Shown: positions 1 through 39,778 of the stretch, piece by piece | Layout: every line of letters begins with the position of its first letter | Position numbering within the stretch: position 1 is the stretch's first letter | Assembly: GCA_026706755.1 (NCBI GenBank) | Contig: JAPOYG010000256.1 | Coordinates: 1 to 39,778, forward strand | Direction: 5' to 3' | Source: Acidobacteriota bacterium | GTDB taxonomy: Bacteria > Acidobacteriota > Vicinamibacteria > Vicinamibacterales > UBA8438 | Length of the DNA stretch: 39,778 nt | Notes under the pieces: model-generated | Told to the model about the DNA's origin: nothing | Databases searched by the model: none | The model's input: the letters and a program-made list of their open reading frames with translations, nothing else | Translations under genes and position numbers: made by a program

Positions 1-101
1 TACTCGAGCGGATTTCGGTGCGGGGAGAACTCCGCAAGGACCCTTGAGGCTTCCGGCTGGTTCATCGCGCGGGGATGATACCCGATCGCGACAAGTCGTA
101 C

Positions 102-113
102 TTCAGTACTGAA
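102..113. promoter_or_regulatory. Operator-like palindrome upstream of the zinc-ribbon gene
   Basis: TTCAGTACTGAA (102-113) is a perfect 12-bp palindrome and is itself flanked by AGTCG (94-98) and CGACT (114-118). It ends 17 bases before the start codon at 131, where a repressor or activator dimer could bind. No regulator can be named. Confidence 0.35.
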
Positions 114-130
114 CGACTAACGGAGATCGA

Positions 131-337
131 ATGCCAAGGCTGTGTCCTGATTGCAAGACACCTATGGATTCTCAACGTCCGGTAGCGTTAGTTGCGATCT
201 TCCCGCGGGAAGCTCCGAAGGAGGAGAGGATGGTGCGGGTTCCGATGCAGGTTCGATCGTGCCAAGTGTGCGGATTGGTAGTGTTCGAGGATCCAGAGAT
301 TCTCCGCAAGAAGGACACGTCAACACGATTGGAATGA
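131..337 (+). CDS. Small zinc-ribbon-like protein
   Basis: This 68-residue protein has two cysteine pairs, CPDC (residues 5-8) and CQVC (about 44-47), spaced as in a small zinc ribbon. It probably binds one metal ion; its function is unknown. A GGAG ribosome site stands 6-7 bases before the ATG. The stop codon overlaps the start of the next gene as ATGA at 334-337, and that gene overlaps the one at 536, so the three genes look like a small translationally coupled operon. Base composition is visibly less GC-rich than the arg operon further right, as for most island genes. Confidence 0.6.
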   Translation: MPRLCPDCKTPMDSQRPVALVAIFPREAPKEERMVRVPMQVRSCQVCGLVVFEDPEILRKKDTSTRLE

Positions 338-543
338 ACTCCAATGGCCAATTATACACCATGCAGCCGTCGCTCAGACGGCCTTGGCGTGTCGCCGCGG
401 TGCTGGTGGCTGCTGTGCTGTGGGTGTTGCCGGCCGTCGAGCAGTTGCGCGGTGGGCCGGACGGAAACCTGGCCTTGATCGCCAGTCCGTTGGATTCATC
501 GCGCGGGGATGATACCCGATCAGGGAAGAGGGCTCATGTCTAA
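334..543 (+). CDS. Small single-span membrane or exported protein
   Basis: This 69-residue reading frame is coupled to the zinc-ribbon gene by an ATGA overlap. Residues about 17-35 form one hydrophobic stretch rich in Val, Ala and Leu after two or three Arg residues, as in a signal anchor or signal peptide. An internal ATG at 361 would start just before this stretch and is an equally good start. The C-terminal codons lie inside the 27-bp direct repeat, so the tail may be a later fusion. It overlaps the next start codon (536) by 8 bases. I do not recognise the family. Confidence 0.4.
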   Translation: MNSNGQLYTMQPSLRRPWRVAAVLVAAVLWVLPAVEQLRGGPDGNLALIASPLDSSRGDDTRSGKRAHV

Positions 544-889
544 CGTCTACGTCCAACATCCGGCCATCAACGGAGGCAAGGAGCTGCTGCTCAACACGGT
601 TCCTGGGGTAGTCGAGCTGTCTGTCTCACCGACGGATCTTTCAGATCCGGACGTTACTGAAGTTGTGCTCAAGGCTCAGGGGGAAGGCTTGCTTGATGCG
701 TTTCAGGATATTGAGACGGGACCACGTAAAGACCTCGTCTGGGTCAGGATCGGAGAGTGGCGCCGAGCGGGATGGCCAACGAGACACCGCCGACCAGGAG
801 CATTCAGGATTGGTGGGAGACTGGTGGCTCCAGGCGAGCAAGAGGTACGAATTCATCTATACGGATGTCCCGATCGGTTTCAGGCGTGA
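536..889 (+). CDS. Hypothetical protein, probably altered at its 3' end
   Basis: The ATG at 536 has GAGGG just upstream and overlaps the preceding stop, so translation is probably coupled. About the first 80 residues have ordinary mixed composition with alternating hydrophobic segments. After that the reading becomes rich in Arg and Gly and runs opposite a better-looking leftward gene (804-1082). The last 30 or so codons may therefore be read-through after a frameshift or truncation near 770-800. No motif is recognised. Length as read is 117 residues. Confidence 0.4.
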   Translation: MSNVYVQHPAINGGKELLLNTVPGVVELSVSPTDLSDPDVTEVVLKAQGEGLLDAFQDIETGPRKDLVWVRIGEWRRAGWPTRHRRPGAFRIGGRLVAPGEQEVRIHLYGCPDRFQA

Positions 890-1082
890 TGGCTTCGATC
901 CCGTACTCCGGGAGCGAAGCTGTGACCTGGATCTTGCCGTCGTTCCACTCGACGATCTGAAGAGGAGAACCATCGAGAACGAACTGCACCAAGCGTCCAT
1001 CCTGAATGCCGACGGCGATTCGATGCTCGTCTGATTTGCCAACGCCCACGATGTATCGCTTCGGAAGAGGCGTCTGGGCCAT
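804..1082 (-). CDS. Hypothetical 92-residue protein
   Basis: This leftward frame encodes a protein of balanced composition, with beta-rich alternation in its first two thirds and an acidic C-terminal third. The ATG at 1082 is preferred over the TTG six bases upstream. The ribosome site is weak (AAGG-like). It is convergent with the gene at 536 and overlaps it by 86 bases, and only one of the two can be intact there. The composition of this strand looks more protein-like. Function unknown. Confidence 0.4.
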   Translation of the reverse strand: MAQTPLPKRYIVGVGKSDEHRIAVGIQDGRLVQFVLDGSPLQIVEWNDGKIQVTASLPEYGIEAITPETDRDIRIDEFVPLARLEPPVSHQS

Positions 1083-1113
1083 CCGCAAGGATACCTTATC
1101 GAGTCAGGCGTGT

Positions 1114-1557
1114 CTAGACGGCCTTGGCGCGGCGCCCGCGGCGATGGGCGGTGAGATCGCGGTAGCGGAGCCGCTTCCCCTCGAAACCGCGAACCATCAG
1201 GCCCATCTGCCGGATCGTGTCGAGGTCCCGCATGTTGTGCCGGCCCTCGAACTCTGCGACGTACCGGTGTAGATGCTCGATCGACATGCGGTGGAACGTG
1301 CCCGTGTAGCCGCGCTTCAGGAGCGCCCAAAAACTTTCCATGCCGTTGATGGTGGCCTGACCGCGGACGTACTCCCCGATGCCGTGGGTGACCGCTTCGT
1401 GGTGGTCGAGGCTCCGGTACGATGAAGCCTCGTCCGTGTAGATCATCGTGCCCCGTTCGACGTTCGATTCCACGAACCGGGAGAGTTTCGGTCCCTCGCC
1501 GCGCACGACCCACATCTTGACCCGTCCGGTCTTGCGATCCTTGATGCCGGCGACCAT
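1114..1557 (-). pseudogene. ISXO2/IS1595-type transposase, C-terminal remnant
   Basis: The leftward frame carries the C-terminal half of an ISXO2-like (DDE-type) transposase, from the strand that begins MVAGIKDRKTGR to the basic C-terminus. It includes YTDEASSYRSL, the INGMESFWALLKRGYTGTFH block and a conserved tail. The N-terminal zinc ribbon and the first catalytic segment are missing. At 1558-1561 the sequence passes directly into the truncated flavin-binding gene on the other strand. It is homologous to, but clearly diverged from, the remnant at 7236-8212, so the two are not a recent duplication. The corresponding A-run at 1329-1333 has five A's and stays in frame. Confidence 0.85.
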
Positions 1558-1560
1558 CGC

Positions 1561-1950
1561 CTGCTGCCGGACCGGCCTGGCAACCGTCAGGTGGACACGT
1601 TGATGAACGTGGTCGAACGACCCTACGTCGGCCTGGTGTTCTTCGTGCCCGGCCTGACCGAGACGTTGCGGGTCAACGGACGGGCCGAGATCTCGACCGA
1701 CCCGGAACACCTGGAGCCGCTGGCGATCAACGGCAAGCCGCCGATCTCGGTCCTCCAGGTGACAGTGGAGGAGGCGTTCCTGCACTGCGCCAAGGCGTTA
1801 ATCCGAGCCCGGCTCTGGGACGCGGACGCACAGGTCGACCGCTCCCGCTACCCAAGCTACGGACGGGTGCTGGCGGACCAGATCGCCGGAGCTGACGCGG
1901 CCGAGATCGACGCGGGCGAAGCGGAGAGCGCCAAGACGGAACTGTATTGA
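1561..1950 (+). pseudogene. Pyridoxamine 5'-phosphate oxidase-family flavoprotein, N-terminally truncated
   Basis: Reading in frame from 1561, the protein begins LLPDRPGNRQVDTL and continues through VGLVFFVPG, ETLRVNGRAEI, a PPISVLQVTVEEAF segment and HCAKALIRARLW. These fit the MSMEG_1061-type branch of the split-barrel FMN-binding PPOx family as I remember it. About the first third (N-terminal strand and part of the FMN site) is missing because the transposase remnant abuts it. A GTG at 1591 could start translation, but the family sequence clearly extends upstream of it, so this is a gene fragment rather than a short gene. It ends at TGA 1948-1950. Confidence 0.75.
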
Positions 1951-2021
1951 CGGCCTCCGGCGGCGCCAGTAGCCTTGCCAGGCCGGTCATGACGTGACAC
2001 CATGCCCGAAGGAGATCAAGA

Positions 2022-2441
2022 ATGCGAAGCAGTTTCTGGGTCATCATGCTCGTCCTGACGTTGTCCGTTCCAGTCGGTGCAGACGGACCACCCAACCCAT
2101 CGCCGACAGAACCAGCCGTCAACACAGAAGCTGAATCCGCGCAACTGGATCGATTCTGCCGTTTCGGCAATCCTTGGGTTCAGTTCGGGTGCATCATCCT
2201 TGCCGGCGTCACGCAAGACGTCGGATTCAACGCAGCACGTGAGGCTCTCGGCATCGTCGGCAGCCAGATCGACCAGCAGTTCGCCGATATCGATCGACGA
2301 TTCGTCGGCATCGACCAGCGATTCGTCGGCATCGAACAGCGATTCACCGGCATCGAACAGCGCCTTGACAGTATCGAGACCCAGATGGAGCTGATTCATG
2401 CGAACCAGCTACTGCTGATCGACGCTATCAGAGACCGTTGA
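2022..2441 (+). CDS. Secreted or periplasmic coiled-coil protein with 7-residue repeats
   Basis: The 139-residue protein begins with a clear signal peptide (about residues 1-20, ending VGADG) and then a Pro-rich linker. Its C-terminal third is a coiled coil built from near-identical heptads such as RFVGIDQ, RFVGIEQ and RFTGIEQ. AAGGAG stands 7 bases before the ATG. The heptads are encoded by a 21-bp tandem repeat. Such proteins usually trimerise or form rods in the cell envelope; no specific role can be assigned. The stop is one base from the next candidate start (2443). Confidence 0.7.
   Translation: MRSSFWVIMLVLTLSVPVGADGPPNPSPTEPAVNTEAESAQLDRFCRFGNPWVQFGCIILAGVTQDVGFNAAREALGIVGSQIDQQFADIDRRFVGIDQRFVGIEQRFTGIEQRLDSIETQMELIHANQLLLIDAIRDR
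2277..2381 (+). repeat. 21-bp tandem repeat, about five units
   Basis: Units at 2277-2297, 2298-2318, 2319-2339, 2340-2360 and 2361-2381 share the pattern CGATTCGTCGGCATCGA. The central three are nearly identical and the outer two diverged. Each unit encodes one heptad, so copy number can change without loss of frame. Confidence 0.8.
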
Positions 2442-2442
2442 T

Positions 2443-2892
2443 TTGTCGCAGGGCGACAGTTCTGGCCAGCCCCGGCGGTACCAGCCGGACGAGTCGAAAC
2501 GCCCGTGGCCGGTCCTGCTGGTCCTGATGGCGGTGATCGCATGCGGTGATCCGCCGGCCGCCCCGACTCCGGTCGAACCGGACGGTCCGATCGACCCGCC
2601 GGCAGTCACAACCCCGCCGTTCGACGGGACCGTCTTCATCTCGCCGCACGTCATCACCGAAGCGGATGCGACCAAGCTGACGGGCGTCGCGTACTCCGGG
2701 CGGGGACAGCGGGTGATCTTCGACCGGCGGGTCGATAACTGGATCACGGTCAACGCGTACCTGTTCGACGTCCGGTACTCGTGGGGCAACGTCGAGTTTC
2801 AGATCAACCCGGAGTTCGGCAGCCGCGGCTCGAGAGACTCGAGGCCCGCTGTTGAGGATCCGTTTGGTTTAGCGGTGCCGGACCACGTCTGA
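2443..2892 (+). pseudogene. Lipoprotein of a secreted family, truncated after its first half
   Basis: The frame starts at a TTG and has a hydrophobic stretch ending VIACGD, which fits a lipobox with Cys as the lipid-modified residue. The mature part has FDGTVFISPHVIT, RVIFDRRVDNW, a VNAYLFDVRY segment and NPEFGS. The same layout occurs in the gene at 6061, which goes on to an HEAGH motif. Here the family-like sequence stops after NPEFGS (about 2823) and the remaining 23 codons look unrelated, so it appears to be cut off and fused to foreign sequence. The start is uncertain because no ribosome site is visible; coupling to the preceding gene is possible. Confidence 0.5.
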
Positions 2893-3178
2893 CCCAGAGT
2901 CGAAGAACAGGCGATCGAGGATGAGGGCCGGCAGCTGTTCGGTGGGCCGGCTCGATCCAGGGTGGCCGGTACCCAAGGACATCAACCGGGTTCGCTTGGT
3001 TTTCGCCAGCGGGCAGGATAGGATTGGCTCAAGCTGACGGGGCGAGCCGGCGCAGTTGAACGACTTTCGCCGGCCCGCCCGGTCAAGCGATCACCGGCCG
3101 GGTGACCCTGGCCGTAGCTGGAATCAACAGCTGCGACCGTGGACGGGTCGACCAGGCCAGAAATCAGGACGGTTCAGT
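2893..3178. other. Non-coding spacer with strong hairpins
   Basis: I see no convincing gene here. GGCG-a-GCCGGCG (3041-3052) pairs with CGCCGGC-c-CGCC (3068-3079), giving a 12-position stem with one mismatch and a 15-base loop. TCACC/GGTGA closes a second hairpin at about 3089-3103. Confidence 0.6.
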
Positions 3179-3254
3179 GGGCGGGTAGCCTCAAACGGTA
3201 GAGGCACTGGTGTGACAGCCTGGGTTGCGAGTTCGAGTCTCGTCCCGTCCACCA
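3179..3254 (+). tRNA. tRNA-like gene, perhaps tRNA-Val(GAC), with irregular anticodon arm
   Basis: GGGCGGG (3179-3185) pairs with CCCGTCC (3244-3250) in a 7-bp acceptor stem with one G-T. GCCT (3188-3191) pairs with AGGC (3202-3205) as the D stem around a GG-containing loop. GCGAG/CTCGT (3227-3231/3239-3243) frames a perfect TTCGAGT loop, and discriminator A plus encoded CCA follow (3251-3254). The anticodon arm (3207-3223) is weak: CTGGT against CCTGG gives only two Watson-Crick pairs plus wobbles and one mismatch, with loop GTGACAG, which would put GAC at the anticodon. The variable region is only 3 bases. It could be a divergent mobile-element tRNA or a decaying copy. Confidence 0.5.
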
Positions 3255-3289
3255 ACTGATGTCCTGAAGGGCATTATAGTGCAGAACAA

Positions 3290-3321
3290 GGCGCTGTCAG
3301 GTGAACCCAGCTGGCAGCGCC
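3290..3321 (-). terminator. Hairpin terminator for the gene at 3330-3572
   Basis: GGCGCTGTCAG (3290-3300) pairs with CTGGCAGCGCC (3311-3321), 11 pairs including one G-T, around a 10-base loop. On the minus strand it lies just after the stop of the 80-residue gene and is followed by TTGTTCT. It could also stop rightward transcription from the tRNA-like gene. Confidence 0.6.
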
Positions 3322-3329
3322 CGAGTACT

Positions 3330-3572
3330 TCACCGCCCGTATCGCCAGCAGTCCTCCAGGGCCTGATGGGCGAGACGCAGGAACTCCTGCGGCGTCAGCT
3401 GTTCAGGTAGTCCGACGTTTTGCAGGCCGGCACGGAACAGTTTCAGGAGTTCTTCGGGGCTGGCGGGTTCGATCGTACCGTGCAGGTACGTTCGCGCGAT
3501 GTCGTTCGGCGCCGAAAGAACACTTGTGCGCGAGAACGTCGACAAGACACAATTCAGATCAGAAACTTGCAT
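3330..3572 (-). CDS. Hypothetical 80-residue protein
   Basis: An excellent GGAGG site lies 7 bases before the ATG at 3572, and a hairpin terminator follows the stop, so this small gene is well supported. The C-terminal half is amphipathic helix with clustered Leu, Glu and Gln (EELLKLFRAGLQNVG, then TPQEFLRLAHQALEDC), like a small all-helical adaptor or SAM-like fold. The N-terminal part has no motif. It is the leftmost of a row of leftward small genes (3330-5397). Family and function are not recognised. Confidence 0.65.
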   Translation of the reverse strand: MQVSDLNCVLSTFSRTSVLSAPNDIARTYLHGTIEPASPEELLKLFRAGLQNVGLPEQLTPQEFLRLAHQALEDCWRYGR

Positions 3573-4171
3573 GGTGGTTCCTCCAGTTGGGTCACGGGGT
3601 CAGGGTCAGCTCGCCGGGTGCGGTGAGTCATCGTCGTAGACCTCCTTCGAGAAGCTGCTTCGCGAGTTTCGAGGCCGGCTTTCATGGGGCCGGCTGGTGT
3701 GGTCGTGCGGGCGCCCCGGATGGGCGTCCGGGGCGTCCGCGTTTCAGCGGTTGCGACCGCTGCACCATGGTACGTGAACCGGGGTGGCGGTCAAGCGCCG
3801 CAACCGCGGGTTGCCGGCGCCCAGTCAAGCGCCGTAACTCGTTGATTCTATGGGTATTATTCCGTCTAATTCCCATAACTATGCAGCCGCGCGCATAAGC
3901 ATACGGCGCCGGCGCTCGGGGATCAACTGGCTCCACCCCCGTGCCGACCCGTGCCCGCCAGCCTGCAGCGGCTTGACGCCGGGGCCTGCGCCGTGCATAG
4001 ATATCGGGATTACATCGAGTAGTAACCAACCACAACTCCTGGGGTTCCCGTTACGTCCGGAACCCCAGATGTCGTGGAGCCTTGTGAATAGGCGGCGGAT
4101 TTCGGGTCACGATCGGCCATTCAGCGATCGCAGGTCTTGCATAGCGGTGCATACCGTTGACCTAACTGGAC
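3573..4171. other. Structured non-coding spacer
   Basis: There is no credible gene in these 599 bases. CGCCCCGGA/TCCGGGGCG (3712-3720/3727-3735) is a perfect 9-bp hairpin with loop TGGGCG. CAGCGG/CCGCTG (3745-3750/3757-3762) follows. ATGGGTATT/AATTCCCAT (3850-3858/3868-3876, one mismatch) resembles an operator. A near-repeat, GTCAAGCGCCGCAAC versus GTCAAGCGCCGTAAC, lies about 3790-3838. Confidence 0.6.
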
Positions 4172-4468
4172 TTACGGGCAGGACTGCATAACCGACCGCT
4201 GGTCTTGGATAAGCGTCCGACCGATCTTGAACCCGTGGAGGCGTCCGTGACCGTGGAGGACCTCAAGCAGCTGACGAAGCTCGCTGCGTCGAACTGGCGG
4301 TGATACGGCGGGCAGCAGGCCGGCGATGGTGCCGCTCAGCCGATACGTGAGGTGGCGGAAGAGGACCGGCCCGAGCTGAGCCTCGATGCAGGCGATCAGC
4401 CGGCGAAGTTCGTGTTGCTGGTTGTAACCTGACATAACCGGGGACGATGCGGTATAATCTGGGCGCAC
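4172..4468 (-). CDS. Hypothetical 98-residue helical protein
   Basis: A GTG start at 4468 has GGAGG four bases upstream; an internal ATG at 4435 has no such site. The protein is Leu- and Arg-rich and predicted mostly helical, with HELRRLIACIEAQLG and SELRQLLEVLHGHGRL as amphipathic segments. No membrane span or signal peptide is visible. Its first codons overlap a strong rightward promoter (-10 at 4453-4458), so the two transcripts would be antisense at their 5' ends. Family not recognised. Confidence 0.5.
   Translation of the reverse strand: MRPDYTASSPVMSGYNQQHELRRLIACIEAQLGPVLFRHLTYRLSGTIAGLLPAVSPPVRRSELRQLLEVLHGHGRLHGFKIGRTLIQDQRSVMQSCP
4429..4458 (+). promoter_or_regulatory. Strong sigma-70-type promoter with no protein gene downstream
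   Basis: CTGACA (4429-4434), an 18-base spacer and a perfect TATAAT (4453-4458) read rightward. Transcription would begin near 4465. There is no reading frame of note downstream, but two hairpins follow, so this fits the promoter of a small RNA. Confidence 0.55.
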
Positions 4469-4558
4469 GTTGCCTCCGCTGTCGGCTTGAGCTTTCTGGG
4501 GCTGGCTGCCGACGGTTCCGAGGTTGATAACGCCGCTGGTTCACCGGCCAGCGGCGTT
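4465..4558 (+). ncRNA. Candidate small RNA of about 95 nt ending in an 11-bp hairpin
   Basis: Downstream of the TATAAT promoter, GTCGGC (4481-4486) pairs with GCCGAC (4508-4513). AACGCCGCTGG (4529-4539) then pairs perfectly with CCAGCGGCGTT (4548-4558) around an 8-base loop. A T-poor but T-containing tail (TTCGCTTG) follows. The 5' end would be close to, and opposite to, the start of the gene at 4172-4468, so antisense control of that gene is possible. No known RNA family is recognised. Confidence 0.4.
4529..4558. terminator. Perfect 11-bp hairpin, possible bidirectional terminator
   Basis: AACGCCGCTGG and CCAGCGGCGTT form an uninterrupted stem with loop TTCACCGG. It lies between the leftward small genes at 4721-4888 and 4172-4468 and at the expected 3' end of the rightward candidate RNA. 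There is no T-run on either side, so termination strength is uncertain. Confidence 0.5.
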
Positions 4559-4720
4559 CGCTTGTACGTCGATCAGCGTATCACGTCAGCGGGCCAGAGG
4601 CGGTGATGTTGGCAGGCGGGTCAGGATGTCCTGTGCTGCTGGGCGAACTGGACGCGAGCGGACCGTTCGGCGTTTCGGATCGTCCGGAAGAAGGCAGCGA
4701 GCTGTAGCTGACTGCTCAGA

Positions 4721-4888
4721 TCAGGATCTCGTGATGGCCCTGCCGAACAAGTGCTCGATGAACAGTCGAGCGCCCTGGAGTAGGTGGTTAGAGTAGTCGG
4801 CTGAGTAGCCGGCACGGTTTAGGTGATTCTCGAAGGCGTTCAGCTCCTTCTTCAGATACTGCTCGATCGAGATCGGTCTGGTGGGCAT
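4721..4888 (-). CDS. Hypothetical 55-residue helical protein
   Basis: The frame from the ATG at 4888 to TGA at 4721 encodes 55 residues beginning MPTRPISIEQYLKKEL and continuing with a segment NRAGYSADYSNHLLQGAR. The helix-turn-helix rhythm resembles the SAM-like N-terminal core-binding domain of tyrosine recombinases, but no catalytic domain follows, so this could be a fragment or an independent small protein. No ribosome site is obvious. It is in line with the other leftward small genes and precedes the 4529-4558 hairpin. Confidence 0.4.
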   Translation of the reverse strand: MPTRPISIEQYLKKELNAFENHLNRAGYSADYSNHLLQGARLFIEHLFGRAITRS

Positions 4889-4946
4889 GGTGTTTGGGTG
4901 GTTCTCAGCTTCGAAAACCGTTTCGGTAGCGTGATCGGTCTTGGGC

Positions 4947-5159
4947 TTATGGCGTTCCCGACGCCCACATCTCCATGCCGATCCCGATCAGGACGCCAAG
5001 GATCGCGATCAGGAGCAGGACCGTGATGTTGCCTCGGACCTCAGATCGGGCTGCCATGACGTAAAGCTCACCGACGTCTTCGGACGCGCGTTCGGCCATG
5101 CGGGGAGCGACACCGGCTGCGGTGAGCGCCTTCAACAGCCAGGTGGGTGCGACTTTCAT
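4947..5159 (-). CDS. Small membrane protein with one C-terminal span
   Basis: GAGGAGG stands a few bases before the ATG at 5159. The 70-residue product has an amphipathic N-terminal half (TWLLKALTAAGVAPRMAER) and one hydrophobic span at about residues 46-65 (ITVLLLIAILGVLIG), followed by a short tail. It starts 13 bases after the stop of the 5173-5397 gene, so the two form an operon. The size and layout resemble small phage or plasmid membrane proteins, but no family is recognised. Confidence 0.6.
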   Translation of the reverse strand: MKVAPTWLLKALTAAGVAPRMAERASEDVGELYVMAARSEVRGNITVLLLIAILGVLIGIGMEMWASGTP

Positions 5160-5172
5160 GGCTCCTCCTCGG

Positions 5173-5397
5173 TCAGTGGACCCGGCGCCGCGGGTGATTC
5201 CCCATGAGGGCCTGGGCAAGCTCGAGCGGCGTGGCGTCCGGGATGCTGACGTCCTCCTCCAGATCGGCCCGCGTCGGCACGTAGCGCGGGTCGCTCTTGT
5301 CGAATATTTCTCGCCGCCGGCCCCGTGACCGGTACTCCGGTGAGGGTTCCCGAGCGATTGACGCTCGCGTCTGTAACTTCTTTTCGCTCTTGGACAT
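5173..5397 (-). CDS. Hypothetical 74-residue charged protein, leaderless start
   Basis: The product is hydrophilic, with a basic N-terminus (MSKSEKKLQTRASIAREP) and a conserved-looking block FDKSDPRYVPTRADLEEDV followed by IPDATPLELAQALM. Small proteins with a similar block occur in various bacterial genomes as far as I recall, without known function. The ATG at 5397 stands exactly 6 bases after a TATGAT -10 box with a CTGACG -35 at 18-base spacing, and there is no Shine-Dalgarno site, so the mRNA should be leaderless. It is first in an operon with the membrane protein at 4947-5159. Confidence 0.6.
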   Translation of the reverse strand: MSKSEKKLQTRASIAREPSPEYRSRGRRREIFDKSDPRYVPTRADLEEDVSIPDATPLELAQALMGNHPRRRVH

Positions 5398-5403
5398 ACG
5401 GGA

Positions 5404-5433
5404 ATCATATCAGCTCTGCGCGACCCTCGTCAG
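5404..5433 (-). promoter_or_regulatory. Sigma-70 promoter of the 5397 gene (leaderless)
   Basis: On the minus strand CTGACG (5433-5428), an 18-base spacer and TATGAT (5409-5404) precede TCCCGT and then the ATG at 5397. The predicted transcription start coincides with the A of the ATG. Confidence 0.6.
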
Positions 5434-5516
5434 CCGCGGTTTTCGGGCCGGATCAATTTTTCTAATCTGTCACCAACCGCTTGCACTGTCAAGCGTTCGG
5501 CGGCAGAATAGCCGAG

Positions 5517-5625
5517 CCAGACAAGATGCGCGTGGCCCGACACCGGGCCGCCCGCTGACTACAACACCCGGTGCTAGCCGGGGAACAGGCGGGAGTCCGC
5601 ACCGTCACACGTGCGTCTTGTCTGG
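5517..5625. other. 109-nt structured element closed by an 18-bp stem
   Basis: Positions 5517-5534 pair with 5608-5625 over 18 consecutive positions, 16 Watson-Crick and two G-T, starting CCAGACAAGA and ending TCTTGTCTGG. Inside, CACCGGG (5541-5547) pairs with CCCGGTG (5567-5573). A separate hairpin, CGCTTG/CAAGCG, lies at 5478-5495. The element ends 50 bases before the lipoprotein start at 5675. It may be a 5' leader structure, an independent RNA, or a miniature element with inverted ends; no target-site duplication is evident. The wobble pairs favour an RNA role on the plus strand. Confidence 0.5.
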
Positions 5626-5674
5626 TAACCGACCCGGTGACCATTTTGGTCGCCCGGTATCCAGGGAGCCTGCC

Positions 5675-6052
5675 ATGGCGCACCGTCAATTCCTGTCAGT
5701 CGCCGTGATTCTTCTGGGCGTCGCCGCGGCCCTGTCCGCTGGCTGCGGCGCGTCGCGAGCACTCGGCCTGCCGGAGTGGGGCGAGTCCGACCGGCTCTGC
5801 GAGGCGTCGCATCTCGTCCAGGCCGGCATGACGGTCGCCGAGGCCGGGCAGGTCGCGGATGGCATCCTCGACAACATCGGATGGGAGGATGCCCTCGTGA
5901 GCCGGACCGAGGCCGGCAGCACCTACCAGTTCAAGGTCGACGACACCGTCGGCCTGCCCGACGGGCCTGACCGACGGCCGATGGCGCTGATGACAATCCG
6001 CGTCAGCGACGGGACGATCACCGACGTCCGGGCTAGCAACATGTGCGGCTGA
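5675..6052 (+). CDS. Small lipoprotein
   Basis: The 125-residue protein begins with a positively charged stretch, a hydrophobic core of about 15 residues and a lipobox LSAGC, so it should be lipidated at Cys (about residue 24) and anchored in the envelope. The mature part has a helical first half and a beta-rich second half, about 100 residues in all, ending ...ASNMCG. GGGAG lies about 8 bases before the ATG. It is followed after 8 bases by the HEAGH protein gene and probably shares its transcript. Family not recognised. Confidence 0.65.
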   Translation: MAHRQFLSVAVILLGVAAALSAGCGASRALGLPEWGESDRLCEASHLVQAGMTVAEAGQVADGILDNIGWEDALVSRTEAGSTYQFKVDDTVGLPDGPDRRPMALMTIRVSDGTITDVRASNMCG

Positions 6053-6060
6053 GGCTGGCG

Positions 6061-6786
6061 ATGACCCGCATCACAGCCGTCGCCGTTGCCAGTGTCGCAC
6101 TGGCCGTGCCGGCCGCGGCCGAGCCGCCGTTTCGAGATCTGCCGTGGATCTGGCCGGAGGTCATCGAGATCACCGACAGGTCGCGGCTGCCGGAGGTCGT
6201 GTCGGGCGGTCGTGCGCGGCGTCCGTTCGACGAAGGGTGGACGCGGCCGGACGAGTACGACGCGGTGATGGTCAACGTCTTCCTCTACCGAGCCCGCTAC
6301 CCGGGCGGGCACGAGATCGAGTTTCACGTCCATCCCGAGTACAACCGCCGTCGCGGGCGGGCTGGCGCGGACATCCCCGGATGGTGGAACCGATCGCGTG
6401 CCGCCGGCCGGTACAGCCGGCGCTACCGAGGGCCGGCGTACGACGAACGGACCCTGCGGGAGCGGATGGTCACCGAGGTCACCTATCTGGCTGACATGAT
6501 CGGCCGGCTGCCCGGCCTCATGCGTGAAGCGATCGGACTGGTCACGCTCGAGACCGGTTACGGCCACGTGTGGGCGAACCGACAGCGACGGGAGATCCGG
6601 TTCCACAGCCGGTTCAACGACAAGCTGGAGAGCTACGGTGCCGCCGAGGAGTACCTGATCCACGAGGCCGGCCACCTGCTCGAGGAGGAGTACGCGGTCA
6701 CCGACTGCTGGCGCTCCGGTCGTCGCCGAACGATGACGTGCTCGATCAGACGCCATGACGCGGTGAGGGCCATGTCGGTGACTTGA
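6061..6786 (+). CDS. Secreted HEAGH-motif protein, probable metallopeptidase-like, C-terminus possibly truncated
   Basis: The 241-residue product has a signal peptide (about residues 1-20, ending AAAEP). It then has a region shared with the broken gene at 2443 (VNVFLYRARY, IEFHVHPEY), a helical IGRLPGLMREAIG segment and EYLIHEAGHLLEEEY. HEAGH fits the HExxH zinc signature, with His, Glu and His as candidate ligands and base. In the family as I remember it, another 50-80 residues with a further acidic ligand follow; here the protein ends about 35 residues later in a basic, low-complexity tail. GAGG lies 6 bases before the ATG at 6061, which is preferred over 6043. Confidence 0.6.
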   Translation: MTRITAVAVASVALAVPAAAEPPFRDLPWIWPEVIEITDRSRLPEVVSGGRARRPFDEGWTRPDEYDAVMVNVFLYRARYPGGHEIEFHVHPEYNRRRGRAGADIPGWWNRSRAAGRYSRRYRGPAYDERTLRERMVTEVTYLADMIGRLPGLMREAIGLVTLETGYGHVWANRQRREIRFHSRFNDKLESYGAAEEYLIHEAGHLLEEEYAVTDCWRSGRRRTMTCSIRRHDAVRAMSVT

Positions 6787-6811
6787 CAGCGCTTTCGGTT
6801 CCTGATAAGCA
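6783..6811 (+). promoter_or_regulatory. Probable promoter of the 6841 gene
   Basis: TTGACA (6783-6788) overlaps the stop of the preceding gene and is followed after 17 bases by TAAGCA (6806-6811), a moderate -10 box. The leader would be about 22 bases and contains AGGAGG. Confidence 0.45.
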
Positions 6812-6840
6812 GGGGAGTTGCGCGGAACAGGAGGAAACCA

Positions 6841-7194
6841 ATGCTGGACAAACTGTCCCGTGGGGCTCAATTTTTGGCCTCAATGTGCGTCATCGTAGCT
6901 GCTCTGGCAGCAGCTAGTGGATATGTCGGTGGTGCGCTGGAAGGGATTGTCGTACGTGTAATCGATCAAGCAGTCGGATCAGCTATCGATGACAGGGTTG
7001 AACCTCTGGCTGATCGGTTGACAGTTGTCGAAGGGGCAGTTCAGGGAGTCGATCAGATGGGTGACCTCATTGGTCAACTTTCCAAGCAAATAGAAGGCTT
7101 GAGGCTGTTCAATGAGCAAGTGAACTTGAATCTGCGTTCATTGAACGAGCGTCTTGTATCGATGGAAGAAATTCTCCGGGAAGACGACCGATAG
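6841..7194 (+). CDS. Membrane-anchored coiled-coil protein
   Basis: AGGAGG lies 7 bases before the ATG. The 117-residue protein has one N-terminal hydrophobic span (about residues 11-35, Ala/Val/Gly-rich) and a long C-terminal coiled coil (about residues 50-115) with Leu, Ile and Val at heptad positions. It would expose the coil on one side of the membrane. Its layout echoes the coiled-coil protein at 2022, though the sequences are not obviously related. Codon use is AT-richer than in the arg operon. No family recognised. Confidence 0.65.
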   Translation: MLDKLSRGAQFLASMCVIVAALAAASGYVGGALEGIVVRVIDQAVGSAIDDRVEPLADRLTVVEGAVQGVDQMGDLIGQLSKQIEGLRLFNEQVNLNLRSLNERLVSMEEILREDDR

Positions 7195-7235
7195 ACGGCG
7201 TCCTGCTGTTCTGTTGCACTGCCTGACCGTCAGAA

Positions 7236-8212
7236 CTAGGTCGCCCTGGCCCGGCGGCCGTGGCGGTGCCTCGTGAGGTCCTGCCAGCGGAGCCGCCGGC
7301 CTTCCATCCGCCGCACGATCGACCCCATCTGATCGATCGTGTCGAGCTCCCGGGCGTTGTTGCGCCCGACGAACTCGGCCAGGTAGCGGCCGACGTGCTC
7401 CGGCGACATCCGGTGGAACGTCCCGACGTACCCGCGCTTCAACAACGACCAAAACTCTCGAGCGAGTTGATGTGGACGTCGCCGCGGACGAACTCCTTGG
7501 CGCCGTGGGTGACGGTTTCGTGCAGGTGTTTCAGGTTCCGGTACATCGGCGCCTCGTCGGTGTAGAGCGGGGCGTCGTCCTGCATGTTGCGGGCCACGAA
7601 TGACCGGATCGGCTGCTCGTCAGGATGGGTGCCCTTCGAGACGACATGCGCGCGGATCTGCCCGGTTTCGCGGTCGCGGATGCCGGCGACCGTGACCTTG
7701 TTCGGCCAGCCGGCCTCAGACAGCCTCTTCCGCCGTTTCGAGCGCATGGTCTTGGCCCGGCCGCCGATGAGGGTCTCATCGGCCTCGACCGGGCCAGCGA
7801 AAGGGAGGTCGTCAGGCTCCTTCCAGGCTTCCCGGATACGGTGCGCCATATGCCAGGCCGTCCGCTGCGTGACGTTGAGATCGCGGTGGAGCCGCATGCT
7901 CGAGACGCCCTTGATCGAGGTCGCCATCTGGTAAATCGCGATCGCCCAGGTCTGGTAGTTGAGGTTCGACGCCTCCATCGGCGTGCCGGTCTTGACGCTG
8001 AAGAACTTGCGGCAGTCCCGGCAACGCATCGGCATGTGCGGATGCGTCGTGCCGGTCTGGATGCGAGTCGACCGGCAGTGCGGGCAGATGATCTCGCCGC
8101 CCCAGCGGGCCTCAACGAACCACCGTTCGGCCGCGGCGTCGTCGGGGAACAGCTCGAACAGCTCCCGGAGGCTGATACCCTTGCGGTGAGCGTGTCCGGG
8201 TCCCGATGTCAT
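7236..8212 (-). pseudogene. ISXO2/IS1595-type transposase, nearly complete, with one frameshift
   Basis: Reading leftward from the ATG at 8212, the protein has an N-terminal zinc ribbon (CPHC ... CRDC, about residues 42-68), then YQTWAIAIYQMATSIKG, a VEADETLIGG catalytic block, YTDEAPMY and HINSLESF. Here the frame breaks: the A-run at 7451-7454 has four A's where the paralogue at 1329-1333 has five, so SLESFW continues in another frame (KRGYVGTFHRM to RRARAT, stop at 7236). Restoring one base gives a full-length transposase of about 325 residues. It may be inactive, a sequencing error or, less likely, a programmed shift. Terminal inverted repeats could not be assigned. The start is leaderless. 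Confidence 0.85.
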
Positions 8213-8218
8213 ATAAGA

Positions 8219-8248
8219 AGTATAGTAACCAGGCCGGCCGGACGTCAA
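8219..8248 (-). promoter_or_regulatory. Sigma-70 promoter of the transposase (leaderless)
   Basis: On the minus strand TTGACG (8248-8243), an 18-base spacer and TATACT (8224-8219) are followed by TCTTAT and the ATG at 8212. The -10 to ATG distance of 6 bases is the same as at 5397. Confidence 0.6.
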
Positions 8249-8313
8249 GCTGGTGTGCGCGATCGCGGAGTACGGTTAGGATCCGCTGTAATCCCGATAG
8301 ATATACCGTAGAG

Positions 8314-8327
8314 GGAATAACTATTCA
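8314..8327 (+). promoter_or_regulatory. ARG-box-like palindrome at the argC start
   Basis: GGAATAACTATTCA (8314-8327) closely resembles the ArgR/AhrC half-site pair TGAAT-N4-ATTCA, with one base different in the left arm. It overlaps the A of the argC start codon. ArgR binding here would block the operon when arginine is plentiful. The site is AT-rich in an otherwise GC-rich region, which favours selection. No argR gene is in the window. Confidence 0.4.
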
Positions 8328-9319
8328 TGTCCAGCGTGCGCATCGGCATCGCCGGAGCGACCGGCTACGGGGGGCAGGAGCTTCTGCGGCTGGCCGCCGC
8401 TCATCCGCAGGCCGAGCCCGTCGTCGCCATGGCCTCGGCCGGGGGGGACGGCTCGCGCGAGCTGCCGGGGCTGCGGGGCCTCTGGGGCGGCAGCATCGAG
8501 GCGTTCTCTCTCGATCGGCTGGTCGAGACGGCCGACGCCGTCTTCCTGGGGCTGCCCGATACGGCGAGCGCGGAGCTCGCGCCCGCGCTGCTCGCCCGCG
8601 GAGCGCGGGTCTTCGACCTGTCGGGCGCGTTTCGTCTTCGCGACGGTGCGGCGCGCCGTCGGTGGTACCCGAAGACGCCCGACGTCGAGCCGCCGGCCGT
8701 GTACGGCCTCGCGGAATGGAACCGGCCGGCGCTCGCGGCGGCCCGCTTCGTGGCGTGTCCGGGCTGCTACCCGACGGCGGCGCTGCTGGCCCTCAAGCCG
8801 CTCGTCGCCGCGGGGCTCGTTCCGCCGGAGGCGGACGTCCACATCGACGCGAAGTCGGGGGTCTCGGGCGCCGGCAAGAAGCCCAGCGAGCGGACGCACT
8901 TCTCCGAGGTGCACGGAAGCGTGGCCGCGTACGGGGTCTTCGCCCACCGGCATGCGGCCGAGATCGAGCAGGAGCTCGGAAGAACGGTCACCTTCGTGCC
9001 CCACCTCGTACCCCTCGACCGCGGCATCCTGGAGACGATCTACACCCGCGTGCGGCCGGGCACGACGGCGGACGAGATCGGGCAGGCGCTCGAGGCGGCG
9101 TATGCCGGCCGGCCCTTCGTGCGGCTCACGGCCGATCGGCTGCCCGAGATCAAGCACGTGGCGCACACGAACTTCTGCGACATCGGCTGGCGGGTCGACG
9201 CCGGGCGGGTGGTCCTCGTCGCGTGCCTGGACAACCTGGGGAAGGGAGCGGCGGGGCAGGCGCTGCAGTGCTTCAACGTGGCGTTCGGCTTCGACGAGCG
9301 GGCGGGGCTCATTCCGTGA
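8327..9319 (+). CDS. argC: N-acetyl-gamma-glutamyl-phosphate reductase
   Basis: ArgC reduces N-acetylglutamyl-5-phosphate to the semialdehyde with NADPH, the third step of arginine synthesis, in the cytoplasm. The 330-residue protein has the nucleotide-binding GATGYGG near residues 10-16, the catalytic Cys147 in FVACPGCYPTA, and HIDAKSGVSGAGKKP and HTNFCDIGW blocks typical of the family. Length is normal. GAGGG lies about 11 bases upstream of the ATG. It heads a tightly coupled operon, and its stop overlaps the GTG of argB (GTGA). Confidence 0.97.
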   Translation: MSSVRIGIAGATGYGGQELLRLAAAHPQAEPVVAMASAGGDGSRELPGLRGLWGGSIEAFSLDRLVETADAVFLGLPDTASAELAPALLARGARVFDLSGAFRLRDGAARRRWYPKTPDVEPPAVYGLAEWNRPALAAARFVACPGCYPTAALLALKPLVAAGLVPPEADVHIDAKSGVSGAGKKPSERTHFSEVHGSVAAYGVFAHRHAAEIEQELGRTVTFVPHLVPLDRGILETIYTRVRPGTTADEIGQALEAAYAGRPFVRLTADRLPEIKHVAHTNFCDIGWRVDAGRVVLVACLDNLGKGAAGQALQCFNVAFGFDERAGLIP

Positions 9320-10182
9320 CGGACGCCCCGTGCCCCGGTCCGGCGGTCGTGAAGCTGGGGGGCGAGCTCCTCGAGGAGCCGGCCGTCCTCCGGCGCGTTG
9401 CGCGACGCCTCGCGCACCTGGCCGAGGCCGGGCCGCTGGTCGTCGTGCACGGCGGTGGACGCGAGGTCAGCGCCGACCTGGCGCGCCGCGGCATACCGGT
9501 GCGCGCCGTCGACGGGCTGCGCATCACCGACGGGCCGACGCTGGACGTCGTCGTCGGCGTCCTGGCCGGGCAGGTCAACACCCGCCTGGTCGCGGCGCTG
9601 GCGGCCGCGGGCGCCAGCGCGGTCGGGCTCACCGCCGCCGACGGCAGGATGGCGAGCGTGCGGCGCGCGAGCCGCTACCGCGCCGCGGACGGGACGCGCG
9701 TGGACCTCGGCTTCGTCGGGCAACCGGTGGGCGAGCCCCGACCCCGGCTGGTGCTCGACCTCTGCCGGGGCGGACACCTGCCGGTCGTCGCCAGCATCGG
9801 GGCGAGCGCGGCGGGACAGCTCTTCAACGTGAACGCGGATACGCTGGCCGGACACCTCGCAGCCGGGCTCGGGGCGTCGCGCCTCGTCGTCGCCGGCGGA
9901 ACCGCGGGGGTCCTGGACGCGGACGGGCGGACCATCCCCGCCGTCGACGAGGCCGCCATCGACGACCTGATCGGCGGGGGGCGGGCCAGCGCCGGCATGG
10001 TGGCGAAGCTGATCGCGTGCCGCACCGCCCGGCGGGGCGGCGTTCGCGAGGTCGTGATCGTCGACGGCCGCCGACGCGCGTTCGATGCGAGCCCCGGAAC
10101 CACCGTCGGCGGCCCCGTCGCGGGGCGGGCGCCCGAACTGCGCCGGCGCTCGCGGAACAGTGGTGAGGACGTAGCGCCATGA
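9316..10182 (+). CDS. argB: Acetylglutamate kinase
   Basis: ArgB phosphorylates N-acetylglutamate with ATP, the second step of arginine synthesis. The 288-residue protein belongs to the amino-acid kinase family: KLGGELL near the N-terminus binds phosphate, VVVHGGGREVS is the substrate glycine loop, and LFNVNADTLAGHLA and GGGRASAGMVAKL are the usual C-terminal motifs. The GTG start at 9316 overlaps the argC stop, and the TGA overlaps the argD ATG at 10179. The N-terminus lacks the long helix of arginine-inhibited hexameric forms, so feedback control may lie elsewhere (inference). Confidence 0.95.
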   Translation: MTDAPCPGPAVVKLGGELLEEPAVLRRVARRLAHLAEAGPLVVVHGGGREVSADLARRGIPVRAVDGLRITDGPTLDVVVGVLAGQVNTRLVAALAAAGASAVGLTAADGRMASVRRASRYRAADGTRVDLGFVGQPVGEPRPRLVLDLCRGGHLPVVASIGASAAGQLFNVNADTLAGHLAAGLGASRLVVAGGTAGVLDADGRTIPAVDEAAIDDLIGGGRASAGMVAKLIACRTARRGGVREVVIVDGRRRAFDASPGTTVGGPVAGRAPELRRRSRNSGEDVAP

Positions 10183-11399
10183 GCAGACTCGGCGACGAAG
10201 TGCGCGCGGTCGAGGCCGCCCACGTATTGCAGGTGTACCGGCGGCTCCCGGTCGTCCTGGTGCGGGGCCGCGGCTGCCGCGTCGTGGACGACGACGGACG
10301 CGAGTATCTCGATCTGCTGTCGGGCATCGGCGTCGCGTCGCTCGGCCACGCCCACGAGGGGCTGGCGCAGGCGATTGCCGCGCAGGCGGGCGAGCTGCTG
10401 CACACGTCCAACCTCTTCTTCCACCCGCTGCAGGGCGAGCTGGCGCGCCGCCTCGCGCGGCTGTCGGGCCTCGCGCGGACGTTCTTCTGCAACAGCGGCA
10501 CCGAGGCGGTCGAGGCCTGCCTCAAGTTCGCCCGCCGCTACTGGCACACGCGCGGCGATATCGAGCGGAAGGGCATCGTCGCCTTCGACGGGTCCTTTCA
10601 CGGCCGGACGTTCGGCTCGCTCTCGGTGACGTCGGGCTCCGCCTATCGGACGCCCTTCGAGCCGCTCGTGCCCGACGTGACCTTCGTCTCGCCCCGCGAC
10701 CCCGCGGCCCTCGAGAAGGCGATCACGGAACGCACGGCCGCGGCCATCGTCGAGCCGATACAGGGGGAGGGAGGCGTACGGCCGATCCCGGCGGCGACCG
10801 CGGAGGCGCTCGCCGACCGCTGCGCCGCCACGGGAACGCTTCTCGTCGCGGACGAGGTGCAGTGCGGGCTCGGGCGGACCGGACGGCCGTTCCACGCGGG
10901 CGCGCTGGGGCTGGCTCCGGACCTGATGGCGCTGGGCAAGGCGCTCGGGGCCGGCGTGCCCGTCGGCGCGGCCCTGCTGAGCGAGCGGGTGGCGGAAGCG
11001 GTGGCGTTAGGGGACCACGGCAGCACCTACGGCGGCAACCTGCTCGCGTGCCGGGCCGCGTCCGTGTTTCTCGACGCGCTCGAGGGCGGACTGATCGAGC
11101 GCGTCGCGGCGGCCGGGGCTCGCCTGCGGAACGGCCTCGAGGCCCTGGCCGCGGTGAGTGACGCCATCGGCGAGGTGCGCGGTGCCGGGCTCATGTGGGG
11201 CATCGACGTGACGGCCGGCGTGGCGGACCGCATCATCGCCGCCGCCCTCGATCGCGGCCTGCTGATCAACCGCACCGCGGGCACCGTGGTGCGTCTGCTG
11301 CCACCTCTGACGATCGGCGACGCCGACATCGACGAGGCGCTCGAGCGCCTGCGGGGGGCGCTCGCCGATGCCGGCGCGGACGGCGAGTCCGCGCCGTAG
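10179..11399 (+). CDS. argD: Acetylornithine aminotransferase
   Basis: ArgD moves an amino group from glutamate to N-acetylglutamate semialdehyde using pyridoxal phosphate. The 406-residue class III aminotransferase has CNSGTEAVE (cofactor phosphate), SFHGRTFGS, IVEPIQGEGG, the cofactor-binding Asp225 in VADEVQCGLGRTG and the Schiff-base Lys254 in ALGKALG. The start overlaps argB as ATGA. A 96-base gap, unusual in this operon, separates it from the acetyltransferase gene, and it contains a small arginine-rich frame. Confidence 0.95.
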   Translation: MSRLGDEVRAVEAAHVLQVYRRLPVVLVRGRGCRVVDDDGREYLDLLSGIGVASLGHAHEGLAQAIAAQAGELLHTSNLFFHPLQGELARRLARLSGLARTFFCNSGTEAVEACLKFARRYWHTRGDIERKGIVAFDGSFHGRTFGSLSVTSGSAYRTPFEPLVPDVTFVSPRDPAALEKAITERTAAAIVEPIQGEGGVRPIPAATAEALADRCAATGTLLVADEVQCGLGRTGRPFHAGALGLAPDLMALGKALGAGVPVGAALLSERVAEAVALGDHGSTYGGNLLACRAASVFLDALEGGLIERVAAAGARLRNGLEALAAVSDAIGEVRGAGLMWGIDVTAGVADRIIAAALDRGLLINRTAGTVVRLLPPLTIGDADIDEALERLRGALADAGADGESAP

Positions 11400-11424
11400 A
11401 ACGGAGCGGGCAAGGAGCCGCGCC

Positions 11425-11499
11425 GTGGAACATGAGCTACGGGGAGCTCGCGCGAGCGAGACTTCCACCGCGCCCCGGAGGGCGCGCCGGGACACATGA
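11425..11499 (+). CDS. Possible 24-residue arginine-rich leader peptide
   Basis: AAGGAG stands 7 bases before a GTG at 11425. The frame runs 24 codons to a TGA (11497-11499) that overlaps the ATG of the acetyltransferase gene, the same coupling used by the other genes of the operon. Six of 24 residues are Arg, four of them in the block RRARR immediately before the end. That block is encoded within and just after a 7-bp hairpin (11469-11486). This is the only part of the argD-argA gap with coding signals. It may be a regulatory leader or chance in a GC-rich context. Confidence 0.4.
   Translation: MEHELRGARASETSTAPRRARRDT
11469..11486 (+). promoter_or_regulatory. Perfect hairpin covering a Shine-Dalgarno-like GGAGG
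   Basis: CGCGCCC (11469-11475) pairs with GGGCGCG (11480-11486) around loop CGGA. GGAGG (11477-11481) is partly in the loop and partly in the stem, 14 bases before the ATG at 11496. Translation of the small upstream frame would open it. Confidence 0.5.
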
Positions 11500-12041
11500 C
11501 GAGCACGATCGACGCGCCGCCGCAGGCGGCCGATGACCACGTCGCCGGCGCCGTCACGCTGCGGGCCGCGACCGCGGTCGACGCCGTCGGCGTGCATCGG
11601 CTCATCACGGACAACCTGGTCGCGGGGCACCTGTTGCCGCGCCCGCTGGGCGAGATCGAGCTGCACGTGCCGCGCTTCCTGGTCGCGGCGGCAGGCGGTC
11701 GGATCGTCGGCTGCGGGGAGCTCGCCCGGTTGAGCCCCGCGGTCGGCGAGGTCCGCTCGCTGGTGGTCGGCAAGGCCCATCGCGGCGCCGGCCTCGGTCG
11801 GCGCCTCCTGGCGGCGCTCGTCGACGACGCGCGCCGCCAGGGCTATCCGACCGTCTGCGCGTTCACCCATCGGGCGCGGCCCTTCGTCAGGGCCGGCTTC
11901 TCGATCGTGCCCCACACGTGGGTGCCCGAGAAGATCGCAACCGATTGCCACCGCTGCGAGTGGTTCCGCCGCTGCGGCCAGTACGCGGTGGTGCTGAACC
12001 TCGCGCCGGCGGCACCGGGGCCGGCGCCGAAGACGTCATGA
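11496..12041 (+). CDS. argA: GNAT N-acetyltransferase, short-type N-acetylglutamate synthase
   Basis: The 181-residue protein is a single GNAT domain: VGEVRSLVVGKAHRGAGLGRR supplies the acetyl-CoA-binding R/Q-x-x-G-x-G/A loop, and the C-terminus has VPEKIATDCHRCEWFRRC, the Cys-containing tail seen in stand-alone or ArgH-fused N-acetylglutamate synthases. It would acetylate glutamate to prime the pathway, and ArgJ then recycles the acetyl group. No amino-acid-kinase domain is present, unlike E. coli ArgA, so the symbol denotes function rather than orthology. The stop overlaps argJ (ATGA at 12038). Confidence 0.85.
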   Translation: MTSTIDAPPQAADDHVAGAVTLRAATAVDAVGVHRLITDNLVAGHLLPRPLGEIELHVPRFLVAAAGGRIVGCGELARLSPAVGEVRSLVVGKAHRGAGLGRRLLAALVDDARRQGYPTVCAFTHRARPFVRAGFSIVPHTWVPEKIATDCHRCEWFRRCGQYAVVLNLAPAAPGPAPKTS

Positions 12042-13258
12042 CCGAGATGCGCGTTGCCGTCGAGCCGGTCGCGGGAGGCATCACGGCGCCCCGGGGCTTC
12101 CGCGCGGCCGGCGTCGCGTGCGGGCTCAAGCCGGCGGGCCTCGATCTGGCCCTGCTCGCCTGCGACGAGCCGGCGAGCGCGGCCGGAATCTTCACCACCA
12201 ACCGGGCCGTGGCGGCCCCCGTCCTCGTGTCGCGGGCGCAGCTCGCGCAGTCCGGCGGGCGGGCGCGCGCGATCGTCATCAACAGCAAGTGCGCGAACGC
12301 GTGCACCGGGGAGGCCGGCCTGTCGGCCGCACGGGAGATGGTGACGGCAACGGCGGAAGCGGTGGGCTGCGACCCGCGGTTGGTCCTCGTCGCCTCCACG
12401 GGCGTCATCGGCATGCGCCTGGACGTTCCGAAGGTGGCGCGCGGCATCGCGGAGGCGGCCGGCCGGCTCGCGCCGGGCGGCCACGAGGCGGCCGCCGAGG
12501 CCATCATGACCACCGACCGCGCCCCCAAGGAGCGGGCGGTGCGGGTCGCGACGCCGGCGGGCACGTTCTCCATCGGCGGCATGGTCAAGGGCGCCGGCAT
12601 GATCGAGCCGCTGATGGCAACCATGCTCGGCTTCCTGACGACGGATGCCACGGTCGACCCCGCCGTGCTGCGCCGGGCGCTCGTCGATGCGGCGGACGAC
12701 ACCTTCAACGCGATCACCGTCGACGGCGAGTCGTCGACCAACGACAGCGTCTTCCTGCTGGCCGGCGGCGCGAGCGGCGTGGCCATCGACGGAGCGCTGT
12801 ATCCGGTGTTCGTGGGAGCGCTGCGCGGGCTCTGCGCCGACCTGGCGAAGGACATCGTCCGCGGCGGGGAGGGCGCCACGCGCCTCGTCGAGGTGCGGGT
12901 GGCGGGAGCGCAGTCGGCGTCCGACGCGCGCCGGGCCGCCCGGCTCATCGCCAACTCGCTGCTCGTGAAGACGGCGCTCCACGGCGGAGACCCGAACTGG
13001 GGGCGGCTCGTGGCCGTCGCCGGGCGGGCCGGGGTCGCCTTCGACGAGGCCCGCGCTCGCGTGCGGATCGGGCCGGCGGAGCTCTTCGCCGACGCGACCG
13101 TGTTCGACGAGCGCGAGGCCGACGCCGCGGCGCACCTGCAGGGGCCCGAGGTGGAAGTCGCCGTCGACCTCGGCACCGGCGGCAGCGGGGCGGCCACGGT
13201 CTGGACCTGCGACCTCAGCGCGGAGTACGTCCGCATCAACGCCGACTACAGGACATGA
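12038..13258 (+). CDS. argJ: Glutamate N-acetyltransferase / ornithine acetyltransferase
   Basis: ArgJ transfers the acetyl group of N-acetylornithine to glutamate, giving ornithine and recycling N-acetylglutamate. The 406-residue precursor cleaves itself between Ala194 and Thr195 in PLMATMLGF, with Thr195 becoming the nucleophile. Other family blocks are GIFTTNR, INSKCANACTG, STGVIGMRLD, KGAGMIEP, a DDTFNAITVDGESSTNDSVF segment and HGGDPNWGR. Its start overlaps the acetyltransferase stop and its stop overlaps argF. With a synthase beside it, this copy is probably the recycling enzyme; whether it also uses acetyl-CoA cannot be seen. Confidence 0.97.
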   Translation: MTEMRVAVEPVAGGITAPRGFRAAGVACGLKPAGLDLALLACDEPASAAGIFTTNRAVAAPVLVSRAQLAQSGGRARAIVINSKCANACTGEAGLSAAREMVTATAEAVGCDPRLVLVASTGVIGMRLDVPKVARGIAEAAGRLAPGGHEAAAEAIMTTDRAPKERAVRVATPAGTFSIGGMVKGAGMIEPLMATMLGFLTTDATVDPAVLRRALVDAADDTFNAITVDGESSTNDSVFLLAGGASGVAIDGALYPVFVGALRGLCADLAKDIVRGGEGATRLVEVRVAGAQSASDARRAARLIANSLLVKTALHGGDPNWGRLVAVAGRAGVAFDEARARVRIGPAELFADATVFDEREADAAAHLQGPEVEVAVDLGTGGSGAATVWTCDLSAEYVRINADYRT

Positions 13259-14298
13259 CCAAGCCCCTGGCGGGAGCCCGCGCGCCGGCCGGCGCCGGCG
13301 TGTCCCCGCACCTGCACGACGGCCCCGCTCCCGACCGGGACGGGGAACGCGAGGCTGGCGGCGCTCTCGAGGGCCGCTGCTATCTCTCGGTGCTGGACTT
13401 CCAGCCGCCCGACCTCGAGCACAACCTGGCGCTCGCCGCGGCGTTGAAGCGCGACCGCCACCTCGGGCGGGAAGCGGCCACCTCGGCCGCGCTCGAGGGC
13501 ACGTACCTGGCCCTGCTGTTCGAGAAGCCGTCGCTGCGGACGCGATCGACGTTCGAGATTGCGATTCGCGAGCTCGGCGGGGACTTCATCGATCCCGATG
13601 CCGACGTGGCCCTGGGCAAGCGCGAGTCGCTGGCCGACGTCGGCCGCAGCCTCGAGCGGTGGGTAGCGGGCGCGGTGGTGCGGACGTACGAGCAGCGCCG
13701 GCTGAGGGACCTCGCCCTGGCGACGTCGAGCTTCCGGGTCATCAACGCCCTCAGCGACGAGGAGCATCCCTGCCAGGCACTCGCCGACTGCCTGACGCTG
13801 AAGGAGCGCTGGGGCGAAACGCGCGGACGGAGGGTCGCGTTCGTCGGCGACGGCGGCAACGTCGCGACCTCGTTCGCGCAGGCCGCCACGATGCTCGGCA
13901 TCACGGTGCACGTCGCGTCGCCCGAGGGCTTCGAGCTGCCGGCGGAGGTCGACGCGGACGTCGCGCGCGTCGCCCGCGGCGGAGCCGAGCTCCGGCGCTT
14001 TCGCGATCCGGGCGCCGCCGTGCACAACGTCGACGCCGTCTACACGGACGTCTGGACCTCGATGGGGCAGGAGGCCGAGGTCACCCTCCGCCGGCGCCTG
14101 TTCGGTCCGTACCAGGTGAACGATGCGCTGATGGCGCAGGCCGGGCCGGATGCCTGCTTCCTCCACTGCCTGCCCGCCCACCGGGGCGAGGAGGTCACCG
14201 ACAGCGTCATGGACAGCCCGGCGTCGGTCGTATTCGACCAGGCCGAGAACCGCCTGCACACGCAGAAGGCGCTGCTCCTCATGCTGTTCGAAGACTAG
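13255..14298 (+). CDS. argF: Ornithine carbamoyltransferase
   Basis: ArgF joins carbamoyl phosphate and ornithine to make citrulline. The 347-residue protein has FEKPSLRTRSTFE (carbamoyl-phosphate site, about residues 89-101), HPCQALAD, FVGDGGNVATS and HCLPAHRGEE, the ornithine-closing loop with its Cys. It carries about 40 extra N-terminal residues rich in Ala, Gly and Pro before the family-like sequence begins at about residue 42. The ATG at 13255 overlaps the argJ stop, which supports this long start, so the extension is probably translated. Confidence 0.95.
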   Translation: MTKPLAGARAPAGAGVSPHLHDGPAPDRDGEREAGGALEGRCYLSVLDFQPPDLEHNLALAAALKRDRHLGREAATSAALEGTYLALLFEKPSLRTRSTFEIAIRELGGDFIDPDADVALGKRESLADVGRSLERWVAGAVVRTYEQRRLRDLALATSSFRVINALSDEEHPCQALADCLTLKERWGETRGRRVAFVGDGGNVATSFAQAATMLGITVHVASPEGFELPAEVDADVARVARGGAELRRFRDPGAAVHNVDAVYTDVWTSMGQEAEVTLRRRLFGPYQVNDALMAQAGPDACFLHCLPAHRGEEVTDSVMDSPASVVFDQAENRLHTQKALLLMLFED

Positions 14299-14305
14299 GA
14301 GTGCC

Positions 14306-14935
14306 GTGGAACGTGCGCCAGGGGTCGCGGCGGCTGCGGTCGGGGCCGTCACGCACTACGGCCGCGCCGTTCTGGTGACCGTGTCGGCGCGGGACGGCGT
14401 CCCGTTCGTCGCGGACCGGCGGCAGGTCGTGCTGATTGGCGACGGCCTGCCGAGCGCGCCCTACCACCACGAGGCGCAGACGCTCGAGCGCCCGGCGGCG
14501 GCGGAGCTGATCCGCCGCGTGCGGTCCGCGGTCGACGCCCGGGCGGAGGCCGCGCTCGGCGAGCTCCGGCAGTCGGTGCGCGCGCAATGCCGGCTCGAGT
14601 GGCTGGCCCACCGGGCGCCGCGCCCGCTGCCCGAGTCGCTGGACGGCATCCTCGATTCGCGGCCGGCGACGCTGATCGCCGACGCCGAGATGTACCTGGA
14701 GGCGCTGTCCGGCGCCGCGAGGCGGTGCCGCCTGCCGGTCGTGACCTGCGCGCGCGGCACCGAGCTGGAGGCCGCCGCGCGTGCGCTCGGCGCGGGCGCG
14801 GACGAGGTGGCGGCCTTCCTCGCCGGGATGCGGGCGTCGCTGGGACCGCCCTGGCAGGCGGACCATCGCACCGCGGCCGCCGCTGCGCTCGCGGCCGCGG
14901 CGGGCGGGCAGGGCTGGCGCCTCCCCGGGGCGTGA
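14306..14935 (+). CDS. Unidentified protein ending the arg operon
   Basis: A GTG at 14306 follows AGGAG and lies 8 bases after the argF stop. The 209-residue product is Ala- and Arg-rich and apparently soluble, with no signal peptide or membrane span. The centre (about residues 60-130) is helical, and the C-terminal part has ELEAAARALGAGADEVAAF. I do not recognise a family or catalytic motif. The operon position suggests a link to arginine or carbamoyl-phosphate metabolism, but nothing in the sequence shows this. Transcription probably stops at the hairpin that follows. Confidence 0.7.
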   Translation: MERAPGVAAAAVGAVTHYGRAVLVTVSARDGVPFVADRRQVVLIGDGLPSAPYHHEAQTLERPAAAELIRRVRSAVDARAEAALGELRQSVRAQCRLEWLAHRAPRPLPESLDGILDSRPATLIADAEMYLEALSGAARRCRLPVVTCARGTELEAAARALGAGADEVAAFLAGMRASLGPPWQADHRTAAAAALAAAAGGQGWRLPGA

Positions 14936-14945
14936 GGCGCAGAGG

Positions 14946-14965
14946 CCCGGGTCTCCCGACCCGGG
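14946..14965. terminator. Bidirectional hairpin between the arg operon and purE
   Basis: CCCGGGT (14946-14952) pairs with ACCCGGG (14959-14965) around a 6-base loop. It sits in the 38-base gap between convergent genes. There is no T-run. Confidence 0.55.
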
Positions 14966-14973
14966 AGCGCCCG

Positions 14974-15489
14974 TCAGGACCCGCCGCCCTCGGCCGGGCC
15001 TTCCACGCGCGCCGCCGCCTGCTCGACCTTGTCCGCCAGACGCCGCTTGTAGTCGGCCAGCCGCTCGGCGAGGCGGGCGTCGCCGATCGCCAGAATCTGA
15101 ACGGCCAGCACCGCCGCGTTCACCGCCCCCGCCTTGCCCACCGAGACCGTGCCAACCGGCACCCCGGGCGGCATCTGGACCGTCGCCAGCAGGGCGTCCC
15201 AGCCCTGGAGGGGCGACGAGTCGATGGGCACGCCGATGACCGGCAGCGTCGAGTGCGCCGCCACGACGCCGGCGAGATGGGCCGCCGCTCCGGCGCCGAT
15301 TATGAAGACCCCCACGCCGGCGGCGGGCGCCTCGTCGATGAGCCGGCGCACGCGCTCCGGGGAGCGGTGCGCCGACGCCACGGTCATGTCCGAGGGCACG
15401 CCGAGCTCGTCGAGAACCTCCACCGCGCGCCGCATGACGCCCGCGTCGGAATCGGATCCCATCAGTATCCGGACTCGTCGATTCGCCAT
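14974..15489 (-). CDS. purE: N5-carboxyaminoimidazole ribonucleotide mutase
   Basis: PurE (class I) moves the carboxyl group of N5-CAIR to give CAIR in purine synthesis. The 171-residue protein has LMGSDSD near residues 9-15, SAHRSPER with catalytic His41, IIGAGAAAHLAGV and PVIGVPIDSSPLQGWDALL, all typical. It lies 45 bases after purD, so both probably share one leftward transcript. purK, its usual partner that makes N5-CAIR, is not in the window. Confidence 0.95.
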   Translation of the reverse strand: MANRRVRILMGSDSDAGVMRRAVEVLDELGVPSDMTVASAHRSPERVRRLIDEAPAAGVGVFIIGAGAAAHLAGVVAAHSTLPVIGVPIDSSPLQGWDALLATVQMPPGVPVGTVSVGKAGAVNAAVLAVQILAIGDARLAERLADYKRRLADKVEQAAARVEGPAEGGGS

Positions 15490-15534
15490 TCCTGCTCCTG
15501 CCTGTCGCCGGCGCCCAACCGACCGCGAGGCCGG

Positions 15535-16827
15535 CTACCGGCGGTCGGCTCCCCGCACCGCGCTACCGATGTCCCGGCGCGCGAAGCTGCCGTCGAACGA
15601 TATGCGATCGACCGCTTCGTACGCGCGGTCGATCGCCTGCCCGAACGACCCTCCCCGCGCGACCACGGTCAGCACCCGGCCGCCCGAGGTCACGACCTCG
15701 CCGTCCTGCCGGCGCGTGCCGGCGTGCACGATCCGAACGCCGGGAACGTCCGCCGCCGCGTCGAGGCCGGCGATGATCCGGCCCGCGGCGTAGGCGCCCG
15801 GGTAGCCGCCGGAGGCGACCACCACGCCGACGTGGGGATCGCCGGTCACGCGCCAGGAGACGCCGTCCAGATTGCCGCGCGCCGCGGCCCGGAGCACGCC
15901 GGCCAGCCCGCTCTCGATCATGGGCAGCACGACCTGTGCTTCCGGATCGCCGAAGCGGACGTTGAACTCGATGACCCTGGGCCCCGCGGAGGTCAGCATC
16001 AACCCGACGTAGAGCACGCCGCGGTACTCGTGGCCGTCCGCCCGCATGCCCTCGATGGCGGGCGTCACGATCTCCCGCGTCACCCGCCGCTCGAGGTCCG
16101 GGGTCAGGAGCGGGGTGGGAGCGAACGCTCCCATGCCGCCGGTATTGGGTCCCCGATCGCCGTCGGCGACGCGCTTGTAGTCCTGGGCCGCGGGAAGCGG
16201 CAGGGCGCGGCGACCGTCGGAGACGACGAAGAACGACACCTCGGGTCCGACCAGGCACTCCTCGATGACGACGCGCGAGCCGGCGTCGCCGAAGCGCCGC
16301 GCAACCATCGCCTCGCGCACGGCGGCCACCGCCGCCGTCCGATCCGCGGCGACGGTCACGCCCTTGCCCGCCGCGAGCCCGTCCGCCTTGACGACGACCG
16401 GGAACCCGAACCGGTCTCCGGCCACCGCGTCGCAGGCTTCGCGCTCCGACGTGCAGACGGCGTGCCGCGCCGTCGGGATCCCGTGCCGCTGCATGAACGC
16501 CTTGGCGAACGCCTTGCTCGACTCGAGCCGCGCCGCCGCGCCCGTCGGACCGAACAGCTCCCGGCCCGCGGCCGCGAAGGCGTCGGCGACGCCGCGGGCC
16601 AGCGGCAGCTCGGGGCCGACGACGGTGAAGTCGACGGCCTCGGATTCCGCGAGCGCGAGGAGCGCCCGCGGGTCGCCGACGTCGGCCGCGACGCAGCGCG
16701 TCCCCGGCTCCGCGGCGATCCCCGCGTTGCCGGGGACGCAGAGGAGCTCGCCGCACTCCGGGTCGCGGGCCAGGGCGGCCACGAGGGCGTGCTCGCGCGC
16801 ACCGCCGCCGATAACCATCGTCTTCAT
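15535..16827 (-). CDS. purD: Phosphoribosylamine-glycine ligase
   Basis: PurD couples phosphoribosylamine and glycine with ATP to make GAR, the second step of purine synthesis. The 430-residue ATP-grasp protein has [11 protein letters not shown] at the N-terminus, [15 protein letters not shown] (ATP site), [20 protein letters not shown] and [14 protein letters not shown] (metal site). The ATG at 16827 gives the standard N-terminus. The open frame continues far upstream, but that part lies opposite rpsU and the STAS gene and is not coding. purE follows as the second gene. Confidence 0.96.
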
Positions 16828-16877
16828 CGTCGTGGGGCCGGAGCGCGGGCAGAAACCCGGACGGCATCGGCGTCGGT

Positions 16878-16907
16878 TTGACGCCGCGCCGGCTTTGGAC
16901 CTACGAT
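16878..16907 (+). promoter_or_regulatory. Promoter of rpsU
   Basis: TTGACG (16878-16883), an 18-base spacer and TACGAT (16902-16907) read rightward. The leader to the rpsU start would be about 88 bases. Confidence 0.5.
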
Positions 16908-17001
16908 TGCTGGCTCGCGACCGGCGTAGCGTAACATGCCGCAGTCCGCCGCCCGGGTTCGCGGGCCGCGGACAAGACCGCGGAAGGGAGTAGCAGCCGG
17001 A

Positions 17002-17199
17002 GTGGCAGAAGTCAGAGTGCAGGAAGGCGAATCCATCGAGGGCGCGTTGCGCCGTTTCAAGCGCAAGGTCCAGCAGGAAGACATCATCAAGGACATCAAG
17101 AAGCACTCGTTCTACCTGAAGCCGGGCGACAAGCGCCGCGCGAAGCAAGCGCTCGCCAGGAAGCGCTCGCGGAAGAAGATGCGCCGGGAGGCCGAGTGA
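17002..17199 (+). CDS. rpsU: 30S ribosomal protein S21
   Basis: S21 is a small basic protein of the 30S platform near the anti-Shine-Dalgarno end of 16S rRNA. The 65-residue product has [20 protein letters not shown], a [19 protein letters not shown] segment and a very basic tail ([10 protein letters not shown]), as expected. The GTG at 17002 gives the canonical MAEV-type N-terminus; GGGAG lies about 11 bases upstream. It is transcribed divergently from purD. Confidence 0.95.
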
Positions 17200-17207
17200 G
17201 TACATCC

Positions 17208-17237
17208 CCCCCCGCGCGCGGGCGTTTTCCGGCAACC
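17208..17237 (+). terminator. Weak GC-rich terminator candidate after rpsU
   Basis: CCCGCGCGCGGG (about 17213-17224) is a palindrome followed by CGTTTT. The stem is short, so support is modest. Confidence 0.35.
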
Positions 17238-17284
17238 GCCGGCGCGCCCCCAGTCCGAGTAAGCGCTTGATTACAAGGGGTTTC

Positions 17285-17313
17285 TTGACACTCGCGGGAG
17301 CCCGTGGTACGGT
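17285..17313 (+). promoter_or_regulatory. Promoter of the STAS-domain gene
   Basis: TTGACA (17285-17290), a 17-base spacer and TACGGT (17308-17313) form a good sigma-70-type promoter. The leader would be about 70 bases and contains GGAAGG before the start codon. Confidence 0.6.
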
Positions 17314-17391
17314 CGCGGCGATGACAGGCCCAGGTCGGCCGGTCGCGGCATCCGGACCCGGTGGACGGCAGGTCGGCGGGGGAAGGCAGGC

Positions 17392-17730
17392 ATGACGATT
17401 GAAGAGCGCCCGACGGGCGACGTGATGATTCTGGATCTCAAGGGGAAGCTGACCATCGGTGATGGCGACGAGTTGCTCAAGGACAAGATCAACAGCCTGG
17501 TGCAGCAGGGCCACACGAAGCTGATCCTGAACCTGGCGGAGGTTCCCTATATCGACAGTGGCGGCCTCGGACAGGTGGTTCGAACCTACACGACCGTCAA
17601 GCAGCACAACGGCAGCCTCAAGTTGATGAACGTCACCAAGCGCATCGAGGATCTGCTGGCCATCACGAAGCTGCTTACCGTGTTCGACGTCTTCGAGACG
17701 GAGCAGGAGGCGCTGCAGAGCTTCTCCTGA
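17392..17730 (+). CDS. STAS-domain anti-sigma-factor antagonist
   Basis: The 112-residue protein is a single STAS domain of the SpoIIAA/RsbV type. [20 protein letters not shown] contains the expected phosphorylatable Ser56 in the loop before the second helix. Such proteins bind an anti-sigma kinase when unphosphorylated and so release a sigma factor; others act in phospholipid or polysaccharide control. No RsbW-like kinase or sigma factor is adjacent, so the partner is unknown. It has its own promoter and is followed by a 22-bp palindrome. Confidence 0.9.
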
Positions 17731-17758
17731 TCTCCGCGTCCGAGTCGAGCGCAGGGCG

Positions 17759-17780
17759 CGGGCGGGTGCGCACCCGCCCG
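17759..17780. terminator. 22-bp perfect palindrome after the STAS gene
   Basis: CGGGCGGGTGC and GCACCCGCCCG abut as a perfect palindrome. A second hairpin, GGGCGGC/GCCGCCC (17812-17818/17826-17832), follows. Both lie in the 184-base gap before the polysaccharide cluster and probably act as a terminator region; there is no T-run. Confidence 0.5.
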
Positions 17781-17914
17781 ATCATCGAGCCCGGCGGCGC
17801 ACGTCCTGCGAGGGCGGCGTCGAGAGCCGCCCGTCGACAGTCACCGCCGTCGCGTCCCCGCGACATGACACCCGCGCCCGGTCAACGGCGCTGCCCCGGC
17901 GCTTGGGCGACACG

Positions 17915-18949
17915 ATGTCCGAGTTCAACATCCATGCGGAGTCGATCGATGTCGAGCAGCTCATGGAGCAGATCCGGGCCCGGATCCGCGAGAAGCGCGG
18001 CGTCGACTATACCGAGCAGCAGATCCGGGAGCTGGCGGGAGTAAAGCTCGAGCGCTTCCTCGACCCCGGGAACGTCCGCTCGGATCTGCTCGACCACTAC
18101 CGGCAACGGGCGGAGGAACCTCCCGATCCGTTGCGGGTGGACCCGCCGCCGCCTTCCGTGAACTTCGAGTTCGACGGCGACACGATCTACCGCTCGTCGC
18201 GCGGGGTGCTCGGGAGGATCATCTACGGCATTCGACGGCTGCTGAGACCCGTCCTGAAGCTCTTCTTCAACCCGACCCCGATCGTCCATGCGCTCCACAC
18301 GCAGCAGCGGATCAACCACGAGATCGGCCGGCAGGTCAGTGCGCACTTCGACTGGACGATGAAGCTGTCCGAGCAGATGAGCACCCGGCTCAAGGCGCGG
18401 GCCGAGCTGGATGCCCTCACCTACGAGTTGCTGAACAACCTCGTGGTGGAGATGACGCGGCTCTCGATCGACGTGAAGAACCACAAGATGCAGGTGGAGT
18501 CGATCGCCGGCCGCCTGGACTTCGACGAGCGCCGCGCCCGGGCCCTCGAGAGCGTGGTGGAGTCCCGGACGCGGGTCGCGCCGCCGAGCGAGAGGGACGG
18601 CGCCGCCGCCGACGGGCCGGTGGACGACGAGGCCGCGGGACCGGAGAAGCGGAAGCGGCGTCGCCGGCGCGGACGGCGCCGCACCGGGACGAAGCCGGAG
18701 GCAGCGGGACCGGAGGCGGGCGGCACGGGTGAGGGAGTTGCGGCCGACCCGGCCGAGGCGGGCGACGCCGGGGGTCCGTCCGAGGACACGCCCGGGCCGG
18801 AGCCGGCGCCCGCCGAGATCGCCACGCCCGAGCCCCCGGTCGAGGCGGCAGCGGGTGGCGGCGGGGCCGAGCCCTTGCCGGACACGCGGTCGGAGGCGAG
18901 CGGGACGCGGGACGGCGCTCCCGATCCGGACGAGCCGGCGACGCGGTGA
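17915..18949 (+). CDS. Coiled-coil protein with basic and acidic low-complexity tail, polysaccharide-cluster associated
   Basis: The 344-residue protein starts with SEFNIHAESIDVEQLMEQIR. A similar 'IDVxxLMxxIR' head occurs before methyltransferase domains in polysaccharide clusters as I recall, but no such domain follows here. A hydrophobic or amphipathic stretch near residues 95-120 and a long helix (about 120-205) come next, then a very basic run KRKRRRRRGRRR and about 110 residues rich in Ala, Gly, Pro and Glu. The ATG at 17915 is chosen because the upstream TTG lacks support. The stop overlaps the first glycosyltransferase (GTGA), so it may scaffold or regulate those enzymes (inference). 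Confidence 0.7.
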   Translation: MSEFNIHAESIDVEQLMEQIRARIREKRGVDYTEQQIRELAGVKLERFLDPGNVRSDLLDHYRQRAEEPPDPLRVDPPPPSVNFEFDGDTIYRSSRGVLGRIIYGIRRLLRPVLKLFFNPTPIVHALHTQQRINHEIGRQVSAHFDWTMKLSEQMSTRLKARAELDALTYELLNNLVVEMTRLSIDVKNHKMQVESIAGRLDFDERRARALESVVESRTRVAPPSERDGAAADGPVDDEAAGPEKRKRRRRRGRRRTGTKPEAAGPEAGGTGEGVAADPAEAGDAGGPSEDTPGPEPAPAEIATPEPPVEAAAGGGGAEPLPDTRSEASGTRDGAPDPDEPATR

Positions 18950-20298
18950 GACTCGCGGTCATCGTCCAGCGCTACGGTGCCGACCTCAACGGCGGGGCCG
19001 AGCTCCACGCGCGGTACATCGCGGAGCGCCTGAGCCGTCACGCGGAGGTCGAGGTCTTCACCACGTGCGCCCGCGACTACGTCTCGTGGCGCAACGAGTT
19101 TCCGCCCGGGCCCGACGAGGTGAACGGCCTCCCCGTGCACCGCTTCCCGGTGCGGCGGGAGCGCGATCCCCGGGAGTTCGGGCGCCGCTCGGCGCGTGTC
19201 TTCGAGCGAACGCACTCGCTCGCGGACGAGCTTCGCTGGCTGCGGTCCGAGGGACCCGAGAGTCCGGCGCTCGTGCGCCGGCTCCGGCAGGCCGCTCCCA
19301 CCTACGACTTCCTGCTCTTCTTCAGCTACCGCTACTACCACGCGTACCACGGAATTCGGGCCGCGTCCCCGCAGGCCGTCCTCGTGCCCACCGCGGAGCG
19401 CGATCCGGCGCTGGGGTTGGCGGTGTTCGGGCCGGTCTTCCGCGGCGTGCGGGCCCTCATGTACAACTCGCCGGAGGAACGCGCCCTCATCGAGGGCGTG
19501 TCGGCGAATCACGATGTGCCGGGGGTCGTCGTCGGGGTAGGTTCCGAGATCCCTGCCCGCGGGAGCGCCCGGCGATTTCGCAGCCGCACGGGGATCCGGG
19601 GGCGCCTGGCGCTGTACGTGGGCCGCATCGACGAGAACAAGGGCTGCGGGGAGCTGTTCGACTTCTTCCAGCGTTACGCCGCCCACGTGTCCGACCAGCT
19701 GCGGCTGGTCCTGGTCGGGAGCGCGCTCATCGATGTTCCTTCGCACCCGCGCATTCACCACCTCGGCTTCGTCAGCGACGAGGAGAAGTTCGACGCCCTG
19801 GCGGCGGCGGATCTGCTCGTGATGCCCTCCTACCTGGAGAGCCTGTCGATGGTGACCCTCGAGGCGTGGGCGATGCGGCTTCCGGTCCTCGTCAACGGGG
19901 CGTGCGACGTCCTCCGGGGGCAGGTCGTGCGCTCCAACGGGGGCCTCTACTACACGTCGTTCGACGAGTTCGCCGAGGCGCTCCACGTCATCGAGACCCA
20001 CCCGGACCTGCGGACCGGCCTGGCCGCGAACGGCCGTGCCTACTTCGATCGGCACTACACCTGGCGGACGATCGAGCGCAAGTACCTCTCGATGCTGGAA
20101 CGGCTGCAGGAGGAGGATCGCGCGGAGACCCCGCGAAGCATCGAGCGGCTTCCCTCGTGGCTCGGACGCCGCCGGCGCGACCGGCCTCCGGCGCGCGAGG
20201 TCGTCGACGCGTTGCCGACCGGTCCGGTGCTCGACCCGGCCCCCGGGCCCGCCCGTCGGGGGCCGAGGCGGCGGAGAGCGGGCCGGGCGCGAGGCTGA
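18946..20298 (+). CDS. Glycosyltransferase family 4, paralogue A
   Basis: The 450-residue GT-B fold protein begins RLAVIVQRYGADLNGGAELH, with the GGAE loop that contacts the nucleotide sugar. A second Rossmann-like half begins LALYVGRIDENKG, and the EX7E signature is E298-E306 in YLESLSMVTLEAW. It should transfer a sugar from an NDP donor (inverting or retaining outcome not visible; GT4 members retain) to a surface-polysaccharide intermediate at the cytoplasmic face. It is about 50-60 residues longer than usual because of an Arg/Pro-rich tail. It is closely similar to the gene at 22652. The GTG start overlaps the preceding stop. Confidence 0.88.
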   Translation: MRLAVIVQRYGADLNGGAELHARYIAERLSRHAEVEVFTTCARDYVSWRNEFPPGPDEVNGLPVHRFPVRRERDPREFGRRSARVFERTHSLADELRWLRSEGPESPALVRRLRQAAPTYDFLLFFSYRYYHAYHGIRAASPQAVLVPTAERDPALGLAVFGPVFRGVRALMYNSPEERALIEGVSANHDVPGVVVGVGSEIPARGSARRFRSRTGIRGRLALYVGRIDENKGCGELFDFFQRYAAHVSDQLRLVLVGSALIDVPSHPRIHHLGFVSDEEKFDALAAADLLVMPSYLESLSMVTLEAWAMRLPVLVNGACDVLRGQVVRSNGGLYYTSFDEFAEALHVIETHPDLRTGLAANGRAYFDRHYTWRTIERKYLSMLERLQEEDRAETPRSIERLPSWLGRRRRDRPPAREVVDALPTGPVLDPAPGPARRGPRRRRAGRARG

Positions 20299-20302
20299 CC
20301 GC

Positions 20303-21535
20303 ATGGAGGGTGGGCGCCGGGTCGCCGTGCACCAGGTTCTCGCGACGCTGGGTTACGGCGACGCCATCGGCAACGCCGCGCTCGGCATCCGTCGGGTGCT
20401 GCGCGGGGCGGGGTACCGGTCGCACATCTACGTGCAGACGGCGGACCCGCGGGTCGAGGACGCCACGCGCGACTACCGGGAGCTTCGCGAGGAGAGCCGG
20501 CCCGACAACGTCCTCATCCACCACTTCTCCGTGGGGTCGCGGGCGTCCCGCCTGGCGTTCGCCCTGCCCGACCGCATGCTCCTCGTCTACCACAACATCA
20601 CCCCGCCGGAGCACTTCATCGGCATGCGCACCCCGCTGGTGCGATTGTGCTTCGAGGGGCGTCGGGAGCTTCGCGCCTACGTGCCGCGCTGCGACCTCGC
20701 CCTGGGAGTGTCCGAGTACAACCGGGCGGAGCTGGCGGCGATGGGCTTCCCGCGGACCGGCGTGCTGCCGGTCGTGCCGGACTTCTCGCATCTCGACGTC
20801 GCTCCGGATCCCCTGCTCGCGCGGGGCTTCGACGACGGCTGGACGAACATCCTCTTCGTGGGCCGCCTCATGCCCCACAAGTGCATCCACGACCTCGTGC
20901 GATTCTTCCACGCCTACCGGCAGACCTACAATCCGCGCAGCCGGCTGCTCCTCGTCGGAGCGTACGACGGCTTCAAGACCTACCTCGGCTCCGTCGGCGA
21001 GCTCATCGCGCATCTTCAGGTTCCCGACGTGCACGTCATCGGGCACGTCTCCAACGAGCAGTTGACGGCGCTCTACGACGTGGCCGACGTCTTCCTCTCG
21101 GCGAGCGAGCACGAGGGGTTCTGCGTGCCCCTCGTGGAGTCGTTCTACAAGGGGATTCCGGTGGTCGCGTTCGCGGCCGCCGCCGTGCCCGCGACGCTGG
21201 ACGGCAGCGGGGTGCTCTACGAGCACAAGGATCCCCGCCACGTGGCGGCGCTGCTGCACGCCGTGGTGTCGGACCGGGCCCTGGAGTCGGAGATCGTGCG
21301 CGGCCAGGACGACGCGCTCGACCGCTACCTGGGTGTCGACTTCCGGTCGAGCCTGCTCGCATTCGTGGACCGGACGCTGCGCGCGCCGCGCGCGGCCCCC
21401 CCGCGCGTCGCCGGAGACTTCTGGCGCCAGGTCGCGGATTCCGAGGCCCTCGACGAGTTGCGTCGTCGCCGGCCGTCCATCTACGGTGCGTTGCCGAAGG
21501 CGCCGGGGTCGGAACGCTGGGAGTCGCCATGGTAG
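20303..21535 (+). CDS. Glycosyltransferase family 4, paralogue B
   Basis: The 410-residue protein begins with VAVHQVLATLGYGDAIGNAAL and contains LLVYHNITPPEHFIG, NILFVGRLMPHKCIHDLV and SEHEGFCVPLVES, where E271-E279 is the EX7E motif of retaining GT4 enzymes. It is a cytoplasmic sugar transferase for the polysaccharide made by this cluster; donor and acceptor cannot be read from the sequence. It is homologous to the next gene. The ATG at 20303 lies 4 bases after the previous stop, and the end overlaps the next gene by 7 bases. Confidence 0.88.
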   Translation: MEGGRRVAVHQVLATLGYGDAIGNAALGIRRVLRGAGYRSHIYVQTADPRVEDATRDYRELREESRPDNVLIHHFSVGSRASRLAFALPDRMLLVYHNITPPEHFIGMRTPLVRLCFEGRRELRAYVPRCDLALGVSEYNRAELAAMGFPRTGVLPVVPDFSHLDVAPDPLLARGFDDGWTNILFVGRLMPHKCIHDLVRFFHAYRQTYNPRSRLLLVGAYDGFKTYLGSVGELIAHLQVPDVHVIGHVSNEQLTALYDVADVFLSASEHEGFCVPLVESFYKGIPVVAFAAAAVPATLDGSGVLYEHKDPRHVAALLHAVVSDRALESEIVRGQDDALDRYLGVDFRSSLLAFVDRTLRAPRAAPPRVAGDFWRQVADSEALDELRRRRPSIYGALPKAPGSERWESPW

Positions 21536-22593
21536 TCAACCAGTGGGTGCCGGCCGCGCACCGCGGCGACGCGATCGGCGACAGCGCCCGGCGGATGCGC
21601 GAAATGCTGCTGCGCCGGGGCCACCGTGCGGGGCTCTTCGCGCTGACGATAGACGACGATCTGCGCGGCGAGGTCCGCCCGTTCGCCGATCCGGCGGCCC
21701 GCGCGGGCGACGTCACGATCCTGCACTTCGCGTTGCCGTCGCCGATGACGGAGGCGTTCGCGTCCCTGTCGGGACGGCGTGTGCTCCAATATCACAACGT
21801 GACGCCGGCCCGGTTCTTCGCCCCGTACGACGCGGAGCTGTTCCGCGTCGCCACCGTCGCCCGGCAGGAGCTCGCCAGCCTCGTCGGCCGCGTCGACCTC
21901 GCGCTGGGCGACTCGGACTTCAACCGCTCCGAGCTGGCCACGCTCGGGTTCTCCCCGACGGGCGTCCTGCCGATCGCGGTCGACACCGAGCGCATCACGC
22001 GGGCGCCGCGGCAGCCGGTCCTCGACGAGGTCCTGGACGACGAGCTGACCAACGTCCTGTTCGTCGGGCGCATCGCGCCGAACAAGCGCATCGAGGACTA
22101 CGTGCGGCTCGCCGAGCACTACAAGCGCTACGTCGACCCGCACGTCCGGATGATCTTCGTCGGCCGCCCCGACGTCGTGCCCCGCTACCACGCCGCCGTC
22201 CGCGCGCTCATCGGCGCCTACCGGATGCCGCGCGAGCGATTCCTCTTCACCGGGCCGGTCCCGGACGCGGAGCTCGCCGCCTACTACCGTCATGCGGACG
22301 TCTACGTGTCCCTCAGCGAGCACGAGGGCTTCTGCGTCCCGCTGGTCGAGGCGATGGCGACCGACGTGCCCGTGCTCGCCTACGCGGCGGGCGCGGTCCC
22401 GGAGACGCTCGGGGGCGCGGGCATCTGTTTCGCGCCCCGGGACTTCGAGTACGCGGCGGAGGTGCTGGGCCGCCTCGTGTACGATGACGCGTTGCGGGAA
22501 GCGATCGTCGCCGGGCAGCGCCGCCGGCGGCTCGACTTCGCGCCCGCCCGCATCGAACGGGCGCTCGATCGAATGCTGGAGGACGTTTGCTGA
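21529..22593 (+). CDS. Glycosyltransferase family 4, paralogue B'
   Basis: The 354-residue protein starts MVVNQWVPAAHRGDAIGDSA and shares with the preceding gene the GDAIG loop, VLQYHNVTPARFF, NVLFVGRIAPNKRIEDYV and SEHEGFCVPLVEA (EX7E, E266-E274). It lacks the C-terminal tail of about 50 residues found in paralogue B. The ATG at 21529 overlaps the preceding gene. A 58-base gap follows before the last transferase. Probably it adds a further sugar to the same lipid-linked chain. Confidence 0.88.
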   Translation: MVVNQWVPAAHRGDAIGDSARRMREMLLRRGHRAGLFALTIDDDLRGEVRPFADPAARAGDVTILHFALPSPMTEAFASLSGRRVLQYHNVTPARFFAPYDAELFRVATVARQELASLVGRVDLALGDSDFNRSELATLGFSPTGVLPIAVDTERITRAPRQPVLDEVLDDELTNVLFVGRIAPNKRIEDYVRLAEHYKRYVDPHVRMIFVGRPDVVPRYHAAVRALIGAYRMPRERFLFTGPVPDAELAAYYRHADVYVSLSEHEGFCVPLVEAMATDVPVLAYAAGAVPETLGGAGICFAPRDFEYAAEVLGRLVYDDALREAIVAGQRRRRLDFAPARIERALDRMLEDVC

Positions 22594-22651
22594 CCACGCG
22601 TCTGCCCCGAGCCTGCGACCGGTTGGCGGCGCTCGCCCCGCCGCATCAGCC

Positions 22652-23983
22652 GTGAAGGTCGCCCTCATCGTCCAGCGCTACGGCACGGAGATCCTCGGCG
22701 GGTCGGAGTACCACTGCCGGCTGGTGGCGGAGCGCCTCGCGGCCCGCCACGAGGTCGAGGTGCTGTCGACGTGCGCGCGCGACTACATCACCTGGGCCAA
22801 CGAGTACCCGGAAGGGACGGATCGCGTGCGGGGCGTCACGGTGCGGCGCTTCGCCAACGACCGCACGCGGGACATCGAGAGCTTCAACGCGTACTCGGAC
22901 TGGATCTTCTCCCACGCCCACACCGCGGAGGACGAGCAGGAGTGGCTGCGGCAGCAGGGGCCGTGGTGCCCGGCCCTGATCGAGCATCTCGAGGAGCGCC
23001 ACGCGTCGTACGACGCCCTCGTCTTCTTCACCTACCTCTACGCGCCGACCGTGCTCGGGTTGCGCGTCGATCCCGCTCGCAGCGTGCTCGTGCCCACCGC
23101 GCACGACGAGCCCGCGATCCGCCTGGACCTGTATCGCGACGTCTTCCGGCTGCCGCGCGCCGTGGCGTTCAATACCGGCGTCGAGCGTGCGTTCCTGCGC
23201 TCCCGGTTCGACTTCGAGGCCGGGGCGCAGGAGGTCGCCGGCTGCGGGGTCGACCTGCCGCCGTTCCTCGAGGCCCCCGACGACCCCGGCGAGGCGCCCG
23301 CGGCGGGAGACGACGAGAGCCTGTCGGCCCCCCTCTCGGCCGGCGCGGCCTTCCGGCGCCGTCACCGTCTGATGACACCCTTCGCGCTGTACGGGGGGCG
23401 CATCGATCCGGGGAAGGGGTGCGAGGAGCTGATCGAGTACTTCGGCGCCTATGCGGCGGCGCGCGGCGACGCGATGCTGGCCCTGATGGGCGTGAAGCTC
23501 ATGCCGATCCCTCCGGAGCCGTACATCCGGTTCGCGGGGATGCTCCCGGAAGCCGAGCGCCTCGAGGCGCTCGAAGCGGCGACCGTCGTGGTGGTTCCTT
23601 CACCGCACGAGAGCCTCTCGCTGCTCGCGCTCGAGGCCTTCGCGTGCGGCACGCCGGTGCTCGCCAATGCCCGGAGCGACGTCCTCACCGACCATTGCCA
23701 GCGCAGCAACGCCGGCCTCTACTACGCCGACCAGGACGAGTTCGTGGAGTGCCTCCGGGTGCTGGTCGACAACGCCGAGGTGCGGCGAACCATGGGCCGC
23801 AACGGACGGGACTACGTCAGGAAGAACTACGCGTGGGACGTCGTGCTCGACAAGTACGAACGGCTCATCGCGGCCGTGGGAGGCCGCACGACGGGCGCGG
23901 GTCCGCGCTCGAAGGGGCGGGCGGCCTCCCGTGGGCGCGGCGCCTCCCGCGCCCGCCGTCCGCCCGGGTCGCGCCGGCGCTGA
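22652..23983 (+). CDS. Glycosyltransferase family 4, paralogue A'
   Basis: The 443-residue protein matches the gene at 18946 along most of its length: VALIVQRYG, GGSEYHCRLVAERL, STCARDYITWANEYP, ALYGGRIDPGKGCEELIEYF and SPHESLSLLALEAF (EX7E, E320-E328). A Glu/Asp/Ala-rich insert of about 30 residues (around 205-235) lies between the two half-domains, and the C-terminus is a basic Arg/Gly/Ser tail. The GTG at 22652 is chosen because it gives the same N-terminus as the paralogue. It closes the cluster and faces the two-component operon tail to tail. Confidence 0.88.
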   Translation: MKVALIVQRYGTEILGGSEYHCRLVAERLAARHEVEVLSTCARDYITWANEYPEGTDRVRGVTVRRFANDRTRDIESFNAYSDWIFSHAHTAEDEQEWLRQQGPWCPALIEHLEERHASYDALVFFTYLYAPTVLGLRVDPARSVLVPTAHDEPAIRLDLYRDVFRLPRAVAFNTGVERAFLRSRFDFEAGAQEVAGCGVDLPPFLEAPDDPGEAPAAGDDESLSAPLSAGAAFRRRHRLMTPFALYGGRIDPGKGCEELIEYFGAYAAARGDAMLALMGVKLMPIPPEPYIRFAGMLPEAERLEALEAATVVVVPSPHESLSLLALEAFACGTPVLANARSDVLTDHCQRSNAGLYYADQDEFVECLRVLVDNAEVRRTMGRNGRDYVRKNYAWDVVLDKYERLIAAVGGRTTGAGPRSKGRAASRGRGASRARRPPGSRRR

Positions 23984-24031
23984 GCCTGCCCCCCGGGGAC
24001 ACGTGGCCTCGCCCCTCCCGCTCGGCCGACG

Positions 24032-25531
24032 TCAGCCTTCGCCCGCCGTCCGCTTGTCGGTCCCGGCGCCGGGAGGTGCGGTGTCCGGGCCCGGACGCGC
24101 CGGGGGCGAGCCGGCCTCGAGCCGCGGCGACGGTCCGCCGCTCGAGCGTTTGCGCCGAGGCCGGATGCCGCTCCGCTTGATCATCTCGTTCAGTGTGCTC
24201 GGCTTCACCTGCAGCAGTTCCGCCGCGCGCTTCTGGACCCCTCCCGCCGCTTCGAGCGCCTGCGTGATGAGGCGCGCCTCCACGCCTTCGACGACCTTCT
24301 TGAAGGGCAGCCCGTCGGGCGGCAGATCGACGTCGGGCAACCCGAGGGCGGGCGCGTCGCGCACCGTGTCGGGAATGAGGTTGGTGCCAATCTCGGGTCC
24401 GGACGCGAGGACGACGGCGCGCTCGATCACGTTCTCGAGCTCGCGCACGTTCCCCGGCCAGTGGTAGCGCCGGAGCAGCGCGAGGGCGTCGGCGGTCAGC
24501 TCCAGCCCCGCCTTGTCGTTCTGCCGGCCGTACTTCTCGAGAAAGCTGTGCGCGAGCAGCGGTACGTCCTCCCTCCGCTCCCGGAGCGGCGGGAGGTCGA
24601 CCACGATCACGTTGAGTCGGTAGAAGAGGTCCTCGCGAAACGCTCCGTCGTCGACCAGCCGCTTCAGATCGACGTTCGTCGCGGCGATGATCCGGACGTC
24701 GACCTTGATCGTGTCGATCCCTCCCAGCCGCATGAACTCGCGCTCCTGGATGACGCGCAGGAGCTTGGCCTGGGTGTCGAGCGGCACGGTGCCGATCTCG
24801 TCCAGGAAGATGCTGCCCCGATCCGCCAGCTCGAACAGCCCCTTCTTGGGCGCCACGGCTCCCGTGAAGGCCCCCTTGACATGCCCGAACAGGTTCGACT
24901 CCAGGAGGTCCGGCGGCAGGCTCCCGGAGTTCACGGGGATGAAGGGCCGGTCGGCGCGTGGCGAGTTCTGGTGGATGGCCCTGGCGACCAGCTCCTTGCC
25001 GGTTCCGCTCTCGCCGTGAATGAGGATCGTCGTGCGGCTCGGCGCCGCGCGGGCGACCAGGTCGAAGACCGCCTGCATCCTCGGGCTGCGTCCGATCAGA
25101 TCGTGGAAGCGGTGGGCGCGTGCCGGCACGCCCCGCCGCAAGCCGAGGCGCTCGGAGGCGCGCTGCCGCTGGCTCACGGCGTTGCGGACGACGGTGAGCA
25201 CGTCGTCGTGCTTGAACGGCTTCTCGATGAAGTCGAACGCGCCGCGCTTGAACGCTTCGCGCGTGTTGCCCGAGGTGCCGTAGGCGGTCAGCATGATCAC
25301 CGGCAGGCGATCGTCGAGGCGGCGAATCGCGCCCAGCGTCTCCAGACCGTCGATGCCGGGCATCATGAAGTCCACGATCGCCGCGTCGAACGACTCGCTC
25401 CGGGCCGCCGCGACGCCCTCCTCGCCCGTGCAGGCCAGTCGGACGCGACAGCCTTCCCGGACGAGCAGCGACTCGAGGATCTCCCGCATGATCTCCTCGT
25501 CGTCGACGACCAGAATGGACGCGTTCTGCAA
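24032..25531 (-). CDS. NtrC-type sigma-54-dependent response regulator
   Basis: This 499-residue regulator has a receiver domain (about 5-118; acidic D10-D11, phospho-acceptor D54, K105). An AAA+ domain (about 143-380) follows with Walker A GESGTGKE (173-180), the sigma-54-contacting GAFTGA (220-225) and FLDEIG, and then a Fis-type helix-turn-helix (about 425-460). It activates sigma-54 promoters after phosphorylation, most likely by the kinase encoded 9 bases upstream. The start is a TTG at 25531. The last 45 residues are a Pro/Arg/Gly-rich tail. The polysaccharide cluster next door is a possible but unproven target. Confidence 0.94.
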   Translation of the reverse strand: MQNASILVVDDEEIMREILESLLVREGCRVRLACTGEEGVAAARSESFDAAIVDFMMPGIDGLETLGAIRRLDDRLPVIMLTAYGTSGNTREAFKRGAFDFIEKPFKHDDVLTVVRNAVSQRQRASERLGLRRGVPARAHRFHDLIGRSPRMQAVFDLVARAAPSRTTILIHGESGTGKELVARAIHQNSPRADRPFIPVNSGSLPPDLLESNLFGHVKGAFTGAVAPKKGLFELADRGSIFLDEIGTVPLDTQAKLLRVIQEREFMRLGGIDTIKVDVRIIAATNVDLKRLVDDGAFREDLFYRLNVIVVDLPPLRERREDVPLLAHSFLEKYGRQNDKAGLELTADALALLRRYHWPGNVRELENVIERAVVLASGPEIGTNLIPDTVRDAPALGLPDVDLPPDGLPFKKVVEGVEARLITQALEAAGGVQKRAAELLQVKPSTLNEMIKRSGIRPRRKRSSGGPSPRLEAGSPPARPGPDTAPPGAGTDKRTAGEG

Positions 25532-25540
25532 GCCTGTACC

Positions 25541-28450
25541 TTACCCGCTCGCCGTCGCGACCGCTCCCGGGCGGTCCGCCAGCGGCAGGCGGATGCGAAA
25601 GCGCGTGCCGCGTTCGGGCTGGCTGTCGCATTCGATCGTGCCCTGGTGCTCCTGGATCACACCGTAGGTGATGGAAAGCCCCAGACCGGTGCCCTGCCCG
25701 GCCGCCTTGGTGGTGAAGAACGGGTCGTAGATGCGGGAGAGGTGCTCGGCCGGAATTCCGGAGCCCGTATCTCCCACCTCCACCACCGCCCGACCGTCCG
25801 CGTGGCGGGTGCTGACCGTGAGCCAGCCTCCGGCGGGCATGGAGTCGCGTGCGTTCAGGAAGAGATTCAGGAAGACCTGCTGGATCTTGAACTCGACGCC
25901 CTGGACGACGGGCGGCGTCTCCGCGAGCATGCGCCGAATCCGCACGTTGCCGGTCTCGAGCTGATGCTCGAGCAGGCTGAGGACGTCGTTGATGACGGTG
26001 TTCAGGTCGAGGGGGCCCTTCGCATCCGAGGGGCGGGCCAGGTTCAGCAGGCCGTTGACGATCCGGGCCGCCCGGAACGTCTGCCGCTCGATCTTCTCGA
26101 GCAGGCGGGTGCGCGGATCCGCGGGATCCGCTCCGTCGAGGAGCATCTGCGTGAAGCTCGAGATCCCCGTGAGCGGCGTGTTCACCTCGTGCGCGACGCC
26201 GGCCGCGAGCAGGCCGATCGACGCCATCTTCTCGGAGATCTGCAACTGCTCCTCCAGTTGCACGCGCGAGGTGATGTCCTCGACGATCACGGTGGTGCCG
26301 CCTCGGCTGCCGTCCGGTGTCTGCAGCGGCGCCGTGGCCGCGTTCACCAGCAGCGGCCGGGGAGGCTCGTGCCGCGAGACGAGCGGAACGCGGTACAGCA
26401 CCCCGCGAGCCGGCGTCTCGACCCGCGCCTGCCGCAGCCGCCGGACGAAGTCGGCGTCGAACAGGTCGTCCAGCCGGGCCCCGACCGCGGTCCCGCGCGA
26501 GAGGCCGTAGAGCTCCTCGAGGCGGGGGTTCCACCGCACGACGCGATCCTCGACGTCGAGCACGAGCAGCCCGTCGCTGAGCGAGTCGACGATGCGCTCG
26601 CTGAACTGCCGCATCCGATCCAGCTCGCCGGCCTTCGCCTGCAACTGGCCGTAGAGACGACCGTTCGCGACCGCCATCGCCACCTGACCGGCGACGGCGC
26701 CGAGCAGCGTGATGTCCTCACTGCTGAGCGGTCCGCCACTCTCCTTGCGCCCGAGCGCCATCACCGCGATGGTCGCGCCTTCGGCGATGCAGGGCACGAA
26801 GTAGTAGAGCCCCCGGTCGCGCCACGCCGCCAGCTCCTCGCTCGGGTACTTCCGGATCGTTGCCGGATCGTCGAGCAGCGCCGTGTGCTGGGCGGCGAGG
26901 CGGCGGCCGATGGCCGAGGCGCGCGGCAGCAGGGGTAGCGGGCGCTCGAAGCCGGTCCAGCGAATGGGCCGGAAGTCCGCGGCCGGGGCGGAGGCTCCCT
27001 CCGGCGCGGGGCTCGGGCCCAGCAGCAGCGCCATGCGTTCGACGCCGAGAGACTGGGAGACCTGGGTCACGAGGCGCTCGCTGAGCCGCGCGAGATCGAG
27101 ATCCGCGTTGAGGTCGCGCGCGAACCGGACCAGCGCCCGGCGATGGTCGAACCGGTCACGGTAGTAGGCGCGATCGACCAGCGTCTGGATGGCCCTCTTC
27201 ACCGGGCCCGCGAGCAGGATGACGACCGCCGCCGTCAGCAGCGCGATGAGCCAGTCGCGGCCGTCGGAGTCCTCGCTGACCACCTCCGACCAGAGGTAGG
27301 TGAGGGCCAGGTAGAGGGTCGCCATGGCGGCGGCCACGGCCGCGTAGCCGAGGTTCCGCTTGACGATCACCTCGACGTCGCGCAGGCGGTAGTGGACGAT
27401 CGCGGAGGCGAAGGCCAGCGGGACCAGGGCGAGCGGCACCGCGGTCAGCTCGAGGCCCGCCGCGGGCGTGAATCCGAGCGCGTAGGGGATGGCGTACGCG
27501 CAGGTGAACGGCACCCCTCCGAGCACCGCGCCCGACACGACCCACCGGAGCTGGCGCCGCGCCGTTACCGAGGTGACCCGGCGGAGGGCCGTGATCATCG
27601 CCGCCAGACCGCCGAGGATGCAGCCCGCGAGGTAGAGGTGCTGCAGCTCCCAGATGGTCTCCACGGTGCCGGTGAAACCTCCGCTCCCTCGGCCCTGGAG
27701 CACGGCGGCTGCCTGCGCGGCGCCGAGCAGGAGCGCCGGCGCGTACACGGCCGGCAGTACCCGGACGCCGGGCAGCCGGCGCATCCACCCGGACGAACGC
27801 TCGGGGAAGACCAGCGCGAAGTGCAGGAAGAGCGGCGCGAGCAGCAGGAGCGAGACTTCGTCCGCCCAGAAGAACACCCAGTCGAGCCGGTCCAGGCGGC
27901 CGCTGAACGAGAATGCGAAAACCCCGAAGAAGGCGACGGTCAGCCAGAAGAAATGCAGGGTCGCCTGGTGGCCGGGCCGCCGGATGCGGACGGAGGCCCC
28001 GACCAGCAGGCCGAACAGGCCGACGCCGGCCAGCACGAGGTAGACCGGGAGGTTGACGGCCGGCACTCGCTCGACCGTCACCCGATACGCCTGCGATACG
28101 CGCAGGCGCAGCACGGTGTAGTGCAACGGCGAATCGCGGCCGGCACCCCCGCGCAGGAGCACGCGGAGGTCGGCATGCGACTCGACCGGTTCCCCGTCGA
28201 CGTCCAGGAGGACGTCCCCGGGGAGCAACCCGGCCCGGGCGCCCGCGGTGCCGGGCTCCACGGTGGCGGCGACGAGGCCCTCCGGCCGCTGTTCCCAGCG
28301 CACGCCGTCGGCGACGGCCCGCCAGGTGGCCTGCACGGCGACGTTGGCGACGGCCAGGCATCCGAGAACGGCCACGACGCCCACGCCCAGCAGCACCCGG
28401 GTCACGGGTGCCAGGCGCCGCCGCGCCGCATCGGTCTCAACCACCGTCAT
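25541..28450 (-). CDS. Membrane sensor histidine kinase with PDZ, GAF and PAS domains
   Basis: The 969-residue protein has a first membrane span (about 18-38), then a PDZ-like domain (about 50-115, GARAGLLPGDVLLDVDGEPV). A block of six or more spans (about 133-405), a GAF domain (about 440-590) and a PAS domain (about 605-720) follow. The kinase core has phospho-acceptor His754 in GVAHEVNTPLTG, the N box NLFLNARDS and the ATP-lid glycines GDTGSGIP and GQGTGLGLS. The PDZ domain would face the periplasm and may sense misfolded or unfolded envelope peptides (inference). It is first in the operon, and its regulator follows after 9 bases. No ribosome site is obvious before the ATG. Confidence 0.93.
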   Translation of the reverse strand: MTVVETDAARRRLAPVTRVLLGVGVVAVLGCLAVANVAVQATWRAVADGVRWEQRPEGLVAATVEPGTAGARAGLLPGDVLLDVDGEPVESHADLRVLLRGGAGRDSPLHYTVLRLRVSQAYRVTVERVPAVNLPVYLVLAGVGLFGLLVGASVRIRRPGHQATLHFFWLTVAFFGVFAFSFSGRLDRLDWVFFWADEVSLLLLAPLFLHFALVFPERSSGWMRRLPGVRVLPAVYAPALLLGAAQAAAVLQGRGSGGFTGTVETIWELQHLYLAGCILGGLAAMITALRRVTSVTARRQLRWVVSGAVLGGVPFTCAYAIPYALGFTPAAGLELTAVPLALVPLAFASAIVHYRLRDVEVIVKRNLGYAAVAAAMATLYLALTYLWSEVVSEDSDGRDWLIALLTAAVVILLAGPVKRAIQTLVDRAYYRDRFDHRRALVRFARDLNADLDLARLSERLVTQVSQSLGVERMALLLGPSPAPEGASAPAADFRPIRWTGFERPLPLLPRASAIGRRLAAQHTALLDDPATIRKYPSEELAAWRDRGLYYFVPCIAEGATIAVMALGRKESGGPLSSEDITLLGAVAGQVAMAVANGRLYGQLQAKAGELDRMRQFSERIVDSLSDGLLVLDVEDRVVRWNPRLEELYGLSRGTAVGARLDDLFDADFVRRLRQARVETPARGVLYRVPLVSRHEPPRPLLVNAATAPLQTPDGSRGGTTVIVEDITSRVQLEEQLQISEKMASIGLLAAGVAHEVNTPLTGISSFTQMLLDGADPADPRTRLLEKIERQTFRAARIVNGLLNLARPSDAKGPLDLNTVINDVLSLLEHQLETGNVRIRRMLAETPPVVQGVEFKIQQVFLNLFLNARDSMPAGGWLTVSTRHADGRAVVEVGDTGSGIPAEHLSRIYDPFFTTKAAGQGTGLGLSITYGVIQEHQGTIECDSQPERGTRFRIRLPLADRPGAVATASG

Positions 28451-28676
28451 CTACGCACACCACCAGTACGCTGGCAAATCCATGCAAAAGGAGTGCCTTC
28501 GACCCGGGGAGCAGTTCGGCCAGCCGGCGGGCGGACTCCTCCCGCCGGTGGCGCGGAGGGCCCGGCCGGCCCAACAAAGTGGATCGCGGGTGACAAATTC
28601 TTGAATCGCCCGTGCCCGCCAGGGACACGGCACGCCGGCCTGGAACACCCGGGGACGACGGCTCGCGCGGCGTGCC
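28451..28676. other. Spacer upstream of the sensor kinase
   Basis: This 226-base gap should contain the promoter of the kinase-regulator operon and the end of the barrel-protein transcript. I see no convincing -35/-10 pair, sigma-54 (GG-N10-GC) element or terminator that I would defend. Confidence 0.5.
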
Positions 28677-30653
28677 TCAGAAATGCACGACGAGGCCGCC
28701 GACGAGCTGGGGCGGTGCATCGACCACGAGGAGCTCATCGTAGGTCGACGCGCCGAACGCCGGATCATGGAAGAGGCTGCGCAGGGCCACGAGCAGCTCC
28801 CACGTGCTGCCGTCGAAGGGCGAGAAGGGCAGCCGCTGCGTCACCCGCACGTCGAATCGGGCGTTGACGCCGGATGCCAGCGTGTCGTGCATCATCCGCG
28901 CGAACGCGCCGCTGATGCGGACGAGCGCGAGGATGCGCGTCGCCGTCTCCGGCACCTCGGCCTCGAACGTCGTCGTCACGTCGTGAAACCGATCCCCTCC
29001 GCCGGCGAGCAGGCTGACCAGGGCGGCCGAGCCTCCGAAGCCCGCTCCGGGAGCCCAGTCCGCCCGGACCACGTTGTAGTCGATCGCGCCGCGGAGGCGT
29101 TCGTCGTCGCCGTGGCTGAACCGGACGCCCCATCCGTCGGCCAGCGCACCGTGCATGCTGGCCAGCCGGTAGTGCCCGCCCGGAGCGGCGAACGCGTCCC
29201 GGAACGACGCCCCGCTCATCCCGAACAGGGTGACCATCTGCCCCGCGATGTCCTGCCGGAACCGCCGCACCTCGATCGTCGAGCCCCTGCCGACGTCGCG
29301 TTCCAGGGCGACCTCGACGTGCCGGGTCCGCTCGGCCCGCAGGGGGTCAACGCCCGACAGCGACGCGAACGTGCGTTCCGGCGGGAGCCAGACGCCGGAC
29401 CCGGGCGGAAGGAACTGCTCCGCGCCCGGAGCGGTCATCCTGCGCGACAGGCCGACGCGCACGCGGGTGCGCGCGATCGGCGTGACCGTCAGGTGGGCGC
29501 GCGGGCTGAAGAGCCGTCCGTCCTCCAGGTAGCCGTAGCCGGCGAGGTCCGCGCCGTAGCCGACGGTGACGCGCGACGAGGGCGTCCAGGTGTCGAACGC
29601 CCGGACGCTCGCGACCTCCCGGCTCGGGCGCCCGCGACCGTCCGCACCCAGCGGCCGGGCCGGCTGGCCCGAGCTGGCGTACTGCTGCCGGCTGTATGAA
29701 ATCCGCACGTCGAGATCGTGGTCGGCGTGCGGGTTGCCGGCGAGCCGGCCCGACACGGCCCATGCCGACGCGTTGCCCGCGGTCATGTTCACCGCGCCCC
29801 GAACGGCCCACGCCGCTTCGCCGTCGGTCGTGGGCGTCACGGCGAAGTAGGCGATCTGTCCGGGTGGGACGCCCGTGGCCGAGCGCCACCGGAGCGGCCC
29901 GTCCAGCGTGGCTCGCGTGAGGAACTGGACCTCACCGGTTACCGGGAGCCCGCTCACGTAGTCGGTGATCGGCCCGCGACCGAGCGGCACGTCGAGGCGA
30001 TCGAGATCCGCCTCGACCGCCGCGACCGGATCCCAGTTGCGGCTCTTGAGCACGCTGCGACGAGCCCGGCCCAGCCGCCAGAACCTCGTCGCGACGGTGC
30101 CGGGGGCAGGGGTGGCCGCCGGGTCCCCGGCGGCGGCGCCTTGCGGCGCCGCCGCCTGCCCCGCACCGCTCCCGGGTGCGCCGAGACCTGCACCCGCCAT
30201 TCGGATGGGCGGCGCCGGCGCGCGAGGCGGCGCGCGCAGCAATCGCATCTCGCCAACGAACGTGTCGGAATCGGTCCGGACGTCGACCTCCAGCCGCGAA
30301 GCGTGGAAGCCGGCGCGGTGCGCTCGGACCAGGTAGCGGCCGGGGGGAAGGGCGCGGAACGCGAACTCGCCCGCAACGGTGCCCAGCACCAGCGTCGTGC
30401 CCGACGGGCCGGAAGCCGAGACGAGAACGCGGCCGAGCGGTGTCCCTGCCTGATCCGTGACTATGCCGCTGACGTTCCCGGTGCTCTCGGACGGGCCCGC
30501 CGCCACCCCCGCGCTGGTGATCAGCAGCGCGCCGGCCACGGCGGCGATCCGCACGGCGTCTCGCGTCGACAGGGGTTGGCAGTGCGCACGGGAATCCCCT
30601 GCGGTCCACTCGTCGGGCGCGGCGCCGGCCGACCGCCGTCGGGCCTGGAACAC
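28677..30653 (-). CDS. Outer-membrane barrel protein with N-terminal carboxypeptidase-regulatory-like domain
   Basis: The 658-residue protein has an N-terminal signal region (hydrophobic core about residues 32-50) and a CarboxypepD_reg-like domain (about 58-135: GNVSGIVTDQAGTPLGRVLV, GRYLVRAHRAGF). A Pro/Ala linker and about 450 residues of alternating beta strands follow, ending in Phe (LVGGLVVHF), as outer-membrane barrels do. It resembles Acidobacterial TonB-dependent/OAR-like receptors but is shorter, and I cannot find a plug domain or TonB box. The GTG start has GGAG 6 bases upstream and lies 12 bases after the secreted-protein gene. Confidence 0.8.
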   Translation of the reverse strand: MFQARRRSAGAAPDEWTAGDSRAHCQPLSTRDAVRIAAVAGALLITSAGVAAGPSESTGNVSGIVTDQAGTPLGRVLVSASGPSGTTLVLGTVAGEFAFRALPPGRYLVRAHRAGFHASRLEVDVRTDSDTFVGEMRLLRAPPRAPAPPIRMAGAGLGAPGSGAGQAAAPQGAAAGDPAATPAPGTVATRFWRLGRARRSVLKSRNWDPVAAVEADLDRLDVPLGRGPITDYVSGLPVTGEVQFLTRATLDGPLRWRSATGVPPGQIAYFAVTPTTDGEAAWAVRGAVNMTAGNASAWAVSGRLAGNPHADHDLDVRISYSRQQYASSGQPARPLGADGRGRPSREVASVRAFDTWTPSSRVTVGYGADLAGYGYLEDGRLFSPRAHLTVTPIARTRVRVGLSRRMTAPGAEQFLPPGSGVWLPPERTFASLSGVDPLRAERTRHVEVALERDVGRGSTIEVRRFRQDIAGQMVTLFGMSGASFRDAFAAPGGHYRLASMHGALADGWGVRFSHGDDERLRGAIDYNVVRADWAPGAGFGGSAALVSLLAGGGDRFHDVTTTFEAEVPETATRILALVRISGAFARMMHDTLASGVNARFDVRVTQRLPFSPFDGSTWELLVALRSLFHDPAFGASTYDELLVVDAPPQLVGGLVVHF

Positions 30654-30665
30654 GGGTTGCTCCGG

Positions 30666-31688
30666 CTACGCCCCCACGCTGAAGGCGATGTTGTGGACGA
30701 CCTCGGCCCCGGACGTGTTGTCCGTCACCTTGACCTCGAGGCGGTAGCTGCCCGCCGGGAAGCTCCGCAGCGGCACCTGTTGCCCAGCCACGATCTGGTG
30801 GCCGATCGTCAGGTCGAAGTCCGGAGGCAGGGTCTGGCTGTTGAACTCCTGCGGCGGGGTCCGGTTGAAGAACTCCTCGCCGTCCGCCGTCTGCCGGTGA
30901 AAGTCGAACTCCACCGTCACGTTCGGCTTCGCGCCATCCTGCAGACCCGGGTTGTAAACGAAGAAGAGCGGCGCCAGTTCCTCTCCCTGCGTGAAGCTCA
31001 GCTCGAACTTCGGAAGAATCTCGAACGCGCCGAGCGCGTAGGGCCTCACGATCTGCTGCTCCGGGGTCAGCGGCGCGTTGAGCGGTGCGATCGACTCGGC
31101 AACGAAAATCGTGCTGATCTGCAGGTCGGGAGTCCAGAAGTCGGGCACCTCGACCTCGTCCCGCAGCAGCAGGACGGTCGGATCGTCGTTGCGGTCGCCG
31201 TCCTCGCCGGCGCTGTCGCGGATGGCCACGTAGACGTCGTACAGACCGCCCGGAGCGTTGAACGCACGGCTGATCCGCACCGCCCCGTCGGACTCCGGCG
31301 CGCCCACGAAATAGGCGTCCGCGAATACGCCCTGCGGACAATCCTCGTCGCCCGGCTCGACCGGTCCGTCCTGGTGTTCGTCCACGTACAGGTAGATGGC
31401 CACGTCGTCCGCGACCGCGTCCGGATCGATCGTCAGCGTGAACGGCACGTAGGTCTCGCCGTCCGTGGCCTTGATGAACGTGGGGTCCAACTCGAACGGG
31501 TCTTCCAGGGCCACGATCTCGCCGGCGCGCGCGCTCCTGACGACATCGCACAGCGATCGAAGCTCGTCCTCCTGCCAGTCTTCGAGGTCCTGGGCCGCGA
31601 CCGGCGCGGCGGCCAGCAGCAGGGCGGTGGCGACGACCGAGGCCGCCATCAGGGAGTGCCGGGACAGGAGCCGGGCAATGGGGTGCAT
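30666..31688 (-). CDS. Secreted beta-rich protein
   Basis: The 340-residue protein has a clear signal peptide (about residues 1-32, ending PVAAQ). The mature part is acidic and beta-rich, with repeated segments such as YVPFTLTIDPDAV, GLYDVYVAIRDSAG and GSYRLEVKVTDNTSG that look like immunoglobulin-like strands. No catalytic motif is seen. GGGAG lies 10 bases before the ATG at 31688, and a strong promoter precedes it. It is first in an operon with the barrel protein, so it may be a periplasmic or surface partner of that protein. Family not recognised with confidence. Confidence 0.75.
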   Translation of the reverse strand: MHPIARLLSRHSLMAASVVATALLLAAAPVAAQDLEDWQEDELRSLCDVVRSARAGEIVALEDPFELDPTFIKATDGETYVPFTLTIDPDAVADDVAIYLYVDEHQDGPVEPGDEDCPQGVFADAYFVGAPESDGAVRISRAFNAPGGLYDVYVAIRDSAGEDGDRNDDPTVLLLRDEVEVPDFWTPDLQISTIFVAESIAPLNAPLTPEQQIVRPYALGAFEILPKFELSFTQGEELAPLFFVYNPGLQDGAKPNVTVEFDFHRQTADGEEFFNRTPPQEFNSQTLPPDFDLTIGHQIVAGQQVPLRSFPAGSYRLEVKVTDNTSGAEVVHNIAFSVGA

Positions 31689-31754
31689 CGGAGTTGATCT
31701 CCCGCGACAGAGTGGATTCGCGTCGAAAGTGAGCATCAGTTCGGTGAACACCTG

Positions 31755-31783
31755 ATCATAGAGTGGCGCCGGCCGCAAGTCAA
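31755..31783 (-). promoter_or_regulatory. Strong sigma-70 promoter of the secreted-protein operon
   Basis: On the minus strand TTGACT (31783-31778), a 17-base spacer and TATGAT (31760-31755) precede the start codon at 31688, leaving a leader of about 60 bases. Confidence 0.7.
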
Positions 31784-31851
31784 TCCGGGTCGAACGATTC
31801 AAGCCATTCAAATACAAGGAGTTACGGACGAAGCCAGCGCCGGTCGCGTGG

Positions 31852-31857
31852 TATGAT
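31852..31857 (+). promoter_or_regulatory. Possible -10 box for gpmI
   Basis: TATGAT (31852-31857) lies 38 bases before the gpmI start. No good -35 box is found at the usual distance, so this is tentative. It is divergent from the secreted-protein promoter. Confidence 0.35.
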
Positions 31858-31895
31858 CCGCGCGGCGGCGGCCGCCGCCGGCCGGGAGCCCCCCG

Positions 31896-33464
31896 ATGAA
31901 CCGACCGCGCCGCCCCGTCGTGCTCGTCGTCTTCGACGGGTGGGGACTGAGCGAGAGCCCCGATCGGAACGCCATCCGCCTCGCGCGCACGCCCGTCTAC
32001 GAGGAACTTCTCGATCGCTGCCCGCACGGCAGCCTCGTCACGAGCGGCGAGGCGGTCGGCCTCCCTCCCGGCCAGATGGGGAACTCCGAGGTCGGACACA
32101 TGAACCTCGGCGCCGGACGCGTGGTGTACCAGGACCTGACGCGCATCGACCGCAGCATCCGCGACGGCGACTTCTACCGGAACCCCGCGCTCGCCGCCGC
32201 GATGACCCGCTGCGCCGGAGATCGGCACGCATTGCACCTCGTCGGACTCGTGTCGGACGGCGGGGTGCACAGCCACCAGCGGCACCTGGTCGCCCTCATG
32301 GACATGGCGGCCCGGCTCGGGGTGTCCCGCGTGTTCGTGCACGCCGTCACCGACGGCCGGGACACCGCCCCGACCGGGGGCGCCGACTGCGTCGGGGCGG
32401 TCGAGCGAGCGGCCGCGGCCGGGGGCGGCGCGCGCGTGGCGTCGGTGACCGGACGCTACTACGCCATGGACCGCGACCGGCGCTGGGACCGGACCGAGCG
32501 CGCGTACGACGCCATCGTCCTCGGCCGGGGGCGCGAGGCCGGGAGCGCCGCGGAGCTCGTCGCCGCGTCCTACGCCGCCGGCGTGACGGACGAGTTCATC
32601 GAGCCCGGCGTGGTCGTGGCGGACGGTCGGCCGGTCGGACCCGTCCGGGACGACGATTCGGTCGTGCTGTTCAACTTCCGTGCCGACCGCGTGCGCCAGA
32701 TCACGCGCGCCCTGGCCGATGCGGGCTTCGACGGCTTCGCCCGCGCGGCGCCCCCCCGCGTCGCGGTCACGACGATGACGGAGTACGACGCGACGTTCGA
32801 GATCCCGATCGCGTTCGGGCCGGAGGACCTGTCGGGCACGGTGGCGGAGGTCCTGACCGCGCACGGCCGCACCAACCTGCGTCTGGCCGAGACGGAGAAG
32901 TACGCGCACGTCACCTACTTCTTCAACGGCGGCGAGGAGCGGCCCTACGGCGGCGAGGACCGCATCCTCGTTCCGTCGCCGAAGGTGCCGACCTACGACC
33001 TGCAGCCCGAGATGAGCGCGGCGGCCGTTACCGACGCCCTCGTCGCGGACGTCGGCGCGGGACGGCACGACGTGGTGATCTGCAACTTCGCGAACGCCGA
33101 CATGGTGGGGCACACCGGCCGCCTCGACGCCGCCGTGACCGCCGTCTCCACCCTCGACGCCTGCCTGGCGCGCATCGTGCGCGCCGTCGACGCGGCCGGC
33201 GGCTGCGTCATCCTGACCGCGGATCACGGCAACGCCGAGCAGATGTGGGACCGCGAGCGCGACCAGCCGCACACCGCGCACACCCGCAACCCGGTTCCCG
33301 TCTTGCTGATCGACCGCACCCTCGAGGGGCGGGGCCTCGCGCTGCGGGACGGTTCGCTGCGCGACGTCGCCCCCACGCTGCTCGCCCTGTCCGGGGTGCC
33401 GGCGCCGGCGGAGATGACCGGCCGCGACCTCCGCTCCTGGGTCGACCCGCAGCCCGCGCCGTAG
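31896..33464 (+). CDS. gpmI: 2,3-bisphosphoglycerate-independent phosphoglycerate mutase
   Basis: GpmI interconverts 3- and 2-phosphoglycerate in glycolysis and gluconeogenesis. The 522-residue alkaline-phosphatase-superfamily enzyme has metal ligand Asp14 in VFDGWG, catalytic Ser64 in [12 protein letters not shown], the substrate loop ([25 protein letters not shown]) and the C-terminal metal site ([34 protein letters not shown]). Length is normal. GGGAG lies about 8 bases before the ATG. It is followed after about 90 bases by mutA in the same direction. Confidence 0.97.
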
Positions 33465-33538
33465 AAGTCTCGCCCGCCCCGCGGTGGCCCCTTCGATGTC
33501 CGAACCGCTCGCGGCCGTTCAACGCGCGCGAGTTTCGC

Positions 33539-33544
33539 TACAAT
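33539..33544 (+). promoter_or_regulatory. -10 box of mutA
   Basis: TACAAT (33539-33544) lies 11 bases before the ATG at 33556. A weak TTCA-containing -35 lies about 17 bases upstream. The predicted leader is only about 5 bases. Confidence 0.4.
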
Positions 33545-33555
33545 CTGCGCGTCCG

Positions 33556-35103
33556 ATGGAGTCCAGGGTCTTCGGTCCGCGAGACGGCGCTTCCGAGCCG
33601 CCCGGCGACGGCCTGGGGCGGCCGGGCGAGTTCCCGTTCACGCGGGGCATCTACCCGACGATGTACCGCGGCCGCTACTGGTCGATGCGCCAGTACGCCG
33701 GGTTCGGCACGGCCGCCGAATCCAATCGCCGCTACCGCTATCTGCTCGATCAGGGCGTGAGCGGCCTGAGCGTCGCCTTCGACCTGCCGACGCAGATCGG
33801 CTACGACTCCGACCACCCGCTCGCGGCGGGCGAGGTCGGCCGCGTCGGCGTCGCCATCGACTCCATCGAGGACATGGTGCGGCTGTTCGACGGCATCCCG
33901 CTCGACCGCGTGTCGACGTCGATGACCATCAACGCCACCGCCATCATCCTGCTGGCCCTCTACGTCGCGACCGCCCGGCGCCAGGGGGTGCCGCCGCGGT
34001 CGATCGCCGGGACGCTGCAGAACGACGTCCTGAAGGAGTACGTGGCGCGCGGCACCTACATCTACCCCCCGCGCGCGTCGCTCCGGATCGTCACCGACAT
34101 CGTTGCCTATTGCGACCGCGAGCTCCCGGCGTGGCATCCGATCTCCATCAGCGGCTACCACATCCGCGAGGCCGGCTCGACCGCGGCGCAGGAGATCGCG
34201 TTCACCTTCGCGAACGCGACGACCTACGTGCAGGCAGCGCTCGACGCGGGCCTCGACGTCGACTCGTTCGGCCGGCGCCTCTCGTTCTTCTTCAACGCCC
34301 ACAACGACTTTCTCGAGGAGATCGCGAAGTACCGCGCCGCGCGGCGGCTGTGGGCGCGGATCATGCGCGAGCGATTCGGCGCCACCGAGCCGCGCGCGCA
34401 GCAGCTCCGCTTCCATACCCAGACCGCCGGCAGCACGCTCACCTCGCAGCAGCCGGACAACAACATCGTGCGGGTCGCGCTCCAGGCGCTGGCCGCGGTG
34501 CTCGGCGGCACGCAGTCGCTGCACTGCAACGGCCGTGACGAGGCGCTGGGGCTGCCCACGGAGGAAGCGGCCCGGATCGCGCTCCGGACCCAGCAGATCA
34601 TCGCCTCGGAGACGGGCGTCACCAACACCGTCGATCCGGTTGCCGGTTCGTGGGCCGTCGAGCGGCTCACGGATCGGCTCGAGGCGGAGGCGGCGGCGAT
34701 CCTCGAGCGGATCGACGAGCGGGGGGGCGCTCTCGACGCGATCGAGTCCGGCTTCATCCAGCGTGAGATACAGGAAGCCGCCTATCGCGCCCAGCAGGCC
34801 ATCGAGAGCGGCGAGAGCGTCGTCGTCGGCGTGAATCGATTCACTACCGACGACGGCGGCGCCATCGCGATCCAGCGCATCGATTCTGCCGTGGAGGCGG
34901 ACCAGGCGGGGCGGGTCGCCGCGCTCCGCGCCGCCCGCGACCCGGCGGCCGCGCGGGCCGCCCTCGACGCCGTGCGGGACGCGGCACGGGGCGCGACCAA
35001 CCTCGTGCCGCCAATCGTCGCCGCGGTCGAGGCCCGGGCCACGGTCGGCGAGATCGCCGACGCCCTCCGATCCGTATTCGGGGAGTATCAGGACACCCGC
35101 TGA
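33556..35103 (+). CDS. mutA: Methylmalonyl-CoA mutase, catalytic subunit without B12 domain
   Basis: The 515-residue chain is the acyl-CoA-binding TIM-barrel half of an adenosylcobalamin mutase interconverting (R)-methylmalonyl-CoA and succinyl-CoA. The [19 protein letters not shown] segment keeps the equivalents of Tyr75, Met78, Arg82 and Tyr89 of the Propionibacterium enzyme (here Y33, M36, R40, Y47). The Tyr at the last position argues against 2-hydroxyisobutyryl-CoA mutase, which has Ile there. [14 protein letters not shown] and the [18 protein letters not shown] segment are typical. The B12-binding domain must be a separate chain, as in archaea; it is not next door. An upstream ATG at 33496 is possible. 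Confidence 0.92.
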
Positions 35104-35108
35104 GCCGG

Positions 35109-35299
35109 CAGACTCCCAACGCGCCGGTCAGAGGCGCGCCAGGAGTCTGCGCCGCAGAATCGGCGACGCGGGAGTTTTCTCGCGCGCGCAGACTCCCAAC
35201 GCGCCGGTCAGAGGCGCGCCAGGAGTCTGCGCCGCAGAATCGGCGACGCGGGAGTTTTCTCGCGCGCGCAGACTCCCAACGCGCCGGTCAGAGGCGCGC
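35109..35299. repeat. 80-bp tandem repeat, 2.4 copies, with two hairpins per unit
   Basis: Units start at 35109, 35189 and 35269; the first two are identical and the third stops after 31 bases. Each full unit has CAGACTCC...GGAGTCTG enclosing CGCGCC...GGCGCG, and a second hairpin CGCGGGAG-TTTT-CTCGCGCG with one mismatch. The array fills the gap between convergent mutA and the ABC gene. Its third copy covers the last codons and stop of the ABC gene, so the 3' end of that gene is part of the repeat. It probably works as a strong bidirectional terminator. Confidence 0.9.
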
Positions 35300-36028
35300 G
35301 GCGTCAGCGGACGGCGCCGGGGGCCGGACGCCCGGCGGAGGGATCCTCATCGTCCGCTCGTCCCGCTCGATCTGCCCGTCGCGGATGTGGATCACCCGGT
35401 GCGCGTAGCGCGCCACCTCCGCCTCGTGGGTGATCAGGATGATCGTGTTGCCGGCCCGGTGCAGCCCCTCGAACACGGCCATGATCTCGATGCCGGTCTT
35501 GGTGTCGAGGTTGCCGGTCGGCTCGTCCGCGAGCACGATCGAGGGATTGTTGACGAGCGCGCGTGCGATGGCGACGCGCTGGCGCTGTCCGCCCGACAGC
35601 TCGTTCGGACGGTGATCCATGCGGTCGTCCAGCTCCACGAGGTGGAGCGCCGCCACCGCCTGCTCCTTGCGCTCGGCCGAGGGCATCCCGGCGTAGATGA
35701 GCGGCAGCTCCACGTTGTGGAGCGCGGACGCGCGCGGAAGCAGGTTGAAGGTCTGGAACACGAACCCGATCTCGCGATTGCGAATCCGGGCCAGCTCGTC
35801 GTCGTTCATTCCGCTGACGGGTCGGTCGTTGATGCGGTACGTTCCCTCGGTCGGCGTGTCGAGGCACCCGATGAGGTTCATCAGGGTCGACTTGCCGGAC
35901 CCCGAGGGCCCCATGATGGCCACGAACTCGCCGCGCTCGATCTCGACGGAGACGGCGCGCAGCGCGTGCACCGACTCCGTGCCCATGTGGTAGGTCTTCC
36001 ACAGATTCTCGGTCTTGATCAGCGCCAT
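35288..36028 (-). CDS. ABC transporter ATPase of LolD/MacB type
   Basis: The 246-residue ATPase has Walker [10 protein letters not shown] (about 40-48), the Q-loop in [11 protein letters not shown], the signature [15 protein letters not shown], Walker [13 protein letters not shown] and the switch His in LITHEAEVA. The sequence matches the MacB/LolD/FtsE-like group that powers lipoprotein release or peptide and macrolide export. No FtsX/MacB-type permease is adjacent, so its membrane partner must lie elsewhere. The four-helix membrane protein upstream is not of that type. The C-terminal tail of about 20 residues is Pro-rich and ends within the 80-bp repeat. Confidence 0.93.
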
Positions 36029-36146
36029 CTCGCGTGCCTCTCGACTCGGGCCTCGTCCGATTCCTGCCGGGCGCCGGTCACGCCTCCCCCTCGTAGACGG
36101 AGGGGCGGGCGCCCTCGTTCCGCCCGGCCACCGGACCCGGCCGCCC

Positions 36147-36662
36147 TCAGGGAGCGGGCGGCGGAACCGGCGGCACGATGTTGCCCGCTCCCGGCGGGGG
36201 GCCTTCGCGGCGGAAGAGCACCGCGCCGAGCAGGCCGCCCAGGGTTGCGAAGATCATGCCGGCGGCCAGCGTGATGAAGAAGCCGACCACGATCGCCCCG
36301 GGACCGCTGCTGACCTGCTCCATGATCTCGAGCACCTCCGGCGGCACGTCCGACATGTCCAGCATCTCGGTCATCCCGTCGCGGAAGGGGGCCGTGACGA
36401 GCTGGATCGGGATGGCCACGAGAACCGACACGAACGCCCCGGTCACCCCCGCCAGGAAACCGACGACGGCGCCGTCGCCGGGCGTGATGGGGTAGGGCTG
36501 GCTCTGCTGCGTGAGGTAGGACGCCACGCCGCCGCCGCCGACCAGCCACAGGCAGCAGCAGAGGTTGCCCAGCTCGATGAGCGGCAGCGCCGACAGCACG
36601 CCGGCGAACGTTCCGCCGATCAGGACGGCCTGCAGACGACCGCGGTTCGGGTTCTCGGTCAT
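36147..36662 (-). CDS. Four-span membrane protein of unknown function
   Basis: The 171-residue protein has about four hydrophobic segments (near residues 10-28, 33-50, 63-88 and 120-150), two of them Gly-rich ([32 protein letters not shown]). A short acidic loop sits before the last span ([16 protein letters not shown]), and the tail ends PPVPPPAP. It looks like a small inner-membrane protein of the DUF-type glycine-zipper kind. It lies between ino1 and the ABC ATPase in the same direction, with gaps of about 80 and 120 bases. No family assigned. Confidence 0.7.
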
Positions 36663-36740
36663 GGTTCTCGCCCCAGCCCCCACCGTCCTGGGAGCTGGCG
36701 CCGCGGCACGCACTCCGCTGGCGTTCTGCGGCGCAAGCTC

Positions 36741-38054
<1,314 letters not shown>

Positions 38055-38062
38055 GGGCGCAC

Positions 38063-38071
38063 ACTATATCA
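38063..38071 (-). promoter_or_regulatory. Extended -10 promoter of ino1 (near-leaderless)
   Basis: On the minus strand TGATATAGT (38071-38063) matches the extended -10 pattern TG-N-TATAAT closely and needs no good -35 box. The GTG start follows after 8 bases, leaving a leader of 0-2 nt. Confidence 0.55.
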
Positions 38072-38144
38072 TGGCGTCGTCGCCCGACCGGCGCCTGCCC
38101 GCGGCGTGACGGCGGTCGGCTCGCGGACGGGGGAGAGCCACGCG

Positions 38145-38699
38145 ATGGCGCTGTTCAAGCTGAAGAAGAGCGGTGGTCCCCGGGACCTCGACGTCTCGAT
38201 GGCCGGCCTGAAGCTCGGCTCCCGCGTGCTCCAGCTGGGCAACGACGGCGAGCTCATCGCCGTGCTCGCCGGCGCGGTCGGCATCAGCGGCGAAGCCTGC
38301 TCCGTTACGACCGACGAGACGGCAGCCGCGCGCATCGGCCGCGCGGCCGCCGGCGCGGGCGTCCTCGTCGACGTGCGGGTCGCCCCCTTCGGGGCGCTGC
38401 CGTACGACTCGGACGCGTTCGACGTCGCCGTCCTTGCCGACGTGATCGGAGGCCTGCACATCAACGACCGGGTGGTCTGCCTGCAGCAGATCCTGCGCGT
38501 GCTCCGTCCCGGAGGCCGCTGCCTGGTCATCGAGCGGGCCGCACGGGGCGGCCTCGGCGCGGTCTTCTCGGAACGTGCCCTCGACCCGGGCTACCGCGCC
38601 AGCGGGGGGGCGGTGGCGGCTCTCGCGGCCGAGGGGTTCCGCGCGGTGCGCGTGCTTGCCGAGCACGGAGGCCGGAGCTTCATCGAGGGGACGAAGTAG
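38145..38699 (+). CDS. SAM-dependent methyltransferase-like protein
   Basis: The 184-residue protein follows the class I methyltransferase order: a first strand and loop VLQLGNDGELIAVLA, a second-strand region, then LPYDSDAFDVAVLADVIGGL and ILRVLRPGGRCLVIERA, which match the 'DVV' and 'LKPGG' landmarks of the Methyltransf_11 fold. The first glycine loop is degenerate (GNDGE for the usual GxGxG), so binding of SAM is uncertain. GGAGAG lies 9 bases before the ATG. It is transcribed divergently from ino1 and precedes the TonB-like gene. Substrate unknown. Confidence 0.7.
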   Translation: MALFKLKKSGGPRDLDVSMAGLKLGSRVLQLGNDGELIAVLAGAVGISGEACSVTTDETAAARIGRAAAGAGVLVDVRVAPFGALPYDSDAFDVAVLADVIGGLHINDRVVCLQQILRVLRPGGRCLVIERAARGGLGAVFSERALDPGYRASGGAVAALAAEGFRAVRVLAEHGGRSFIEGTK

Positions 38700-38775
38700 T
38701 GTCCTCCGGGGGGCGCACCGAGTCCCCGGATCCGGACGCCTGACCCGCGGGCCCACCGCCGAGCCTCCGTTCCGC

Positions 38776-38801
38776 GGCGGCCGGAGGCGAGCGCCCGGCA
38801 G
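38776..38801 (+). terminator. Hairpin between the methyltransferase-like and TonB-like genes
   Basis: GCCTCCG and CGGAGGC form a 7-bp stem with a GC-rich 12-base interior in the 140-base gap. No T-run follows. It may be a weak terminator or a leader structure of the next gene. Confidence 0.35.
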
Positions 38802-38839
38802 GCGCGCGTCTTGCATCGGGAAGGGCTGGGAGGCATGCG

Positions 38840-39778
38840 GTGACGACCTCGCCCGACGGCGGACGCGCGCTGACCGACGTCTTCTCCGCGGCGGAGATCG
38901 CCCGGGCCGCGGGAGCGCCGGCGGCAGAGGTGCGCCTCCTGATCGCCGCCGGTGAGATCGCGACGGTCGGGGACGGCCTCGCCCGCCGTTCGTCGCCTGC
39001 GGCTCCGCTCGGCGCCCAACCCAATCCTTCAGGGGTCCGCGCCGTTCTACGTCGCGAACCCCTCGCCCGCCGTTCGTCGCCTGCGGCTCCGCTCGGCGCC
39101 CAACCCAATCCTTCAGGGGTCCGCGCCGTTCTACGTCGCGAACCCCTCGCCCGCCGTTCGTCGCCTGCGGCTCCGCTCGGCGCCCAACCCAATCCTTCAG
39201 GGGTCCGCGCCGTTCTACGTCGCGAACCCCTGGTGGCGGGGCCCGAGGCGCTGCGGGCGGCCCGGCGCCTGCGCACCTCGGGCGGGCGGGCGGCGGCCGG
39301 GCGCGTCTTCGGGAGCGCGCTGCTGGCGAGGGCGGGCGGCGCGGAGCCCCGGCGGTGGTCGGTGGTGCTCTCGGCCGCCTGCCACGTGCTGGTCGCGGCG
39401 GCCGTGCTCGGATCGCTTGGCGTGCGCCCTCCGTTGGCGGACGCCGGCGCCGCGTCGCCGTCCCTGGCGCACCTGGTCTTCTTCGCGGAGCCCGGCCCCG
39501 GGGGCGGAGGCGGGGGCGGCGGCCTGCGCCAACCCCTGCCGCCGCCGCGCGCGGAACGCCGGGGACAGGCACGGGTCGACAGTCCCGTACCGCCGCGCCC
39601 CGCCCCGCCGCCGCGCCGCCCCGATCGGCAGCCGCTGGACCGCGAGGTCCTGACCCCCGTCGTGGCGCCCCTGGTGTCCGTACGCGCCGGCGAGCGCGAC
39701 GTCGGCGGGCTGCTGGCGGCGCTCGCCCGACGACGGGCGGGCGCGCCGGGGACGCTCGGCGGCGCGGGCGGCGGGGCC
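38840..39778 (+). CDS. TonB-like energy transducer with in-frame 84-residue repeat insert, runs off the window
   Basis: GGGAGG lies 6 bases before a GTG at 38840, and the frame stays open for 313 codons to the window edge. Residues about 12-46 form a helical MerR/excisionase-like segment (FSAAEIARAAGAPAAEVRLL). Three copies of a 28-residue repeat (about 47-130) follow, then VAGPEALRAARRL, one membrane span (WSVVLSAACHVLVAAAVLGSL, about 175-195), a Gly-rich and a Pro/Arg-rich region as in the periplasm-spanning part of TonB. The C-terminal TonB fold lies beyond the window. It probably powers outer-membrane receptors. Removing the repeats joins GDGL directly to VAGPEA, so the insert looks secondary. 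Confidence 0.7.
   Translation, partial: MTTSPDGGRALTDVFSAAEIARAAGAPAAEVRLLIAAGEIATVGDGLARRSSPAAPLGAQPNPSGVRAVLRREPLARRSSPAAPLGAQPNPSGVRAVLRREPLARRSSPAAPLGAQPNPSGVRAVLRREPLVAGPEALRAARRLRTSGGRAAAGRVFGSALLARAGGAEPRRWSVVLSAACHVLVAAAVLGSLGVRPPLADAGAASPSLAHLVFFAEPGPGGGGGGGGLRQPLPPPRAERRGQARVDSPVPPRPAPPPRRPDRQPLDREVLTPVVAPLVSVRAGERDVGGLLAALARRRAGAPGTLGGAGGGA
38979..39231. repeat. 84-bp tandem repeat, three copies, each with an imperfect palindrome
   Basis: Copies begin at about 38979, 39063 and 39147 and are essentially identical. In each, AGGGGT-c-CGCG pairs with CGCG-a-ACCCCT around an 11-base loop, like a REP-type palindrome. The unit length is a multiple of three, and none of the copies brings a stop into the TonB-like frame. 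Other frames on both strands are open across the array too. Confidence 0.92.

Follow-up and report, generated by a model that had tools for sequence, protein, structure and literature searches.

A structured RNA upstream of cargo genes in an IS1595-family transposon, a probable 5' leader akin to sRNA-Xcc1

The transposon and its cargo

The window analysed here, a stretch of 39,778 nucleotides from an Acidobacteriota contig, contains a complete IS1595-family transposon at 4005-8296 that is flanked by 8-bp target-site duplications and encloses the RNA described below. The duplicated sequence, ATAGATAT, is the same at 3997-4004 and 8297-8304, immediately outside the terminal inverted repeats. The left repeat, CGGGATTACATCGAGTAGTAACC, occupies 4005-4027 on the plus strand and matches the right repeat (8274-8296, minus strand) at 18 of 24 positions. 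Even with two mismatches allowed, TATCGGGATTACA has only two sites in the window, an inverted pair at 4002 and 8287. A frame of 269 amino acids on the minus strand (7439-8248) encodes an IS1595-family transposase, with matches to PF12762 (2e-17) and PF12760 (5.6e-7) that are both above cut-off. Duplications of 8 bp are typical of the IS1595 family, and the unit resembles the tIS elements of that family in its PF12762 transposase, terminal inverted repeats, 8-bp duplications and passenger genes. Passenger-carrying IS1595 elements are known (PMC5704250); in the parts of the literature searched we found no mention of structured RNA leaders on IS1595 passenger genes.

The cargo lies on the plus strand. 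Gene 1 (5675-6052, 125 aa) has a lipobox-like N-terminus by eye, gene 2 (6061-6786) encodes 241 aa, and a possible gene 3 (6841-7194, 117 aa) begins with a stretch that looks hydrophobic by eye; none of the three proteins has a Pfam match. A paralogue of protein 2, 63% identical, is encoded directly after a second copy of the RNA in the same genome (contig C399 of G000). Upstream of gene 1, a promoter-like site (5481-5509, plus strand) precedes a conserved RNA that spans about 5516 to about 5658.

A covarying RNA and its distribution

The first-pass annotation had described 18 consecutive pairs, two of them G-T wobbles, around a 73-base interior, and a direct reading confirms this: in the helix that we call P1, 5517-5534 (CCAGACAAGATGCGCGTG) pairs with 5608-5625 (CACGTGCGTCTTGTCTGG) without interruption, with exactly two G-T pairs and an interior of 73 nt. 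A 19th pair, G-T, at 5516/5626 extends the two arms to 5516-5534 and 5608-5626. The annotation had set the limits of the element at 5478 and 5625; the stem does lie within them, but the RNA begins at about 5516 and continues past 5625 to about 5658, and 5478 falls in the promoter region. The plus-strand RNA has a predicted folding energy of -63.1 kcal/mol, against -42.5 +/- 3.7 in 200 shuffles (z -5.6; 0/200 as low), and the opposite strand folds less strongly (z -3.9).

Several smaller helices accompany P1. Hairpin P2 (5534-5549) is formed by 5534-5539 with 5544-5549; its six pairs are intact in six of the seven copies of the alignment described below (A2), and five remain in the seventh. P3 (5551-5555/5589-5593) and P4 (5567-5571/5578-5582) carry a conserved core, ACTACAACACCCG..GGGGAA (5551-5593), that fits the core of the Rfam family RF02221, sRNA-Xcc1. 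A long-range helix joins 5541-5550 to 5630-5639. The 17 best copies retain 9-10 of its 10 pairs and the five weaker copies listed retain 5-8, counts that are biased towards pairing because the best-scoring placement was picked. Hairpin B (5632-5658), recognised by eye and in the predicted fold, stands upstream of the ribosome-binding site; it occurs in most related copies, aligns poorly in three of the seven in A2, and has no U-run after it in the window. The 3' strand of P2 is shared with the 5' strand of the long-range helix, and hairpin B also shares a strand with that helix. Since the long-range helix crosses P1 in this family, the two together would form a pseudoknot. Summed without loop costs, the energies of the nested and pseudoknotted states lie within 2.3 kcal/mol of each other in 6 of 12 leaders and are 3.5-12 apart in the others; the window copy is one of the latter, its pseudoknotted state being 6.1 kcal/mol worse before loop costs are added.

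A BLAST search over 28 genomes of the same bacterial family returned clear copies in other genera together with short, chance-like matches. We set aside the weak matches (L003-L015, L021-L027, L032, L034 and L036) as chance hits or unrelated sequence. The clear copies conserve the interior, whereas their stems differ in sequence yet remain paired, and G-T pairs are common in P1. We aligned seven copies with MAFFT, making no use of structure, to give A2; this alignment is the basis of a covariance model, R1, from which the degenerate copy L002 was kept out. Across P1, the long-range helix, P3 and P4, 97.1% of cells in A2 are paired, and sliding the helix partners lowers pairing to 30-42%. Double-changed cells number 26 (20 in P1, 2 in the long-range helix and 4 in P4), compared with a mean of 7.9 in shuffles, of which 0/500 were as high. 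Relatives thus contain the covarying pairs that the earlier annotation proposed to look for, and its suggestion of selection on RNA structure is upheld.

Further copies, which it had likewise proposed to seek, are present. At E <=0.1, R1 finds 24 matches in 10 of the 28 genomes of the same family (f1), and the window's own genome has its second copy at G000:C399:4707-4855. The weakest f1 matches (L051, L057, L060, L061, L063 and L065) look partial or degenerate. Two of them, L061 (G027:C3) and L063 (G027:C21), are half elements: a 5' half without a 3' partner, and a 3' hairpin and start codon with no recognisable core. The searches of the order and the phylum were run under stricter filters than the family search. 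At E <=0.01, matches occur in 9 of the 162 genomes from the order, every one in the same family; among 396 genomes sampled from the phylum, 10 match, comprising two of the same family, seven of a second family (f56) and one weak, partial case. Family f56 has 15 copies of the RNA in seven genomes.

The promoter-like site, TTGCAC-17-CAGAAT, agrees with the consensus at 7 of 12 positions and ends 6 nt before P1. We scanned 36 of 39 copies (all except L051, L063 and L065), requiring the -10 element to end 4-10 nt before P1. The best sigma70-like site per copy averages 6.5/12 consensus matches versus 4.8 at controls scored alike, sites with at least eight matches occur in 11/36 copies versus 0.56% of control positions, and 17/36 have a -10 element whose end is exactly 6 nt before P1. 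Transcription would probably start at the base of P1, at about the 5' end of its first arm, and the mRNA would open with a helix of 18-19 bp. The start codon of gene 1 lies 89 nt after GGGGAA, and this distance is 81-95 nt in 10 of 11 measurable copies (13 taken). An ORF begins 13-24 nt past the end of the R1 match in 12 of the 24 family copies; several others have no start codon there or a distant one. Proteins after those start codons mostly show, by eye, a signal peptide, lipobox or membrane segment at the N-terminus, and the cargo probably consists of exported proteins. Searched against Pfam, the first cargo proteins of seven copies gave as their sole match a weak M10 peptidase below cut-off. 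We rejected a tie between the leader and one cargo family: by eye these first proteins are mutually unlike, and the tie is also weakened by distant relatives of cargo protein 2 in G007 and G009, genomes without an R1 match.

Because a search with one terminal-repeat motif failed at most loci, we scanned 33 of 35 copies (omitting two further copies at L210) for any inverted repeat with an exact 8-bp duplication, and ran the same scan on chimeric controls. Repeats matching at 18/24 positions or more with an exact duplication enclose seven of the 33 copies, the window and six others, against 2/1000 controls. L209 and L218 reach 17/24, a score of at least 17 being found in 16/1000 controls; scores of 15-16 were left uncounted since they are frequent in the control (183/1000). 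L213, L215, L247 and L254, and L255 by eye, have the same arrangement as the window, each with an IS1595 transposase and a duplication of its own. L216 (the second copy of the window's genome) and L210 have repeats of another kind and an IS1-type transposase in or beside the unit, and the L210 unit has transposases of both types. The IS1-type transposase at L216 is just under the Pfam cut-off and that of the related L217 above it; the repeat pair at L217 (16/24) is weaker and inside the control range. In the six units of other copies with the highest scores for their own left end, the distance from the RNA to that end runs from 80 to 2,568 nt (L213, L215, L216, L247 and L254) and is 3,166 nt in L210. 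This last locus (G025:C278:82000-99000) packs three copies of the RNA, an IS1595 transposase and two of IS1 type into about 7 kb, and all three copies lie between the arms of a 21/24 repeat pair that has an 8-bp duplication.

A survey of PF12762 covered nine of the ten family genomes in which R1 matches (all but G010, whose single match is weak) and found nine sites, seven of them within about 2 kb of an RNA copy; this does not hold for the other two, a fragment (G004:C62) and a decayed gene (window 1234-1575). In f56, 5 of 13 transposase sites are within 5 kb of a copy and 8 are not. By raw counts, 11/18 f1 and 5/15 f56 loci have a transposase of IS1595 or IS1 type close to the RNA, and neither type is nearby at the remaining 7/18 and 10/15.

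Probable kinship with sRNA-Xcc1 and pairing at the ribosome-binding site

In an Rfam scan of the window, no family reached its gathering score; no riboswitch family did so either there or at the motif in the 18 loci scanned. Once the threshold was relaxed, RF02221 matched at full length, in the right place and on the right strand, at three of ten loci (L020, 31.9 bits; L019, 27.7; L031, 25.3), and gave 22.9 bits (E 0.06) in the window when 221 nt were searched. Model positions 1-87 are aligned in all four. These scores, the best being that of L020, fall below the gathering score of 53 bits, and at six of the nine loci other than the window RF02221 did not reach E 5. Run alone over 31 genomes at E <=1, the model gave four matches, two of which are R1 copies; L039 and L041 were rejected as they are without the core. 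The outer helix of RF02221 is the 5541-5550/5630-5639 pairing, which had first been found by eye.

The two RNAs are alike in the core AAUACAA-ACCCG..GGGGAA in P3/P4, in the outer helix and in lying about 90 nt before a start codon, and both are found on mobile elements, which for sRNA-Xcc1 include Xanthomonas integron cassettes (PMC12444791). Unlike sRNA-Xcc1, the window family has an extra P1 of 18-19 bp and hairpins P2 and B, and its cargo is probably exported proteins where that of sRNA-Xcc1 is phage regulators or SymE. The window RNA looks like a distant cousin of sRNA-Xcc1, a new and more elaborate variant beside it.

Proteobacterial sRNA-Xcc1 loci offer a view of what the shared parts may do. 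A search of genome contigs with the core pattern gave at least 118 stretches (L066-L183); among the matches listed, RF02221 is above gathering in 15 of 18 loci tested, with 16 matches. We chose 52 Xcc1-type loci by outer helix and loop size, and 38 of them have a start codon with a Shine-Dalgarno sequence 75-110 nt after GGGGAA, compared with 0-9 for five other such intervals (among the matches listed). We retained 49 of 63 downstream ORFs as set A3, omitting 14 for doubtful starts, weak structures or duplication. Their families, among the matches listed, are Bro-N (13), Rha (3), SymE (3), ORF6N (2), P22_AR_N (1), AntA (1) and a helix-turn-helix family (1); one protein may match several, and many ORFs match none. 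Individual examples of sRNA-Xcc1-type RNAs before Bro-N, Rha, ORF6N, AntA or SymE genes, seen at many loci, include L087, L070, L078 and L141. Viral contigs, too, contain the core pattern, in at least 120 stretches (L258-L337 and more), which fits prophage carriage. At L073 (Synechococcus WH7803) and L162 an outer GTCGGG/CCCGAC helix encloses the same core, and terminator-like sequence comes after it; both loci stay below RF02221 gathering.

In the Xcc1 loci a segment between P3 and the outer helix, J, is complementary to the nucleotides 24-5 before the start codon; the 3' arm of P1 (5608-5626) has its position in the window RNA. Among the matches listed, a helix of at least 7 bp between J and the ribosome-binding site (RBS) is present in 23/40 loci and in 18% of mismatched combinations, a score of 19 is reached in 12/40 loci versus 0.8%, and the mean is matched by 0/20,000 permutations. 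The paired sequences vary by locus, as in TCTGTATG/CATACAGG, CCTATCGA/TCGATAGG and TCCTACGT/ACGTAGGA, and a Rhodanobacter/Xanthomonas-type group is mostly without the helix. That J covaries with the RBS of the next gene suggests a cis translational switch at these loci. PreQ1-II and SAM-II are pseudoknot riboswitches that hide the ribosome-binding site; the Xcc1 loci are like them in pairing a pseudoknot strand with that site and, unlike them, are without a known ligand. The pattern makes sRNA-Xcc1 itself look like a cis leader, and the discrete RNA of about 88-100 nt seen in Xanthomonas could have arisen from such a leader by processing or attenuation. Within the parts of the sRNA-Xcc1 literature searched, we found no statement on pairing with the adjacent RBS.

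The covariation is weaker in the transposon set. We took 33 of 39 copies (leaving out L051, L063, L065, L057, L060 and L061, and including a few near-identical ones) and found a start in 28. The 3' arm of P1 scores a mean of 18.6 against the start region, versus 15.3 in mismatched combinations (0/2000 permutations); seven of the 28 are at or above the 95% level, four at or above 99% and none at 99.9%. The longest helices, counting G-U pairs, measure 13 bp in L234, 12 in L231, 11 in L052 and in L228/L229/L238, and 9 in L044, and extend to the start codon. In these copies the start region is similar to the 5' arm of P1, so the 3' arm could pair with either. The window copy has a helix of 4 bp at best, near the start codon. 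The signal for mutually exclusive helices that include the RBS, as expected of a riboswitch, comes from the set as a whole and is not seen in the window copy. When the long-range helix is imposed on 12 leaders, predicted RBS accessibility rises in seven and falls in five, so that the folds predict no consistent switch.

Proposed role, rival readings and other features of the window

We consider it likely that the window element is the 5' leader RNA of the transposon's cargo, acting in cis on cargo translation. The RNA and the transposon are well supported, and the leader reading is supported by position; it builds on a conserved paired RNA, promoter and start-codon geometry, the location in a transposon, an Xcc1-type core and covarying RBS pairing in the Xcc1 set. 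The account of how such a leader might switch is a model that draws more of its support from relatives than from the window copy. Against the reading as a whole count the RF02221 scores far under gathering, the discrete RNA seen in Xanthomonas, the J/RBS helix that a Rhodanobacter/Xanthomonas-type group mostly lacks, the folds that predict no consistent switch, and the f1 and f56 loci and f56 transposase sites where RNA and transposase lie apart. The core related to sRNA-Xcc1 sits inside P1, and three helices of the leader are mutually exclusive: P2, the long-range helix (equivalent to the outer helix of Xcc1) and hairpin B, which precedes the ribosome-binding site. Control of cargo-gene translation in cis would be the most likely role. 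At sRNA-Xcc1 loci the segment equivalent to the 3' arm of P1 pairs with the site where ribosomes bind ahead of the adjacent gene; in the transposon family, the 5' arm of P1 could capture that segment, leaving the site open. As RBS pairing is significant across the set and absent in the window copy, we infer both the signal and the mechanism, and the switching of the leader, the sensing and such behaviour of the window copy would all belong to the model.

Of the three options that the first-pass annotation had raised, the cis-regulatory leader is thus the best supported, through the promoter-like site just upstream and the regular distance to the start codon, the regulation itself being part of the model. 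As for the miniature mobile element, the hairpin is not the mobile unit: ends with duplications are at 4005 and 8296, not at the stem, and stem sequence varies with compensation, which led us to reject a miniature inverted-repeat element. It is instead carried, with cargo, within larger IS1595 or IS1-type transposons, and with the RNA inside a complete transposon, and six further copies in similar units, the best reading is that of a cargo 5' leader. An integron attC site, considered for the long hairpin and the Xcc1 link, was also rejected, its core-site pattern not being seen by eye; no match in G000 exceeds the TIGR02249 cut-off for an integron integrase, which is present in 2 of the 28 family genomes. 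That the element might be DNA, an internal transposase or recombination site, would suit its location inside IS1595 and IS1-type units, but the distance to the left end varies (80 to 3,166 nt across six units), the position before a start codon is kept, transposases of two types or none accompany it, and G-T pairs are common in P1; we regard this reading as very improbable.

A trans-acting small RNA that merely happens to lie upstream of a gene, the annotation's third option, gains no support at this locus and is unlikely in our estimate, even though the nearest known family carries that label. In published work, sRNA-Xcc1 is discrete in Xanthomonas (in X. campestris a Northern blot shows a single band of about 100 nt, and RACE places the ends 88 nt from each other; PMC2996969) and is found upstream of symE in Xanthomonas cassettes (PMC12444791), its homologues have been detected as small RNAs in Xylella (PMC12189769), and the family is called trans-acting in print (PMC6557892). 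Against this stand the start codons with Shine-Dalgarno sequences at 75-110 nt in 38 of the 52 Xcc1-type loci, among the matches listed, the covariation of J with the adjacent RBS, not a fixed target, and hairpin B in the window, without a U-run. An equally unlikely reading is a passive stabiliser, in which the 5' helix protects the cargo mRNA and provides a context-independent start while sensing nothing. It would account for P1 at the presumed transcript start with a sequence free to change, and for folds without a consistent RBS switch, but offers no explanation for the conserved core loop, for the long-range helix in common with Xcc1 or for the start-region pairing.

More broadly, we suggest tentatively, at slightly less than even chances, that sRNA-Xcc1 and the window RNA form one superfamily of portable cis leaders on prophages, integron cassettes and IS1595/IS1 transposons, gating translation of the carried gene by an RBS pseudoknot around an AUACAA/GGGGAA pocket that all have in common and that might respond to a single signal. 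Were this so, the trans-acting label of sRNA-Xcc1 would be wrong or incomplete, very different mobile elements would carry related regulatory RNA for their cargo, and the signal of the shared core would become a testable question. sRNA-Xcc1 would also be read differently: the sequences here point to the adjacent gene, not to the bacterial and plant targets predicted in trans for its homologues in 2025 (PMC12189769).

Outside the transposon, the window has an odd tRNA-like sequence with no assignable anticodon at 3179-3254 (ARAGORN), and an ORF at 2022-2441 in which four overlapping 42-nt matches with 21-nt spacing (2268-2372) encode the repeated peptide IDQRFVG. Two direct copies of CGCGGGGATGATACCCGATC, at 71-95 and 505-530, resemble the IS1595 terminal repeat; together with a decayed IS1595 transposase at 1114-1785 they are probably the remains of another unit.
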